A stretch of 64,000 nucleotides of DNA from Rhodanobacter sp. (GTDB lineage: Bacteria; Pseudomonadota; Gammaproteobacteria; Xanthomonadales; Rhodanobacteraceae). The notes beneath the pieces are model-generated. The model made no database searches. It had not been told where the DNA came from and saw only the letters and a list, made by a program, of their open reading frames with translations. The position numbers and the translations under genes are program-made. Of this stretch, positions 1 through 64,000 are shown in pieces. The DNA lies in the NCBI GenBank assembly GCA_004298045.1, contig SCRM01000005.1, positions 124,001-188,000 on the forward strand, given 5' to 3'. The first letter of the stretch is position 1, and the number at the start of each line of letters is the position of its first letter.

Positions 1-265
1 AGCAGGCCAGCGCTGCAGTGGTGGCGAAGAATTCGTGCCAGTAGGCGCGCGCGCCGGCGTGGTCGAGCGTGAGCAGGGTCGGCACGTCGACGCCGGCCGA
101 GAACATGCCAGGCTGGCCCGACAGCACGATGCCGCGCGTGCCGCCGGCAACGGCATGGTCGAACGCGGCGTGCAGCGTCTGCAGCAGTTCGAGGTTCAGC
201 GCGTTGACCGGCGCGCGCGCAAGGCGCAGTTCGGTGATGTCGCCCTGCGGAAGGATGTCGAGCAT
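1..265 (-). CDS. Enoyl-CoA hydratase/isomerase (crotonase) family protein, C-terminus cut by window edge
   Basis: Only the first 88 codons are inside the window. The protein starts MLDILPQGDITELRLAR and contains the crotonase oxyanion-loop signature FSAGVDV near residue 59, so it should hydrate or isomerise an acyl-CoA thioester. The start is ATG, preceded on the minus strand by GGGGAAATCTCC, a usable ribosome binding site. It lies 93 bp downstream of the thioesterase gene on the same strand and may share its transcript. The acyl substrate cannot be told from this fragment. Confidence 0.85.
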   Translation of the reverse strand, partial: MLDILPQGDITELRLARAPVNALNLELLQTLHAAFDHAVAGGTRGIVLSGQPGMFSAGVDVPTLLTLDHAGARAYWHEFFATTAALAC

Positions 266-358
266 GGAGATTTCCCCAAATGATGGCAATGCGCAGGCAC
301 ACAGCCTTGCGCGGTGTCGGTCGCCGTGCAACTGCCGACTGCAGGTTGCGCGGCGGGT

Positions 359-840
359 TCAGCCGATGGCGTCGCGAATGGCCTGCGGCAAGGGTACGGG
401 TTTGCCGGTGGCCGGGTTCATCCACACCAGCACGACGCGGCCGTCGCTGTACAGGCAATCCGGATCGCCGGCGTCGGCGATGCGGTGCGCGAGCGTGAGC
501 GAGCTGTTGCCCAGCCGTTCGCACGCCAGTTCGATGGCGAGTTGCGCCGGCCACGCGATCGGCCGGCGGTAGTTCACCTCGCTGCTGGCCAGCACCGGCA
601 TCGAACCCTCGCCGAACCACTCGCCGCGAACCTGCTGCAACCACTGCAGGCGCGCTTCCTCAAGAAAGGTGAGGTAGTTGGCATTGTTGACGTGGTTGAA
701 CGCGTCAAGGTCGCGCCAGCGCACCGTGAGGCTGGCGGTAAACAGGCTGGTGGGCGCGACCGGAGGCGGTTCGGGCATGGGTTTGGCGCGTTTGCCGCGG
801 CGGGCTGACGGCTTCGCGTCGGGGGTAGTGGTGTCGGTGG

Positions 841-844
<4 letters not shown>
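359..844 (-). CDS. Acyl-CoA thioesterase, hotdog fold (YbgC/4-hydroxybenzoyl-CoA thioesterase family)
   Basis: This 161-aa protein has a Lys/Pro-rich N-terminal tail of about 30 residues and then one hotdog domain. The family active-site motif is visible as [17 protein letters not shown], with Asp and the following His-Val-Asn in the expected spacing. Such enzymes hydrolyse acyl-CoA or acyl-ACP thioesters in the cytoplasm. Its ATG overlaps the uvrA stop by four bases (ATGA), so translation is probably coupled to uvrA. The physiological substrate is unknown. The charged N-terminal tail is longer than in short family members. Confidence 0.85.
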
Positions 845-3765
<2,921 letters not shown>

Positions 3766-3856
3766 GCGTGAAACGACAAAGCGAAAGAACCACTGTACCA
3801 AACTGCGCAGGTCACTTATTGTCTTGAGGAGTGGCAGCGGCGGCGGTGGTCATGAT

Positions 3857-3886
3857 TTGACCAGCACACGGAGGCTCCGCTATCCT
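3857..3886 (+). promoter_or_regulatory. Sigma70-type promoter for rplU-rpmA
   Basis: TTGACC at 3857-3862 and TATCCT at 3881-3886 are separated by 18 bp. This puts a start point about 60 bp before the rplU ATG, in the uvrA/rplU divergent gap. It is sequence inspection only. Confidence 0.55.
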
Positions 3887-3953
3887 TCGCCGTTCGTCCG
3901 ACCCGATACGGCCGTGACGGAACCCAAGAGAATAACGACAGAAGGGCCATCCC

Positions 3954-4268
3954 ATGAGTTACGCAGTCATCAAGACTGGCGGTCGGCAGTTCCGTGTGCA
4001 GCAGGGCGACGTCCTGCGCGTCGAGCTGTTGCCCGCCGAAGAAGGCGCCACGGTCACCTTCAACCAGGTGTTGCTGGTTGGCGAAGGCGAGTCGGTCACG
4101 GTCGGTGCGCCGATCGTCGAAGGTGCGACGGTGTCGGCCACGGTGCGCAAGCACGGTCGCGCCGACAAGGTGCGCATCATCAAGTTCCGCCGCCGCAAGC
4201 ACCACAAGAAGCAGCAGGGTCACCGGCAGCATTTCACCGAAGTCGAGATCACGGGCATCAACGCCTGA
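3954..4268 (+). CDS. rplU: 50S ribosomal protein L21
   Basis: The 104-aa protein begins [19 protein letters not shown], the standard L21 N-terminus, and has the basic central stretch [14 protein letters not shown] that contacts 23S rRNA. Its length equals that of E. coli L21 to within a residue. It is the first gene of the conserved rplU-rpmA-obg group, with an 18-bp gap to rpmA. An upstream TTGACC/TATCCT promoter is visible. Confidence 0.98.
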
Positions 4269-4286
4269 GCAACTGGAGCACAAGTC

Positions 4287-5778
<1,492 letters not shown>

Positions 5779-5864
5779 GCACATCGGTCATGCGCTGGTG
5801 AAGCCGTCAGGCTGAAGCCCAACCCACGGGGGAACTGCAAGCCCGTGCCGTGCTTTTGCTCTAA

Positions 5865-5895
5865 CGAATCCCGAATCCCATATCCCGAATCCCGG
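5865..5895. repeat. Single heptad array (GAATCCC orientation), locus 2
   Basis: Four units, CGAATCC-CGAATCC-CATATCC-CGAATCC, lie between the convergent ends of obg and the CcsA-like gene. I see no facing left arm, so this is a half-element. The remaining 86 bp of the convergent gap show no other clear signal. Confidence 0.75.
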
Positions 5896-5899
5896 GTAC

Positions 5900-6697
5900 T
5901 CACACCACGCGGTGCAGCACCAGCTCCAGCACCGCCTTGCTGCCGAAGAACGCCAGCAGCAGCACGGCCATGCCGGCGAGGCACAGGTTGACGGCACTGC
6001 GGCCACGCCAGCCGTGTTTCCAGCGGCCCCACAGCAGGGTGCCGAAGATCAGCCAGGCGACCACGCTCAGCACGGTGGTGTGGATCAGGTGCTGGGCGCG
6101 GATGTTCTGGATGAACAGCGCGCCGCTCAGCAGGGTAAGTGTGAGCAGCAGGAAACCCGCCCCGATCAGGCGGAACAGCAGCGATTCGGTCTGCACCAGC
6201 GGTGGCAGTGCCAGCAGGGGCCGGGTTGGCTGGTGGGTGCGCAGGGCACGCTCCTGCACCGCCAGCAACACGGCGATCACGGCGGCGATCGACAGCACGC
6301 TGTAGCCAAGCAGGGCGATGGCGACGTGCAGGCTGATCTGCCAATCCAGCGGGAGCGGCGTCGTCGGCGGTGCGAGAAACGCATCCAACGCCAGCAGCAA
6401 GGCGGCAATCGGGAACACGATCACGCCCAGTGCGGCGACCGGGCGCGACACGTTGACCAGTAAGGTCAGCGCCGCGACCACGCAGCCCACCAACGACAGC
6501 GCAGCAAAGAAATGCAGGTCGAGCCGGCCGCTATGGGCGCCGAACAGCACGCCGGCGTGCAGCACCACGGCCAGTGTTGCTACCGCCAACGCGAGGTGAC
6601 GCAGGCCCGGCGTGGCGTGTGGCGGGCGGATCGCCAGCCCCCCGGCGCTGCCGAGGTAGAGCACGATGGCGAGGATGGCAGGCAAGGCAAGCGACAT
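5900..6697 (-). CDS. CcsA/HemX-type cytochrome c assembly membrane protein (YpjD-like)
   Basis: The 265-aa protein is almost entirely hydrophobic, with about eight predicted transmembrane helices. It matches the cytochrome c assembly (CcsA/CcmC/HemX, YpjD) fold. The GYSVLSIAAVIAVLLAVQ helix and the C-terminal HTTVLSVVAWLIFGTLLWGR segment, with its conserved tryptophans, are typical. It starts at ATG 6697; a longer open frame upstream is ffh-promoter sequence. It is divergent from ffh, the usual ypjD position in gammaproteobacteria. A role in haem handling is plausible but unproven for this subfamily. Confidence 0.8.
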   Translation of the reverse strand: MSLALPAILAIVLYLGSAGGLAIRPPHATPGLRHLALAVATLAVVLHAGVLFGAHSGRLDLHFFAALSLVGCVVAALTLLVNVSRPVAALGVIVFPIAALLLALDAFLAPPTTPLPLDWQISLHVAIALLGYSVLSIAAVIAVLLAVQERALRTHQPTRPLLALPPLVQTESLLFRLIGAGFLLLTLTLLSGALFIQNIRAQHLIHTTVLSVVAWLIFGTLLWGRWKHGWRGRSAVNLCLAGMAVLLLAFFGSKAVLELVLHRVV

Positions 6698-6763
6698 GGT
6701 GGGAGAGTTTCGCACAGCACTTGCCTTGCCTGCATGCGGCGCGGCCGCGCGTGGCGCCTCCGC

Positions 6764-6769
6764 TATACT
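6764..6769 (+). promoter_or_regulatory. Probable -10 element of the ffh promoter
   Basis: TATACT at 6764-6769 lies 30 bp before the ffh ATG. No good -35 hexamer is seen at 16-18 bp upstream because that stretch is almost pure GC. The call rests on the -10 alone. Confidence 0.4.
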
Positions 6770-6799
6770 TGTGCGTTCCGCACGATCGATGCCGCTGCC

Positions 6800-8176
<1,377 letters not shown>

Positions 8177-8198
8177 GGTCGACCACCGGGCGACCCTA

Positions 8199-8227
8199 TT
8201 CCATTTTCCTGCTTCCACCCTTAAAAT
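8199..8227 (+). promoter_or_regulatory. Possible promoter for the rpsP operon
   Basis: TTCCAT at 8199-8204 and TAAAAT at 8222-8227 are spaced 17 bp, 66 bp before the rpsP ATG. The -35 is weak; the AT-rich -10 stands out in GC-rich surroundings. Confidence 0.4.
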
Positions 8228-8293
8228 GCCGCGTTTACCGCGCATGCCCTCGTGCGCGTGGCCGGCACCGCCGGCATCTCTGGAGCAATCATC

Positions 8294-8548
8294 ATGGTCA
8301 AGATTCGTCTTTCGCGCGGTGGCGCCAAGGGCCGCCCGTTCTACCACGTCGTGGTCACCGACCAGCGCAACAAGCGCGATGGCCGCAATATCGAGAGCCT
8401 GGGGTATTACAACCCGGTGGCGCTCGGCAAGGACAAGCGCCTTGAGCTGAACGTCGAGCGGGTCAAGGAGTGGGTGGGCAAAGGCGCCCAGCTTAGTGAC
8501 AAGGTTGCCGCTTTGGTGAAGGAAGCCGGCAAGCAGCAGGCGGCCTGA
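8294..8548 (+). CDS. rpsP: 30S ribosomal protein S16
   Basis: The 84-aa protein [20 protein letters not shown]... has the full S16 core, including [21 protein letters not shown]. An upstream in-frame codon would add 14 residues with no family support. ATG 8294 is preceded by TGGAGC and gives the standard N-terminus. It is the first gene of the rpsP-rimM-trmD-rplS operon, and its stop is two bases from the rimM GTG. Confidence 0.98.
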
Positions 8549-8550
8549 TC

Positions 8551-9066
8551 GTGGCGGCAGCCGGTCGGCGCGTCCCGCTGGGGCGCATCGTCGGGCTGCA
8601 CGGCGTGCAGGGCTGGGTCAAGCTGGAGTCCTGGACCGAGCCGCGCACGCAGATTTTTGGTTACCGCCCCTGGCTGCTTGGCAAAGCGCCGGACGCGGTG
8701 ACGGAAATCGATGGCGCAAGCGGCCATCCGCAAGGCAAGGGCCTGGTGGCCCATTTGCCCGGCGTGGATGATCGCGATGCGGCGGCATTGCTGGTCGGCA
8801 GCGATATCTTCATCGCGCGCGAGCAGTTGCCGGTCGCGGGCAAGGACGAGTTTTACTGGGTCGACCTCGAAGGACTCGAGGTCGTCACCACGCAGGGCGT
8901 TGCGCTGGGACGGGTCAGCCACCTGTTCGCGACCGGCGCCAACGACGTGGTGGTGGTGCGGGACGGCACGCGCGAGCGGCTGATTCCGTTCATCCAGGGC
9001 AGTGTCGTGCGGTCGGTGGATCTCGATGCCGGGCGCATGGTGGTGGATTGGGACCCGGAGTTCTAG
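8551..9066 (+). CDS. rimM: Ribosome maturation factor RimM
   Basis: The 171-aa protein starts at GTG. It has the N-terminal RimM beta-barrel ([19 protein letters not shown], about residues 9-27) and the C-terminal PRC barrel ([13 protein letters not shown], then [11 protein letters not shown] and [10 protein letters not shown]). RimM helps 16S 3' domain folding and binds S19. It is directly after rpsP and 4 bp before trmD, so translation is probably coupled. Confidence 0.96.
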
Positions 9067-9070
9067 GGTC

Positions 9071-9847
9071 GTGCGGATCGATGTCGTCACGCTGTTTCCC
9101 GACTTTGTGCGCGCATGCGCCGAGGTCGGCGTGGTGGGCCGCGCGCAGCGGCGCAAGCTGCTGCAGGTGGAAACCTGGAACCCGCGCGACTACGCCACTG
9201 ACCACTACCGTACCGTCGATGGCCGCACCTGCGGCGGCGGGCCGGGAATGGTCATGCTGATCGAGCCCTTGCGCGCCGCGTTCAAGGCGATGCGCGCGGC
9301 GGCACCGGAGCCGGCGCATGTGGTTTACCTGAGCCCGCAGGGAGCGCGGCTCACGCAAGACAGGGTGGAAGCGCTGGCGAAACGGCCGCGCATCGCCCTC
9401 CTGTGCGGGCGTTACGAGGGAGTGGATGCGCGTTTCCTGGCGCATGAGGTCGACGAGGAGCTTTCCATCGGCGACTACGTGTTGTCCGGGGGCGAGCTGG
9501 GTGCCGCGGTGGTGATCGACGCCGTGGGCAGGTTGCAGGATGGCGCGTTGAACGACGCGCAGTCCGCGGAGCAGGATTCGTTTTCCACCGGCCTGCTCGA
9601 CTGCCCGCATTACGCGAAGCCGGTGAGCGACGCGTATGGCGAGGTACCGCCGGTACTGCTGGCCGGCGACCACGCGGCGATCCGCCGCTGGCGCCTGAAG
9701 CAGGCGCTGGGACGGACCTGGCTGCGGCGTCCGGATCTGTTGGCGCAGCGTGCGTTGGATGCGGAATCCCGCGCGCTGCTGGAAGAATTCCGCCGCGAAT
9801 ACCTCGCGGCGGGTGGACTTGATGCGACGACGGATCGTCGCCCGTGA
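9071..9847 (+). CDS. trmD: tRNA (guanine-N1)-methyltransferase TrmD
   Basis: The 258-aa SPOUT methyltransferase makes m1G37 in tRNAs, which prevents +1 frameshifting. The start is GTG ([13 protein letters not shown]). The family motifs [31 protein letters not shown] and [19 protein letters not shown] form the deep trefoil knot and the SAM pocket. [14 protein letters not shown] and the basic C-terminal domain are also present. It sits 4 bp after rimM and 42 bp before rplS in the conserved operon. Confidence 0.97.
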
Positions 9848-9889
9848 GAACCCCGTCGGCAGGGAAGGCCGCAAACCATTGAGGTCGCC

Positions 9890-10288
9890 ATGAACAAGAT
9901 CATCGAACAGTTCGAAGCCGAGCAGATCACCCGCCCCTTGCCGGAGTTCGGCGCTGGCGACACCGTGGTGGTGAACGTCAAGGTGAAGGAAGGCACCCGC
10001 GAGCGCGTACAGGCGTTCGAGGGCATCGTCATCGCCAAGCGCAACCGCGGGCTGCATTCGGCCTTCACCGTGCGCAAGATGTCGCACGGCACCGGTGTGG
10101 AGCGCGTGTTCCAGGCGCACAGCCCGGCGATCGATTCGATCCAGGTGAAGCGCAAGGGCAAGGTGCGCGCCGCCAAGCTGTATTACCTGCGTGGCTTGGA
10201 AGGCAAGGCCGCGCGCATCAAGGAAGACATCGCCGGTGCGGCAGCGGCGAAGGCCGCCCACAAGGCGGCGCAGGCGGCTGCCGAGTAA
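9890..10288 (+). CDS. rplS: 50S ribosomal protein L19
   Basis: The 132-aa protein [20 protein letters not shown]... has the L19 signature [20 protein letters not shown] and [20 protein letters not shown]. The C-terminus has an Ala/Lys-rich tail of about 20 residues that extends past the E. coli length of 115. GAGG upstream acts as ribosome binding site. It ends the operon before a strong terminator. Confidence 0.97.
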
Positions 10289-10314
10289 TCGGCGCATCCC
10301 GGATGCAACGAAAA

Positions 10315-10340
10315 CCCGCGGATCGCTCCGCGGGTTTTTT
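10315..10340 (+). terminator. Rho-independent terminator of rpsP-rplS operon
   Basis: CCCGCGGA / TCCGCGGG form an 8-bp stem with a TCGC loop, followed by T6. It also faces the end of the convergent FimX-like gene, on whose strand the left AAAA gives a shorter U-tract. Confidence 0.9.
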
Positions 10341-10366
10341 GTTGTCGCGTGGTGCAGGCACGCAGG

Positions 10367-12409
10367 TCAGTCGAGGCGCTGCGGCACCTGCAGGAAGTGG
10401 CCTTGCACGAAATCGACTCCGGCGGCGAACAGCAGCGAAGTGCTGGTGGCGTCTTCCACCCACTCGGTAATCACCTGCTTCTTGAGTTCGTGGGCCTGGG
10501 CGCACAACTCGGCGATCTTTTTCTGGTTTTCCGGGTGGTGCGGCAGATCCGCCATGTAGCTGCGGTCGAGTTTGAGGAAATCCGCATCGACGTGGGCCAG
10601 CAGCTGGAACGAGTTGAGTCCGGAGCCGAATTGTTCGAGCGCAAACAGGCCACCCAGGCGCTTCCACTGGGTGACGAATTCCTGGGCTGGGCGCAGCAGC
10701 GTCATCACCTTGCTTTCGGTCGCCTCCAACACCAGCCGACCGCGCTTCATGCCGGTTTGTCTGATCTGTTCGGCGAGCCACGGCACCAGGCTTGAATCCT
10801 GCAGCGAGGCAGTGGTGAGCTTGACGAAGTAGGTGGTGTGGGCGCCCTGCCGTTCGCGCCGCCGCAGGGCGTCGAATGCGTGGCCCAGCACCCAGCGGTC
10901 GATCGCGGTGCTCAGGCCGTGCTTGTCGGCGATCGGCAGAAACACGCCCGGCATCACTTCGCCCTGTGGACCGTTCATGCGCAACAGGATTTCCGAGTAG
11001 TCGCCGTCGGCATCCTGCAGGCTTACGGTCTGCTGGTGATAGAGCAGCAGGCTGTTGTCGGCCAGTGACCGTTTGACCAGCTCCAGCCACGCCAGTTCGC
11101 GCTTGGCATCCGCTTTTTCGCGCGCCGACGGGTCGTGCAGTTCTGTCGTGTTGCCGCCCTGGTCGACGGCGGCGCGCAAGGCGTGGCTGGCTTGATCGAG
11201 CAGCAGGTCGGTGTTGGCGTTTTTTTCACCCATCAGGCAACCGCCGATGCTCACGGTGATGCTGATCGAGCGGTTGCCGGCATCGAAGATGGCGCCGTTC
11301 ACGGCGGTGTGCAGCTGGTTCATCCAGTCGCGGATGGCATCGTCCGAACGCGGCGACAGGAGGATGCCGAAAGTGTGTTCGGCGAGCACGCCGGCATCGT
11401 CCTGTTCGCCGAGCAGGGAACGGACGCGACCGGCCAGGCCGGCGACCAGCTCGTCGGCTTTGCCCAGCCCGACGGTGGCCGCGATGGCCGGCCAGTTGTC
11501 CGGCACGATCAGCAGCAGGGAGTGCCCCTTGGCGCCTGCTGCAGCCGCATGTACGGCGTCTTCGATGCGTTCAAGCAAGTGCGCGCGGGTGTACAGGCCG
11601 GTCACCTGGTCACGCTTCAGTTGCTCGAGCACGGCTGGGGCGACCGCCTGCTCGCGGAACACGAGTTGCAGGCAAGGTTCGCCTTCAAACGTGGCGGAGG
11701 CGAAGTCCACCATGGCGGCAAACGTGCCGCCGTCGGCGCGCCGGGCACGCAGGCTCACCGGGCCGGGCGGCTTCTCCTGCTTGTCCTGGCCGCGCAGCAG
11801 GGCCTTGAAGCTGTCGACGTCGGCCGGATCGATCATGTCGAGGATCGTCAGGCCGAGCAGATCGTCGAACTCCGTGTAGCCGAAGGTGTCGAGGTAAGCC
11901 TGGTTGGCGCGCACATGCACGCCTTCGTGCACGTAGGCGATGGCGTCGCGCGACGAGTCGAGCAGGGCCTCACAGCGGCGTTCCAGCTCGTGCTGCATGG
12001 CCTCCAGCCGGCGTACCTGCCGGCGCGTCTGCAGGGCGTCGAACTCGCGTTTGATCACGGACAGGAGCTGTCCCGGCAAGCTGCGCGCGCCGATGCCGTG
12101 CACGCCCTGCTCGAAGAGCTCGGCTCCGGTTCGGTTGTCGAGCGTGCCGACGAGACCGAGCAGCGCGTAGTCGCGGCCGGTCGCGTCCAACAGCTTGACC
12201 ACGTCCGGCAGCGCAATGGAGCCGTTGGCCGGGTCGAACAGCACCAGATCGGGTTCGAGCTCGACCAGCGCCGCCTGCACCTGCGCGTTGTCGACGGCCC
12301 GTGCCGGCCGTACCGCGATGCCGGTATTGCGCAACAAGCTGATGATCTGCTCGGCTTCATCGACAAGGTGTTCGACGAAGAGGATGCGGATGACGAAGTC
12401 TTTTTTCAT
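10367..12409 (-). CDS. fimX: FimX/Filp-like degenerate REC-PAS-GGDEF-EAL protein
   Basis: The 680-aa protein has a receiver-like domain (about 1-130), a PAS domain (about 150-265), a GGDEF fold (about 270-430) and an EAL fold (about 440-680). The GGDEF motif is replaced by AEHTF, the EAL triad is EIL near residue 473, and the catalytic DDFGTG loop reads EQFGSG, so cyclase and phosphodiesterase activity are both unlikely. Order, length and the position of the altered triad match Pseudomonas FimX and Xanthomonas Filp. Those proteins bind c-di-GMP, act through PilZ and control type IV pili. The start MKKDFVIRILFVEH gives a proper receiver N-terminus. Confidence 0.8.
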   Translation of the reverse strand: MKKDFVIRILFVEHLVDEAEQIISLLRNTGIAVRPARAVDNAQVQAALVELEPDLVLFDPANGSIALPDVVKLLDATGRDYALLGLVGTLDNRTGAELFEQGVHGIGARSLPGQLLSVIKREFDALQTRRQVRRLEAMQHELERRCEALLDSSRDAIAYVHEGVHVRANQAYLDTFGYTEFDDLLGLTILDMIDPADVDSFKALLRGQDKQEKPPGPVSLRARRADGGTFAAMVDFASATFEGEPCLQLVFREQAVAPAVLEQLKRDQVTGLYTRAHLLERIEDAVHAAAAGAKGHSLLLIVPDNWPAIAATVGLGKADELVAGLAGRVRSLLGEQDDAGVLAEHTFGILLSPRSDDAIRDWMNQLHTAVNGAIFDAGNRSISITVSIGGCLMGEKNANTDLLLDQASHALRAAVDQGGNTTELHDPSAREKADAKRELAWLELVKRSLADNSLLLYHQQTVSLQDADGDYSEILLRMNGPQGEVMPGVFLPIADKHGLSTAIDRWVLGHAFDALRRRERQGAHTTYFVKLTTASLQDSSLVPWLAEQIRQTGMKRGRLVLEATESKVMTLLRPAQEFVTQWKRLGGLFALEQFGSGLNSFQLLAHVDADFLKLDRSYMADLPHHPENQKKIAELCAQAHELKKQVITEWVEDATSTSLLFAAGVDFVQGHFLQVPQRLD

Positions 12410-12614
12410 GGGATCGCAAAGTGACGTGGTGCCGTGAAGCGAACCGATCGATCCTGATGGGCGCTGGCAGAACACCGGTTGTAACGGATTGGCCGGCGAA
12501 CCGCCAGCCGCAGGTGGTGAAGCCCGGGTGATGCATCATGCTCCCGAGTCGGTTCGCGCCGGCGCGGGCGACGCCGGCGGTACGTTGCCCTACCATGCGC
12601 CCGGCTTCGGCCAT

Positions 12615-13640
12615 CTATTCCACAACCGGCGTCTTGGATGCTTCGCCGCTGATCTCGCGCACCAGCCTGGGCACGAGGTAACCGGACAGCCGCCCGCGAA
12701 CCTCTTCCATGATGGCCAGTGCACGGGTGTCGGGCACCTCGAAATGCGCGGTGCCTTTGACCTTGTCGAGCTGGTGCAGGTAGTACGGCAGCACCCCGGC
12801 GGCGAACATGCGCTCGGACAGGTTGGCGATGGCGTCGGCGCTGTCGTTGACCCCGCGCAGCATCACCGACTGGTTGAGCAACGTGGCGCCAGCCGCCTGC
12901 ATGCGCGCGCAGGCATCGTCCACGCTGGCGTCGAACTCGTTGGCGTGGTTGGCGTGGATCACCACCACTTTTTGCAGCGGCAGCGCGGCCAGCCAGTCGA
13001 TGAACTCGGCGTCGATGCGCTCGGGCAGCACGATCGGCAGCCGGCTGTGGATGCGCAGGCGGATGATGTGCGGCAGGTTGGGCAGCTGGTCGGTCAGCTC
13101 GGCGAGCTTTTTGGTGGTGAGCGACAGCGGATCGCCGCCGGAAAGGATCAGCTCGTTGATCGAGGTGTCCTTGCGCAGGTAATCCAGCGCCTCGCGCCAG
13201 TGGGCGGAAGCCGCCATTTCCTCGGCATACGGAAAGTGCCGGCGGAAGCAGTAGCGGCAGTTGACCGCGCAGCTGCCGCTGGCGATCAGCAGCGCGCGGC
13301 GCTCGTACTTGTGCAACACGCCCTTGGCCTCGATCACCTCCATGTCGCCCACGGCATCGAGCGTGTAGCCGGGCACGTCGTCCAGCTCAGCCATCTGCGG
13401 CAGCACCTGCAGCAGCAGCGGATCATTCGGATCGCCCTGGCACATGCGCGCCACGAAGCCGCGCGGCACGCGCAACTGGAAGCCGGCGTCGTCGGCCGGC
13501 AGGCGGTCGGCAAGGTGGGAGAGCCCGACCAGGTCGAGCAGTTCGTGACCGTCGGTGACGGCGTTGCGCCACAAGGCGCGCCAGTCGGCGACGGGGTTGG
13601 CGGCAGGCGTAATGCGTGCGTCGGGGCTTGCAGTTATCAT
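12615..13640 (-). CDS. epmB: EF-P beta-lysylation protein EpmB (lysine 2,3-aminomutase family)
   Basis: The 341-aa radical-SAM/PLP enzyme isomerises (R)-lysine so that EpmA can attach beta-lysine to EF-P. The radical-SAM cysteines appear as CAVNCRYC, followed by FRRHFPYAEE and LSGGDPLSLT. Its length equals E. coli EpmB (342). ATG 13640 starts MITASPDARITPAANP. It is divergent from efp, its substrate gene, with a 117-bp shared promoter region. EpmA is not in the window. Confidence 0.93.
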   Translation of the reverse strand: MITASPDARITPAANPVADWRALWRNAVTDGHELLDLVGLSHLADRLPADDAGFQLRVPRGFVARMCQGDPNDPLLLQVLPQMAELDDVPGYTLDAVGDMEVIEAKGVLHKYERRALLIASGSCAVNCRYCFRRHFPYAEEMAASAHWREALDYLRKDTSINELILSGGDPLSLTTKKLAELTDQLPNLPHIIRLRIHSRLPIVLPERIDAEFIDWLAALPLQKVVVIHANHANEFDASVDDACARMQAAGATLLNQSVMLRGVNDSADAIANLSERMFAAGVLPYYLHQLDKVKGTAHFEVPDTRALAIMEEVRGRLSGYLVPRLVREISGEASKTPVVE

Positions 13641-13757
13641 GTGTGACCCTGTCCGGGTCGTGCCGGACCCTGTGAACCATTCAATTTTATCGGTGCGCCA
13701 CGACACTCGGGTCGTCGCGGCGCAGGCTTATCCCATCGACATTCTGGAGCACACCGC

Positions 13758-14327
13758 ATGGCCACCGCTGGTCTCAATGACGTCAAGAAGGGCATGAAGA
13801 TCCTTCACAACAACGACCCGTGGGTCATTTCCGAGGCCGAGTTCATCAAGCCCGGCAAAGGGCAGGCGTTCACCCGCATCTTCATCCGCAACCTGAAGAC
13901 CGGGCGCACCACCGAGCAGACCATGAAGTCGAGCGACTCGTTCGAAGTGGCCGACGTCACCGACACCGACATGCAGTATCTCTACACCGATGGTGAATTC
14001 TGGCACTTCATGCAGCCCGATACCTTTGAGCAGCATCAAGCGACCAAGGCCGGTGTCGGCGATGCCGCAAAGTGGCTGAAGGGCGAGGAAGAGTGCGTGG
14101 TGACGCTGTTCAACGGCGAAATCATCGCGGTGCAGCCGCCCAACTTCGTCGAGCTGAAGATCACCGAGACCGATCCGGGCGTGCGCGGTGATACCTCGGG
14201 CGGCGGCGGCAAGCCGGCCACGCTGGAAACCGGCGCCGTCGTGCGCGTGCCGCTGTTTGTCGGCCAGGACGAGGTGATCAAGGTCGACACCCGCACCGGC
14301 GAATACGTGAGCCGCGTCGGCAAGTAA
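13758..14327 (+). CDS. efp: Elongation factor P
   Basis: The 189-aa, three-domain factor rescues ribosomes stalled at polyproline. The modifiable lysine is Lys34 within KPGKGQAF, as in E. coli EF-P, and the flanking residues suit EpmA/EpmB beta-lysylation. The C-terminal signature [13 protein letters not shown] is intact. It is transcribed away from epmB, so factor and modifier are linked. A second, Arg-type paralogue (efpL) lies at 39867-40430. Confidence 0.97.
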
Positions 14328-14346
14328 GCCGGCACGCGCCGGTTTG

Positions 14347-14382
14347 GCAAAGGGCGGCGCCGCAAGGCCGGCCGCCCTTTGC
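14347..14382 (+). terminator. Stem-loop after efp
   Basis: GCAAAGGGCGGC and GCCGCCCTTTGC form a perfect 12-bp stem with a 12-nt loop. There is no T-tract, so it may be a weak terminator or an mRNA-end stabiliser. Confidence 0.5.
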
Positions 14383-14408
14383 GCATCCGGCCACGGGAAA
14401 CCTTCCAG

Positions 14409-15740
14409 ATGAGTGAATTGCCGTTGCAGGATATCGACCTTCTGATCGAGGCGCGCTGGGTGCTGCCGATCGAACCCAGTGGCGTGGTGCTTGACGACCA
14501 CGCCGTGGCGGTGGATGGCGACCGCATTGTCGGCGTGCTGCCGATCGCCGCCGCGCGCGCCGCGTACCGCGCGCGCGAGACCGTGGCGCTGCCCGAGCAC
14601 GCGCTGATCCCCGGCCTGGTCAATGCGCACACGCACAATCCGATGACGCTGCTGCGCGGGTTGGCCGACGACCTGCCGCTGATGACCTGGCTTACCGAGC
14701 ATATCTGGCCGGCGGAGGCCAAGGTGCTCGGCGCCGAATTCGTGCGCGACGGCGTGGAGCTGGCCGTGGCCGAGATGCTGCGCGGCGGCACCACGTGCGC
14801 CAACGAAAACTACTTTTTCCCGGATGCGATTGGCGCGACATACCGCAAACTCGGCTTTCGCGCCGTGGTCGGCCTGCCGGTGATCGAGTTCCCCACGCCG
14901 TGGGCGAAAACGCAGGACGAGTATTTCGAGCGCGCGGCCGCCGTGCATGACAGCTTTCGCGGCGAAGCGCTGCTCACCACCGCGTTTGCGCCGCATGCGC
15001 CGTACACCGTGTCGGACGAGAGTTTTGCCCGCATCCGCCTGCTGGCCGACCAGCTCGACGTCCCGGTGCACCTGCACCTGCACGAGACGGCACACGAGGT
15101 GGAGGACGAGAAGCAGAAGAGCGGCCTGCGCCCGTTCCAGCGGTTGCAGAAGCTGGGGCTGGTCAACGACCGCCTGATCGCCGTGCACATGACGCAGCTG
15201 ACCGACGGCGAGATCGCCGCCTGTGCCGAGGCCGGGGTGTCGGTGGTGCACTGCCCGGAGTCGAACCTCAAGCTTGCCTCGGGGTTTTGCCCGGCGGAAA
15301 AGCTGCGTCGCGCCGGGGTGAATCTCGCGCTTGGCACCGATGGGTGTGCGTCCAACAACGATCTGGACATGTTCGGCGAGATGCGCACCGCCGCGCTGCT
15401 GGCGAAGGCCGTGGCGCAGGACGCCTCGGCGTTCGATGCCGCCTTTGCGCTGCACGCGGCCACGCTGGGCAGCGCAAAGGCGATCGGGCTGGATGCGCGC
15501 ATCGGTTCGATCGAAATCGGCAAGCAGGCCGATCTCGCCGCGGTACGCTTGTCCGACATCGAGACCCAGCCGCTGTTCCACGTGGCCTCGCAGCTGGTGT
15601 ATGCCGCCGGGCGCCGGCAGGTGAGCGACGTGTGGATCGCCGGCAAGCGCAAGCTGGCCGACCGCGTGCTGGTGGACATGGACCTGGATGCGATCGGTGC
15701 CCGGACGCGTGCCTGGCGCGAGCGCATCGCGGCACACTGA
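14409..15740 (+). CDS. mtaD: TRZ/ATZ family amidohydrolase, probable 5'-methylthioadenosine/S-adenosylhomocysteine deaminase
   Basis: The 443-aa amidohydrolase has the metal-binding HxH within NAHTHNPM near residue 79, HLHETAHEV near 225, and the late GTDGCASNNDLDMFGEM motif with the catalytic Asp. These fit the MtaD/SsnA subgroup that deaminates MTA or SAH. ATG 14409 is used; an upstream in-frame ATG only adds non-conserved residues. It precedes ubiG, a SAM-dependent methyltransferase that makes SAH, which fits but does not prove the substrate. Confidence 0.8.
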   Translation: MSELPLQDIDLLIEARWVLPIEPSGVVLDDHAVAVDGDRIVGVLPIAAARAAYRARETVALPEHALIPGLVNAHTHNPMTLLRGLADDLPLMTWLTEHIWPAEAKVLGAEFVRDGVELAVAEMLRGGTTCANENYFFPDAIGATYRKLGFRAVVGLPVIEFPTPWAKTQDEYFERAAAVHDSFRGEALLTTAFAPHAPYTVSDESFARIRLLADQLDVPVHLHLHETAHEVEDEKQKSGLRPFQRLQKLGLVNDRLIAVHMTQLTDGEIAACAEAGVSVVHCPESNLKLASGFCPAEKLRRAGVNLALGTDGCASNNDLDMFGEMRTAALLAKAVAQDASAFDAAFALHAATLGSAKAIGLDARIGSIEIGKQADLAAVRLSDIETQPLFHVASQLVYAAGRRQVSDVWIAGKRKLADRVLVDMDLDAIGARTRAWRERIAAH

Positions 15741-15819
15741 GCGCTCCCGCGCCTTGTGGCAGATCACGGCGCGCGTACCGTGTGCCCCATAGACTCGCGT
15801 TTCGTGTGGAGGAGTTGCA

Positions 15820-16527
15820 ATGCCTGTGGCCGCCAATGTCAGTGCCGCCGAAATCGCCCGCTTCGACGAGCTTGCCTCGCGCTGGTGGGATCCGGACGGC
15901 GAGTCGCGCCCGCTGCATGACCTGAACCCGGTGCGGCTGGATTACATCGCGCAGCGGGTGCCCTTGCGCGGTGCGCGCGTGGCTGATGTCGGTTGCGGCG
16001 GCGGCCTCTTGAGCGAAGCCTTGGCAAAGGCCGGTGCGCAGGTGACCGGCATCGACCTCGGCGAGCGGGTGATCGACATTGCGCGCCTGCACCTGCACGA
16101 GTCGGCACTGACGGTGGACTATCGCCGGCAGTCGTCGGCGGAGCTCGCCCAGGCCGAGCCGGCTGCGTTCGATGTGGTGTGCTGCATGGAGCTGATCGAG
16201 CACGTGCCCGATCCGGCCGCCCTGGTGGTTGACCTGGCTGCGATGCTGAAACCCGGTGGCCGGCTCTTCATGTCCACCTTGAACCGCACGCCGGCGGCGT
16301 TTGGCGCGGCGATCCTTGGTGCGGAATACCTGTTGCGCCTGCTACCGCGCGGCACGCACCACTACGCGCAATTCCTCAAGCCGTCCGAGCTGGCGCGGCT
16401 GCTGCGGCATGCCGGGCTCGAACCGGACGATGTCAGCGGACTGGGCTACGACCCGCTGCGGCGCAAGGCATGGCAGAGCCGCGTCACGGCGGTGAATTAC
16501 CTTTTGTGCGCGCGGAAACCGGCGTGA
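15820..16527 (+). CDS. ubiG: Ubiquinone biosynthesis O-methyltransferase UbiG
   Basis: The 235-aa class I SAM methyltransferase carries out both O-methylations of ubiquinone synthesis. SAM motif I is VADVGCGGGLLSEALA near residue 54; the UbiG hallmarks FDELASRWWDPDGESRPLH and CMELIEHVPDP follow, and the C-terminal HHYAQFLKPSEL is standard. A GGAGGAG ribosome binding site precedes the ATG. Its stop overlaps the next gene's GTG (GTGA). Confidence 0.95.
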   Translation: MPVAANVSAAEIARFDELASRWWDPDGESRPLHDLNPVRLDYIAQRVPLRGARVADVGCGGGLLSEALAKAGAQVTGIDLGERVIDIARLHLHESALTVDYRRQSSAELAQAEPAAFDVVCCMELIEHVPDPAALVVDLAAMLKPGGRLFMSTLNRTPAAFGAAILGAEYLLRLLPRGTHHYAQFLKPSELARLLRHAGLEPDDVSGLGYDPLRRKAWQSRVTAVNYLLCARKPA

Positions 16528-17198
16528 GGGCGCTGCCAAACGTCCTCGATGGCGTGCTGTTCGATCTCGATGGCACGCTGGTGGACAGTGCCGCCGACCT
16601 GCATGCCGCGCTTGCGGTTTATTGCGCTGAAGTCCGCGCGGCCGTGCCGCCGTACGCGGCCGTGCGCGCCGTGGTGTCGCGCGGCAGTCGCGCGATCCTG
16701 CGCTGTGCCTTTGCCGAGGACGACGCTGCCCTCGCCCCGCGCGTGGCCCGCTATCTCGCGATTTACCGCGACATGCTCGCTACCCGTACCCGGCCGTTCG
16801 CGGGTATCGCCAAGTTGCTGGGCGCGATGGAAGGCGCCGGTCTGCGTTGGGGCATCGTCACCAACAAGCCGGGTTTTCTTGCCGACGAGCTGGTGCGCCG
16901 CCTTGGCTGGGGCACGCGTGCAGCTGCCGTCGTCAGCGGCGACACCCTGCCGGTGAAAAAGCCCGATCCGGCACCGGTGCTGCTGGCTTGTGAACGGGCC
17001 GGCGTGCGTCCGGCGCACGGTGTCTTCGTCGGCGACGACGCGCGCGACGTCGAGGCCAGCCATGCGGCTGGCATGTTTGCCATCGCGGTCGAATGGGGTT
17101 ATCTCAACGACGAGGATCCGCACGCCTGGGGCGCCGATGCTGTGGTGGCCACACCGCCTGCGTTGGCGCGTTTGCTCGGGCTGGGAGTGGCGGCGTGA
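16524..17198 (+). CDS. gph: HAD-family phosphatase, phosphoglycolate phosphatase/MupP type
   Basis: The 224-aa HAD hydrolase has motif I LFDLDGTLVDS near residue 13, motif II VTNKPGF, the conserved motif III Lys in VKKPDPAPV, and motif IV FVGDDARDVEAS. Members next to ubiG are annotated as Gph or as the MurNAc-6-phosphate phosphatase MupP; sequence alone does not separate these. The GTG start overlaps the ubiG stop and its own stop overlaps the next GTG, so the three genes appear translationally coupled. Confidence 0.85.
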   Translation: MRALPNVLDGVLFDLDGTLVDSAADLHAALAVYCAEVRAAVPPYAAVRAVVSRGSRAILRCAFAEDDAALAPRVARYLAIYRDMLATRTRPFAGIAKLLGAMEGAGLRWGIVTNKPGFLADELVRRLGWGTRAAAVVSGDTLPVKKPDPAPVLLACERAGVRPAHGVFVGDDARDVEASHAAGMFAIAVEWGYLNDEDPHAWGADAVVATPPALARLLGLGVAA

Positions 17199-18094
17199 GC
17201 GAGTCAGACGAACAGGCCGACGCGGTGGAAGCAGCGCCGCCATCCGCGCCACCGACGCCACTGCAGGCGATCCAGAGCTATGTCGACAAGTGGCTCACGG
17301 TGCAGCCAGCGCAACATCTGGCGCTGGTGTTCGTCAAACCGGAGCGCTATCTCGGCCACCTTGCGCTGGCAGCGCTGGAGCAGGAGATCATTGCCGCCGC
17401 CTACGGCATTCGCGAGCCGACGGTGGCACTCAACAAACTCAACTGGTGGGCGGAAGAACTCTCCGGCGCGATGGTCACCGGTGGCCACCACCCGCTGACC
17501 CAGGCGCTGTTTGCCGATCCGCGTGCGCAGGAGATTTCGGCCGAGCTGTGGATGGCTCCGGCGCTCGCCGCCATGGCGCAATTTGAAGACGGCACGCCAG
17601 CGGATTTTGCCGCCCAGCTGCTGGCGGCCACGCCGATGCACGGGGCGCTGGCGCGGCTGGAAACGGCATGGTGGTACGGGCCTGCGGCCAATGCGACGCG
17701 CGCCGAACGCGAGGCAGTGCTCAGCCATGTACTGCACGTGCTGCGCCGGCTTGAGGACGATGCCGACCGCGACCGCCTGCCGCTGCCGATGGCGCAGCTC
17801 GCGCGTTACGACCTCGCGCGCAATGCGCTGGCAACCCCCAGCGCTGCCCGCAACGGCGCCATCGGCGCCCAGCTCGAGGACATCCAGGCGGCCTGGCGCG
17901 AGGCTGCGTGCTTGCCCGGGCCGCTCAGCGTGTTCCGCGCACTGGAATCGTATGAGGCGCGGCGCCTGCTGCGCCATTCGCGACGTGCCGGCGACGTGCT
18001 CAAGGCCTTGCAGCATGGGCAGCACAGCAATTACGGCACGACCTGGGCCGCCTGGCGCGCGGCGTCGCGCTGGCAGCGCCACACCAGCAGCTGA
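17195..18094 (+). CDS. Squalene/phytoene synthase-like protein with altered aspartate motifs
   Basis: The 299-aa all-alpha protein resembles the trans-isoprenyl diphosphate synthase HH family. The segment VALNKLNWWAEELSGAM corresponds to the first substrate region, where real phytoene synthases have RLQWWRDAL-like sequence and an upstream Asp-rich motif. Here the first Asp motif is missing or changed. The second region reads RRLEDDADRDRLPLPM. It may therefore lack synthase activity, like the NDUFAF6-type homologues. It is translationally coupled to the phosphatase gene. No carotenoid genes are nearby. Confidence 0.65.
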   Translation: MSESDEQADAVEAAPPSAPPTPLQAIQSYVDKWLTVQPAQHLALVFVKPERYLGHLALAALEQEIIAAAYGIREPTVALNKLNWWAEELSGAMVTGGHHPLTQALFADPRAQEISAELWMAPALAAMAQFEDGTPADFAAQLLAATPMHGALARLETAWWYGPAANATRAEREAVLSHVLHVLRRLEDDADRDRLPLPMAQLARYDLARNALATPSAARNGAIGAQLEDIQAAWREAACLPGPLSVFRALESYEARRLLRHSRRAGDVLKALQHGQHSNYGTTWAAWRAASRWQRHTSS

Positions 18095-18215
18095 GAGAGC
18101 CGGGAAAGCGTCGCCAAAACACAGCGTTTCCGCCAGCGCACTGTTGCAACCGGTGCGATAGCCCCCATATTGGCGGCTTCGATAACGTCGCGGCACACTG
18201 TTTTTGGAACTCCGC

Positions 18216-19157
18216 ATGCAAAGTCATGAAACCACCGCCCGCCGGATGCCGGATGTGGCGACCCAGGCCCAGCCGCAATTGCATGGTGCACTGGACTGGG
18301 TTGGCATGGATGGCGTCCAGACCCGCGTGGCGTTCGACGCCGGTGACGGCGAGGTGCAAAAGCTCGCGGCCCAGGTTGGTGTATTCGTCAATCTGACGCG
18401 GCCGGATCGGCGCGGCATCCACATGTCGCGGCTCTACCTGCTGGTCGACCGTGGCCTCGGTGGGCAGCCGCTTGGTGCGGCCATGCTCGAGAATCTGCTG
18501 CGCGAGTTGCTCGCTTCGCATGCCGGGCTGGCGGATCGCGCACGGCTGCATCTGGCGTTCCATGCGCTGGTGCGCCGCCGCGCGCTGCGCAGTGAGCACA
18601 GTGGCTGGCGCGATTACCCGGTCAGCGTTGATGCCAGCCTCGACGCGACGGGCTTCCACCTGGAGTTCGGCACCGAGGTGGTGTATTCCTCGACCTGTCC
18701 GGCGTCGGCGGCGTTGGCGCGCCAGCTGATCCAGGATCAATTCGCACACGATTTTGCCGAAGGCGCGGCGGTCGAGCGCTCTGCGGTGCTGGCGTGGCTG
18801 GGCAGCGAGCGCGGCATTGTCGCCACCCCGCATGCGCAGCGCAGCGTCGCACGGCTCGCCCTGCGCCTCGCGCCCGGCGCGGCGTTCGATCTCGTCGGTA
18901 CGCTCGATCACGTCGAGCAGGCGTTGGGTACGCCGGTGCAGACTGCCGTGAAGCGCGAGGACGAGCAGGCGTTTGCGCTGGCCAACGGCGGCAACCTGAT
19001 GTTTTGCGAAGATGCGGCACGCCGCATTCAGCGCGCCTTGAACGCCGACGCACGCGTGGCCGATTTCCGGGTGCGGGTCGAGCATCAGGAAAGCCTGCAT
19101 CCGCATGACGCCGTGGCGTTTGCGAGCAAAGGTGTTGCCGGCGGTTACGAGGCCTGA
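18216..19157 (+). CDS. folE2: GTP cyclohydrolase FolE2 (type IB)
   Basis: The 313-aa protein makes dihydroneopterin triphosphate from GTP, the first step of folate synthesis. Family marks are RMPDVATQ at the N-terminus, RRGIHMSRLY, the active-site Cys in YSSTCPASAALARQ, and the C-terminal EHQESLHPHDAVAF with the catalytic Glu. FolE2 uses metals other than zinc and is often induced by zinc limitation. No clear Zur box was found in the 121-bp upstream gap. ATG 18216 is preferred over an in-frame TTG four codons upstream. Confidence 0.92.
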   Translation: MQSHETTARRMPDVATQAQPQLHGALDWVGMDGVQTRVAFDAGDGEVQKLAAQVGVFVNLTRPDRRGIHMSRLYLLVDRGLGGQPLGAAMLENLLRELLASHAGLADRARLHLAFHALVRRRALRSEHSGWRDYPVSVDASLDATGFHLEFGTEVVYSSTCPASAALARQLIQDQFAHDFAEGAAVERSAVLAWLGSERGIVATPHAQRSVARLALRLAPGAAFDLVGTLDHVEQALGTPVQTAVKREDEQAFALANGGNLMFCEDAARRIQRALNADARVADFRVRVEHQESLHPHDAVAFASKGVAGGYEA

Positions 19158-19167
19158 TCGGCGACGC

Positions 19168-19440
19168 TCAGTGCCGGTGATGGTCGTCGTGGACGCGCTC
19201 CCAGCGCGGAAACACGAAGCGCTCGGGCACCGGGTCGTCGCCGCCCTCGCAATACGGCTGGCAGCGCAGGAGCCGCCACGCCGTCAAGAGGCAGCCACGC
19301 AAGGGGCCGAAGCGGTGGATGGCGATCCGTGCATAATCGGAGCAACTGGGGTAGAAACGACAACGTTTTCCCAACAGCGGGCTGATCCAGCGTTTGTACT
19401 GGCGCAGCAAAAATAGCAATGGTCGGGCAACGAGGCTCAA
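19168..19440 (-). CDS. yidD: Membrane protein insertion efficiency factor YidD
   Basis: About 90 residues carry the full YidD domain: [20 protein letters not shown], then [20 protein letters not shown] and GGDDPVPE. It assists YidC-dependent insertion. No ATG fits; the proposed start is TTG 19440 ([17 protein letters not shown]). The frame remains open far upstream, antisense to dksA, but that part is not protein-like. The tail is rich in Asp and His. It ends 10 bp from the convergent folE2 stop and is away from its usual rnpA-yidC neighbours. Confidence 0.85.
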
Positions 19441-19492
19441 ATCGGCAGCACGGCGGGCTTCGGGAAGGCTTGCAAGTATCCCAGAAGCTGGC

Positions 19493-19521
19493 TTGCCGGT
19501 GCAGGATACATGGGCTATAAC
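19493..19521 (+). promoter_or_regulatory. Sigma70-type promoter for dksA
   Basis: TTGCCG at 19493-19498 and TATAAC at 19516-19521 have the ideal 17-bp spacing. A start point near 19528 leaves a short leader of about 27 nt that includes GAAGGA just before the ATG. Confidence 0.65.
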
Positions 19522-19554
19522 ACCCGGCCGCCACGGCAAAAACGGTGAAGGAAT

Positions 19555-20748
19555 ATGGCGAAAACCACGCGCAGTTCGACCTCCGCCAAATCGACCAAGG
19601 GGAAGGTACCGGCCCGGGCGCGTGACGCCGCGGTGGGCAAGGCAAAACCGGTGGCAGCCCGGCCGTCGAAGGCGGGCGCCAGAAAGCCGGCAACCAAGCC
19701 GGTTGCCAAGAAGCCCGCCGCGCGCAAGCCGGCGGCCACCAAGGCGGTTGCCAAGCCGGCGGTGAAGAAATCCGCCGCCAGGCCGATGAAGAAGACAGCG
19801 GCGGGCAAGGCAAAGCCGACGGTCAAGTTGCCCGCAGCACGGAAGCCGGCAACACAGAAGACGGCGGTGAAGAAGCCGGTGGCAAAGACGCCGGTTGCAA
19901 AGAAACCCGTGGCAAAGAAGCCCGTGGCAAAGAAGCCCGTGGCGACCAGGCAGACGGCCAAGCCGGTTGCCCGGAAGCCGATGCCGTCGACAAAACCGGT
20001 GGCGACAAAAACCACCAGGGTCGCCAGCCACGCCAAGTCGGGTGTCGCGGCCAAGCCGGCAGCGCATGCGCACAAGGAGCCGGTCCACCAGCACAAGGAG
20101 CCGGCACACGCGTTGCCCCACGTGGCCAAGCCGATGCCGCCGGCAGCAACGTTCAAGCGGCCGCTGCCGAAAGGCAAGGTCGCCACGGCAACCACGATGG
20201 TGCTGCCGCGCGGTTTGCAGCACCCCCACCCCTCGCCAACGAAAAACGCCTTATCCGCAATGAATAAATCTGCTGCAAAGACCAAAGACGATGGCATTAC
20301 CCGTGAAGATGGGCGCTACGCCTTGCCTGCGACCTCGCAGATCTCCTTGCCGAAGGGTTATCACCCTGCGGAGAACGAGGAGTACATGAACCCGAAGCAT
20401 CTCGCGTATTTCCGCGACAAACTGCGCGACTGGCGCGCGCAGTTGGTGGAAGAGTCGCGGCAGACCATCGACAACCTGCGCGATGAAGTGCGCGATGTGG
20501 GGGACGAGGCCGAGCGCGCCACGCGCGAGACCGAGAACTCGCTGGAGCTGCGCACCCGCGACCGCTACCGCAAGCTGATCGCCAAGATCGACAAGGCGCT
20601 GCGCCGCATTGAAGACGGCAGCTACGGCTATTGCGAAGAGACCGACGAGGAGATTGGCATCGAGCGCCTGGACGCGCGTCCCATTGCCACGCTGTCGCTC
20701 GATGCGCAGGAGCGACGCGAGCATTTGCAAAAGCAAATGGGCGACTGA
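19555..20748 (+). CDS. dksA: RNA polymerase-binding factor DksA with long Lys/Ala/Pro-rich N-terminal extension
   Basis: The 397-aa protein ends in a DksA domain (about 250-397). Its coiled-coil keeps the tip Asp (VGDEAERAT aligns with E. coli D71-P-V-D74-R-A76, the second Asp being Glu), and [11 protein letters not shown] is intact. The zinc finger has one cysteine ([10 protein letters not shown]), the other three being replaced, so zinc binding is unlikely. Residues 1-235 are a histone-H1-like KPVAKK/AAKP repeat tail of high positive charge. An internal ATG at 20260 would give a 162-aa protein of normal DksA size. A promoter precedes ATG 19555. Confidence 0.88.
19868..19944 (+). repeat. 15-bp tandem repeat in the dksA tail region
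   Basis: About five consecutive units close to AAGAAGCCCGTGGCA encode repeats of K-K-P-V-A. Two or three adjacent units are identical, so the tract may vary in length between strains without breaking the frame. Confidence 0.8.
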
Positions 20749-20771
20749 CCATCGCACGCACCGCTGCAACG

Positions 20772-20798
20772 AAAAGCCCCGTAACCTGCGGGGCTTTT
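20772..20798. terminator. Bidirectional terminator between dksA and sufE
   Basis: AAAAGCCCC and GGGGCTTTT form a 9-bp stem around GTAACCTGC. It lies 24 bp after the dksA stop and 23 bp past the convergent sufE stop, so it can serve both. Confidence 0.8.
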
Positions 20799-20820
20799 CG
20801 CATCCGGTGACTTGAGTTGG

Positions 20821-21270
20821 TTACTTGCCGCCGGCCGCGACGGCGGCAGCGTAGCCCTTGAGTTTTTTCAGCGTGGAGGCCAAGCCGTTTGAACGGGTTG
20901 GCGACAGATGCTTGGCCAGGCCGATGGCCTGGATGAACTCGGGCTCGGTGGCGACGATTTCTGCCGCCGAGCGGTCCGAATACACGCGCAACACCAGCCG
21001 CAGCAGACCGGAAACGATGGCGGAGTCGCTGGTTGCCTCGAAGTGCATGCACTGCGCGTTGCCGCTGGGCACCAGCCACACCATCGACTGGCAACCCTGC
21101 ACGCGCCATTCCTCCACCTTGTACTGGTCGGCCAGCGGCGGCAGCTCGCGACCAATGTCGATCAAATACTGGTAACGCTCACTCCAGTCGGTGAAGTAGG
21201 CGAACTCTTCGGCAATGTCGCGCTGCGCCTGGGCGGCGTCGCCGGTGGTGGTCGTTGCAGTGGCATCCAT
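20821..21270 (-). CDS. sufE: Cysteine desulfuration protein SufE
   Basis: The 149-aa SufE-domain protein accepts persulfide sulfur from a cysteine desulfurase for Fe-S cluster assembly. The acceptor cysteine lies in RVQGCQSMVWL, and the SNGL motif near the C-terminus is intact. ATG 21270 is used; an in-frame GTG seven codons upstream is possible. No suf operon is nearby; cysS lies upstream on the same strand across a 208-bp gap where I saw no clear promoter. Confidence 0.93.
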   Translation of the reverse strand: MDATATTTTGDAAQAQRDIAEEFAYFTDWSERYQYLIDIGRELPPLADQYKVEEWRVQGCQSMVWLVPSGNAQCMHFEATSDSAIVSGLLRLVLRVYSDRSAAEIVATEPEFIQAIGLAKHLSPTRSNGLASTLKKLKGYAAAVAAGGK

Positions 21271-21478
21271 GTGCGCATTATCGCGCGTCACGTTGCGACC
21301 GGCGGGTGACGCATGTCACCTGGGGTGCGGCGGTGGAAACCGGGCAGGCGAGGCAAGGCGGTTTTACGCCCGTTTGCGGGGTGGTTTGCGGCCCCTTGGG
21401 GACAGTGGGCAGAGCAAAGTGCGGCCAAGACGGCACCGTCGCCTGGGTCTCGGCCGCCCAGGCGCCCAGGCAGTGCGA

Positions 21479-22855
21479 TCACGCCTTGCTGATGCTCCAG
21501 CGCGTGCCGTTTGCGCCGTCCTCGATCGTCACGCCCATCGCCGTCAGCTCGTCGCGGATGGCATCGGCGCGGGCGAAGTCGCGCGCGCCGCGCGCGGCGC
21601 GGCGCGCTTCCAGCAAGGCTTCGACGTGGGCCGCATCGATATCCGGGTTGCCGCTGCGCTGGAACCAGTCCCGGGGCTTCTGCTGCAACAGGCCAAGCAG
21701 CGCACCGCCGCCGAGCAGTTCGGCTTTCGCCCGTGGCGTACGCTCGCGGCGTGCGGCATCGGCGAGCAACGCCAGTTCGGCCAGCGCCTGCGGCGTGTTG
21801 AGGTCGTCGCACAGCGCGGCTTCGATCTTTGCCGGTACCGGCAAGGGAGCTGCGGTAGGGGCGATATCCGCAAGATCGCGCAGCACGCGGTACCAGCCAT
21901 CCAGCGTGCTGGCCGCCTGCTGCAACGAGTCGTTGGACCAGTCCAGCGGCTGCCGGTAATGGCCACTCATCAAGCGCAGGCGCAGGGCTTCGGCGGGATG
22001 CTGCTGCAGGGCGGCATGCAGTTGCAGCACGTTGCCGAGCGATTTGGACATCTTGCGGCCGTCGAAGGTGAGCATGCCGTTGTGCAGCCACCAGCGTGCA
22101 AAAGTCTTGCCGCCATGCGCGCAGGTGGATTGCGCCACCTCGTTTTCGTGGTGCGGGAACAGCAGATCCACGCCGCCGGCGTGGATGTCGATGGTTTCGC
22201 CCAGATGTGCGGCGCTCATCGCCGAGCACTCGATGTGCCAGCCGGGACGACCACGCCCCCACGGGCTGTCCCAGCCTGGCAACTCCGGCGTGGAAGGTTT
22301 CCACAAGACGAAATCGGCCGGGTTTTTCTTGTACGGCGCCACTTCGATGCGCGCGCCGGCGATCAGTTCGTCGGTATCGCGGCCCGAGAGCTTGCCGTAA
22401 TCGGGGTAGCTCGAAACGTCGAACAGCACGTGGCCATCGGCGGCGTACGCGTGGCCGCCGGCGATCAGGTTTTCGATCATCGCGATGATCGGCGCGATGT
22501 GTTCGGTGGCGCATGGCTCGACGTCGGGCGGCGCAATGCCCAGCTGCGCCATGTCCGCGCGATAAGCCGCCGTGAACCTGTCGGTGATGGTGCCGATCGG
22601 CACGTGCTGGTCGAGCGCCGCGGCGTTGATCTTGTCGTCGACGTCGGTGATGTTGCGCGCGTACACCACGTGCGGGTAATGCCGGCGCAGGAGCTTCGCC
22701 AGTACGTCGAACACCACTGGCCCGCGCGCATTGCCGACGTGCACGTAGTTGTAGACCGTGGGGCCGCACACGTACATCGTCACCCGCTCGGGATCGAGCG
22801 GCACGAACACTTCGGTGCGGCGGGTGAGGCTGTTGTAGAGCGAAATCGGCGGCAT
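21479..22855 (-). CDS. cysS: Cysteinyl-tRNA synthetase
   Basis: The 458-aa class I synthetase has the zinc-site Cys in [19 protein letters not shown], which includes the HIGH-like HVGN, the WHIECSAMS motif, and KMSKSLGN. The length fits E. coli CysS (461). ATG 22855 gives [15 protein letters not shown]. It is divergent from the glycine-zipper gene, with 166 bp between starts. On the minus strand TTAAGAT around 22893-22899 could be its -10. Confidence 0.97.
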
Positions 22856-23021
22856 CGGCGTTCCGGGCGAAGTGCGGCAGGCAAGCCGCGCATCTTAACA
22901 AGGTGTAAGCGCACGACGCGGCGCGACGTCGCATGGTGGCGATTCTAAGCCTTGATTCAGTGTGGTTTTGCTGCAATCGGCAATGCGGAGAGCCCGCATT
23001 CGACGTCGTCCGGAGTTCACC

Positions 23022-23552
23022 ATGCACAAGCCGTTTCTCGCCGTGTTGCTGCTGGCGCTGACTGCCACTGCTGCGCAGGCCCAGAACACGCGCTACGCCA
23101 ATGCCGGCAGCGCCGACGCGCATTACGGCTGGGCCGACGTGCTGCGCGTGGACCCGGTGTACGCCGTCACCCGCACCCAGGTGCCGCGCCAGCAGTGTTA
23201 CGACGAGCAGGTGGTGCAGCAGGATCGCGGCAACAGCACCGCCGGCACCATCCTTGGCGCGGTGGTGGGCGGCGTGCTCGGCAACACCATCGGCAAGGGT
23301 GATGGCCGCAAGGCCGCCACGGTGGTTGGCGCAGTGGCGGGTGGCGCGGTGGGCAATCGCGTTTCCGACCACGGCGGCAGCTACGCCACCACGCAAACCC
23401 GCTGCCGCGAGGTGAGCGCGGTGAGCGAGCAGCGCCAGATCATGGGTTATGACGTCGAATACCGCTATCGCGGCGAGGTGTACGAGTCACGCCTCAACTA
23501 CGACCCGGGCGAGCGCCTGCGCGTGCGGGTGAGCGTGACGCCGGCCGATTGA
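23022..23552 (+). CDS. Secreted glycine zipper 2TM domain protein
   Basis: The 176-aa protein has a signal peptide (MHKPFLAVLLLALTATAAQAQ, probable cut after AQA). It then has a glycine-zipper segment from about 73 to 120, with repeated GAVVGG, GNTIGKG and GAVAGGAVGN. Such proteins sit in the envelope or outer membrane; the molecular role of this subfamily is not established. Three cysteines remain in the mature part. It starts at ATG 23022. A TTGACC at its stop codon may belong to the arg operon promoter. Confidence 0.8.
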   Translation: MHKPFLAVLLLALTATAAQAQNTRYANAGSADAHYGWADVLRVDPVYAVTRTQVPRQQCYDEQVVQQDRGNSTAGTILGAVVGGVLGNTIGKGDGRKAATVVGAVAGGAVGNRVSDHGGSYATTQTRCREVSAVSEQRQIMGYDVEYRYRGEVYESRLNYDPGERLRVRVSVTPAD

Positions 23553-23579
23553 CCGGGCATGTTGCATAGCAGCGAAAAT
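23549..23579 (+). promoter_or_regulatory. Possible promoter upstream of the arg leader
   Basis: TTGACC at 23549-23554 overlaps the previous gene's stop. GAAAAT at 23574-23579 matches four of six -10 positions, but the 19-bp spacer is long. A start near 23586 would leave about 245 nt of leader before argF'. Confidence 0.3.
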
Positions 23580-23585
23580 GCCGGC

Positions 23586-23720
23586 ATGATGCAGGCTCGC
23601 TCGACCGGAACCATGATGTCTTCAGCCGCCTATACCGCCAATGTCCTGACCAGCGCCCGCATGGCCGCCGGCATGACTTCGCGCGCGCGCCGACCGTCGG
23701 GTAGCCATCCGGCCGGGTAG
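23586..23720 (+). CDS. Putative arginine leader peptide
   Basis: This 44-codon ORF (in-frame internal ATGs at 23613 and 23661) runs in the 277-bp gap before argF'. Near its end it encodes TSRARRPSGSHPAG, with three Arg codons in four (CGC GCG CGC CGA, 23682-23693), including CGA, which I expect to be rare in such a GC-rich genome. Its last codons and TAG overlap GGCCGGGT at 23711-23718, which is perfectly complementary to the left arm of the downstream terminator. This is the layout of ribosome-mediated attenuation. No good Shine-Dalgarno is visible for any start, so translation is inferred. Confidence 0.4.
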   Translation: MMQARSTGTMMSSAAYTANVLTSARMAAGMTSRARRPSGSHPAG

Positions 23721-23763
23721 GCTGTCGCACGCTTTTGCACTGCGCATCGACGAAAACCCGGCC
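23711..23763 (+). promoter_or_regulatory. Putative antiterminator pairing in the arg leader
   Basis: GGCCGGGT (23711-23718) can form eight perfect base pairs with ACCCGGCC (23756-23763). That sequence is also the core of the left terminator arm, so the two structures exclude each other. A ribosome stalled at the Arg codons would leave 23711-23718 free; one at the TAG would cover it. Confidence 0.45.
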
Positions 23764-23780
23764 CCTCGGCCGGGTTTTCG
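23751..23780 (+). terminator. Perfect intrinsic terminator/attenuator upstream of argF'
   Basis: CGAAAACCCGGCC and GGCCGGGTTTTCG form a perfect 13-bp stem with a CCTC loop and a T4 tract in the right arm. It is 50 bp before the argF' ATG and about 200 bp after the previous gene. It could simply end that gene, but the overlapping antiterminator arm suggests attenuation. Confidence 0.75.
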
Positions 23781-23829
23781 TGTTTCAGGGGTTTGCCCGC
23801 CGCAACATCCACCATCGGAACGTTTGCCC

Positions 23830-24849
23830 ATGACCATTCGCCACTTCATCACCACCCAGGACTGGAGCCGCGCCGAGATCGACGCGCTGCTCGACGATGC
23901 GGCGGCGTTCAAGCGCTCGCCGGTCGGCAGCCAGTTGGCCGGCAAGGCGGTGGTGCTGCTGTTCTTCAACCCCTCGATGCGCACCCGCACCAGCTTCGAG
24001 CTGGGCGCGTTCCAGCTCGGCGGCCACGCGGTGGTGCTGCAGCCCGGCAAGGATGCGTGGCCGATCGAGTTTGCGGAAGGCACCGTGATGGACGGCGACG
24101 CCGAGGAGCACGTGAAGGAAGTGGCGCGCGTGCTGAGCCGCTATGCCGATCTCATCTGCGTGCGCGCCTTCCCCAAGTTCAGGGATTGGTCGGTGGACCG
24201 CGAGGACCAGGTCATCAAGGCGTTCGCGAAATACGCGACGGTGCCGGTGATCAACATGGAAACGATCACCCACCCGTGCCAGGAGCTGGCGCATGCGCTG
24301 GCGCTCAGGGAGCACCTGGGCGACCTGCGCAAGAAGAAATACGTGCTGACCTGGACCTATCACCCCAAGCCGCTCAACACCGCGGTGGCCAATTCCGCGC
24401 TGCTGATCGCCACCAAGCTCGGCATGGACGTGACGCTCCTGTGCCCCACGCCCGACTACGTGCTGGACGAGCGCTACATGGCGTTTGGCCGGCTGAATGC
24501 GCAGGAGAATGGCGGCTCGCTCACGGTGAGCCACGACATCGACGCGGCCTACAGCGGCGCCGACGTGGTGTACGCGAAGAGCTGGGGCGCGCTGCCGTAT
24601 TTCGGCCAGTGGGAAAAGGAGAAACCCATCCGCGACCAGTACCGGCACTTCATCGTCGACGAGGCCAAGATGGCGCTCACCAACCACGCGGTGTTCAGCC
24701 ATTGCCTGCCCTTGCGGCGCAACGTCAAGGCCACCGACGCGGTGATGGACGCCCCGTACTGCATCGCCATCGACGAGGCGGAAAACCGGCTGCATGTGCA
24801 GAAGGCGGTGATGGCGCGGCTCGCCGCCCTCGCTGGCAACGGCAAGTAG
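23830..24849 (+). CDS. argF': N-acetylornithine carbamoyltransferase (xanthomonad ArgF')
   Basis: The 339-aa enzyme carbamoylates N-acetylornithine to N-acetylcitrulline. The length equals the characterised Xanthomonas campestris enzyme. The carbamoyl phosphate motif is SMRTRTSFE near residue 49, HPCQELAHALAL is the central signature, and SHCLPLRRNVK near 290-300 carries the catalytic Cys and the Lys that is carboxylated in X. campestris. ATG 23830 is preferred to a TTG two codons upstream. It is the first gene of an operon containing every arginine step except ArgD and carbamoyl phosphate synthesis. Confidence 0.95.
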   Translation: MTIRHFITTQDWSRAEIDALLDDAAAFKRSPVGSQLAGKAVVLLFFNPSMRTRTSFELGAFQLGGHAVVLQPGKDAWPIEFAEGTVMDGDAEEHVKEVARVLSRYADLICVRAFPKFRDWSVDREDQVIKAFAKYATVPVINMETITHPCQELAHALALREHLGDLRKKKYVLTWTYHPKPLNTAVANSALLIATKLGMDVTLLCPTPDYVLDERYMAFGRLNAQENGGSLTVSHDIDAAYSGADVVYAKSWGALPYFGQWEKEKPIRDQYRHFIVDEAKMALTNHAVFSHCLPLRRNVKATDAVMDAPYCIAIDEAENRLHVQKAVMARLAALAGNGK

Positions 24850-24865
24850 GCAAGCGGAGTACGAC

Positions 24866-25351
24866 ATGGCGTTCGAGCATCGCTATCGGGTCGAGGTGGA
24901 GTGGACGGGCAACCGCGGCAGCGGGACTTCCGCGTATCGCGCGTACGACCGCGACCACGTCATTCGCATCGACGGCAAGCCCGAGCTGGCCGGCTCGGCC
25001 GACCCCTCGTTTTTCGGCGACCGGGCAAGGTACAACCCGGAGGACATGCTGCTGTCCGCACTTTCCGCTTGCCACATGATGAGCTACCTGCACATGGCGA
25101 CCGTGGCCGGCGTGGTCGTCGTCGCCTATGTCGACCATGCCGAGGCGACGATGGCGACCGCGGGCGAGGGTGGCCATTTCGTCGAAGCCGTACTGCAGCC
25201 GGTGGTCACCATCAGCGCGGAGAGCGATCCCGCCAAGGCGCTGGCGGCCCATAACGCCGCGCACCACGCCTGTTTCATCGCCAATTCGGTCAATTTCCCA
25301 GTGCAGGTGGTGCCGCGGATCGAGAAGCCGGGATTCGAGATACGGGATTAG
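24866..25351 (+). CDS. OsmC family protein
   Basis: The 161-aa OsmC/Ohr-fold protein has its two expected cysteines, in [11 protein letters not shown] near residue 74 and HHACFIANS near 139. OsmC/Ohr proteins reduce organic hydroperoxides. It sits between argF' and argG, 16 bp after argF', so it is probably co-transcribed. Its last residues (EKPGFEIRD) and TAG stop are encoded by a heptad repeat arm, so the natural C-terminus seems to have been replaced or extended by repeat sequence. Confidence 0.85.
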
Positions 25352-25453
25352 GGATACGCAAAAGCCAAAGCACGCCGCTCGCCACTTTCATTTACCCAGG
25401 AACCTCCATGTCATCTCAACCCGATTCCACGAATCCCCAATCCCATACCCCGG
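25328..25453. repeat. Inverted pair of heptad arrays, locus 3 (end of OsmC gene to start of argG)
   Basis: The left arm 25328-25358 (GGGATTC, GAGATAC, GGGATTA, GGGATAC units) encodes the OsmC C-terminus and its stop. The right arm 25421-25453 (GATTCC, GAATCCC, CAATCCC, ATACCCC units) lies inside argG codons 6-15. The 62-bp spacer holds the argG ribosome binding site. Confidence 0.85.
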
Positions 25454-26652
25454 ATGCCGGCTCCAAGGCCATCGTGCTCGCGTTTTCCGGCGGGCTGGAT
25501 ACCAGCTTCTGCGTGCCGTGGCTCAAGGAGCGCGGCTGGGCGGTGCACACGGTATTTGCCGATACCGGCGGCGTGAGCGACGAGGAGCGCGCGTTCATCG
25601 AGGCGCGGGCCAAGGAGCTGGGCGTGACCAGCCACGCCACGGTGGATGGCGGGTCGGCGATCTGGAACGGTTTCGTCAAGCCGTTCGTGTGGGCGGGCGA
25701 GGCGTACCAGGGGCAGTATCCGCTGCTGGTTTCGGACCGCTACCTGATCGTGGAGGCGGCACTCAAGCGCGCCGCCGAGCTCGGCACGCGCGCCATCGCG
25801 CACGGCTGCACCGGCATGGGCAACGACCAGGTGCGGTTCGACCTCACGGTGAAGTCGCTCGGCGACTACGAGATCGTGGCGCCGATCCGCGAGATCCAGA
25901 AGGAGCACACGCAGACCCGCGCCTACGAGCAGAAGTATCTCGAAGACCACGGCTTCGGCGTGCGCGCGAAGCAGCAAAGCTACACCATCAACGAGAACCT
26001 CTTGGGCGTCACCATGTCCGGCGGCGAGATCGACGCCTGGCAGGCGCCCCGCCCCGAGGCGCGCGCGTGGTGCAAGCCGCGCGCCGAATGGCCGTCCAAA
26101 CCGCTCGCGGTGAAACTCCGCTTCGAACATGGCGAGGCGGTTGCGCTCGACGGCGAAAAGCTCGCGGGGCACAAACTGCTGCAAAAGCTCAACCACCTGT
26201 TTGCGCCGTATGGCGTGGGCCGCGGCGTGTACACCGGCGACACCACCATTGGCCTCAAGGGCCGCATCATCTACGAGGCGCCGGGGCTGATCTCGCTGCT
26301 CACGGCGCATCGCGCGCTGGAGGAGGCGGTGCTGACCAAGCTGCAGAACCGCTTCAAACCCGAGGTGGCGCGCAAGTGGATCGAGCTGGTGTACGAGGGT
26401 TTCTTCAAGGACCCGCTCAAGACCGACCTCGAGGCGTTCCTCGCATCGAGCCAGGCCAAGGTCAACGGCACGGTGACGCTGGAAACCGCCGGCGGCAGCA
26501 TTGGCGCAGTGGCGGTGGAATCGCCGCACATCCTCGCGGCGAAAGGCGCCACCTATGCGCAATCCGCCGACTGGGGCGTGGCCGAGGCCGAGGGCTTCAT
26601 CAAGCTGTTCGGCATGAGCTCCACCTTGTGGGCGGAGGTCAACCACCCGTGA
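25408..26652 (+). CDS. argG: Argininosuccinate synthase
   Basis: The 414-aa enzyme condenses citrulline and aspartate using ATP. The PP-loop is [11 protein letters not shown] near residues 25-35, and [14 protein letters not shown] and the central [10 protein letters not shown] segment are intact. The start ATG 25408 follows CAGGAACCTCC. The first 18 or so residues, [17 protein letters not shown], are low-complexity and encoded largely by a heptad repeat arm; the conserved domain starts at about [11 protein letters not shown]. Its stop overlaps the argE GTG. Confidence 0.96.
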
Positions 26653-27797
26653 GCAAGGGCGAACTTTTCGTTATCCGCGACTGGATGCTGCTGGATGCCA
26701 CGCTCAAGCATCTGGCGGCGCTGGTGGCGTTCGACACCCGCAACCCGCCGCGTGCGATCGGCACTGACGGCATCTTCGATTACCTGCGCGCGCAGTTGCC
26801 CGGCTTCGATTTCACCCTGGCCGACCACGGCGCCGGCGCGGTGAGCCTGTACGCGCGGCGCGGCAACCCGAAGCTGCTGTTCAACGTGCATCTGGACACC
26901 GTGCCCGACTCGCCGGCGTGGACGCGCGATCCGCACGTGCTCGCGGTGGACGCCGACCACGCCACCGGCCTCGGCGCGTGCGATATCAAGGGTGCCGCGG
27001 CAGGCCTGCTGTCGGCGGCGAACACCACCACCGGCGACATGGCGATGCTGTTCACCACCGACGAGGAGGCGAATGATCCGCGCTGCGTCACAGCGTTTCT
27101 CGCCGCCTGCGAAGCCGGCACGCTGCCGAAGCCGGAAGCGGTGATCGTGGCCGAGCCCACGCGCAGCAAGGCGGTGCTGGCGCATCGCGGCATCCAGTCG
27201 GTGTTGATGAAATTTGCTGGCCACGTCGGCCACGCCTCGGCCAAGCAGAAGCCGGGCGACAGCGCGCTGCATCAAGCCGTGCGCTGGGGCAACGCGGCGC
27301 TCGATTACGTGGAGTCGCAGGCGGCGGTGAAGTTCGGCGGCCTGCGCGGCCTGCGCTTCAACATCGGCCGCATCGAGGGCGGGATCAAGGCCAACATGAT
27401 CGCGCCGGCGGCCGAGCTGCGCTTCAACATGCGGCCGCTGCCGTCGATGGACCCGGATGCGCTGCTGGCGACGTTCCGCGGCTTTGCCAGCGAAGTGGCC
27501 CCGGCGCATTTCGAGGAAACCTTCCGCGGTCCCTCGTTGCCGGCCGGGCCGGCCGAGCGTACCGAGGCGCGGCGCATCCAGGCGGAAATGCTGGCCGAAG
27601 AGCTGGGCATCACGGTCGGCGCGGCGGTGGATTTCTGGACCGAGGCCGCGCTGTTTTCCGCTGCGGGCTACCCCGCGTTCGTGTTCGGCCCGGGCGACAT
27701 TGCGCAGGCGCATGCGGCGGACGAGTGGGTCGACCTGGCCCAGTTGCAGCAACACGCGGAAACCATTCAGGGAATCGTGAGCCGTGGACTCGCCTAA
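26649..27797 (+). CDS. argE: N-acetylcitrulline deacetylase (xanthomonad ArgE)
   Basis: The 382-aa M20-family metallohydrolase shows HLDTVPD near residue 81, [21 protein letters not shown] and the C-terminal [15 protein letters not shown], all zinc-site signatures. In xanthomonads with an acetylornithine transcarbamylase this enzyme deacetylates N-acetylcitrulline rather than acetylornithine; the neighbouring argF' supports that. GTG 26649 overlaps the argG stop and has GGAGG 10 nt upstream. ATG 26685 is the alternative and matches the family N-terminus better, but it lacks a ribosome binding site. Confidence 0.9.
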
Positions 27798-29106
27798 GCA
27801 CTCAACCCGCAAGACCATCGTGCGCCTGCTGTCGGCAATGGGCAGCGCGAAGGAAATCCAGCAGTACCTCAAGCGCTTCTCCGAGATCGACGCCAAGCGC
27901 TTTGCGGTGGTGAAGGTTGGCGGCGCGGTGCTGCGCGACGAGCTGCAGGACCTTGCTTCCTCGCTCACCTTTCTGCAGCAGGTCGGCCTGACCCCGATCG
28001 TGCTGCACGGCGCCGGCCCGCAACTGGACGCGGAGCTGCACGCGGCGGGCATCGAGAAGGAAACGGTCAATGGCCTGCGCGTGACCTCGCCCAAGGCGCT
28101 GGGCATCGTGCGCCAGGTGTTCATGCAGCAGAACCTGAAACTGGTGGAGGCGCTGCAGGGCATGGATACGCGCGCGACCTCGGTCGCGGCCGGCGTGTTC
28201 ATGGCGAGCTACCTCGACCGCGAACGGCTCGGCATGGTCGGCAAGGTGGAACACGTGAACCTCGCGCCGATCGAGGCCGGGCTGCGCGCCAATTCCATTC
28301 CCGTCGTCGCGAGTCTGGGCGAAACCCGCGAGGGCCAGTTGCTCAACATCAACGCCGACGTGGCCGCGAACGAGCTGGTGCGCGTGCTGCAGCCGTACAA
28401 GGTGGTGTTTCTCACCGGCACCGGTGGGCTGCTCGACGAACGCGGCAAGGTGATCGACTCGATCAACCTGTCGACCGAATACGAGACGTTGATGGCGCAG
28501 CCGTGGATCACCGGCGGCATGCGCTTGAAGCTCGAACAGATCGCCGACCTCTTGAACGACTTGCCGCTGACCTCGTCGGTGTCGATCACGCGCCCGGCCG
28601 AGCTGGCGAAGGAACTCTTCACCCACAAGGGGTCCGGCACGCTGGTACGGCACGGCGAGAAGGTGCTTCGCTACACGCGCTGGGCCGAGCTCGACCGCGA
28701 ACGCCTGCGCGGGCTGATCGAATCGAGTTTCAGGCGCAAGCTGGTGGCCGATTACTTCGAGCACACCACGCCATATCGCGTCTACGTGAGCGAGAACTAT
28801 CGCGCGGCGATGATCCTGACGCTGCAGGATGGCCTGCCGTATCTCGACAAGTTCGCCGTGCTCGACGACGCGCAGGGCGAGGGCTTGGGGCGCGCAGTAT
28901 GGCAGGTGATGCGCGCGGAGAATCCGCGGCTTTTCTGGCGCTCGCGGCACAACAACCCGGTCAACATTTTCTATTACGCCGAATCGGACGGCAGCCTGAA
29001 GAAAACCCGCTGGAAGGTTTTCTGGTATGGCCTGGACGGCAATTTCGACACCATTGCGCGCTGCGTGGATTATTGCGAAGGGCACAGCCCGACACTGGTG
29101 GATTGA
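27784..29106 (+). CDS. argB: Bifunctional N-acetylglutamate kinase / N-acetylglutamate synthase (XcNAGS-K type)
   Basis: The 440-aa protein joins an amino-acid kinase domain (about 1-290; KVGGAVL near 43, [19 protein letters not shown]) to a GNAT domain (about 295-440; [36 protein letters not shown]). It therefore makes N-acetylglutamate from acetyl-CoA and phosphorylates it, as the X. campestris NAGS-K does. The GTG start overlaps the end of argE by 14 bp. Such enzymes are usually feedback-inhibited by arginine. Confidence 0.93.
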
Positions 29107-29115
29107 GGATCGACG

Positions 29116-30069
29116 ATGACATCCGCAAAACAGACCGTAGGCATCGTGGGCGCGCGCGGCTACACCGGCGCCGAATTGATCCGCCTGATCGCCGGGCACC
29201 CGGCACTGGAGCTCGCGTTTGTCTCCTCGCGCGAGCTGGATGGCCAGCGCGTGGCCAAACACAACGCGGCCTATCGCGGCGAGCTGCGCTACGAGAAACT
29301 CGATCCCGATGCGGTGGCAGCGAAGCGTGCCGACGTGGTGATCCTTGCGCTGCCCAACGGCAAGGCGGCGCCCTTCGTGGCGGCATTGGACAAGACGGCG
29401 CCGGAAACCTTGATCGTCGACCTGTCCGCCGATTACCGCTTCGACCCGGCGTGGTACTACGGCCTGCCCGAGCTCACGCGCAACAAGTGGCGCGGCGGCA
29501 AGCGCATCGCCAACCCCGGCTGCTACGCCACGGCCATGGAGCTTTCCATTGCGCCAGTGAAGGATCTGCTCGCCGCCCCGCCGGTGTGTTTCGGCGTATC
29601 CGGCTATTCCGGCGCCGGCACCACGCCATCGGACAAGAACAATCCGGAAAAGCTGCACGACAACCTGATGCCGTATGCGCTGGTTGGCCATGGCCACGAG
29701 AAGGAGGCCGGTTTTCAGCTCGGCATCCCGGTGGAGTTCATGCCGCATGTCGCGCCGCATTTTCGCGGCCTCACCGTCACCACCAATTTGTATCTGTCGA
29801 AGCCACTGAAGCGCGAGGAAGTCCTGGCACGCTTCCATCACGCCTACGACGGCGAACCTCTGGTGCGCGTCGGGGATGACGCGCCGTGGGTGAGCCGCGT
29901 CGCCAACACCAATCGCGCCGAAATCGGCGGCTTCACCCTCTCTGCCGACGGCAAACGCCTCGTCACCGTGGCTGCGCTGGACAACCTCCTGAAAGGCGCC
30001 GCGACCCAGGCGCTGCAGAACATCAACCGGGCGTTGGGGTTGGCTGAACTGACCGGGATTGGGGATTAG
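29116..30069 (+). CDS. argC: N-acetyl-gamma-glutamyl-phosphate reductase
   Basis: The 317-aa NADPH-dependent reductase has the Rossmann start [17 protein letters not shown]. The active-site Cys is in [11 protein letters not shown] near residue 136, and [12 protein letters not shown] and the HVAPHFRGL segment follow. It starts at ATG 29116 with GAGGATCG upstream, 9 bp after argB. The last residues, LTGIGD, and the TAG stop come from a heptad repeat arm, the second case in this operon where repeat sequence ends a gene. Confidence 0.95.
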
Positions 30070-30178
30070 GGATTTGGGATTCGGACACTGCAGCTTCCCG
30101 CGTTGATGCCTTGTCGAATCCCCCATTCCGTATCTCGAACCCCGGCTTTACCGAATCTCCAATCCCGTATCCCGAATC
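30053..30178. repeat. Inverted pair of heptad arrays, locus 4 (argC end to argH leader)
   Basis: The left arm 30053-30084 (GGGATTG, GGGATTA, GGGATTT, GGGATTC) includes the argC stop. The right side 30115-30178 carries two consecutive arrays of the opposite orientation separated by CCGGCTTTAC, so this copy has been partly duplicated. It ends 15 bp before the argH ATG. Confidence 0.85.
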
Positions 30179-30192
30179 TTGGAGTCAACCCC

Positions 30193-31488
30193 ATGCCCCA
30201 ACCCCTCTGGCAAAAATCCGGCATCCAGATCGACGCGCGGATCATGCGGTTCATGGCCGGCGACGACGTGCTGCTGGATCGCGAGTTTTTCCTCTGCGAC
30301 ATCACCGCCAGCAAGGCGCATGTGGAGGGGCTGGCGAATATCGGCGTGGTCAGCGCGGAGGAGGCCGCAGCGCTCAAGCGCGAACTGGACGCGCTGGCGG
30401 CGGATTTCACCCGCGGTGCCTTCGTGCTCGACGCGCGCTTCGAGGATGGCCATTCGGCGATCGAGGCACGGCTGACCGAGCGCCTCGGAGATGCCGGGCG
30501 GCGCGTGCACACCGGACGCAGCCGCAACGACCAGGTGCTGGTGGCAACGCGCCTGTGGCTCAAGGACAAGCTCGCGGCGCTGGACGTGGCGTGCCGCGCG
30601 ATTGCGCAGGTGTGCCTGGAGCGTGCCGCGCAGCCGGCGATCCCGTTGCCCGGCTACACCCACCTGCAGCGCGCGGTGGTGTCGTCCACCGCGATGTGGT
30701 TTGCCGGGTTTGCCGAGGGCTTCATCGACAACGCGCTGCGCGCGCAGCAGACGCTGGCCTTGATCGACGCGAATCCGCTCGGCACCGCGGCGGGCTACGG
30801 CGTGAACCTGCCGCTCGACCGCGCACATACGACCAGGGCGCTCGGCTTTGCGCGCATGCAGGTGTCGCCGATCTACGCCCAGCTTTCGCGCGGCAAGTTC
30901 GAGCTGGCGGCGCTCGAGGCGTTCGCCTCGGCGTTGCTCGACCTGCGGCGCATGGCGTGGGATCTCTCGCTGTTCACCACGTCCGAGTTCGACTTCGTGC
31001 ACCTGCCGCCGGAATACATCACCGGCAGCTCGATCATGCCGAACAAGCACAACCCGGACGTGGTGGAGCTGTTGCGCGCGAGCTACGCGATGGTGGCCGC
31101 CTCGCGCTGCGAGATCGAGCAGTTGTTGTCGTTGCCCAGCGGCTACCAGCGCGATCTGCAGTTCACCAAGGGGGCGTTGTGTCATGGCGTGCTGCATGGC
31201 CTGGGCGCGCTGGAGCTGGTGCCGGATCTCTTGACCCGCATGGCGTGGAACGAGCCGGCGATGCGCGCCGCGATCGAGCCGGCGATGTATGCCACCGACG
31301 TCGCCATCGAGCACGCCGCCGCCGGCGTGCCGTTCCGCGACGCGTATCGCGCGGCCGCCGAAGCCGCCGCCGCGGCCGGACAGGGGCGCACGCCGGAAGG
31401 CAGCCTCGCGGCACGCATGTCACCCGGTGCGAGCGGCGACTTGCGACTGGACGAACTCGTGGCGCGCCTGCGCGCGCTGGATCACTAG
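30193..31488 (+). CDS. argH: Argininosuccinate lyase
   Basis: The 431-aa fumarase-superfamily enzyme splits argininosuccinate to arginine and fumarate. It has [10 protein letters not shown] near residue 107, [10 protein letters not shown], and the superfamily signature [12 protein letters not shown] near 282. ATG 30193 follows TTGGAG. The upstream open frame is heptad repeat. The C-terminus is slightly shorter than the 457-aa E. coli enzyme. It is 123 bp after argC, the largest internal gap, filled by repeats. Confidence 0.95.
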
Positions 31489-31496
31489 GAGCCGCC

Positions 31497-32681
31497 ATGG
31501 CGCAGGGGAGCAAAACGGACGAACGCCACGCGTTGCCGGCGCAACCCTTGCCGGCATGGCGGCGCGCCGTGCTCAAGGTCGGCAGCAATCTTTTGGCGGC
31601 CGATGGCGGCGGCCTGACCAAGCAGCACGCGTCGGCGCTGGCGGCGTTCATCGCGGCGAGCCAGGTGCAGGGCCGCGAGGTGGTGCTGGTGTCTTCCGGT
31701 GCGGTTGCCGCCGGGCGCGCGCGCTTGCGCGAGTACGCGCGCAACCCGGGCGAACTCGCCGCGCGACAGGCGCTGGCCGCGCTCGGCCAGGCGCCGATGG
31801 TGGCGTTGTGGCAATCGCTCTCGGTGCGTCCGGTGGCGCAGGTGCTGCTGACCCACGACGACCTGCGCAACCGGCGACGCTACCTCAATGCGCGCGCAAC
31901 GCTGCGCGAGCTGTTGCGGGTCGGCGTGCTGCCGGTGGTGAACGAAAACGACACCGTGGCGGTGGACGAGCTCAAGGTGGGCGACAACGACAATCTCGCC
32001 GCGATCGTTGCTGCGCTGGTCGACGCCGACCTGCTGCTGATCGCCTCCGACGTGTCGGCGCTGTACGACGCTGACCCGCGCGCACATGCCGATGCCACGC
32101 CGGTGTTGCAGATTCCCGCGCTGACGCCGGAGATCTTGGCCATGGCCGGCGAGGCCGGCAGCACGGTCGGCACCGGCGGCATGCGCACCAAGTTGCAGGC
32201 CGCGAAAAAGGCCGCCGCAGCCGGCATTCCCACCGCACTGTTCAACGGGCGCGAGGTGGACACCGTGCGTGCACTCGAACGTGGCGAGCTGCATGGCAGC
32301 CTGTTTGCGGCGAGCGCCACGCGACCGCATGCGCGCAAATACTGGCTGCGGCACGCGCCAGCCGCGGCCGGGCGCATCTGCGTGGATGCCGGCGCTGCGC
32401 GCGCGCTGGTCGGCGGAAGGGTGTCGCTGCTGCCCGGCGGCGTGCTCGGCGCCGAGGGCGAGTTCCACCGTGGCGATCTGGTCGAAATCGTCGGCGTCGA
32501 CGGCGCTGGCGTTGCGCGCGGCCTGTGCCATTACAACGCCGCCGAGGTGCGTCGGCTCGCCGGCCATCACACGCGCGAAATCGTCGAAGTACTTGGCTAC
32601 AGCTACGGCGACGAGGTGGTGAATCGCGACGATCTCGTCGTCACCCGCGTTCCCACCCCCCACGAGGAGTTGTCCGTATGA
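31497..32681 (+). CDS. proB: Glutamate 5-kinase
   Basis: The 394-aa protein phosphorylates glutamate in proline synthesis. It has an amino-acid kinase domain ([10 protein letters not shown] near 25, [37 protein letters not shown]) and a C-terminal PUA domain (about 290-394; [22 protein letters not shown]). It follows argH by 8 bp, so proline and arginine synthesis, which share glutamate, are probably co-transcribed. Its stop overlaps proA (ATGA). Confidence 0.95.
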
Positions 32682-33943
32682 GCACGATCCGCGATCAAGC
32701 CGCCGCCTGTCGCGCTGCGGTACCGGCAATTGCCGCGCTGGACAGCGTCGCCAAGCGTGACCTATTGCGCGCGATGGCCAACGAGCTCGAAGCGCGCCGC
32801 GATGCCGTGCTCGCCGCTAATGCCGAAGACATGCGCGCCGCCGAAGCGAAGGGCGTGCAGGGCGCCATGCTCGACCGCCTGCGGCTCGACGCCGCGCGCA
32901 TTGCCGGCATCGCCAACGCGCTGCGTGAAGTGGCCGAGTTGCCCGACCCGGTGGGACAGGTGACCCGCAGCGAGACGCGGCCCAACGGCATCCGCGTCGA
33001 ACGCGTGCGCATCCCGCTCGGCGTGATCGCGATGATCTACGAGGCGCGCCCCAACGTCACGGCCGATGCCGCGGCGCTGTGCCTCAAGGCCGGCAACGCG
33101 GTGATCCTGCGCGGCGGTTCCGAGGCGATCCACTCCAACCTGGCGATTGCCGCGGCGCTGCACGTGACGCTGGCAAAACACGGCCTGCCGGAGGCGGCCG
33201 TCACCGTGCTCGACGACCTTTCGCGCGAGGCGATGATCGAACTGCTGCAATTGAGCGACCTGGTCGACCTCGCGATTCCGCGTGGCGGCGAAGGCCTGAT
33301 CCGGTTCGTCACCGAGCACGCGCGGGTGCCGGTCATCAAGCACTACAAGGGCGTGTGCCACCTCTACGTGGATCGCGCCGCCGATCTCGACCTGGCGCTC
33401 GACCTGCTGGTCGACGGCAAGACCTCGCGCCCCGGTGTATGCAATGCGCTGGAAACGCTGCTGGTGCATCGCGATGTCGCCGCGGAGTTCCTGCCGCGGG
33501 CGGCCGCGGCATTGCGCGCCCGTGGCGTGGAGCTGCGCGGCGACGACGCCAGCCGCGCGCTGGTGCCGGACATGCACGCGGCGACCGACGCCGACTACGC
33601 CGCGGAATTCCTCGACCTCATCATCGCCGTGCGCGTGGTGGACGATCTCGACGCGGCGATCGAACACATCCGCCGCTACGGCTCCGACCACACCGAAGTC
33701 ATCGCCACCGGCGACGACGCCGCCGCGCGCCGCTTCGTGCAGGCGATGCGCTGTGCCGTGGTGATGGTCAACGCCTCCTCGCGGTTTTCCGACGGCGGCG
33801 AGCTGGGCCTGGGCGCCGAGATCGGCATCTCCACCACGCGCCTGCACGCCTACGGCCCGATGGGCGCCGAAGCGCTCACGATCGAACACTTCGTGGTGCG
33901 CGGCGAGGGGCAGGTGCGGCACGCGGCGTCGAGAGGTTCTTAG
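32678..33943 (+). CDS. proA: Gamma-glutamyl phosphate reductase
   Basis: The 421-aa aldehyde-dehydrogenase-fold enzyme makes glutamate-5-semialdehyde with [52 protein letters not shown] and the catalytic Cys in [15 protein letters not shown] near residue 253 are intact. It is translationally coupled to proB and ends the cluster; no clear terminator follows directly. Confidence 0.96.
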
Positions 33944-34083
33944 CTGGCGCGGGTAATGGGCTGTCAATGTACACCGCCGTGTCCGGGAGTCGGTTGTGGC
34001 GGCGGCGGGCTTTGGGACATGTCGGTGCGCTGGCTTGTCGGCATGGCATCAGAGCGGTTTCGTGCGCCCTGCGGGCGCGCGAG

Positions 34084-34335
34084 CTACTTTCTCTTTGCTT
34101 GCCCAAAGAGAAAGTAGCCAAAGAGAAACGGCACCCTGCGGCGGCGCTTTTTGCCCATCCGTGGGCAAAAAGTGCGTGAGGCGGGGCCGGGCTTTTCGAG
34201 CGGGCATCGTGCCCGCGCGAAAAGGCGAGGCCATCCCTGGCCTCGCCCGCTGCGCGGCTTTTCCGCCCCTGCCTCACCGCCACCGAGGGGCCCCGGGGAA
34301 AGCGGCGCGCATCGTGCGCGCGAGAAGCAACGGCA
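34084..34335. repeat. Multi-hairpin intergenic element
   Basis: Consecutive near-perfect inverted repeats are seen. They are CTACTTTCTCTTT / AAAGAGAAAGTAG (13 bp, loop 8; 34084-34117), CTTTTTGCCCA / TGGGCAAAAAG (11 bp; 34147-34172), GCGGGCA / TGCCCGC, GGCGAGGCCA / TGGCCTCGCC with loop TCCC, and CGCGCA / TGCGCG. AAAGAGAAA recurs just after the first stem. The pattern resembles a composite palindromic repeat or a structured RNA. Confidence 0.7.
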
Positions 34336-34735
34336 AAAGCCAGAGCCAAAGCCCAAATGCCGGATTGCTTGAGTCTTGCCTTCGATCTCCGAACATTTGT
34401 CGGCGTGCGTACCTGATCGCGGGGAGACGAAGGTGTGCTTCGCTCCCTTGAAAGGGCGAAGCACCACGCGGTCGACCCTGTGGCGAAACGACGCAGCGGC
34501 GCGCGCTGTCGCAAGCTCTTGCAAGCGCGCCACGCGTCATTGCGCTGTGGTTTTGCCGGCGCCGGATGGACGGCCAAACGTGCATGTCCGCTTGACGCAA
34601 CCATGACCTTGCGCGAGCTCTACTTGCGCGTCGAGTGTGGAGAAGTGCGGCAACAACGCGTGTCCGGGCACGAAATTGCGGCTGATGTGCGGCAAGACAA
34701 TGCGCAGGTGCCGATCTAGACTCGAACGTCTTGGC

Positions 34736-34753
34736 GTCATGCGTCGGCATGAC
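34736..34753. promoter_or_regulatory. Palindrome upstream of ccoN, candidate operator
   Basis: GTCATGC-gtcg-GCATGAC is a perfect 7-bp inverted repeat 62 bp before the ccoN ATG. It does not match the FNR/Anr consensus TTGAT-N4-ATCAA, which would have been expected for a cbb3 operon. Confidence 0.35.
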
Positions 34754-34815
34754 TGCGACCTCGACACGCGCCTCGGCGACGTGTGCCGGATACTGATCTG
34801 GAAGGAGAGGAACCC

Positions 34816-36258
34816 ATGGCCGTCACCGCGCAGGACATCGATATCGGGCGAACCGGCAGCGCGGGATCGGGAGGGGAGGCAGCCAACGAGGACCCGGCAC
34901 TGGCTGCGCTGTTCAAGGCTTACGTCGTCTGCGCTACGGTGTGGCTGCTGTTCGGCACCGCAGTCGGTTTGTTGCTCGCGTTCAAGTTCGGTGCGCCGGA
35001 CTTCTGGGCGGCCAAATACCTGACCTTCGGGCGCCTGCGCCCGATCCATACCAACGACGTGTTCTACGGCTTTGCGAGCCTCGGGCTGGTGGGCACCGCG
35101 TTGTACGTCACCGCGCGCAGTTGCGGCACGCGGCTCTACAGCACGCGGCTGGCGTGGATCGGCCTGTGGCTGTTCAACATCGCCGCGCTGGCCGGCACCA
35201 TTGCGCTGGATCTCGGCTACAACTGGGGCGATCTGGAATACCGCGAGTGGCCGTGGCCGATCCGGCTGGTGTTCTTCATCGCGCTACTGGTGACGGTGTG
35301 GAATCTCCTGGCCACGATCGCGCGACGCAGCTCGCACGACATCTACCTGTCCAACTGGTACATCATCGGCGGCTTTTTGTGGACCTGCGTGATCTGCCTG
35401 GTGGCGATCCTGCCGTGGTACCAGAAAGGCCTGGGGCAGGTGGCGATCTCCGGCTACTTCATGCACAACGCGGTGGGCATGTGGTTCACGCCGCTGGCGC
35501 TGGGGCTGTTCTACTACGCGATACCGAAGGTGCTGAACCGCCCGATCTACTCCTACGCGCTGGGCGTGCTCGCGTTCTGGACCAACCTGATCTTCTATCC
35601 GATGCTGGGCGGGCACCACTTTTTGTTCAGCCCGCTGCCGTGGTGGCTGCAGACCACCGCGATCATCTGCAGCGTGGGCATGCTGATACCGGTGCTGGGC
35701 GGCAGCGCGAACTATCTTCTGACCATGCGCGGGCGCTATCACGGGCGCATCGAGTCGTACCCGCTGGCATTCCTGTTCATCGGCGTGCTGGGGTACCTGA
35801 TCGGCTCGACCCAGGGCACGGTCGAGGCGTTGCGTTCGCTGCAGGCGATGTGGCACTTCACCAGCTTCACCGTGGGCCACTCGCACCTGACGATGTACGG
35901 CTTCGTCACGTTTGCGGTGTGGGGCGGCATCTATGCGCTGCTGCCACTGGCCACCGGCAAGAACCCGGGGCGTCTCGGCGTGGCGATGCATTTCTGGCTG
36001 GCGCTGGTGGGGGTGACGATCTATGTGGTGGCGCTGTCCATTGGCGGCTCCATCCAGGGGCTTGACTGGATCCGCGGCCTGCCGTTCATCCAGTCGGTGA
36101 TGGACATGAAGCCGTATTACCTGTGGCGCGGCGTGGGCGGCATCCTGATGTTCCTGTCGCACATCGTGTTTGCGTGGAACGTGTGGCGCATGACCGCCGG
36201 CCAGCCCGGCAACGCACCCTCGCCCATCATGGAGCCCGAAGGGGAGGTGGCGGCATGA
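34816..36258 (+). CDS. ccoN: cbb3-type cytochrome c oxidase subunit I
   Basis: The 480-aa catalytic subunit has about twelve transmembrane helices. HTNDVFYGFASLG near residue 78 (low-spin haem His), YFMHNAVGMWFTP, the MLGGHHFLFSPLPWW copper/haem region and VGHSHLTMYGFV are all visible, so the haem-copper centre looks complete. ATG 34816 follows AAGGAGAGG. It overlaps the next gene by four bases. The oxidase reduces O2 with high affinity at the inner membrane. Confidence 0.95.
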   Translation: MAVTAQDIDIGRTGSAGSGGEAANEDPALAALFKAYVVCATVWLLFGTAVGLLLAFKFGAPDFWAAKYLTFGRLRPIHTNDVFYGFASLGLVGTALYVTARSCGTRLYSTRLAWIGLWLFNIAALAGTIALDLGYNWGDLEYREWPWPIRLVFFIALLVTVWNLLATIARRSSHDIYLSNWYIIGGFLWTCVICLVAILPWYQKGLGQVAISGYFMHNAVGMWFTPLALGLFYYAIPKVLNRPIYSYALGVLAFWTNLIFYPMLGGHHFLFSPLPWWLQTTAIICSVGMLIPVLGGSANYLLTMRGRYHGRIESYPLAFLFIGVLGYLIGSTQGTVEALRSLQAMWHFTSFTVGHSHLTMYGFVTFAVWGGIYALLPLATGKNPGRLGVAMHFWLALVGVTIYVVALSIGGSIQGLDWIRGLPFIQSVMDMKPYYLWRGVGGILMFLSHIVFAWNVWRMTAGQPGNAPSPIMEPEGEVAA

Positions 36259-37244
36259 ACAACATGACCCGGAAGATGTGGGCCATCTTCGGCGGTGCCC
36301 TTGCCCTGTACGTCGTGATCGTGCTGCTGATCGCGGTGATTCCGGCCATTGTCGAATCGCGCATCCCGCCCGGCCCCGGCGTCGTTCCGCTGACGCCGCT
36401 GCAGGAGGAAGGCCGCCAGGTGTTCGCCAGCAATGGTTGCGACTATTGCCACACCCAGCAGGTGCGGCCGATTCCGGCCGACAAGGTGTTTGGACGTCCA
36501 TCCGCGCCGGGCGATTTTGCCTACCAGACGCCGGAGCTGCTCGGCTCCGAGCGTACCGGCCCCGACCTCACCAATGTCGGCCAGGCCAAGCCCAGCGACG
36601 TGTGGCAGTACATCCACCTGTACGATCCGCGCGCGGTGGTGCCGGAGTCGATCATGCCGAACTTCAAGTTTCTGTTTCGCGTGGTGGACCAGTTGCCGGC
36701 GGGGGAAACGGCCGTACCGGTGCCGGCGGCATTCGCGCCCAAGACCGGGCACGTCATTCCGACCCAGAAGGCGAAGGCGCTGGTGGCGTACCTGCTGTCG
36801 CTGAAACAGGCGACGATCCCGGGCTACGTGCCACCGGCCGCGGCGACGCCTGCCGCCGCACCGGCGGCCGCGGCGGGTGCCGCGCCCGCGGCCGCCGGCG
36901 GTTATGCGTATGACGCGGGCAAAGGCAAGTCGCTGTTCGAGGCCAATTGCTCGGCTTGCCACCAGTCCACCGGTGAAGGCGTGCCGGGCGCGTTCCCGCC
37001 GCTCAAGGGCAATGCGGCCGTGGACAACGCCGACCCAACGCTGCACCTGCACACCATCCTGCATGGCGCCAGCGGCGTGACCATCGGCGGGGTGAAATAC
37101 ACCAGCGTGATGCCGCCGTTTGCCGGCACGCTGAGCGACGACGACATCGCCAACATCGCCAATTACGAACGCTCCTCGTGGGGCAACCACGCCAAACCGG
37201 TGACGGCGGACGACGTGAAAGCGCTGCGCGCCAGCGGCAAGTGA
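36255..37244 (+). CDS. CcoO-like subunit fused to a C-terminal cytochrome c domain
   Basis: The 329-aa protein has an N-terminal membrane anchor (about 7-33) and a CcoO-type monohaem domain: CDYCHTQQVRP at 62-72, with the axial Met probably in ESIMPNFKF. An Ala/Pro linker runs from about 193 to 218. A second class I cytochrome c domain follows, with CSACH at 232-236 and a later SVMPPFAG Met. Classical operons encode CcoO and a dihaem CcoP separately; here one fused dihaem chain may serve both roles, and no separate ccoP is present. It is translationally coupled to ccoN. Confidence 0.85.
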   Translation: MNNMTRKMWAIFGGALALYVVIVLLIAVIPAIVESRIPPGPGVVPLTPLQEEGRQVFASNGCDYCHTQQVRPIPADKVFGRPSAPGDFAYQTPELLGSERTGPDLTNVGQAKPSDVWQYIHLYDPRAVVPESIMPNFKFLFRVVDQLPAGETAVPVPAAFAPKTGHVIPTQKAKALVAYLLSLKQATIPGYVPPAAATPAAAPAAAAGAAPAAAGGYAYDAGKGKSLFEANCSACHQSTGEGVPGAFPPLKGNAAVDNADPTLHLHTILHGASGVTIGGVKYTSVMPPFAGTLSDDDIANIANYERSSWGNHAKPVTADDVKALRASGK

Positions 37245-37256
37245 CGGGAGGTTGTC

Positions 37257-37421
37257 ATGCAGAACATGTTGATGGGGCCGATGTGGGGCATCATCGCGGT
37301 GGCGACCGTCGTCGGCCTGGTGACGCTGGCTTGTTTCATCGCGATGTTCCGGTACCTCACGCATCCCGGTGAGCACAATCCGGATCATCCGAAGTATTCC
37401 ATCCTGCGTCGGGACCGCTGA
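37257..37421 (+). CDS. Small CcoQ-like single-span membrane protein
   Basis: This 54-aa protein has one transmembrane helix (about residues 8-31, WGIIAVATVVGLVTLACFIA) followed by a short hydrophilic tail, MFRYLTHPGEHNPDHPKYSI. Its size, topology and place after ccoN-ccoO match CcoQ/FixQ, the small subunit that stabilises cbb3 oxidase, but sequence conservation is weak. GGGAGG precedes the ATG by 5 nt. It is followed 11 bp later by the unknown gene. Confidence 0.7.
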   Translation: MQNMLMGPMWGIIAVATVVGLVTLACFIAMFRYLTHPGEHNPDHPKYSILRRDR

Positions 37422-37432
37422 AGGGAGTTGTC

Positions 37433-37897
37433 ATGTCCAATCCACACGTACGCGTTTATCTCGACGACGAACCAAACCCGGTCATCGACCACGAATTGCC
37501 CACCCAGCTCGAACTGGATACCCGCCAGCTGACCGACGGCCCGCACCGGATCGTGGTGCGCGCCGAAGACCGTAACGGCATCGAGGGGTTCGAGGAGATT
37601 GCTTTTCACGTGCAGAACGGCCCCGGCATCATGGTCACCGGCCTGCGCCCCGGCTCCACCCAGAGCGGCAAGGTGCATCTGAAAGTGGACGCCTTCAGCG
37701 CTAGCGACCCGTTCGACCCGCGCCGCGCCGAAGCGCGCTCGGCGATCCCGACTTGGGTCTGGGTGCTGTTCCTGTTCGTGGTTGCCTGGATCATCTTCTA
37801 CGTGGCAACCGAGTGGGCCATTCCTGCCGACATGCGGAGCACGCCTACGTACGGCACGCCGGCAGCCACGACGCCGGCTACGCCGCCGGCGGGCTGA
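37433..37897 (+). CDS. Unknown membrane-anchored protein of the cbb3 operon
   Basis: I do not recognise this 154-aa protein. Residues 1-90 are hydrophilic and rich in short beta-type segments (VRVYLDDEPNPV, GPHRIVVRAEDRNG, GKVHLKVDAFS), suggesting an immunoglobulin-like fold. One transmembrane helix spans about 107-127 (WVWVLFLFVVAWIIFYVA), followed by a Pro/Thr/Ala tail. There is no signal peptide and no Cys or haem motif. Strong ribosome binding site AAGGGAG and the 11-bp spacing make it part of the oxidase operon, so an assembly or structural role is inferred only from place. Confidence 0.7.
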   Translation: MSNPHVRVYLDDEPNPVIDHELPTQLELDTRQLTDGPHRIVVRAEDRNGIEGFEEIAFHVQNGPGIMVTGLRPGSTQSGKVHLKVDAFSASDPFDPRRAEARSAIPTWVWVLFLFVVAWIIFYVATEWAIPADMRSTPTYGTPAATTPATPPAG

Positions 37898-37921
37898 TTC
37901 ATGCGGGGCGAAATGTCTCAA

Positions 37922-37953
37922 GCCTCCAGCGGTGACGCCAGAGGCCTGTTTTT
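37922..37953 (+). terminator. Probable terminator of the cbb3 operon
   Basis: GCCTC (37922-37926) and GAGGC (37941-37945) close a short stem with an inner GCG/CGC pairing, followed by a TGTTTTT tract that reaches the convergent kynU stop. Confidence 0.45.
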
Positions 37954-39230
37954 CAGTGTTTGCTCCAAGCCTGCACGGCGTGGGTGAACGCGAGGCAGTC
38001 GGCGTAGCGGTTGTACAGCGGCGTGGGCGCGACGCGGATCACGTCCGGCTCGCGCCAGTCGCCAACAATGCCATGTGCCACGAGGTGATCGAACAGTGCG
38101 CGGCCGCGTTCGCGCCCGGCCCGTACGCGGAGTGACAGCTGCGCACCACGGCGTTCGGGTTCCGGTGGCGTGACAACCTCGAGCAGGTCGCCCAATTGGG
38201 TGACGACCAGCCATTCGAGATAGCCGGTGAGCCGGCGGGATTTCGCCACCAGCGCCGGCATGCCGGCGCGCTGGAAGAGTTCCAGCGAAGCGCGCAGCGG
38301 CGCCAGCGCGAAAATCGGGGGGTTGGAAATCTGCCAGCCTTCGGCGCCCGGTGTCGGCTGAAACTCAGGCCGCATCAGGAACCGCGTGGCTTCGTCGTTG
38401 CCCCACCAACCAGCCAGCCGCGGCAGGTCGGCACGCGCGTGGCGCGCATGCACGAACGCGCCCCCCACTGCGCCGGGGCCGGCGTTCAAATACTTGTAGT
38501 GGCACCACACGGCAAAATCGACATCGGCGTCGTGCAGCGCCAGCGGCAGGTTGCCGACCGCGTGCGCCAGGTCGAAGCCGACCATGCAGCCGTGGCGATG
38601 GGCGAGCGCCGTGATCGCCTTGAGGTCGAATGCCTGGCCGGTGCGGTACTGCACGCCGGGCAGCAATACCAGCGCGATCCGCGCGCCGTGTTCGTCCAGC
38701 GCGCGTTCGATGGCGGCGAGCGAGAGCGTGCCATGGGGCTCGTCGGGTTCCAGCTCGATCAGCGCCTCGGCGGGATCGAAACCATGGAAGCGCACCTGCG
38801 AGGCCAACGCGTAGCGGTCGGTGGGAAACGAGCCGGCTTCGGCGAGGATCGCCGGACGCTCGCGCGTGGGGCGATAGAAGCTGGCCATCAACAGGTGCAG
38901 GTTCACGCCGAGCGTGTTCATCGCCACCACCTCAGAGGGCAGCGCACCGACCACCTCGGTCAGCCCGTCGCGTACCGTCGCCTGGTAGCTGAGCCACGGC
39001 GTAGTGCCCTTGAAATGGCCTTCGACCGCGTTTTCGGCCCAGCTTTGCAGTTCGGCGTCGAGTACCCGGCGCACACCGCGCGGCTGCAGGCCGAGCGAGT
39101 TGCCGCACAGGTAGACGCCGTCGCTGCCGGCATGCGACGGGATCAGGAATTCGTCGCGCAACGCGCGCAGCGGATCGGCCGCGTCGGCGGCAGTGGCCCA
39201 GGCGGCGGTGGCTGCAAACGAGGCGTCCAT
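37953..39230 (-). CDS. kynU: Kynureninase
   Basis: The 425-aa PLP enzyme splits kynurenine to anthranilate and alanine (or 3-hydroxykynurenine likewise). YLCGNSLGLQPR near residue 40, FDLAHAVGNLPL and the PLP lysine in WCHYKYLNAGPGAVGG near 243 are present. AGWWGNDEATRF and GWQISNPPIF are typical substrate-site segments. It begins 3 bp after the stop of the secreted-protein gene, so the two are one transcript. No other kynurenine genes are seen nearby. Confidence 0.94.
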   Translation of the reverse strand: MDASFAATAAWATAADAADPLRALRDEFLIPSHAGSDGVYLCGNSLGLQPRGVRRVLDAELQSWAENAVEGHFKGTTPWLSYQATVRDGLTEVVGALPSEVVAMNTLGVNLHLLMASFYRPTRERPAILAEAGSFPTDRYALASQVRFHGFDPAEALIELEPDEPHGTLSLAAIERALDEHGARIALVLLPGVQYRTGQAFDLKAITALAHRHGCMVGFDLAHAVGNLPLALHDADVDFAVWCHYKYLNAGPGAVGGAFVHARHARADLPRLAGWWGNDEATRFLMRPEFQPTPGAEGWQISNPPIFALAPLRASLELFQRAGMPALVAKSRRLTGYLEWLVVTQLGDLLEVVTPPEPERRGAQLSLRVRAGRERGRALFDHLVAHGIVGDWREPDVIRVAPTPLYNRYADCLAFTHAVQAWSKH

Positions 39231-39233
39231 GGC

Positions 39234-39752
39234 TTATTTCAGCCGTGCGGCAATGGCTTCGCAGCCACGGTCGAAAGCCGTGCTCCAGGCGGAGCCGGCC
39301 TGCGACTGCTGCGGGCGCAGGCAGCGCAGCTGGATGGCGTGGCCGGCGTGGTACCAGTACATCTCGCGATAGGTGGCGGTGATGCCGGATTCACGCGCAG
39401 TGTAGCTCGCGCTGTCCGGCGAGCTGGCCTTGGCTGGCTGGTAGCCGGGCAGGGCCGCGGCCTTGGCGGTCGCTTCGCTCACCCACGATGCAAACCCCTG
39501 CGGGCTCGGCATCTGCTGCACCGTCACCGTGACGCGCGCAAGCAGCGTGTGGCCGGTGGGCGAAGGGTCGGGAACCTGGAAGGCACGGATTTCCGGGTCG
39601 CCATCGGTTTCAAGAATCTCCATCCAGCCATTCGGCGTGGCGAAGTGCACGCTGCCGCCGGCCATGCTGACCTCGGCGGCTGGCGCCGACGCGGCGGCAA
39701 ATAGGCTGGCGACCAAGGCCGCGGCAAGGAAGGAAATGCGCAAGCTGGGCAT
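39234..39752 (-). CDS. Secreted protein of unknown function
   Basis: The 172-aa protein starts with a clear signal peptide (RISFLAAALVASLFAAASAPAA, cut near residue 26). The mature part has about 145 residues with two cysteines, in QLRCLRPQQ and FDRGCEAIA, that could form a disulfide. It has a FATPNGWMEI start typical of small periplasmic beta-rich proteins. I do not recognise a family with confidence. It is co-transcribed with kynU (3-bp gap). The longer upstream frame has no support. Confidence 0.65.
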   Translation of the reverse strand: MPSLRISFLAAALVASLFAAASAPAAEVSMAGGSVHFATPNGWMEILETDGDPEIRAFQVPDPSPTGHTLLARVTVTVQQMPSPQGFASWVSEATAKAAALPGYQPAKASSPDSASYTARESGITATYREMYWYHAGHAIQLRCLRPQQSQAGSAWSTAFDRGCEAIAARLK

Positions 39753-39866
39753 GCGATGGCCTCGTTCGGGGTTGGGCGCGCCGCGGCAGCGTGGCACGGA
39801 AGTGGTGCAAGGATAATCCGCCGGTGGGCGCAGCGTCCGGGGCCGCGTCACATTGATGGCGGTGTT

Positions 39867-40430
39867 TCAGGCACGCCCGGCAAATTCGCCGGTCAGGGTG
39901 TTCACCCAGACCTTCTCACCGGTGCTGATGTAATCCGGCACCTGGATTTCCACCCCGGTGTTGAGCGTGGCCGGCTTGGTGCGCTTGGTGGCGCTCCCGC
40001 CCTTGAGCTCCGGGGCAGTGTCGGCCACGGTCAGCAGCACGCTGGTGGGCACCTGCAGCGCCACCGGCACGTCGTCGATAAGCTGCACGTAATAGCCTTC
40101 CAGATCCTCGACGATGTACCCCGCGCTGTCACCGACCAGCTCCGGGCCGAGCACGTACTGGGTGTAATCCTCGGCATCCATGAACACGAACGCCGCGTCG
40201 TCCTTGTACGAGAAATTCGCCGCACGCCGCACCAGATCCACTTCCGTCAGGTCGTCCTCGGCGCGCAGGCTGAGGTCGTGCTTGCGCCCGCCGGGGATCG
40301 AATACAGGGTGAACCGGAACGTGACGTTGCCGCCGCGGGCTGTCGGCGCGCTGCGCTCGATGTCGCGCACCTGATACACCGCGCCGTCGTGTTCGACGAC
40401 GTTGCCTTTCTTGACGTCGGAAGCTTTCAT
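39867..40430 (-). CDS. efpL: Elongation factor P-like protein EfpL (YeiP)
   Basis: The 187-aa EF-P paralogue carries Arg32 within SAPTARGGN where EF-P has its modified lysine; E. coli YeiP has Arg33 at this place in SPTARG. Thus it should work unmodified on stalled ribosomes. The three-domain length and the C-terminal [19 protein letters not shown] match YeiP. ATG 40430 is used; the frame is open upstream through repeat and SDR antisense sequence. The window also encodes canonical EF-P and its modifier EpmB. Confidence 0.9.
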
Positions 40431-40439
40431 GGTTGGTAG

Positions 40440-40549
40440 CCGGGATTGGAGATTGGGGATACGGGATTCGAAAATGCCGGAGCGCGGGATGCGGGAGGAT
40501 GCGAGATGCGGGCTTTGGCGAATCCCGAATCCCGTATGCTCAATCCTGG
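40440..40549. repeat. Inverted pair of heptad arrays, locus 5
   Basis: The left arm 40440-40470 (GGGATTG, GAGATTG, GGGATAC, GGGATTC) and right arm 40519-40549 (GAATCCC, GAATCCC, GTATGCT, CAATCCT) fill the gap between the SDR stop and the efpL start. The right arm abuts the SDR stop codon exactly. Confidence 0.85.
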
Positions 40550-41317
40550 CTATTTGGCCGCCAGCCGCACCGCGCCGTCCAGCCGGATCACTTCGCCGTT
40601 GACGTAGCGGTTGGTCAAAATGAAGGCGACGGTTTGCGCGAATTCTTCGGGTTTGCCGAGGCGCGACGGGAACGGGATGGAAGCGGAGAGCGCTTCCTGC
40701 ACCTGCGGCGGCATGCCGTCGACCATTGGTGTCCAGAACACGCCGGGCGCGATGGTGGCGACGCGGATGCCGAAGCGCGCGAGCTCGCGTGCCATCGGCA
40801 GCGTCATGCCGACGATGCCGCCCTTGGAGGCGGAGTACGCCGCCTGGCCGATCTGGCCTTCGTAGGCGGCAACGGATGCGGTGTTGACGATCACACCGCG
40901 CTCGCCGTCCTCGCCGGGTGCGTTGCCCTGCATCAGCGCCGCACCGGCCTTCGCCACGTTGAAGCTGCCGACCAGGTTGACCATCACGGTGGTGGCAAAG
41001 GTGGCCAGCGGCATCGGCCCGGTCTTGCCGAGCACGCGCCCGGCGCCGAGGATGCCGGCGCAGTTCATCACCAGGTTGAGCCCGCCCATCGCCTCGCGTG
41101 CGGCCGCGATGTTGGCCGTGACGGCTGCTTCGCTGGTGACGTCGGTCTTGAAGAAGTGGGAGGCGGCGCCGAGCTCCTTGGCGGCGGCCTGGCCCTTCTC
41201 TTCGTTGACGTCGAACAGCGCCACCTTGCCGCCCTGCGCGACGACGAGTTGCGCCACCGCGTGGCCGAGCCCGGAAGCGCCGCCGGTGATGACTGCCTTG
41301 ACCTGATCGAGTTGCAT
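40550..41317 (-). CDS. Short-chain dehydrogenase, 3-hydroxyacyl-CoA dehydrogenase type II (HSD17B10-like)
   Basis: The 255-aa SDR has the NAD site TGGASGLG near residues 11-18, NCAG near 90, catalytic Ser in [10 protein letters not shown], and YSASK near 165-169. [17 protein letters not shown] and [16 protein letters not shown] are typical of the bacterial type II HADH group active on 2-methyl-3-hydroxybutyryl-CoA and fatty acyl-CoA. Linkage with the nearby branched-chain catabolic genes is suggestive but they are 2.4 kb away. It is divergent from the RcnB-like gene. Confidence 0.85.
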
Positions 41318-41523
41318 GGGATCCCTGAAACGGATGCGGAAAGGCGCTCATTTTAGCCGAGTGGCGGCCGTGGCTGCTGGCTGAACGCGAAGCTTGCCGG
41401 GCAATGGTGGTTCACGCCGAGTTGCGACGCCAGAGACGATTTTGTACCGGGCCGTGCTGGAAAGTCGGGCGACGGCATGCTGAAGTGCAGGCGGGTTCCA
41501 GGTTCCATCAGGCGGAGATCGAC

Positions 41524-42012
41524 ATGAAGAAGCTGCAAGGGCTGGCTGTCGCATGTGGCGTGATGCTGATGTTGGCCGGTGGCACGGCGCTGGCGCAGGA
41601 CCATGGTCACGGGCATGGCCGGGGGCACGATCGTCAGCAACAATATGATGGCTATCAGGGGCGTCACGATGGCGATCAGGGACGTGGCTACGATGATGGC
41701 GGTGGCCGCTACGTGAGTTACGACCAGGGCGACGATCGTGGCCACGGTCACGGCCGTGGCCACGGGCGCGGTAATGCCTATGGCCACTACAAGAGCTGGG
41801 GCGACCGTGGCCGCCATGAGGGCTGGTACAAGCGCGGCGGCTACCTGCCGGTGGAATATCGCAGCACCCGCTACGTGGTGTATGACTGGCGCGATGCCCG
41901 CCTGCGCGAGCCGCCACGCGGCTACCACTGGGTGCGCAGCGACGACGGCGCCTTCCTGCTGGTGGCGATCACCACCGGCATCATTGTCAACATCATTGCC
42001 TCTGGCCAATGA
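41524..42012 (+). CDS. RcnB-like periplasmic protein, His/Gly/Asp-rich
   Basis: The 162-aa protein has a signal peptide (MKKLQGLAVACGVMLMLAGG, cut after ALA), then about 80 residues dominated by HGHGHGRGH, QGRHDGDQGRGYDDGGG and similar repeats that could bind metal. The RcnB-type C-terminal domain follows (GGYLPVEYRSTRYVVYDW, RLREPPRGYHWVR, then a short hydrophobic end). RcnB in E. coli modulates nickel/cobalt efflux; here that is inference. ATG 41524 is preceded by GGCGGAG. Confidence 0.75.
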   Translation: MKKLQGLAVACGVMLMLAGGTALAQDHGHGHGRGHDRQQQYDGYQGRHDGDQGRGYDDGGGRYVSYDQGDDRGHGHGRGHGRGNAYGHYKSWGDRGRHEGWYKRGGYLPVEYRSTRYVVYDWRDARLREPPRGYHWVRSDDGAFLLVAITTGIIVNIIASGQ

Positions 42013-42020
42013 GCCCTGCC

Positions 42021-42047
42021 GGCCGACCGGGCATGCACCGGTCGGCC
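42021..42047. terminator. Stem-loop between convergent RcnB-like and GNAT genes
   Basis: GGCCGACCGG and CCGGTCGGCC make a perfect 10-bp stem with a GCATGCA loop. It has no T-tract on either side. Confidence 0.5.
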
Positions 42048-42051
42048 GCGC

Positions 42052-42540
42052 TCACAGCTCGCGCAGGTACCAGCGGTCGCAGCCGCCGTGGCCGGTGGCG
42101 CCCAACGCGTGGTCGATGCGGGTAAAACCGCTGCGCAGGTACAGCGCTTGCGCGGCATCCATGCCGGTCAGGGTTTCCAGATAGCAACGGCGAAACCCCA
42201 GCGCACGCGCGGTGTCGAGGCAGCGCGCCATCATCGCGGTGCCCGCGCCGATGCCGCGCGCGGCCGGCAGGAAATACATCTTGCGCAGTTCGCAGGTGTC
42301 GGCATCGCCGCCGTCGAGCGGTGCAATGCCGGCGCCACCGACGACGTTGCCGCCCATTTCCAGTACGAAATAAGCGTGCCGCGGCAGCGTGTACGCGGTG
42401 CTCATGGCGTCGACCTCGGCATCGTGAATGGCAAAGCCGGGACCATCGGCGCCGAAGGCGGGCATCACTCGGCGGATAACGGCGGCCACTGCAGCGTTGT
42501 CGCGTGGTTCGATCGGGCGGATCAGGAATGCAGGGGACAT
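42052..42540 (-). CDS. GNAT family N-acetyltransferase
   Basis: This 162-aa protein is a single GNAT domain. The acetyl-CoA pyrophosphate loop is RGIGAGTAM near residue 98, preceded by ELRKMYFLPAA and followed by GFRRCYLETLT and LYLRSGF, the usual motifs A and B. The substrate is unknown. It is divergent from the GST gene, with 64 bp between starts. Confidence 0.85.
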   Translation of the reverse strand: MSPAFLIRPIEPRDNAAVAAVIRRVMPAFGADGPGFAIHDAEVDAMSTAYTLPRHAYFVLEMGGNVVGGAGIAPLDGGDADTCELRKMYFLPAARGIGAGTAMMARCLDTARALGFRRCYLETLTGMDAAQALYLRSGFTRIDHALGATGHGGCDRWYLREL

Positions 42541-42604
42541 GGATCAGGGTAAGGCGGAAAAGACGTCGATATAGTGTGCGCGTTGCCGAACCGGGAGTCA
42601 TGCC

Positions 42605-43240
42605 GTGCTGCTTTACGATGCCATCAGCCCCGCGCCGCGCTGCCTGCGCATGTTCATTCTCGAAAAACAGCTGCACCTGCCGGCAGTGAAGGTGGACGTG
42701 ATGCGCGGCGAGAACCGTGAGGCGGCGTATCTTGCCGCCAACCCGGCCGGCCAGACGCCGGCATTGCGGCTGGACGACGGCACCACGCTGGCCGAGGCGG
42801 TGGCGATTGCCGAGTATCTGGAGGAGCTGCACCCCGAGCCTTCGCTCATCGGTCGCACGCCGGAGGAACGCGCGCAGACGCGCATGTGGTGGCGGCGCGT
42901 CGAGCTCAACGTCACCGAGTTCATCCACAACGCGTTCCACTATGCGGAAGGCCTGCCGCGCTTCACGCCGCGTATTCCGGTGGCGCCGGAGGCGGCGCAA
43001 GGGTTGAAGCGCATCGCGCAGGATCGTGTCGCCTGGCTGGACCGGATGTTCGGCGATGGCCCGTACCTGTGCGGCGAGCGCTTCACGGCTGCCGACATCT
43101 GGCTTTACGTGTGGCTGGATTTCGGCGCCGGCGTGCAGCAGCCGTTCGATCGCCGCCTGCCGAAAATCGGCCCGTGGTTCGAGCGCATCGCCGCGCGGCC
43201 GACGGCGGCCGCCAGCCGCAACCTGCTGGCCACGTCGTGA
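42605..43240 (+). CDS. Glutathione S-transferase family protein
   Basis: The 211-aa protein has an N-terminal thioredoxin-like domain (MLLYDAISPAPRCLRMFILE; NPAGQTPALRLDDGTTLAEA with the cis-Pro and glutathione-binding region) and an all-alpha C-terminal domain (YLCGERFTAADIWLYVWLD). The start is GTG. A Ser-Pro-Ala-Pro-Arg stretch stands at the usual active-site Ser/Cys position. Its stop overlaps the Nudix ATG by one base. The physiological substrate is not clear. Confidence 0.88.
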   Translation: MLLYDAISPAPRCLRMFILEKQLHLPAVKVDVMRGENREAAYLAANPAGQTPALRLDDGTTLAEAVAIAEYLEELHPEPSLIGRTPEERAQTRMWWRRVELNVTEFIHNAFHYAEGLPRFTPRIPVAPEAAQGLKRIAQDRVAWLDRMFGDGPYLCGERFTAADIWLYVWLDFGAGVQQPFDRRLPKIGPWFERIAARPTAAASRNLLATS

Positions 43241-43725
43241 TGGCGGGCGAGGTGCGGCGCAGCTTGCCGGTGCGCTGCGGCATGGTTGCCGTCGTGGCGC
43301 TGCGTGCCGCCGGCGACGCCACGCGCATGCTGGTCGCGCAACGCGCCAGTCCGCACCTGCACGGCGTGTGGAGCTACATCGCCGGCCACGTCGACGCCGG
43401 CGAAACCGGCGCGCAGGCGGCGCTACGCGAGCTGCGCGAAGAGACCGGGCTGGTGCCCGATGCGTTCTACGCCACCTCGTTTTGCGAAACCTTCTACGCC
43501 GCCGAGGCGGACGCCATCGAGGTGGTGCCGGCGTTCGTTGCCCACATTGCCGAAGGCGCCAAGGTGGTGCTTAACGCCGAGCATGCGGCGTACCGCTGGG
43601 TGCCGCCGGCAAAGGCTGCCGCGTTGCTGCCGTTTGGCAGTCAGCGCGAGCTGTTGGCGCACGTGCAACGCGAGTTCATCGCGCGTGCGCCGTCGCCGTT
43701 TCTGCGCATCACGCTTCCCCGCTGA
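43240..43725 (+). CDS. Nudix hydrolase
   Basis: The 161-aa protein carries a perfect Nudix box (GX5EX7REUXEEXGU) at about residues 49-71: GHVDAGE, then RELREETGL. It should hydrolyse a nucleoside diphosphate-linked compound using Mg2+. The remainder is a plain Nudix fold ending in VQREFIARAPSPFLRITLPR. It is coupled to the GST gene, and its 3' end overlaps the convergent HMG-CoA lyase gene by 17 bp. The substrate cannot be predicted. Confidence 0.9.
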   Translation: MAGEVRRSLPVRCGMVAVVALRAAGDATRMLVAQRASPHLHGVWSYIAGHVDAGETGAQAALRELREETGLVPDAFYATSFCETFYAAEADAIEVVPAFVAHIAEGAKVVLNAEHAAYRWVPPAKAAALLPFGSQRELLAHVQREFIARAPSPFLRITLPR

Positions 43726-44632
43726 CCGCCTGCGGGCCGCTGCGCGCACGGTTGACCAGGCTTGCGGTCGGCTTGTGCAACTGGCCGGCGAGCCAGGCGC
43801 CGGTGGCAATCAGAAGCTCCAGATTGACGCCGGTGTGCATGCCCAGGCCATCGAGCATGTACACCACGTCCTCGCTCGCCACGTTGCCGGTGGCGCCCTT
43901 GGCATACGGGCAGCCGCCGGTGCCGGATACCGAACTGTCGATGACCCGCACGCCTTCGTCGAGGCAGGCAAGGATATTCGCCAACGCCTGCCCGTAGGTG
44001 TTGTGGAAATGCACGGCAAGCGCCGTCATCGGCACTTCCCCGGCAACCGCGTGCAGCATCGCGCGTGCCTTCGCCGGCGTGCCGACGCCAATCGTGTCGC
44101 CGAGCGAAATCTCGTGGCAGCCGAGCTCGTGCAGGCGGCGCGCGACGCGCACCACGTCACTGACCGGCACCTCGCCCTGGTACGGGCAGCCGAGCACGGT
44201 GGAAACGTAGCCGCGCACGGCGATGCCGTCGGCTTTCGCACGGTCCAGCACCGGCAGGAAACGCTCAATCGATTCGTCAATCGAGGCGTTGATGTTTTTG
44301 CGGTTGAACGCCTCGCTGGCGGCGGTGAACACCGCGATCTCGCTGGCGCCGGCCTTGCGTGCGCGCTGGTAGCCGGTGAGGTTGGGTACCAGTACCGGGT
44401 AGCTCACGCCCGGCACCTTGCGGATGCCGGCGAGCACCTCGGCCGCGTCGGCCAGTTGCGGCACCCACTTCGGGCTGACGAAACTGGTTGCCTCGATGGT
44501 CTTCAAGCCGGTGGCGGACAGCCGGTCGATCAGCGCGATCTTGGTCGGCGTCGGCAGCATGGTCTTTTCGTTCTGCAGCCCGTCCCGGGCGCCGACCTCG
44601 ACGATGCGCACGAATGAATCAGTGGTGGTCAT
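43709..44632 (-). CDS. mvaB: Hydroxymethylglutaryl-CoA lyase
   Basis: The 307-aa TIM-barrel enzyme splits HMG-CoA into acetoacetate and acetyl-CoA, the last leucine-degradation step. VEVGARDGLQNEKTML near residue 12, SPKWVPQLAD, HFHNTYGQAL (metal His) and the signature SGTGGCPYAKGATGNVA with the catalytic Cys near 255 are intact. ATG 44632 gives MTTTDSFVRIVEVG. It is the last gene of the leucine/isovalerate catabolic group on this strand. Confidence 0.95.
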   Translation of the reverse strand: MTTTDSFVRIVEVGARDGLQNEKTMLPTPTKIALIDRLSATGLKTIEATSFVSPKWVPQLADAAEVLAGIRKVPGVSYPVLVPNLTGYQRARKAGASEIAVFTAASEAFNRKNINASIDESIERFLPVLDRAKADGIAVRGYVSTVLGCPYQGEVPVSDVVRVARRLHELGCHEISLGDTIGVGTPAKARAMLHAVAGEVPMTALAVHFHNTYGQALANILACLDEGVRVIDSSVSGTGGCPYAKGATGNVASEDVVYMLDGLGMHTGVNLELLIATGAWLAGQLHKPTASLVNRARSGPQAVSGEA

Positions 44633-44758
44633 GGTTACTCCAGCATGGGCCGTTCGGGCCATCGCGATGCCAAGCGCGGCGTCGGCGCGCCTCGCCGCCC
44701 CTATCGGCCAGCGTGGCGCGCGCGCCGTCTTGCGCGTGTGAGAAAAGCGGGGCGCGGG

Positions 44759-46747
44759 TTATTCGGCGAAGCGCACCAGCACGGCATCGGCGTCGACGAA
44801 ATCCCCCTGTGCGGCGGAGATGGTTTCGACCCTGCCGGCGCGCGGCGCTTTCAGCGCCAGTTCCATTTTCATCGCCTCCATCACCAGGAGCTCCTGACCC
44901 TGCTCGACCTCGTCGCCGGTTCTGGCCTTGACCAGCACGATGCGCCCGGGCATCGGCGCCAGCACCTGATTGCCGCCGGCGGCGTCTTCCGCCTGCCATG
45001 CGTAGGCCGGCACGCGGTCGAGGTGCCAGCGTTGGCCGCCGGCGTCGTGCAGCAGCACGCGGCGGGCGTCGGCACGCAACGCGAAACGCTCGGCCTCGCC
45101 GTCGAAACGCGCGCCGAGCGTGCCGTCACCGAGCCGCGCGCCGCGGACTTCGCAGCCGGCTTCACCGAGTTTGAGCGCGTAGTCGCCGGCGTGGCCCCAG
45201 GCCTCGATCTCGAAGCGCGCCTCGCCGCGCGCCAGCGCGATCACGCGCTTGCCGTTGCGGCCAATGCGCCACGCATCGCTCGTGGCCCACGGCGAGTGCG
45301 GATCGGAGGTGGTCGTGCGCGGGTTCGCTTCGTCGGCCAGCAGCGCCGCGGTGGCGGCGGCGAACAGGGTGCGCGTGTCGGGCTCATGGGCGCCCACGAC
45401 GAACTCGTCCAGGTGGCGATCCAGATAACCGCTGTCGATGCGCGCCTCGACGATGGCCGGGTGGCGCACCAGGCGTTCGAGGAACGCAATGTTCGACTTC
45501 GGGCCTTCGACCTCGCACTCGGCCAGCGCCTGGCGCATGCGAGTGAGCGCGCGCGGGCGATCCTCGTCCCAGACGATCAGCTTGGCGATCATCGGATCGT
45601 AGAAGATCGTCACCGTGTCGCCCTGGGTCACGCCGCCGTCGATGCGTACGTAGGCGCCGGTGGCCGGCAAGTGCAGCGTGTGCAGCTTGCCGGAGCCGGG
45701 CAGGAAGTTCTTTTCCGGATCTTCGGCGTAGAGGCGCACCTCGATCGCGTGGCCGTGCGAGACGATCTGCTCCTGCGTCAACGGCAGCGGCTCGCCGTTG
45801 GCAACGCGCAACTGCCATTCCACGAGATCGACGCCGTGGGTGAGCTCGGTGACCGGGTGCTCGACCTGCAGGCGCGTGTTCATTTCCATGAAATGGAAAT
45901 CGCCCTGCTGGCCGACGATGAATTCCACCGTGCCGGCGCCGACGTAGTTCACCGCGCGCGCCGCCGCCACCGCTGCTTCGCCCATGGCCTTGCGGCGCTC
46001 CGGGGTCAGGAACGGCGAGGGGGTCTCCTCCAGCACCTTCTGGTAGCGCCGCTGCGAGGAACACTCGCGCTCGCCCAGGTGGATCACGTGGCCGTGGCGG
46101 TCGCCGAAAATCTGGAACTCGATGTGGCGCGGGTGCTCGACGTAGCGTTCGAGCAGCATCGAGGCATCGCCGAATGCGGCCTTGGCGACGCGCTGCGCCG
46201 TGGCGAGCGCCTCGGGAAACTCCGCATCCGAGCGCACGATCTGCATGCCCTTGCCGCCGCCGCCGGCCGAGGGCTTGATGATCAGCGGGTAGCCGACCTC
46301 GTGTGCACGTTCGGCGAGATGGGCGTTGTCCTGGTTGTCGCCGTCGTAGCCCGGCACCAGCGGTACCGCATGCTTCGCCATGAGGTGCTTGGCCGCCGCC
46401 TTCGAGCCCATCGCCTCGATGCTTTCCGGATCGGGACCGATGAACACGATGCCGGCGGCGACGCAGGCGCGGGCGAACGCAGTGTTTTCCGAGAGAAAAC
46501 CGTAGCCGGGGTGGATCGCCTGCGCGCCGCTTTTCTTCGCCGCGTCGATGATGGCGTCGATGCGCAGATACGACTCCGCCGGCGGCGAGCCGCCGATCGG
46601 CCATGCTTCATCGGCCAGGCGCACGTGCTGGGCGTCGCGATCGGCTTCGGAATACACCGCGATGCTGCGAATGCCGAGCCACCGGCAGGTACGCATCACG
46701 CGGCAGGCGATTTCGCCGCGATTGGCGATCAACACGCGTTCGAACAT
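44759..46747 (-). CDS. liuD: Methylcrotonyl-CoA carboxylase biotin-containing alpha subunit
   Basis: The 662-aa protein has biotin carboxylase (MFERVLIANRGEIACRVMR; KPSAGGGGKGMQIV near 161; MEMNTRLQVEHPVTEL) in about 1-445, the BT domain, and a C-terminal biotinyl domain with the acceptor lysine in VMEAMKMEL near residue 629. With the beta subunit at 48204-49811 it carboxylates 3-methylcrotonyl-CoA. The upstream in-frame codons add only seven residues and are not conserved. Propionyl-CoA carboxylase is less likely given the neighbours. Confidence 0.9.
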   Translation of the reverse strand: MFERVLIANRGEIACRVMRTCRWLGIRSIAVYSEADRDAQHVRLADEAWPIGGSPPAESYLRIDAIIDAAKKSGAQAIHPGYGFLSENTAFARACVAAGIVFIGPDPESIEAMGSKAAAKHLMAKHAVPLVPGYDGDNQDNAHLAERAHEVGYPLIIKPSAGGGGKGMQIVRSDAEFPEALATAQRVAKAAFGDASMLLERYVEHPRHIEFQIFGDRHGHVIHLGERECSSQRRYQKVLEETPSPFLTPERRKAMGEAAVAAARAVNYVGAGTVEFIVGQQGDFHFMEMNTRLQVEHPVTELTHGVDLVEWQLRVANGEPLPLTQEQIVSHGHAIEVRLYAEDPEKNFLPGSGKLHTLHLPATGAYVRIDGGVTQGDTVTIFYDPMIAKLIVWDEDRPRALTRMRQALAECEVEGPKSNIAFLERLVRHPAIVEARIDSGYLDRHLDEFVVGAHEPDTRTLFAAATAALLADEANPRTTTSDPHSPWATSDAWRIGRNGKRVIALARGEARFEIEAWGHAGDYALKLGEAGCEVRGARLGDGTLGARFDGEAERFALRADARRVLLHDAGGQRWHLDRVPAYAWQAEDAAGGNQVLAPMPGRIVLVKARTGDEVEQGQELLVMEAMKMELALKAPRAGRVETISAAQGDFVDADAVLVRFAE

Positions 46748-46837
46748 GCAGGGCTCCCGGCATCGCACCGCGCCGCGGTGAAACCGGAAAAGTTAGCAGA
46801 TTGCGCCTGCTTAGCCGATGCGCAGCGCAGCAAACAC

Positions 46838-47368
46838 CTACTCGCCTTCCCAGTAGTCGCAGGTGTCTACCGTCCGTCCGATGTGGCGGAATCGCGCCGG
46901 TGCTTCACCCATGTCCGGTGGGTTGTCGACGAAGGCACCGAACTTGCCTGAGTCGGGGTATTCGCAGATTTCCGTCGGCGCGATGGTGCTGATCGCGAGG
47001 TAGCGCATCTCCGTGGCGCCGGTGTTGATGATCTGGTGCGCGGTTTCCGGTCCGCCAGCAGGGCAGGCGATCACGTCGCCGGCACGCAGCGGGTAGCGCG
47101 CCGCGCCGTAGCGGAGCTCGCCCGTGCCTTCGAGGACGAAGAACATTTCCTCCTCTGCGCGATGGCTGTGGAACGGGCAGGCGCGTTTGCCTGGTGCCAC
47201 CACGGTGAGGTTGTAGCCGAGCTGGTGCGCACCGATGCGGCTGGCGACCTCGCCCCAGCGCAGGTCGTAGCGCCCGGCGGTGGCACCTTGCGGCAAGCCG
47301 GCGGGAATCGGCGCGTCGGCAGCGGATTGCACCACCACGTCGGCGAGGTTGATGAGCGGCTTGGTCAT
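46838..47368 (-). CDS. Cupin domain protein
   Basis: The 176-aa protein contains one cupin barrel with metal ligands in PFHSHRAEEEMFFVLEGTGEL (split here by description: His-x-His near 75-77 and Glu near 81) and the second motif around GGPETAHQIINTG. The function is unknown. It lies between the hydratase gene (23 bp after its stop) and the MCC alpha gene (90 bp before it), so it is probably part of the leucine catabolic transcript. ATG 47368 is preferred; an in-frame ATG five codons upstream is possible. Confidence 0.78.
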   Translation of the reverse strand: MTKPLINLADVVVQSAADAPIPAGLPQGATAGRYDLRWGEVASRIGAHQLGYNLTVVAPGKRACPFHSHRAEEEMFFVLEGTGELRYGAARYPLRAGDVIACPAGGPETAHQIINTGATEMRYLAISTIAPTEICEYPDSGKFGAFVDNPPDMGEAPARFRHIGRTVDTCDYWEGE

Positions 47369-47391
47369 AGCCTGTGGCCCCATGGTCGTGG

Positions 47392-48183
47392 TCAGCGGGC
47401 AACCCAGGACGGCGCGCGCTTGTCGAGAAACGCCTTGATGCCATGCTGGCCCTCGGGCGACACGCGCAGGCGCGCGATGAGCTGGGCGTTTTCCGTGTCG
47501 ACGCGTTCGGCCTCGGCCACCGTGTTGCCGGCTACGCGCAAGGCCAGAGCCTTGGCTTCGCGCTGGGCAATGGGGCCGGCCTTGGCCAGAAAATGCAGCT
47601 GGCGGTCGAGCGCCTCGTCCAGCGCATTGCCGGCCACCACGCTGTGCAGCAGGCCAATGCGTTGCGCCTCGGCGGCGTCGAACACCTCGCCACTGACGAA
47701 CAGCCGGCGCGCCTGGCGCAGGCCGATGGCGGCGATGACGTAGGGTGCGATGGTGGCCGGCACCAGACCGAGCTTTACCTCGGACAAGGCGAACTTCGTG
47801 CCTTCGACGCCAATCGCGATGTCGCAGCACGCCACCAGCCCCACGCCGCCGCCATAGGCCGCGCCGTTGACGCGCGCGATGGTCGGCTTGGAGAGGAACT
47901 GCAGTGTGCGCAGCAGCCTGGCAAGACGCAGCGCGTCCGCCTGGTTTTCCGCCTCGCTCGCGGCCGCCATGCCGCGCATCCAGTTGAGGTCGGCGCCGGC
48001 GGAAAAACAGCTCCCGTTGCCGGTCAGGACCACCAAGCGCACGGTGGGATCGGTGTCGGCGGCGACCAGCGCCGCAGTGAGCTCGGCGATCAGCGCATCG
48101 TCGAACGCGTTGTGCACCTGCGGGCGGTCCATTGTCAGCGTGCGCACGCCGGCGTGGTTGGTGATGACGATTGCAGCGCTCAT
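47392..48183 (-). CDS. liuC: Enoyl-CoA hydratase, probable methylglutaconyl-CoA hydratase
   Basis: The 263-aa crotonase has the oxyanion-hole segment CFSAGADLNWMRGM near residue 62 and the second loop NGAAYGGGVGLVACCDIAI near 105, then FALSEVKLGLVPATI. SAGADLNWMR is typical of LiuC-type methylglutaconyl-CoA hydratases, and the place between the two MCC subunit genes supports that. ATG 48183; the upstream open frame is antisense-like. It follows the MCC beta gene by 20 bp. Confidence 0.88.
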   Translation of the reverse strand: MSAAIVITNHAGVRTLTMDRPQVHNAFDDALIAELTAALVAADTDPTVRLVVLTGNGSCFSAGADLNWMRGMAAASEAENQADALRLARLLRTLQFLSKPTIARVNGAAYGGGVGLVACCDIAIGVEGTKFALSEVKLGLVPATIAPYVIAAIGLRQARRLFVSGEVFDAAEAQRIGLLHSVVAGNALDEALDRQLHFLAKAGPIAQREAKALALRVAGNTVAEAERVDTENAQLIARLRVSPEGQHGIKAFLDKRAPSWVAR

Positions 48184-48203
48184 GGCATCTCCGAAAGCAA
48201 GGA

Positions 48204-49811
48204 TTACATGCGAAACACGCCGTAGCGCGGCGCTTCGATGGGAGCGTTCATCGCGGCCGAGATCGCCAACCCGAGCACGCGTCGGGTGTCGGCCGGGTCG
48301 ATGATGCCGTCGTCCCACAGCCGGGCACTGGCGTAGTACGGGTTGCCTTGGCGCTCGTACTGCTCGCGGATCGGCGCCTTGAACGCGGCTTCTTCATCCT
48401 TCGACCAAGTGCTGCCGCGTGCCTCGATGCCGTCGCGTTTGACCGTGGCCAGCACGCTGGCAGCTTGTTCGCCGCCCATCACGCTGATGCGCGCGTTCGG
48501 CCACATCCACAGGAAGCGCGCGCCATAGGCGCGGCCGCACATCGCGTAGTTGCCGGCGCCGAAGCTGCCGCCGATCACCACGGTGAACTTCGGCACGCTG
48601 GCACACGCGACTGCAGTGACCATCTTCGCGCCGTCTTTCGCGATCCCGGCCTGCTCGTATTTCTTGCCGACCATGAAGCCGGTGATGTTCTGCAGGAACA
48701 CCAGCGGCACGTTGCGCTGGTTGCACAGCTCGATGAAGTGCGCGCCCTTGAGCGCGCTCTCCGAAAACAGGATGCCGTTGTTGGCAATGATGCCCACCGG
48801 GTAGCCGTGGATGTGCGCAAAGCCGGTGACCAGGGTCTTGCCGTAGCGCGCCTTGAACTCGTGGAATTCCGAGCCGTCGACAATGCGCGCGATCACCTCG
48901 TGGATGTCGAACGGACGCCGGGTGTCTTCGGGGATCACGCCGTACAACTCTTCCGCCGGGTATTTCGGCGGCACCGGTTCGGCCAGTGCCAGCGGCATCG
49001 GCTTGCCGCGGTTGAGGCTGGCGACGATGTCGCGCGCGATCGACAGCGCGTGCGCGTCGTTCTCCGCGAAGTGGTCGGCCACGCCGGAGATGGACGTGTG
49101 CACGTCGGCCCCGCCGAGCGTTTCCGCATCCACCACTTCGCCGGTCGCGGCCTTCACCAGCGGCGGGCCACCGAGGAAAATCGTGCCTTCGTGCTTGACG
49201 ATGATGGTCTCGTCGCACATCGCCGGCACGTAGGCGCCGCCGGCGGTGCAACTGCCCATCACCACCGCAATCTGCGGGATGCCGAGGCCGCTCATGCGCG
49301 CCTGGTTGTAGAAGATGCGGCCGAAGTGTTCTTTGTCGGGAAACACCTCGTCCTGCAGCGGCAGGAACGCGCCACCCGAATCGACCAGATAGATGCACGG
49401 CAGGCGGTTCTCCAGGGCGACTTCCTGGGCCCGCAAATGCTTTTTCACCGTGATCGGGAAATACGTGCCGCCTTTCACCGTGGCGTCGTTCGCCACCACC
49501 ATGACCTCGCCGCCGTGCACGCGACCGATGCCAGCAATCAGACCGGCAGCGGGCGCGGCATCGTCGTACATGCCGTGGGCGGCGAGCGGGGACAATTCGA
49601 GGAACGGTGAGCCCGGATCGAGCAAGGCGCGGATGCGCTCGCGCGGCAAGAGCTTGCCGCGGGCAAGGTGTTTGGCGCGCGCCTTCTCGCCGCCGCCTTG
49701 CGCGGTGTGTGCCAGCTCGCGGCGCAGCTCCTCCGTCAATGCGCGCAAGTGCGCGCTGCCGGCCTGAAACTCGGAGGAGCGCGGATCGATCCGCGAGACG
49801 ATGACACTCAT
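48204..49811 (-). CDS. liuB: Methylcrotonyl-CoA carboxylase carboxyltransferase beta subunit
   Basis: The 535-aa carboxyltransferase shows the two crotonase-like halves of the family. [34 protein letters not shown] and [14 protein letters not shown] belong to the N half, and [18 protein letters not shown] and [19 protein letters not shown] to the C half. The GGAFLPLQ and GFMVGKKYE forms are those of MCC beta rather than propionyl-CoA carboxylase. It is first in the gene group; no isovaleryl-CoA dehydrogenase precedes it in this window. Confidence 0.92.
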
Positions 49812-49894
49812 GGCAGGCGCCCGTCGCAATGAAACCCGGGATGATAGCCGCTGGTCTCGAACAACGAATGTTGCACCTGCGAACGCCAGACAAA

Positions 49895-49920
49895 AAAACG
49901 GCCGCGAATGCGGCCGTTTT
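49895..49920. terminator. Strong stem-loop between MCC beta and the small lipoprotein gene
   Basis: AAAACGGCCGC and GCGGCCGTTTT form an 11-bp stem with a GAAT loop. On the minus strand it follows the lipoprotein stop by about 20 bp with a U-run, so it ends that transcript before the liu genes. Confidence 0.85.
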
Positions 49921-49940
49921 CTCGTAACCACCGAAATGGA

Positions 49941-50228
49941 TTACTTGGCGTCGCCAGCCGGAGCAGCAGCGGTCGAGGCAGCAGCCGGAGCAGCAGCTTC
50001 GGGAGCAGCAGCGGCGGTCGAAGCCGGAGCAGCAGCCGGAGCAGCAGCTTCAGGGGCAGCAGCCGGAGCGGCGGCCGTCGAAGCGGCAGCCTGCTGAGCC
50101 TGATCAGCGGTCTGCTGAGTCTGGTCAGCTGCCTGCTGGGCGTTCTGCGCGGAATCCTGCGCGCCGTTGCTGCAAGCCGCCAGCAGCGCGACGAGCGCGG
50201 AGGCGAGTAGGGTACGCGTAAACTTCAT
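49941..50228 (-). CDS. Small Gln/Ala/Pro-rich lipoprotein
   Basis: The 95-aa protein has a lipoprotein signal (MKFTRTLLASALVALLAACSNG, lipid Cys near 19). Then comes a Gln/Asp/Ala segment (AQNAQQAADQTQQTADQAQQ) that may form a coiled coil, and a C-terminal run of PEAAAPAAAP-like repeats. GGAG lies upstream of ATG 50228. The composition recalls Lpp-like or entericidin-like small lipoproteins, but I do not recognise a family. Repeat DNA in the second half suggests its length can vary. Confidence 0.7.
   Translation of the reverse strand: MKFTRTLLASALVALLAACSNGAQDSAQNAQQAADQTQQTADQAQQAAASTAAAPAAAPEAAAPAAAPASTAAAAPEAAAPAAASTAAAPAGDAK
49960..50095 (-). repeat. GC-rich imperfect tandem repeats within the lipoprotein gene
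   Basis: Units of GCAGCAGC with GGAG or TTCGG linkers recur and encode the A/P/E repeats. The units are imperfect and in frame. Confidence 0.65.
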
Positions 50229-50378
50229 GGTAAATCTCCTATGCCGTGGAATGCCGTGGTATGGCCGCGTATTAATAGCGCTTTCGCACTGTCGGCGCCA
50301 TATCTTTCGGCGGAAAACTTCAGAATTCGTTGATGGGCGGTTCAACCAGCTTTCAGTGTGACCGGTATTTGCCGGCCG

Positions 50379-51560
50379 TCAAGCCAGCTCGACCGCGACC
50401 GCCGTGGCCTCGCCGCCGCCGATGCACAGGCTCGCCACGCCGCGTTTTGCGCCGCGCAGCTTCATCGCGTTGAGCAGGGTCACCACCAGGCGTGCGCCGC
50501 TGCAGCCGATCGGGTGACCCAAGGCGCAGGCGCCACCGTTGACGTTGACCTTGGCGTGCGGAATGTCCAACTCGGTCATCGCCGCCATCGTCACCACCGC
50601 GAAGGCTTCGTTGATCTCGAACAGGTCGACGTCGCCGACTTTCCAGCCAGCCTTGGCCAGCACCTTCTGGATCGCACCGACCGGCGCCGTGGTGAACCAC
50701 TGCGGCTCCTGCGAGTGGGTGGCATGGGCCACGATGCGGGCCAGCGGATGGATGCCGCGTGCCTTGGCATCGTCGGCGGACAGCAGGATTACCGCGGCCG
50801 CGCCGTCGGAGATGCTCGACGAGCTGGCGGCGGTGATCGTGCCGTTTTCCTTGCGGAAAGCCGGTTTGAGCGCCGGGATCTTGTCGATGTGCGAACGCCC
50901 CGGCTGCTCGTCGGTGTCGACCACGACATCGCCTTTGCGGCCGGCAACGGTCACCGGCACGATCTCGTCGGCGAACGCGCCCGAGGCCTGCGCGGCGGTT
51001 GCCCGCTTGACCGACTCGATCGCAAACGCGTCTTGCGCCTCGCGCGTGAAATGGTACTTGTCGGCGCACTGCTCGCCGAACACGCCCATCGCCTTGCCGT
51101 CATAGGGGTTGGTCAGCCCGTCCCAGGCCATGTGGTCGACCAGCTTGCCGTCGCCATAGCGCAGGCCGGTGCGCGCCTGCACCATGTGCGGTGCATTGGT
51201 CATCGACTCCATGCCGCCGGCGACGACGATGCTGGCCGAGCCGGCCTTGATGAGGTCGTGGCCGAGCATGATCGCCTTCATGCCCGAACCGCACACCTTG
51301 TTGATGGTGGTGCTGCCGACACTCGGCGGCAGCCCGGCGCCAAGCGAGGCCTGGCGTGCCGGCGCCTGGCCGAGGTTGGCCGGTAACACGCAACCCATGA
51401 TGACTTCACTGACGTCGGCCGGTGCAATGCCGGATTGCTCAAGCGCGGCATGGATGGCGGTAGCCCCCAGTTTGGGCGTCGGCACGCCGGTGAACTGGCC
51501 GAGGAAAGAGCCGATGGCGGTGCGTTTTGCACCGGCGATGACAACGCTGATATCCGACAT
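50379..51560 (-). CDS. atoB: Acetyl-CoA C-acetyltransferase (thiolase)
   Basis: The 393-aa thiolase has the nucleophilic Cys in INKVCGSGMKA near residue 89, the NEAFAVV His motif near 346, the GGACALGHPIGCSG loop and the C-terminal CIGGGEATA Cys. Length and order fit biosynthetic or degradative acetoacetyl-CoA thiolases (AtoB/PhaA). GGAG lies 10 nt before ATG 51560. It can cleave acetoacetyl-CoA produced from leucine via HMG-CoA lyase. It is divergent from the autotransporter gene. Confidence 0.93.
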   Translation of the reverse strand: MSDISVVIAGAKRTAIGSFLGQFTGVPTPKLGATAIHAALEQSGIAPADVSEVIMGCVLPANLGQAPARQASLGAGLPPSVGSTTINKVCGSGMKAIMLGHDLIKAGSASIVVAGGMESMTNAPHMVQARTGLRYGDGKLVDHMAWDGLTNPYDGKAMGVFGEQCADKYHFTREAQDAFAIESVKRATAAQASGAFADEIVPVTVAGRKGDVVVDTDEQPGRSHIDKIPALKPAFRKENGTITAASSSSISDGAAAVILLSADDAKARGIHPLARIVAHATHSQEPQWFTTAPVGAIQKVLAKAGWKVGDVDLFEINEAFAVVTMAAMTELDIPHAKVNVNGGACALGHPIGCSGARLVVTLLNAMKLRGAKRGVASLCIGGGEATAVAVELA

Positions 51561-51711
51561 GGGAGTCTCCGCTTGACGCTGGGAATTTTCGAGTGGCGCG
51601 ACGCGCCGATCCACCCGGGATTATCGCAGGGCGCAACCGTGACCGGCAAACCGCACGCCGTGCAACGGACAGTGCCGCCGGCGTTCGATGGCTTGTGGCA
51701 CACTCCGCGCG

Positions 51712-51727
51712 ACAGTCAGAGGACTGT
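51712..51727. promoter_or_regulatory. Small palindrome in the thiolase/autotransporter divergent region
   Basis: ACAGTC-agag-GACTGT is a perfect 6-bp inverted repeat 75 bp before the autotransporter ATG. It may be an operator or a leader hairpin. Confidence 0.3.
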
Positions 51728-51801
51728 ATCCACTTTCATCGTTGGCGCGCTGTGACGCCCCGATGAATGTCATCCATGTTGAGTGCGATCGGGGACAGAT
51801 C

Positions 51802-54630
51802 ATGAAACCTCACTGGAACGCCAACGTGCGTCATTTGCCATACGGCCGACTTGCCTGCGCCATCAGTCTGGCGTTGAGCCTGGCCGCATGTGGCGGTGGC
51901 GGCGGCGGCATGGTCAAACCGGCACCGACGCCCACGCCCACTCCGACACCGACACCGACACCGACACCCACTCCGCCGCCCCCGCCGCTGGACGCGCAGC
52001 TCAGCCTGACCAATACCTATGCCGCGCACCAGCAAGGTTTCAGTGGCAGCGGCGTCACGATCGGCATCGTCGACAGTGGCATCATGCGCAGCAATCCGAC
52101 CGTGGCTGGGCGGGTGCTCCTGCCCGAGCTGATCTACGTCGACCCGACGCTGAACAACACCAGCATCGACGACGTGGTGGGACATGGTACCTGGGTGGCG
52201 GGCATTGCGGCGGGAACCCCATTTGCGAAGTACCCAGGTGGCATTGCGCCGGGCGCGAGCCTGGTTTCGGCACGCATCATCAGCGATACGCCCCCGGTGG
52301 ATGACGGTTCCGGCAAAGGCAACCCGGTCACCGCCTCCGATGCAAACTTCTTTGCGCAAACGCTCAATCCGGCGCTGGTCAACGCCGGCGTCAAGGTAAT
52401 GAACAACTCCTGGGGCGGCATTTACTGGGACACCACCAACGCGTCGATCAACCAGGCCTTCGGCCAGGCCTATGTACCGTTCGTGGTCCAGAACGGCGGC
52501 ATCGTGGTGTTTGCCGCGGGCAATTCATCGCAGGCCAACCCCAGTGACATTGCCAGCCTGCCCACGCTGGCTCCGGGCATGGGCCTGGACCAAGGCTGGC
52601 TGGTGGTGACGGCGGCCGACAGCAACAATCCAAGCCAGTTGGACAGTTATTCCAACCAGTGCGGCCGGACGATGAACTACTGCCTCACGGCACCGGGCGA
52701 CGTCGTCGTGCTGGACAAGGACACGCTGGCGACCACGACCAACCCGACCTACTGGCAGGTCAGCGGCACGTCGTTTGCGGCGCCCATGGTTTCCGGGGCA
52801 GCGGCGCTGGTCTGGCAGGCGTATCCCTATTTCACCAATGATCTCGTGCGCCAGACGCTGCTGGGCACCGCAACCGACATGGGCGCACCGGGCGTCGACC
52901 CGGTGTTTGGCTACGGCATGTTGAACGTGGGCAAGGCGGTGAATGGCCCGGCCCAGTTCAACTGGGGTGACGTGACAGTCGGCTTCAGCGGATCCTCGAG
53001 CTGGAACAATGCGATTTCCGGCGCTGGCGGGCTCATCAAGCAGGGCGCCGGCACGCTCAACCTGACGCAGCCTTCCACGTTCACCGGCGCGACGCAGGTG
53101 CAGGGCGGCACGCTGGTGGCCAAGGCCCTGGCGGGGGCGGCGTCGATCAGCAGCGGTGCCACGCTCGCCGGCATGACCGCGGTGGGCGGCAACGTGGCCA
53201 ACGCGGGCACGTTCGCGATCGGCACCAACAGCGTCACGGTGGGTGGCAGCTACACCCAGAGCGCCGCTGGCACACTGGCGGTTTCATTGGGTTCCACGCT
53301 CAACGTGGGCGGTACGGCGGCGCTTGCCGGCAACTTGTTGGTCACTGGCGTCAACGCCGGTTACACGCCAAACGCGAAGACGGTGATCGTCTCGGCGCCG
53401 CAGGGCCTGTCCGGCACGTTTGCCAGCGTTGCCACGACAAGCAACGTGCTGATGACCGCGACGCCGGGGTATGACGCGTCGACCGCCTGGCTCAGTGTTT
53501 CCACCGTCAGTGCCACCGCCGTGCAGGGGGCGAGCTATACCGCCGCCTCGTACGGCGCCGCGCAACGTGTGGATGCGGCGTTTGGCCAGCTCAATACCCA
53601 GTCGGGCGGTGGCGCGATACCGGCCACCGGCTTCAGCAGCGTTGCCGGGCAGTTGCAGCACGCGCCGACGGTAGGTGCCCTGGAAGCCTCGCTGGAAAGT
53701 CTCTCCGGCCAGCTGCACGCGGCCAGTGCGGCGATGACGTTCCAGGCGATCGACGCCGGGACGCGGGCGCTGTCGCAACGCTTCGAGCAGTTGCTGGCGG
53801 CGCCACAATCGGGCGCGTGGGCGCAGGGTTTCGGCTACCAGGGCGACATGTCGCGCAGCGGCTACAGCGGTGTGAACTACGACCTGTCCGGTTGGCTGGT
53901 CGGGCGTGATTTCCGCACCGGCAACGGGGTTGCCGGTTTTGCCTTGAGCCGCAGCCAGGGACTGGGGCGGTTGGAGCAAAGCGTCGACCAGGGCTTCAGC
54001 CATGCGGTGGAAGGCATGGTGTATGGCGGCCTCACGCGGGGGGCGTGGTACGCGATGGGCCGGTTTGGCCTGGGTGATTATCAGCAAACCATGCGCCGCC
54101 GGTTGCAGTTGGGGGCGGTAGCCGGTGGTGTCGTCAGCGACAGCCGCGGGCGCTACGGCGTGGTGTATGGCGAGAGCGGCTACCGCATGGCGCTGGCCGG
54201 CGCCGACGTGACGCCGTACGCGTGCATGGAGTACGCGCAGATTCGCCGCAACGGCTTCGACGAGCTGGGTGCCGGCGGTTTCGGGCTGAAATCCTCCGCG
54301 TTGACCACCGCGCGCTGGCAGGCCTGCCTGGGCGTGCGCGCCAGTCGCAGTTGGCTGCTGCCGCGCGGCGGCAACCTCACCCTGTCGGCACGTGCCGATT
54401 GGCAACAGTCCTTCGGCCTGCAGGGCGAGGTGTTCGACGCCAGCTTCACCGGCGTGAACCAGTGGGCGCCGCTTGGCGGCGTCGGGCTGTCGCGCTACGG
54501 CGGCCACCTTGGTGCTGCGCTCAACTGGGATGTCACCGCGCGCAGCAACCTCGCGCTCGGCTACGACCAGTACGGCGGCCAGCGCCAGCAGGCGCGGATG
54601 GCAACGCTCAGCTATCGCTGGTCGTTCTGA
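51802..54630 (+). CDS. Autotransporter subtilase lipoprotein (SphB1/NalP-like)
   Basis: The 942-aa protein has a lipoprotein-type signal with LAAC (lipid Cys30), a Gly-rich and then Pro-Thr repeat linker (31-63), and an S8 protease domain. Asp91 (GIVDSG), His128 (GHGTWVAG) and Ser324 (SGTSFAAPMV) form the triad. A beta-helical stalk follows (GGLIKQGAGTLNLTQPSTFTG), then a C-terminal beta-barrel from about 665 ending in YRWSF. Bordetella SphB1 and Neisseria NalP have this lipid-anchored protease layout and process other surface proteins. ATG 51802 is chosen for the lipobox. Confidence 0.9.
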   Translation: MKPHWNANVRHLPYGRLACAISLALSLAACGGGGGGMVKPAPTPTPTPTPTPTPTPTPPPPPLDAQLSLTNTYAAHQQGFSGSGVTIGIVDSGIMRSNPTVAGRVLLPELIYVDPTLNNTSIDDVVGHGTWVAGIAAGTPFAKYPGGIAPGASLVSARIISDTPPVDDGSGKGNPVTASDANFFAQTLNPALVNAGVKVMNNSWGGIYWDTTNASINQAFGQAYVPFVVQNGGIVVFAAGNSSQANPSDIASLPTLAPGMGLDQGWLVVTAADSNNPSQLDSYSNQCGRTMNYCLTAPGDVVVLDKDTLATTTNPTYWQVSGTSFAAPMVSGAAALVWQAYPYFTNDLVRQTLLGTATDMGAPGVDPVFGYGMLNVGKAVNGPAQFNWGDVTVGFSGSSSWNNAISGAGGLIKQGAGTLNLTQPSTFTGATQVQGGTLVAKALAGAASISSGATLAGMTAVGGNVANAGTFAIGTNSVTVGGSYTQSAAGTLAVSLGSTLNVGGTAALAGNLLVTGVNAGYTPNAKTVIVSAPQGLSGTFASVATTSNVLMTATPGYDASTAWLSVSTVSATAVQGASYTAASYGAAQRVDAAFGQLNTQSGGGAIPATGFSSVAGQLQHAPTVGALEASLESLSGQLHAASAAMTFQAIDAGTRALSQRFEQLLAAPQSGAWAQGFGYQGDMSRSGYSGVNYDLSGWLVGRDFRTGNGVAGFALSRSQGLGRLEQSVDQGFSHAVEGMVYGGLTRGAWYAMGRFGLGDYQQTMRRRLQLGAVAGGVVSDSRGRYGVVYGESGYRMALAGADVTPYACMEYAQIRRNGFDELGAGGFGLKSSALTTARWQACLGVRASRSWLLPRGGNLTLSARADWQQSFGLQGEVFDASFTGVNQWAPLGGVGLSRYGGHLGAALNWDVTARSNLALGYDQYGGQRQQARMATLSYRWSF
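51924..51976 (+). repeat. 6-bp CCGACA-type tandem repeat encoding the Pro-Thr linker
   Basis: Nine or so hexamer units (CCGACA, CCCACG, CCCACT) encode (PT)n. Because the unit is two codons, slippage changes linker length without frameshift. Confidence 0.8.
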
Positions 54631-54633
54631 ACC

Positions 54634-54678
54634 GTGTAATGGGCGGCGTCGACGGCTTGCCGGCGCCGCCCATTACAC
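54634..54678 (+). terminator. Long stem-loop after the autotransporter gene
   Basis: GTGTAATGGGCGGCG and CGCCGCCCATTACAC pair perfectly over 15 bp with a 15-nt loop. It starts 4 bp after the stop. There is no T-tract. The following 150 bp to the convergent hydroxylase gene show no other clear feature. Confidence 0.6.
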
Positions 54679-54828
54679 TCGCGTCGTTCAGTCCGGTTCC
54701 ACCTCGATGCCTGTCGTGGTGGCCCGTGTGACGCGGGTCGTCGGGGTGTGCGGCGCCGCTTCGGATCAAATCCGCCGGCATCGGGAAGCCGGCGGTTGTC
54801 CGCAACCTGCTATCGCGCCACGCGATCC

Positions 54829-55770
54829 TCAGCGCGCAAAGAACGGCCAGGGCGCCAGCACGATCAGCCACAGCAGGAAAGCAATGGCGAGGTACTTGAG
54901 GCCGCGGAACAGCTTGGGGTGCTTGCGCTTGAACGCGCGGTTGCGCTCGCGGTTGCGTTGGCTCAGGGCGTACATGCGATTCACGAAGCCGGCCTTTTCG
55001 GTGGCGGATTCCATGTTGGGCGAGTTGGTGATGCGGCCCATGAACGCGCTGACGCGACGGTTGATCGCCTGCAACCAGCCGAACTTCAGCGGGCGTTCGA
55101 CGTCGGCAAAAAAGATCACGCGCGGCTGGTCGGTCTTGTTGTCCACCCAGTGCACGTAGGTTTCGTCGAACACGACATCCTTGCCGTCGCCCCAGGCGTG
55201 TTCTTCGCCGTCGACGAAGATCGCACAGTCGCGGGAATTCGGGGTGACGAGGCCGAGGTGGTAGCGCAGCGAGCCGGCGAACGGGTCGCGATGCGGGTTG
55301 AGCCGGCTGTGCGGCGCGAGCACCGCGAACATTGCCGCCTTCACTCCCGGCACCGACTGCACCAGCGCCACGGTCTTGGGGCACAGCTTGGCCGCGGAAG
55401 GCAGCGGCTCGCCATACCAGGTGAGACGAAAGCGCGTCCAGCCCTGGCGGAAGAAACTGGCAAAGCTCGCGTCGTCGTTCTTGCTTGAGGCGCGAATCGC
55501 CCCATCGCCGGCGAGCGCCAGCGCCTCGTCGCGAATGGTTTTCCAGTTGGCCTGGAACAGGTCGAGCTGCGGGAAACCGCGGCGGTCCATGATCGGCTGC
55601 GACTTGACCGCGGAGAACGCGTACATCACCAGGTTGTACGGCGCGAAAATCGCCGAGTGGTCGACCAGCTGGCGATCGAACCGCAGCCTGAATCGCCCGC
55701 GCAAATGTACCAGCAGTACGCACAGGACGAAGAAAGCCAGCAGGATGAGAAGAACGAGTCGGGGCGTCAT
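54829..55770 (-). CDS. lpxO: Aspartyl/asparaginyl beta-hydroxylase family protein, LpxO-like
   Basis: The 313-aa protein has an N-terminal transmembrane helix (LVLLILLAFFVLCVLLVHL), the Fe(II)/2-oxoglutarate hydroxylase domain with NPHRDPFAGSLRYHLGL near 158-174 and ETYVHWVDN near 203-211 supplying the His/Asp/His ligands, and a C-terminal helix near 290-307. LpxO proteins of this size and topology 2-hydroxylate lipid A acyl chains. Peptidyl hydroxylation is the alternative for the family, but the two membrane segments favour LpxO. It is followed upstream by a repeat pair and phoH. Confidence 0.8.
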   Translation of the reverse strand: MTPRLVLLILLAFFVLCVLLVHLRGRFRLRFDRQLVDHSAIFAPYNLVMYAFSAVKSQPIMDRRGFPQLDLFQANWKTIRDEALALAGDGAIRASSKNDDASFASFFRQGWTRFRLTWYGEPLPSAAKLCPKTVALVQSVPGVKAAMFAVLAPHSRLNPHRDPFAGSLRYHLGLVTPNSRDCAIFVDGEEHAWGDGKDVVFDETYVHWVDNKTDQPRVIFFADVERPLKFGWLQAINRRVSAFMGRITNSPNMESATEKAGFVNRMYALSQRNRERNRAFKRKHPKLFRGLKYLAIAFLLWLIVLAPWPFFAR

Positions 55771-55816
55771 GATGGGCGCAGAAAGAGCGGGGATACGGGA
55801 AGTTTACGCCGTGAAG

Positions 55817-55905
55817 CCGGGATTCGAGATTGGAGATGCGGGATTCGGCAAGGCTCGCCAGCTGTCGCTTTGCCGAATCCCGAATCCCGTATCCCGAATC
55901 TCCCG
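55817..55905. repeat. Inverted pair of heptad arrays, locus 6
   Basis: The left arm 55817-55848 (GGGATTC, GAGATTG, GAGATGC, GGGATTC) and right arm 55873-55905 (GAATCCC, GAATCCC, GTATCCC, GAATCTC) have a 24-bp spacer. The element lies between the PhoH stop and the hydroxylase start, both on the minus strand. Confidence 0.85.
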
Positions 55906-55913
55906 TTCTGGCG

Positions 55914-57293
55914 TTACAACGCCTCCGACGCGAAATCGGCCAAGCGTGAACGTTCGCCGCGACGCAGGGTGACGTGGGCGGAGTGGTCCCACTGCTTGAA
56001 GCGGTCCACCGCGTAGGTGAGGCCGGAGGTGGTTTCGGTGAGGTAGGGAGTGTCGATCTGCTCGGCGTTGCCGAGGCACACGATCTTGGTGCCGGGGCCG
56101 GCGCGCGTGATCAACGTCTTCATCTGTTTGGGCGAAAGGTTCTGCGCCTCGTCGATGATGAGGTAACGCGACAGGAAGGTGCGTCCGCGCATGAAGTTCA
56201 GCGAGCGGATCTTGATCCGCGAGGCGAGCAGGTCGTTGGTGGCCTGGCGGCCCCACGAGCCGCCTTCCTCGGGGTTGGCGAGCACTTCGAGGTTGTCGGT
56301 GAGCGCGCCCATCCACGGCGTCATTTTCTCTTCCTCGGTGCCGGGCAGGAAGCCGATGTCCTCGCCGACCGAGACTGTCGCGCGGGTCATGATGATCTCG
56401 CGGTAGCGCTGCTGGTCCATCACCTGCGCCAGCCCGGCCGCGAGCGCAAGCAGGGTCTTGCCGGTGCCGGCGGTGCCGAGCAGGGTGACGAAATCGACAT
56501 CTGGATCCATCAGCACGTTGAGCGCGAAGTTCTGCTCGCGGTTGCGCGCGGCGATGCCCCAGACATGGTGGTTGGCGTGGCTGTGGTCGTCGAGCAGCAC
56601 CATCGTGGCGTGCGTTTCATCCACCTGCAGCACGCGCAGTTCGACGCCGCCGTCGCCGGGCAGGTACAGGCATTCGTTCGGGTACCAATCCTCGTCTTCG
56701 TGACGATCGAGCTTGTAATAGGTGTGGCTGCGCTCGTTCCACGACTGCACTTCGGGGTGGCGTTCCCAGAAATCCTCCGGCAGCGCGGCCGAGCCGGTGA
56801 ACAGCAGCGCGAAATCGTCCAGTGCGCGGTCGTTCTCGTAGTCCTCGGCGTCGATGCCGTAGATCTTGGCCTTGATCCGCAGGTTGATGTCCTTGCTGAC
56901 CAGCACCACCGGACGCCCGGGGTTCTGGTCGCGCAGCTCGATCACCGCGGCGAGAATGAGATTGTCCGCCTTGCCGTGGTTGGCGCTGGTGCGCTGCTGG
57001 AAGTACAGCCGGCCAACGGCGCCGCCGCGCTTGAGCTTGACGCCCTGCGGGTTGGCCAGCTCCAGCCCGTTGGAGATGCCGTGGCCGTTGCCGCGCACGA
57101 TCAGCTCGTTCAGGAACCGGCTCACCTGCCGGCCGTTGCGCGACACCTCGGAAGCGCCTTTCTTCTTCTCGTCTAGCTCTTCCAGCACCGTCATCGGGAT
57201 GAAGACGTCGTGCTCCTCAAAGCGGAACAGCGACGTCGGGTCGTGCAGCAGCACGTTGGTATCCAGCACGTAGATGCGCTTGCTGTCGGTCAT
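55914..57293 (-). CDS. phoH: PIN-PhoH family ATPase
   Basis: The 459-aa protein joins an N-terminal PIN nuclease-like domain (about 1-140; YVLDTNVLLHDP with its Asp, TVLEELDEKKKG, VSKDINLRIKA) to a C-terminal PhoH ATPase domain (Walker A GTAGTGKTLLALAAG near 265, Walker B YLIIDEAQNLSP). PhoH2-type proteins of this build have RNA helicase/RNase activity; the role in this organism is unknown. It starts 34 bp after the bcp stop. Confidence 0.9.
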   Translation of the reverse strand: MTDSKRIYVLDTNVLLHDPTSLFRFEEHDVFIPMTVLEELDEKKKGASEVSRNGRQVSRFLNELIVRGNGHGISNGLELANPQGVKLKRGGAVGRLYFQQRTSANHGKADNLILAAVIELRDQNPGRPVVLVSKDINLRIKAKIYGIDAEDYENDRALDDFALLFTGSAALPEDFWERHPEVQSWNERSHTYYKLDRHEDEDWYPNECLYLPGDGGVELRVLQVDETHATMVLLDDHSHANHHVWGIAARNREQNFALNVLMDPDVDFVTLLGTAGTGKTLLALAAGLAQVMDQQRYREIIMTRATVSVGEDIGFLPGTEEEKMTPWMGALTDNLEVLANPEEGGSWGRQATNDLLASRIKIRSLNFMRGRTFLSRYLIIDEAQNLSPKQMKTLITRAGPGTKIVCLGNAEQIDTPYLTETTSGLTYAVDRFKQWDHSAHVTLRRGERSRLADFASEAL

Positions 57294-57327
57294 GCGGCGA
57301 AGGCCTCGCGTGGGGTGACGGTGGGGA

Positions 57328-57789
57328 TCAGGCGGCAGGAATGGTGTCGAGCACGGCTTGCGCGTGGCCGGGCACTTTCACGCCGCGCCATTGCGCGGCG
57401 AGCTTGCCATGCGGATCGACCAGGAAGGTGCTGCGCACCACGCCCAAATGCACCTTGCCATAGAGCATTTTCTCGTGGATCACGTCGAACGCCGTGCACC
57501 AGGTTTCATCGGTGTCGGCGATGAGCGGAAACGGTAGGTTCTGCTTGGCGGTGAAATTCGCGTGCGACTTGGGCGAATCGCGCGAGACGCCGACGACCAT
57601 GGCGTTGCGCCGGGCAAACTCCGCGTGCAGGTCGCGAAAATCCTGCGCCTCGCGCGTGCAGCCGGGGGTGGAATCCTTGGGGTAGAAATACAGCACCAGC
57701 CACTGGCCCTTGGCGGCCGCCAGCTTGAACGTGCTGCCATCGGTGACGGTGCCGCTGAGGGTGGGGATTTTCTCGCCGATTTTCAGCAT
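57328..57789 (-). CDS. bcp: Thioredoxin-dependent peroxiredoxin Bcp (PrxQ)
   Basis: The 153-aa peroxiredoxin has the peroxidatic Cys in STPGCTREAQDF near residue 46; the resolving position of typical PrxQ, five residues later, is Asp/Phe-like, so resolution may use another Cys (WCTAF near 97) or thioredoxin directly. GVVRSTFLVDPHGK and the C-terminal are standard. ATG 57789; the longer frame is unsupported. It is next to gcvR, as in E. coli. Confidence 0.93.
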   Translation of the reverse strand: MLKIGEKIPTLSGTVTDGSTFKLAAAKGQWLVLYFYPKDSTPGCTREAQDFRDLHAEFARRNAMVVGVSRDSPKSHANFTAKQNLPFPLIADTDETWCTAFDVIHEKMLYGKVHLGVVRSTFLVDPHGKLAAQWRGVKVPGHAQAVLDTIPAA

Positions 57790-57880
57790 GGTCTCTCCCG
57801 TTGGTGCGCAGGGAGAGCCTAGCGCGTCTGCCGTGTGCGGCAACAGCACTTGTGGTCGGGATGCATCCCGGCCCACAAGG

Positions 57881-58447
57881 TCAGAACTTGACCGGATCCA
57901 TGATCGCGTCGAGGTTCATGCCGTCGCACAGTTCGAGGAAATCGTCGCGCAACGCGGCAATGTGCAGGTTGGCCGGGATGCCGATGGTGAACTGCGCCTG
58001 GAACATCGGCGCACCGGTCTGCATGGCTGCGTAGCGGGTGGAGTTCAGCTGCTCGACGCTGATCTCCTGCTGGCTGAAGAACTCGACGATGCTGGCGACG
58101 ATGCCGGGGCGGTCGGCGGAGACGATTTCCACCAGATAGGGCAGCAGGTGCGAGTTGGGCTCGCGCGGCTGGGTGCGGTAGTGGGTAAGGCGCACGTCCT
58201 CGTCGCGGGCAAACTTGCTCAACGCGGTTTCCAGCTTGGCCAGCGCATCCCAGGCGCCGCTGGCCAGCAGCATCACCGAAACGTCGTTGCCGATCGTGGC
58301 GACGCGCGACTCCGCCAGCCCGCAGCCGGCGTCGGCGATGCGTCGCGTGAGCGCGGTCAACGGCGAACGGTCGGTCGCGGTCAGTGCGTGGATCAACAAC
58401 TGGTTGTCGCCGCTGACGCGAGCGTTGCCGGAGTGCGTGGGTTTCAA
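57881..58447 (-). CDS. gcvR: Glycine cleavage system transcriptional repressor GcvR-like (two ACT domains)
   Basis: The 188-aa protein (from TTG 58447) has two ACT domains: about 14-85 (DNQLLIHALTATDRSPLTAL, GCGLAESRVATIGNDVSVML) and about 102-180 (LVEIVSADRPGIVASIVEFF, ISVEQLNSTR). Length and order match E. coli GcvR (190 aa), which binds glycine and blocks GcvA. An ATG at 58531 would add 28 residues without ACT similarity and would cover a palindrome in the divergent region, so TTG is preferred with moderate certainty. It lies next to bcp and divergent from dapA as in E. coli. Confidence 0.82.
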   Translation of the reverse strand: MKPTHSGNARVSGDNQLLIHALTATDRSPLTALTRRIADAGCGLAESRVATIGNDVSVMLLASGAWDALAKLETALSKFARDEDVRLTHYRTQPREPNSHLLPYLVEIVSADRPGIVASIVEFFSQQEISVEQLNSTRYAAMQTGAPMFQAQFTIGIPANLHIAALRDDFLELCDGMNLDAIMDPVKF

Positions 58448-58497
58448 GATGGCGACCTGTATGGTGCCCGAGCGGCGTCGGAACAGCGTCGGCCAGC

Positions 58498-58528
58498 TTA
58501 CTTGCCGCTCCTGCGAAGCCGCAAGTAA
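58498..58528. promoter_or_regulatory. Palindrome in the gcvR/dapA divergent region
   Basis: TTACTTGC and GCAAGTAA form a perfect 8-bp inverted repeat with a 15-bp spacer, 36 bp before the dapA start. It could be an operator or a leader hairpin. Confidence 0.35.
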
Positions 58529-58563
58529 CATGCAAGACTCGATTCTCAAGCGGTATCGCAGCC

Positions 58564-59457
58564 TTGGACATTCGCGGAAGCCTCTGCGCGTTGGCAACTC
58601 CCTTCGCCGCCGATGGTTCGCTCGACCTGCCGGCCTATGGCCGCCTCATCGATTACCAGCTCGAAGGCGGCACGCAGGGGCTGATAGTGGCCGGCTCCAC
58701 CGGCGAAGCGCACATGCTGGAGGCGACCGAACTCGATCGCCTCGTGGCGTTTGCGGTGAAACGCATCGCCGGCCGCGTGCCGGTGGTGGTCGGTGCCGGC
58801 AATGCGGGCACGGCGAAAACCGTCGCTGCCGTGCGTCACGTCGCCAGCCTCGGTGCCGACGCTGCGCTGGTGGTGGTGCCGTACTACGTGCGCCCCACGC
58901 AGGAAGGCATGCGCCGGCACTTTCTCGAAGTGGCCGAGCATGGCGGGCTGCCGCTCATGGCCTACAACGTGCCCAGCCGCACCGCCTCCGACATGCTGCC
59001 GGAAACCGTTGCGCAGCTGGCCGACCATCCGATGATCCTTGCCATCAAGGAGGCGCGCGGCGACGACGAGCGCATCCATGCGTTGGCGAAGCTGGTGCGC
59101 CCCGGTTTTGCCTTCCTTTCCGGCGACGACTACAGCGCCGCGCGTGCCATGCTGGCCGGTGCGGCGGGAACGGTATCAGTGGTCGCCAACCTCGTGCCGC
59201 GTGCGTTTCGCGCGCTGTGCGATGCGGCGACGGCGCACGACGCCGCGGCGACGACGCGTTGCGGCGACGCACTGGCGCCGCTGCTGGCGGCCCTGACCTG
59301 TGCGCCGAACCCGATCGCGGTCAAGGCGGGCCTGCCCGAACTTGGCCTTGGCGCGGCAACCCCGCGCTTGCCGTTGGTTGAACTGGCCGAGGGCGTCGAA
59401 CGCGCGCGGATCCGCGATGCGTTGGCGCCGCTGGCATCACGTCGTCGCGCGGCGTGA
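58564..59457 (+). CDS. dapA: 4-hydroxy-tetrahydrodipicolinate synthase
   Basis: The 297-aa TIM-barrel lyase condenses pyruvate with aspartate semialdehyde for lysine and diaminopimelate. ALATPFAADGSLD, GSTGEAHML (usual form GTTGE), the catalytic Tyr in AYNVPSRT and the Schiff-base Lys in ILAIKEARGDDERI near residue 160 are present. The start is TTG (MDIRGSLCALATPF). It lies 37 bp before a BamC-like lipoprotein gene, the E. coli arrangement. Other NAL-family aldolases are less likely given synteny. Confidence 0.9.
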   Translation: MDIRGSLCALATPFAADGSLDLPAYGRLIDYQLEGGTQGLIVAGSTGEAHMLEATELDRLVAFAVKRIAGRVPVVVGAGNAGTAKTVAAVRHVASLGADAALVVVPYYVRPTQEGMRRHFLEVAEHGGLPLMAYNVPSRTASDMLPETVAQLADHPMILAIKEARGDDERIHALAKLVRPGFAFLSGDDYSAARAMLAGAAGTVSVVANLVPRAFRALCDAATAHDAAATTRCGDALAPLLAALTCAPNPIAVKAGLPELGLGAATPRLPLVELAEGVERARIRDALAPLASRRRAA

Positions 59458-59494
59458 CCGAAACCCACCACGTCTTATCCACGGAATTGCCTGC

Positions 59495-60058
59495 ATGAAG
59501 AAAACATCGCTCCTCGTGACCCTGCCGACGCTCGCGCTCGCCGGGTTGCTCCTGTCCGGTTGCGGCATGTTCCGCTCCACCAAGGCGTGGGAGACCGCCA
59601 AGCAGGAAACGCCGCTGGAGATCCCGCCGGGCATGGACACTCCGCCCGCCAACGACGCGCTGGTGATTCCTCCGCCGGGGGCGGGGCAGGCGAACACGCC
59701 GCAGTCCGCGCAGGTTGCCGACGGCTTTGTGGTGTCCAGCACGGTCGACGCCACTTACCAGAAGATCGGGCAGGCGATTGAAAGCGGTGGCATTGGTCAG
59801 CTTGCCAGTCACGACGACAGTGCCCACAGCTACACGGTGAACGTGGTCGGTGGCGCGGCGCCGGCGGCGAAGAAAGGCTTCTTCGGCCGCTTGTTCGGCA
59901 GCAGCAAGCAGAAGTCCGCCGACCTTGGTGGTGCGACGCACCCGGTTGTCATCACCGTGGCGCCCAGCGGCGACTCGGGCAGCGAAGTGCATGCGCAGGG
60001 CAACGCCGGTGCCGTGGCCAAGGTGGTCGATGCACTCAAGGGGCGCCTGGGCGGCTGA
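59495..60058 (+). CDS. bamC: BamC/NlpB-like outer membrane lipoprotein (short form)
   Basis: The 187-aa protein has a lipoprotein signal (LALAGLLLSGC, lipid Cys near 23). The segment TKAWETAKQETPLEIPPGMD resembles the BamC unstructured lasso that binds BamD. One small alpha/beta domain follows (SSTVDATYQKIGQAI...GNAGAVAKVVDALKGRL). E. coli BamC (344 aa) has two such domains, so this is a one-domain form. Its position after dapA supports the assignment. Confidence 0.75.
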   Translation: MKKTSLLVTLPTLALAGLLLSGCGMFRSTKAWETAKQETPLEIPPGMDTPPANDALVIPPPGAGQANTPQSAQVADGFVVSSTVDATYQKIGQAIESGGIGQLASHDDSAHSYTVNVVGGAAPAAKKGFFGRLFGSSKQKSADLGGATHPVVITVAPSGDSGSEVHAQGNAGAVAKVVDALKGRLGG

Positions 60059-60079
60059 TCGCCACGCAGCGCGCAGATA

Positions 60080-60107
60080 AAAACGCCGCCTTTCGGGGCG
60101 GCGTTTT
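60080..60107. terminator. Bidirectional terminator between bamC and fdxA
   Basis: AAAACGCCGCC and GGCGGCGTTTT form an 11-bp stem with a TTTCGG loop. It lies between convergent genes and has A/U runs for both. Confidence 0.9.
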
Positions 60108-60127
60108 GGTGTCCGTGCGGTGGTGAC

Positions 60128-60457
60128 TCAGCGCTCGAGCAAGCCCTTGCCGAGTTTGTCCGGCACGCCGTCCCACTCCTTGACGTCGGCCGGTGGGTCA
60201 ATCTTTTCGGTGATGACCGGCCACAGCTTCGCCAGCTCGCCGTTCAGAGCAATGAAGTTTTCCTGCCCGGCAGGCACGTCGTCCTCGGGGAAGATCGCCT
60301 GCGCCGGGCACTCGGGCTCGCACAGGGTGCAATCGATGCACTCGTCCGGGTCGATGGCAAGGAAATTCGGGCCTTCATGGAACGCATCGACCGGGCACAC
60401 CTCGACACAATCGGTGTACTTGCACTTGATGCAGTTGTCGGTGACGACGAAAGCCAT
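60128..60457 (-). CDS. fdxA: Seven-iron ferredoxin FdxA
   Basis: The 109-aa protein matches Azotobacter ferredoxin [21 protein letters not shown], then [12 protein letters not shown] and [19 protein letters not shown]. Cluster ligands Cys9, Cys17 and Cys50 (3Fe-4S) and Cys21, Cys40, Cys43, Cys46 (4Fe-4S) are all there. The extra free cysteine of FdI (Cys24 in its numbering) is Ala here. It transfers electrons at low potential in the cytoplasm. It stands alone between bamC and tRNA-Glu. Confidence 0.93.
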
Positions 60458-60608
60458 GGCGTGGGCGCTCTTGCAAAAGACGCCTGCAAGTATGACCGCA
60501 TCGCATGCGCGACGCGCATGATGTGCGACACACAGCCACTCCGCCGGCTGCCGCGACAAGCCGAAGACAGGCTTGTCCGGTAACGCAATCGTTGGATTGC
60601 AAGGGGGA

Positions 60609-60684
60609 TGGCGCTCCCAACGAGGTTCGAACTCGTGTTCCCGCCTTGAGAGGGCGGTGTCCTGGGCCGCTAGACGATGGGAGC
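60609..60684 (-). tRNA. tRNA-Glu (CUC anticodon)
   Basis: The minus strand gives a 76-nt cloverleaf with encoded CCA. The acceptor GCTCCCA pairs with TGGGAGC, the D-arm contains TCTAGCGGCCCAGGA, and the anticodon stem CCGCC/GGCGG holds the loop CTCTCAA (anticodon CUC). The T-arm ACGAG-TTCGAAC-CTCGT is standard. It ends with discriminator G and CCA at 60609-60611. It is the only tRNA found. Confidence 0.95.
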
Positions 60685-60835
60685 GCAAAGCTGCAAGGCG
60701 CGGTAGTATAGCGGAATTGTTTCCACCGGCAACGCCTGCGGGCGTCGGCGGGCAGTGCCTGCGGCCACGGTCGCGGCCTCGTCGCCGTGGTCATTCGATG
60801 CTGCCGGACCTGATACCCGCAAGGATCCCATCCGC

Positions 60836-62191
60836 TTGAATGCCGAAGCCAGGAACGACACCGGGCCAGCGCTGCACATCATTCCGCGCGACCAGCACAC
60901 AGTCTCCCGCAAGAACATCAGCAAAGCCGCCCTGCGCGTGCTCTACCGGTTGAACGAAGCCGGCTACGACGCGTTTCTCGTGGGCGGCGCGGTACGCGAC
61001 CTGCTCATCGGACACACGCCGAAGGATTTCGACGTGGCCACCAACGCCACGCCGGACGACGTCAAGAAACTCTTTCGCAATTGCCGCCTGATCGGTCGCC
61101 GCTTTCGCCTTGCGCACGTGGTGTTTGGCCCGGAAATCATCGAGGTGGCCACCTTCCGCGGCACTGGCGAGGACGACAATGCCGAAGGCGAGCGGCGCAT
61201 CGTGGATGGCCGCATCGTGCGCGACAACGTATGGGGCACGATCGAAGAGGATGCGCTGCGCCGCGATTTCCGCGTCAACGCGATGTACTACGACATCAGC
61301 GATTTCTCGGTGCGCGATTACGTTGGCGGCATGCAGGATCTGCGCGACCGCGTGCTGCGCCTGATCGGCGAGCCGGTCACGCGTTACCGCGAGGACCCGG
61401 TGCGCATGCTGCGTGCGGTGCGGTTGGCCGCCAAGCTTGGTTTCAGCGTGGATGCCGCGGCTGCGGCGCCGTTCGAGACGCTTGGATCGCTGCTGACCGA
61501 AGCTGCACCGGCACGCCTGTTCGACGAATCGCTCAAGATGTTTCTGGCCGGCTACGGGCTCAAGAGTTTCCGCACTTTCGAGCAATACGGCTTGATGAAA
61601 TTCCTGCTGCCGGCGACGGCGCGCGCGCTCAAGCGCGGCGACGAAGGCTTGCGTGCATTGGTCGAGCAGGGCCTGGCGAACACCGATGCGCGCGTGCTCG
61701 AGGGCAAGTCGGTGACGCCGGCATTCCTGTTTGCCGTGCTGTTGTGGGGCGAGGTACGCGACCTTGCGCACGCCGGCATCGAACGCGGCGATGATCGCAA
61801 CGAGGCGTGGGAGCGCGCGGCGCAGCGGGTGGTGGGCGAGCAGTGCCAGCGCGTCGCCATCCCGCGCCGTTTCACCTATGCGATGGAAGAAATCTGGGCG
61901 CTGCAGCCGCGCTTCGAGCAGGTGCAGCGCAAGAAGGTGATGCGCCTGTTGGCGCATCCGCGGTTTCGCGCGGCGTTCGATTTCCTGCTGCTGCGCGCGC
62001 ACGAATCGCCGGCCATGCGCGAGCTTGGCGAGTGGTGGGCGCACGCCCAGCAATTGCCGCTCGACGTACTGGCGGCCGCCCTGCCCATCGCCACCGGCAA
62101 TGCCGCCAGCGAGGCCGAACCCGCGCCGGCGGTGCACAAGCCGCCGCGTCGCCGGCATCGCCGTGGCGGGGCACGGAACAAGCCCGCGTGA
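60836..62191 (+). CDS. pcnB: Poly(A) polymerase I
   Basis: The 451-aa class II nucleotidyltransferase polyadenylates RNA and promotes decay. AFLVGGAVRDLLIG near residue 47, PKDFDVATNATPD with the catalytic Asp pair, and FRLAHVVFGPEIIEVATFR and RRDFRVNAMYYDI are PcnB-type. The C-terminus is Lys/Arg-rich (KPPRRRHRRGGARNK). TTG 60836 with AAGGA 10 nt upstream gives a family-like N-terminus; GTG 60755 would add 27 residues. Its stop overlaps folK. Confidence 0.92.
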   Translation: MNAEARNDTGPALHIIPRDQHTVSRKNISKAALRVLYRLNEAGYDAFLVGGAVRDLLIGHTPKDFDVATNATPDDVKKLFRNCRLIGRRFRLAHVVFGPEIIEVATFRGTGEDDNAEGERRIVDGRIVRDNVWGTIEEDALRRDFRVNAMYYDISDFSVRDYVGGMQDLRDRVLRLIGEPVTRYREDPVRMLRAVRLAAKLGFSVDAAAAAPFETLGSLLTEAAPARLFDESLKMFLAGYGLKSFRTFEQYGLMKFLLPATARALKRGDEGLRALVEQGLANTDARVLEGKSVTPAFLFAVLLWGEVRDLAHAGIERGDDRNEAWERAAQRVVGEQCQRVAIPRRFTYAMEEIWALQPRFEQVQRKKVMRLLAHPRFRAAFDFLLLRAHESPAMRELGEWWAHAQQLPLDVLAAALPIATGNAASEAEPAPAVHKPPRRRHRRGGARNKPA

Positions 62192-62670
62192 CCACCGCTT
62201 ACGTTGCGCTTGGCAGCAATCTCGGTGATCCGCGGCAACAAGTGCTGGCTGCTTTCGAGGCGCTGGCACAGTTGCCGCAATCGCGGGTGACGGCGCGTTC
62301 GCGCCTGTATCGCACGCCGCCGTGGGGGGTGGTCGACCAGCCATGGTTTGTCAACGCCGCGGCGCGGCTCGACACCACGCTCGCGCCCGAGGCTTTGCTG
62401 GACGGTTTGCAAGCGATCGAGCGGCGCGCTGGTCGCGTGCGCGACGTACGCTATGGGCCGCGCACGCTCGATCTCGACTTGCTGCATGTCGAGGGCGTGT
62501 GCCGCGCCGACGTGCGCTTGACCTTGCCGCACCCACGCATTGCCGAGCGCGCCTTCGTGCTGCTGCCGCTGGCCGAGCTGGCGCCCGAGCTCGACGTGCC
62601 GGGGCAGGGCCGCGTTGCGGAGCTGCTTGCCGCGGCCGATGCCGAAGGTTGCTGTTTGCTGGCCGAATGA
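62188..62670 (+). CDS. folK: 2-amino-4-hydroxy-6-hydroxymethyldihydropteridine pyrophosphokinase
   Basis: The 160-aa HPPK acts in folate synthesis, one step after dihydroneopterin aldolase. YVALGSNLGDPRQQ near residue 4, TPPWGVVDQPWFVNAA and the signature RDVRYGPRTLDLDLL with the Mg-binding Asp residues, then LPHPRIAERAFVLLPL, are intact. The GTG start overlaps the pcnB stop (GTGA); pcnB-folK-panB-panC is a common proteobacterial order. Confidence 0.95.
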   Translation: MTTAYVALGSNLGDPRQQVLAAFEALAQLPQSRVTARSRLYRTPPWGVVDQPWFVNAAARLDTTLAPEALLDGLQAIERRAGRVRDVRYGPRTLDLDLLHVEGVCRADVRLTLPHPRIAERAFVLLPLAELAPELDVPGQGRVAELLAAADAEGCCLLAE

Positions 62671-62716
62671 GGCTGCGCCGCGGATAATCGGGATCATTCG
62701 CTTTCGGGAAGTTGCC

Positions 62717-63547
62717 GTGTACGTGGAAACCGAGAAACGCCCGGTGCGCAAGCCGGTCACCGTGCCCATGCTGCACGCGATGAAGGCCGAGGGCCGGCGC
62801 ATCGCCATGCTCACCGCCTACGACTTCAGCATGGCCAGCCAGCTCGAAGCCGCCGGCATCGATGTGGCGCTGGTGGGCGATTCGCTCGGCATGGTGATCC
62901 AGGGCCACGCGAGCACGCTGCCGGTCACGCTGGAACACATGGTGTATCACGTGTCCGCCGTGGCACGCGGGCTGACGACAACCCTGCTGATTGCGGACAT
63001 GCCGTTCATGGGCGATCGCGACACCGCGCACGCGCTGGAAGCGGGCGCGCGACTGGTCGGGGAAGGCGGTGCCGCGATGGTCAAGCTGGAGGGCGGCGCA
63101 CCGCACATCCTCGATGCGATTGCGGCGCTTACGGCGCGTGCGATTCCGGTGTGCGCACACCTTGGCCTCACGCCGCAATCGGTGCACAAGTTCGGCGGCT
63201 TCCGCATCCAGGGCCGCGAGGCATCGGCGGCCGAGCGCGTGCTGACGCAAGCGCGCGCAGTGCAGAGTGCCGGCGCCGATCTCCTGGTGCTTGAGGGGGT
63301 GCCGAGCACGCTTGGCGAGCAGGTGACCAAGGCGCTCGACATCCCCGTCATCGGCATCGGTGCCGGGCCGCATTGCGACGGGCAGGTGCTGGTGTGCTAC
63401 GACATGCTCGGCATCACGCCGGGCAAACGGCCGAAATTCAGCAAGGATTTCCTCGCCGGTCGCGGTTCGGTGGCCGAGGCCATCGCGGCGTACGCCGAGG
63501 AAGTGCGCAACGGCAGCTTCCCGGCGCCGGAAAACTGCTTCAACTGA
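62717..63547 (+). CDS. panB: 3-methyl-2-oxobutanoate hydroxymethyltransferase
   Basis: The 276-aa TIM-barrel enzyme makes ketopantoate in pantothenate/CoA synthesis. MLTAYDFSMASQLEAAGID, LVGDSLGMVIQGH, GFRIQGRE and VIGIGAGPHCDGQVLV carry the metal and substrate residues, and MLGITPGKRPKF is typical. The start is GTG 62717 (another GTG two codons on is possible). It lies 46 bp after folK and 12 bp before panC. Confidence 0.95.
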   Translation: MYVETEKRPVRKPVTVPMLHAMKAEGRRIAMLTAYDFSMASQLEAAGIDVALVGDSLGMVIQGHASTLPVTLEHMVYHVSAVARGLTTTLLIADMPFMGDRDTAHALEAGARLVGEGGAAMVKLEGGAPHILDAIAALTARAIPVCAHLGLTPQSVHKFGGFRIQGREASAAERVLTQARAVQSAGADLLVLEGVPSTLGEQVTKALDIPVIGIGAGPHCDGQVLVCYDMLGITPGKRPKFSKDFLAGRGSVAEAIAAYAEEVRNGSFPAPENCFN

Positions 63548-63559
63548 TCGGAGGCCATC

Positions 63560-64000
63560 ATGCAAACCGTGCAAGACGCGCAGGCACTGCGCGCCGCGAT
63601 CCATGGCTGGCACGACAAAGGTCAGACCGTTGCCCTGGTGCCGACGATGGGCAATCTGCATGCCGGGCATTTCTCGCTGGTGCGGTTGGCGCGTGAGCGG
63701 GCCGATCGCGTCGTTGCCAGCGTGTTCGTCAACCCCACCCAGTTCGGCCCCAACGAGGATTACGCCCGCTACCCACGCACGCTGACGCAGGATCAAGCCG
63801 GATTGGCCGAGCACGGCTGCGATCTTCTGTTTGCGCCGGAAGTGGCGACGATTTACCCGTATGGTGCCGAGTACAGCGTGAGCGTGCACGTGCCGCAAAT
63901 CACCGAAGTGCTGGAAGGCGCCCATCGCCCCGGCCATTTCGATGGCGTTGCCACGGTGGTGGCCAAACTGTTCAACCTCGTGCAACCCGATCTGGCCGTG
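63560..64000 (+). CDS. panC: Pantothenate synthetase, 3' end cut by window edge
   Basis: The first 147 codons are present. VALVPTMGNLHAGHFSLVR near residue 24 contains the HIGH-like ATP motif, and VFVNPTQFGPNEDYARYPRT is the PanC pantoate/ATP region. The last visible part (GHFDGVATVVAKLFNLVQPD) is also conserved. GGAGG precedes the ATG by 5 nt. It joins pantoate and beta-alanine. Confidence 0.96.
   Translation, partial: MQTVQDAQALRAAIHGWHDKGQTVALVPTMGNLHAGHFSLVRLARERADRVVASVFVNPTQFGPNEDYARYPRTLTQDQAGLAEHGCDLLFAPEVATIYPYGAEYSVSVHVPQITEVLEGAHRPGHFDGVATVVAKLFNLVQPDLAV

What the first reader, a model, noticed from the sequence alone, without database searches (positions are those of the whole stretch)
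23549..23829. Putative ribosome-mediated attenuator controlling the acetylated arginine operon
The gap before argF' holds a short ORF with an Arg-rich end (three Arg codons in four, including CGA), whose last codons and stop overlap GGCCGGGT. That octamer is perfectly complementary to ACCCGGCC inside the left arm of a perfect 13-bp terminator 50 bp before argF'. Stalling at the Arg codons would leave the octamer free to break the terminator; reaching the stop would mask it. This is the trp/his-type logic, but for arginine, which is usually regulated by ArgR at operators. The weak points are the lack of a clear Shine-Dalgarno and the possibility that the hairpin merely ends the upstream gene.
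Basis: partly seen in the sequence, partly recalled or inferred. Interest (0 to 1): 0.75.

Follow-up and report, generated by a model that had tools for sequence, protein, structure and literature searches.

The report
Arginine leader attenuator in Xanthomonadales
A short peptide gene with clustered arginine codons, placed before an arginine-making operon, very probably acts as a translation-based arginine sensor that decides whether transcription continues, in a bacterial group where the usual arginine repressor is largely missing.

Summary
Comparative evidence strongly supports ribosome-mediated arginine attenuation. The peptide core MTSRARR lies upstream of argF' in 110 of 110 same-family loci examined and in 38 of 38 loci read from three further families. 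In 30 of 34 outgroup regions the leader is a different peptide sharing only an Arg cluster. The last Arg codon lies 17-22 nt before the antiterminator strand in 159 of 176 leaders, although the stop codon wanders from +6 to +42. Antiterminator and terminator strands change together. ArgR exceeds its cut-off in 0 of 147 family genomes and 8 of 250 order genomes, all in one family. Published 'sRNA-Xoo5' (RF02242) is the Xanthomonas homologue of this leader. Unexpectedly, non-Arg residues of the core are frozen too: 1 nonsynonymous against 147 synonymous changes in codons 0-7, suggesting that the nascent peptide itself matters. Arginine response, translation and termination are untested, and the published 3' end of Xoo5 does not match the terminator.

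The parts
23562..23590 (+). predicted promoter: TTGCAT (23562-23567), 17 nt, CATGAT (23585-23590)
   Evidence: a TTGC..-16 to 18 nt-.A...T block lies within 70 nt upstream of 97 of 104 f1 leaders, 5.4 expected in shuffles, usually 24-27 nt before the start (pattern chosen after seeing the sequences). Below the threshold of the consensus scan
23616..23720 (+). leader peptide ORF, 34 aa
   Evidence: coordinates; 34 aa from the nearest start in 82 of 110 f1 leaders
23670..23693 (+). codons of the invariant core GMTSRARR
   Evidence: 146 of 146 f1-f4 leaders tabulated keep MTSRARR, 145 of 146 the G; 1 nonsynonymous: 147 synonymous changes
23682..23693 (+). Arg cluster CGC GCG CGC CGA, proposed stall site (segment 1); last codon is the rare CGA
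   Evidence: CGA at 144 of 148 f1-f4 leaders versus 22 of 1330 Arg codons in 69 argF' genes
23711..23718 (+). segment 2, GGCCGGGT, antiterminator strand overlapping the leader's last codons and stop
   Evidence: 8 bp with 23756-23763, 20 nt after the last Arg codon; conserved spacing and covariation
23751..23763 (+). segment 3, left arm of terminator; ACCCGGCC at 23756-23763
23768..23780 (+). segment 4, right arm of terminator
23830..24849 (+). argF', N-acetylornithine carbamoyltransferase, first structural gene
   Evidence: NF003384, 609.5 bits, cut-off 288
24866..25351 (+). OsmC/Ohr-like protein
   Evidence: matches below cut-offs
25408..26652 (+). argG, argininosuccinate synthase
   Evidence: NF003385, 753.1 bits, cut-off 603
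26685..27797 (+). argE-type acetylornithine deacetylase
   Evidence: NF006439, 568.3 bits, cut-off 345
27838..29106 (+). argB, acetylglutamate kinase (long form)
   Evidence: NF003386, 743.2 bits, cut-off 417
29116..30069 (+). argC
   Evidence: TIGR01850, 308.2 bits, cut-off 233.6
30193..31488 (+). argH
   Evidence: TIGR00838, 275.3 bits, just under cut-off 279.5
31497..32681 (+). proB
   Evidence: TIGR01027, 398 bits, cut-off 186
32678..33943 (+). proA
   Evidence: NF001221, 592.5 bits, cut-off 289

Best explanation
This is a ribosome-mediated transcription attenuator that senses charged arginyl-tRNA and controls the argF'-argG-argE-argB-argC-argH(-proBA) gene cluster. When arginine is plentiful the ribosome runs to the leader stop and covers segment 2 (GGCCGGGT), so segments 3 and 4 form the terminator and transcription stops. 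When arginine is scarce the ribosome waits at CGC-GCG-CGC-CGA, segment 2 stays free 20 nt ahead and pairs with segment 3, and RNA polymerase reads on. It stands in for ArgR, which this family lacks. In four families the leader peptide has also been frozen at A..A.GMTSRARR, from which I infer that the nascent chain helps the stall. Shown here: anatomy, conservation, covariation, spacing, codon choice, absence of ArgR. Inferred: translation, stalling, the switch itself, its response to arginine, and that the genes form one transcript.
For: MTSRARR precedes argF' in 110 of 110 f1 loci examined: 108 within 420 nt, 2 after extending upstream. A covariance model matches 52 of 52 f1 (E 5.7e-29 or lower), 53 of 53 f2 (5.6e-16 or lower), 3 of 3 f3 and 8 of 10 f4 genomes of the order sample; both f4 misses have argF' at a contig edge. 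Outgroup families use unrelated leader peptides with Arg clusters in 30 of 34 regions. Last Arg codon to segment 2 is 17-22 nt in 159 of 176 parsed leaders while stops range over +6 to +42. Segments 2 and 3 covary: GCCGG with CGGC 105, GCTGG with CAGC 39, GCTGG with CGGC (G-U possible) 5, GCCGG with CAGC (mismatch) 3, other or unassigned 24, of 176. In the 108 f1 leaders matched 2:3 duplexes beat cross-species ones, 0 of 2000 permutations. With a ribosome modelled at the last Arg codon (assumed 13-nt footprint) the antiterminator is in the MFE of 172 of 176; at the stop at least 4 nt of segment 2 are covered in 175 of 176; without ribosome the terminator is in the MFE of 165 of 176. CGA at 144 of 148 last core Arg codons versus 22 of 1330 in argF' genes. 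A promoter-like block precedes 97 of 104 f1 and 27 of 27 f2 leaders (5.4 and 0.7 expected). ArgR over cut-off in 0 of 147 family genomes. Downstream genes make arginine. sRNA-Xoo5 lies between PXO_00354 and the argF' gene PXO_00353; its Rfam model passes gathering on 14 of 15 f2 loci tested.
Against: No expression, Ribo-seq or 3'-end data with and without arginine were available. Published sRNA-Xoo5 is 124 nt with Northern bands near 130 and 100, whereas the terminated leader should be 155-158 nt in four f2 loci; the mapped 3' end lies just before segment 3. The 1:2 pairing does not covary (282 of 2000 permutations). RNAalifold on the MAFFT alignment recovered the terminator but not 1:2, and 2:3 only when that part was folded alone. 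Segment 2:3 complementarity is weak against shuffles in f3, f4 and f10. No leader was seen in 4 of 34 outgroup regions (f6 and three f10). In f4, f7 and f10 the promoter-like block was not found (0 of 8, 0 of 2, 0 of 2). Covariation partly follows family lines, so independent switches are fewer than the counts. The f2-f4 loci were chosen from model hits, and outgroup Arg clusters were picked by me from the sequences, not blind.
Confidence: 0.9

Rival explanations
1. The hairpin simply ends the upstream gene and the small ORF is a chance reading frame.
For: The hairpin alone is not exceptional in this GC-rich stretch (1 found, 0.8 expected).
Against: Leader peptide under extreme purifying selection. 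Upstream reading frames differ between families while leader, hairpin and argF' stay together (10 loci).
Confidence: 0.02
2. The leader peptide is an arrest peptide proper: the nascent chain A..A.GMTSRARR stalls the ribosome, with arginine or a related metabolite relieving the arrest, rather than the stall depending only on uncharged tRNA-Arg.
For: Non-Arg codons -5, -2, 0, 2, 3 and 5 show 131 synonymous against 1 nonsynonymous change; Pro follows the Arg pair in 134 of 146. The conserved residues span the 13 codons up to the stall site, where nascent chains meet the exit tunnel (inference).
Against: Outgroup leaders do without the motif. Part of the core (AGC GCC CGC, TCG, CGA CCG) is also constrained at third positions, so RNA constraints contribute. 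No comparison with known arrest peptides was run.
Confidence: 0.45
3. The leader is a trans-acting small RNA or a functional micropeptide, as its Rfam entry (sRNA) implies; attenuation is secondary.
For: Xoo5 was cloned and seen on Northern blots as a discrete RNA. A frozen peptide could act after release; leader RNAs with trans roles exist (rhizobial trpL, recalled, not looked up).
Against: Found before argF' in 77 of 80 scanned loci counting 3 cut ones; variable N-terminus, C-terminus and stop position argue against a free peptide; spacing and 2:3:4 covariation are best explained by cis attenuation.
Confidence: 0.08

Closest known systems
trp/his/leu-type ribosome-mediated transcription attenuators of Proteobacteria (general knowledge)
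   Same: Leader ORF with codons of the end product, alternative antiterminator and intrinsic terminator, operon for that amino acid downstream.
   Different: Amino acid is arginine; in four families the leader peptide is conserved at non-sensor residues; many leaders of other families look almost leaderless.
sRNA-Xoo5, Rfam RF02242 (Xanthomonadaceae)
   Same: Homologous RNA at the same place before argF'.
   Different: Catalogued as a small RNA gene; the model stops before the terminator, and the window scores 27.3 bits against gathering 50.
Salmonella speF leader orf34 (PMC6386406, abstract read)
   Same: Ribosome pausing at consecutive Arg codons reports arginine and changes mRNA fate.
   Different: Controls ornithine decarboxylase through Rho, RBS exposure and RNase G, not arginine synthesis through an intrinsic terminator.
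uORFC-8-2 before cysS in Rhodobacterales (PMC8632094, passages read)
   Same: Comparative-genomics case of a ribosome-mediated attenuator with tandem sensor codons.
   Different: Cysteine, an alphaproteobacterial order.
Fungal arginine attenuator peptide (recalled, not looked up)
   Same: An upstream peptide gene that makes an arginine-synthesis gene answer to arginine.
   Different: Eukaryotic, arginine-induced arrest; at the stall site proposed here arginine-induced arrest would give the wrong sign.

Membership tests
Ribosome-mediated transcription attenuator | Leader ORF with clustered codons for the operon's product | tested here: met
   R-A-R-R in 146 of 146 f1-f4 leaders tabulated; Arg clusters in 30 of 34 outgroup regions
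Ribosome-mediated transcription attenuator | Intrinsic terminator between leader and first gene | tested here: met
   Hairpin plus T-run parsed in 176 of 178 leaders; termination itself not measured
Ribosome-mediated transcription attenuator | Mutually exclusive antiterminator, kept by compensatory change | tested here: met
   weak in f3, f4 and f10
Ribosome-mediated transcription attenuator | Sensor codons about one ribosome footprint before the antiterminator strand | tested here: met
   17-22 nt in 159 of 176
Ribosome-mediated transcription attenuator | Protector (1:2) hairpin | tested here: inconclusive
   Complementary but no covariation signal (282 of 2000); not recovered by RNAalifold
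Ribosome-mediated transcription attenuator | Leader translated | not testable with these tools
   Indirect only: 1 nonsynonymous to 147 synonymous changes
Ribosome-mediated transcription attenuator | Read-through rises when the amino acid is scarce | not testable with these tools
   No expression data held
Rfam RF02242 Xoo5 | Score at or above gathering (50 bits) | tested here: not met
   Window 27.3 bits; 14 of 15 f2 loci pass. The window is a relative, not a member at this threshold
ArgR regulon | ArgR encoded in the genome | tested here: not met
   0 of 147 family genomes over cut-off, 2 sub-threshold matches, control over the cut-off in 8 of 14 genomes; in the order sample only f12
Nascent-chain arrest peptide | Residues other than sensor codons needed for stalling | tested here: inconclusive
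   Conserved at amino-acid level; stalling not measurable here

The most novel reading that the evidence does not exclude
Most of an order of Gammaproteobacteria has a translation-based attenuator in place of the arginine repressor, and in four of its families the leader evolved from a plain Arg-codon counter into a fixed arrest peptide (A..A.GMTSRARR) whose nascent chain takes part in sensing or timing, so that codon counting and nascent-chain arrest are joined in one arginine switch. The catalogued small RNA Xoo5 is its spent leader.
Probability: 0.45. Interest if true: 0.85.

Novelty: new variant of a known kind. Interest (0 to 1): 0.72.

Why it matters
Arginine synthesis in Gammaproteobacteria is usually described as ArgR territory. 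Here 242 of 250 sampled genomes of the order show no ArgR (the 8 with it are all in f12), and an arginine attenuator was found in most argF' upstream regions read from the other families, including genera such as Rhodanobacter, Dyella, Xanthomonas, Stenotrophomonas and Lysobacter by record title. That gives a likely answer to how these bacteria adjust arginine synthesis, and a function to an Rfam small RNA. It also offers a natural series, from freely varying Arg-rich leaders to a frozen peptide, in which to ask how a codon-counting leader turns into an arrest peptide. Ten searches of the held open-access library (listings seen, and passages or the abstract of six of the papers) showed no description of it; most subscription papers are not held.

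Tried and rejected
RNAalifold on the MAFFT alignment of 62 leaders missed the 1:2 pairing, probably because gaps around segment 2 break the helices; I switched to per-sequence parsing and duplex energies. The covariance model built on that structure has rough E-values. Its best match outside the order, G369 (43.4 bits, 4.3e-10), is a tRNA-Asn followed by a terminator (L202), yet it scores like the true f4 leader of G149 (44.1 bits, confirmed by sequence as L201), so score alone does not separate weak cases. The next, G564 (36.9 bits), shows a terminator without an Arg leader on reading (L148). Other weak matches were not examined, except G246, which proved to be an Arg-run leader (L203). The 1:2 covariation test gave nothing. 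In one search one terminator (L022) was mis-parsed and left in. Leaderless translation was considered for the window and rejected: its -10-like element ends 25 nt before the ATG, as in most f1 leaders. The first automatic promoter pick was limited to 50 nt and scattered in f1; one search replaced it. Internal initiation at the core ATG was thought unlikely because residues before it (A -5, A -2, G 0) are conserved. Dropped rows: L002 and L003 (second carbamoyltransferase place), L202, L245 (28 bases at a contig end); L059 and L220 had no terminator parsed; 6 f1 leaders lacked 70 nt upstream. Of 147 family genomes I examined 110 upstream regions: 30 loci that I picked from the others to spread over genera; 37 were not examined.

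Full report
What is there. The window's 23830-24849 gene is N-acetylornithine carbamoyltransferase (argF'; NF003384, 609.5 bits, cut-off 288) and heads a cluster of arginine genes followed by proB and proA. Between the upstream gene, which stops at 23552, and argF' lie a promoter-like block TTGCAT-17-CATGAT (23562-23590), a 34-codon ORF (23616-23720) and a perfect 13-bp hairpin with T-run (23751-23780). The ORF reads MSSAAYTANVLTSARMAAGMTSRARRPSGSHPAG. Its Arg codons CGC-GCG-CGC-CGA are at 23682-23693. GGCCGGGT, covering the last codons and the first base of the stop, is complementary to ACCCGGCC in the hairpin's left arm.

Single-sequence statistics would not have carried the claim. The region folds no better than shuffles (z -0.44), the terminator scan expects 0.8 such sites by chance, and no promoter passed the scan. 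Relatives carry it.

Conservation. An argF' match was found in 147 of 147 family genomes sampled, a few of them weak or partial. I examined the upstream region of 110 of these. The core GMTSRARR was present within 420 nt in 108. For the other two, longer stretches showed it 447 and 545 nt upstream, behind repeated elements. A covariance model built from 62 leaders matched, in a 250-genome sample of the order, 52 of 52 genomes of the window's family f1 (best E 5.7e-29 or lower), 53 of 53 of f2 (5.6e-16 or lower), 3 of 3 of f3 and 8 of 10 of f4 (1.3e-13 or lower except G149 at 4.8e-10 and G183 at 2.5e-13). The two f4 misses have argF' cut by a contig end. In the other families, matches were near the noise level. 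In a 369-genome sample of the class the best match outside the order (43.4 bits) is a tRNA-Asn next to a terminator, and the next (36.9 bits) shows a terminator but no Arg leader. Forty loci chosen from model hits were then read: 38 from f2-f4 carry the core (one as SMTSRARR) and argF' at 73.9-80.9% identity; L203 from f8 carries an unrelated leader MIKYAHQKIAIRRRRGTN before a 66.7% identical argF'; L202 is the chance hit. Among the 80, argF' follows on the same strand in 74, 3 more are leaders cut by the locus end, and 3 are unrelated frames. Record titles include Rhodanobacter, Dyella, Frateuria, Xanthomonas, Stenotrophomonas, Lysobacter, Luteimonas and Pseudoxanthomonas.

Outgroups. I read 34 argF' upstream regions from families f5 to f10. 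In 30 there is a short ORF with an Arg cluster before a terminator. Their peptides differ from the core and, across families, from each other: for example MTAHVHFPAQLKAPVIQAALRRRRRLSQRRAG, MNAHAAISIRTNPRRRRVSQSTAG, MMNRPANKDIRRLRRPRTGNRAG, MTKSNSPIRRRRRRDPALAGLFDL. I picked these ORFs by eye for Arg clusters. In four regions (L215 of f6; L231, L232, L233 of f10) I saw none. That unrelated peptides share the Arg cluster, the position and the terminator pairing is the classical signature of amino-acid attenuation (general knowledge).

Geometry and pairing. A terminator was parsed in 176 of 178 leaders. From the last Arg codon to the strand complementary to the terminator's left arm the distance is 17-22 nt in 159 of 176, whereas the leader stop ranges from 6 to 42 nt downstream. 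So the spacing that matters to a stalled ribosome is kept and the end of the ORF is not. Segments 2 and 3 change together: GCCGG with CGGC in 105, GCTGG with CAGC in 39, the G-U tolerant mix in 5, the mismatched mix in 3, other or unassigned in 24, of 176. The switch also occurs inside families (L075 in f1; L187 and L177 in f2; L226, L234 and L203 in outgroups), so it is not only a family split. In the 108 f1 leaders matched 2:3 duplexes are stronger than cross-species ones (0 of 2000 permutations); the 1:2 pairing shows no such signal (282 of 2000). Against 50 dinucleotide shuffles the 2:3 match is reached in at most 5% of shuffles for 125 of 176 leaders, but it is weak in f3, f4 and f10. Folding with a ribosome modelled at the last Arg codon gives the antiterminator in 172 of 176; a ribosome at the stop covers at least 4 nt of segment 2 in 175 of 176; the leader without ribosome keeps the terminator in 165 of 176. 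The footprint of 13 nt is an assumption.

Promoter. A block TTGC..-16 to 18 nt-.A...T lies within 70 nt upstream of 97 of 104 f1 leaders (5.4 expected in shuffles), 27 of 27 f2 (0.7), 3 of 3 f3, 3 of 3 f5, 14 of 22 f8 (0.8) and 1 of 1 f9, but of 0 of 8 f4, 0 of 2 f7 and 0 of 2 f10 (the pattern was chosen after seeing the sequences). It ends 24-27 nt before the start in 64 of the 97 f1 cases, and 6-10 nt before it in 22 of 27 f2 and 12 of 14 f8 cases.

Codon choice. The last core Arg codon is CGA in 144 of 148 f1-f4 leaders, against 22 of 1330 Arg codons in 69 argF' genes (1.7%). In 30 outgroup leaders CGA makes up 50 of 132 Arg codons near the cluster. A rare, poorly decoded codon is what a sensitive sensor would use (general knowledge; not tested).

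Regulator. ArgR (PF01316) exceeds its cut-off in 0 of 147 family genomes; two sub-threshold matches were seen. In the order sample it is found in 8 of 250 genomes, all in family f12; seven of these have only weak argF' matches (1e-62 to 1e-75) and one has none at 1e-60. The control rang over the cut-off in 8 of 14 named genomes, E. coli among those that rang.

A published RNA. A 2011 paper on Xanthomonas oryzae (PMC3039613; passages and section 6 read) reported sRNA-Xoo5 between PXO_00354 and PXO_00353, and its protein table names PXO_00353 as N-acetylornithine carbamoyltransferase. The 124-position Rfam model RF02242 passes the gathering score on 14 of 15 f2 loci that I submitted (58.8-144.2 bits; the fifteenth 40.4), and model position 1 falls 2 nt before the leader ATG. 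The model has the length the paper gives by RACE, so I take its first position as the mapped 5' end (inference). Xoo5 is thus the leader RNA of this operon, begins almost at the start codon, and was filed as a small RNA. The short spacing from promoter block to ATG in f2 and f8 agrees with near-leaderless translation there; the window's genus has about 25 nt. The window itself scores 27.3 bits, below the threshold of 50. A point against: the paper gives 124 nt, with bands near 130 and 100, while the terminated leader should measure 155-158 nt in four f2 loci, and the cloned 3' end lies just before segment 3. Trimming or a cloning artefact are possible; I cannot decide.

The frozen peptide. On a tree built from the leader flanks, codons 0-7 of the core show 1 nonsynonymous and 147 synonymous changes in 146 leaders. 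At non-Arg codons (-5, -2, 0, 2, 3, 5) the figures are 1 and 131. Third positions vary freely at A(-2), G, T and A(5), so the amino acids are what is kept, although TCG, CGA and the AGC-GCC-CGC stretch are also largely held at third positions. Plain codon-counting attenuation does not need this, and the outgroup leaders do not show it. I infer that in these four families the nascent chain takes part, most likely by strengthening or timing the stall. An arginine-induced arrest would give the wrong sign at this position, so relief by arginine or simple dependence on Arg-tRNA are the workable versions.

Verdict. The ribosome-mediated arginine attenuator is the best-supported reading (0.9). As a kind it is known; its amino acid, its place in lineages without ArgR over much of an order, and its frozen leader peptide make it a new variant. 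Ten searches of the held library listed no paper that, from titles and abstract starts, describes it. Passages that I found by term search in PMC2965389 (attenuator survey) and PMC5343134 (regulon survey) mention no arginine leader; PMC4997734 mentions attenuation and a leader peptide for carA in pseudomonads (passages).

Noticed in passing
window 31497-33943: proB and proA lie directly behind argH in the same orientation, so proline synthesis may come under the arginine leader as well.
   Followed up: no
L246 and L247 (regions of G086 and G131): Repeated elements sit between the leader terminator and argF', leaving the leader core 447 and 545 nt upstream.
   Followed up: partly
f2 and f8 leaders, e.g. 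L182, L221, L225: The -10-like hexamer ends 6-10 nt before the leader ATG in 22 of 27 f2 and 12 of 14 f8 cases with the block, and the Xoo5 model begins 2 nt before it: these leader mRNAs look almost leaderless.
   Followed up: partly
L182, L183, L186, L207: The Xoo5 model ends at nt 124, about 20 nt after the leader stop (nt 104) and before segment 3 (nt 128-131), not at the terminator.
   Followed up: partly
window 24866-25351: An OsmC/Ohr-like gene stands between argF' and argG; its matches stay below the curated cut-offs.
   Followed up: no
L215, L231, L232, L233: argF' upstream regions of one f6 and three f10 genomes show no Arg leader on reading, and their families show no ArgR; how they regulate arginine is open.
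   Followed up: no
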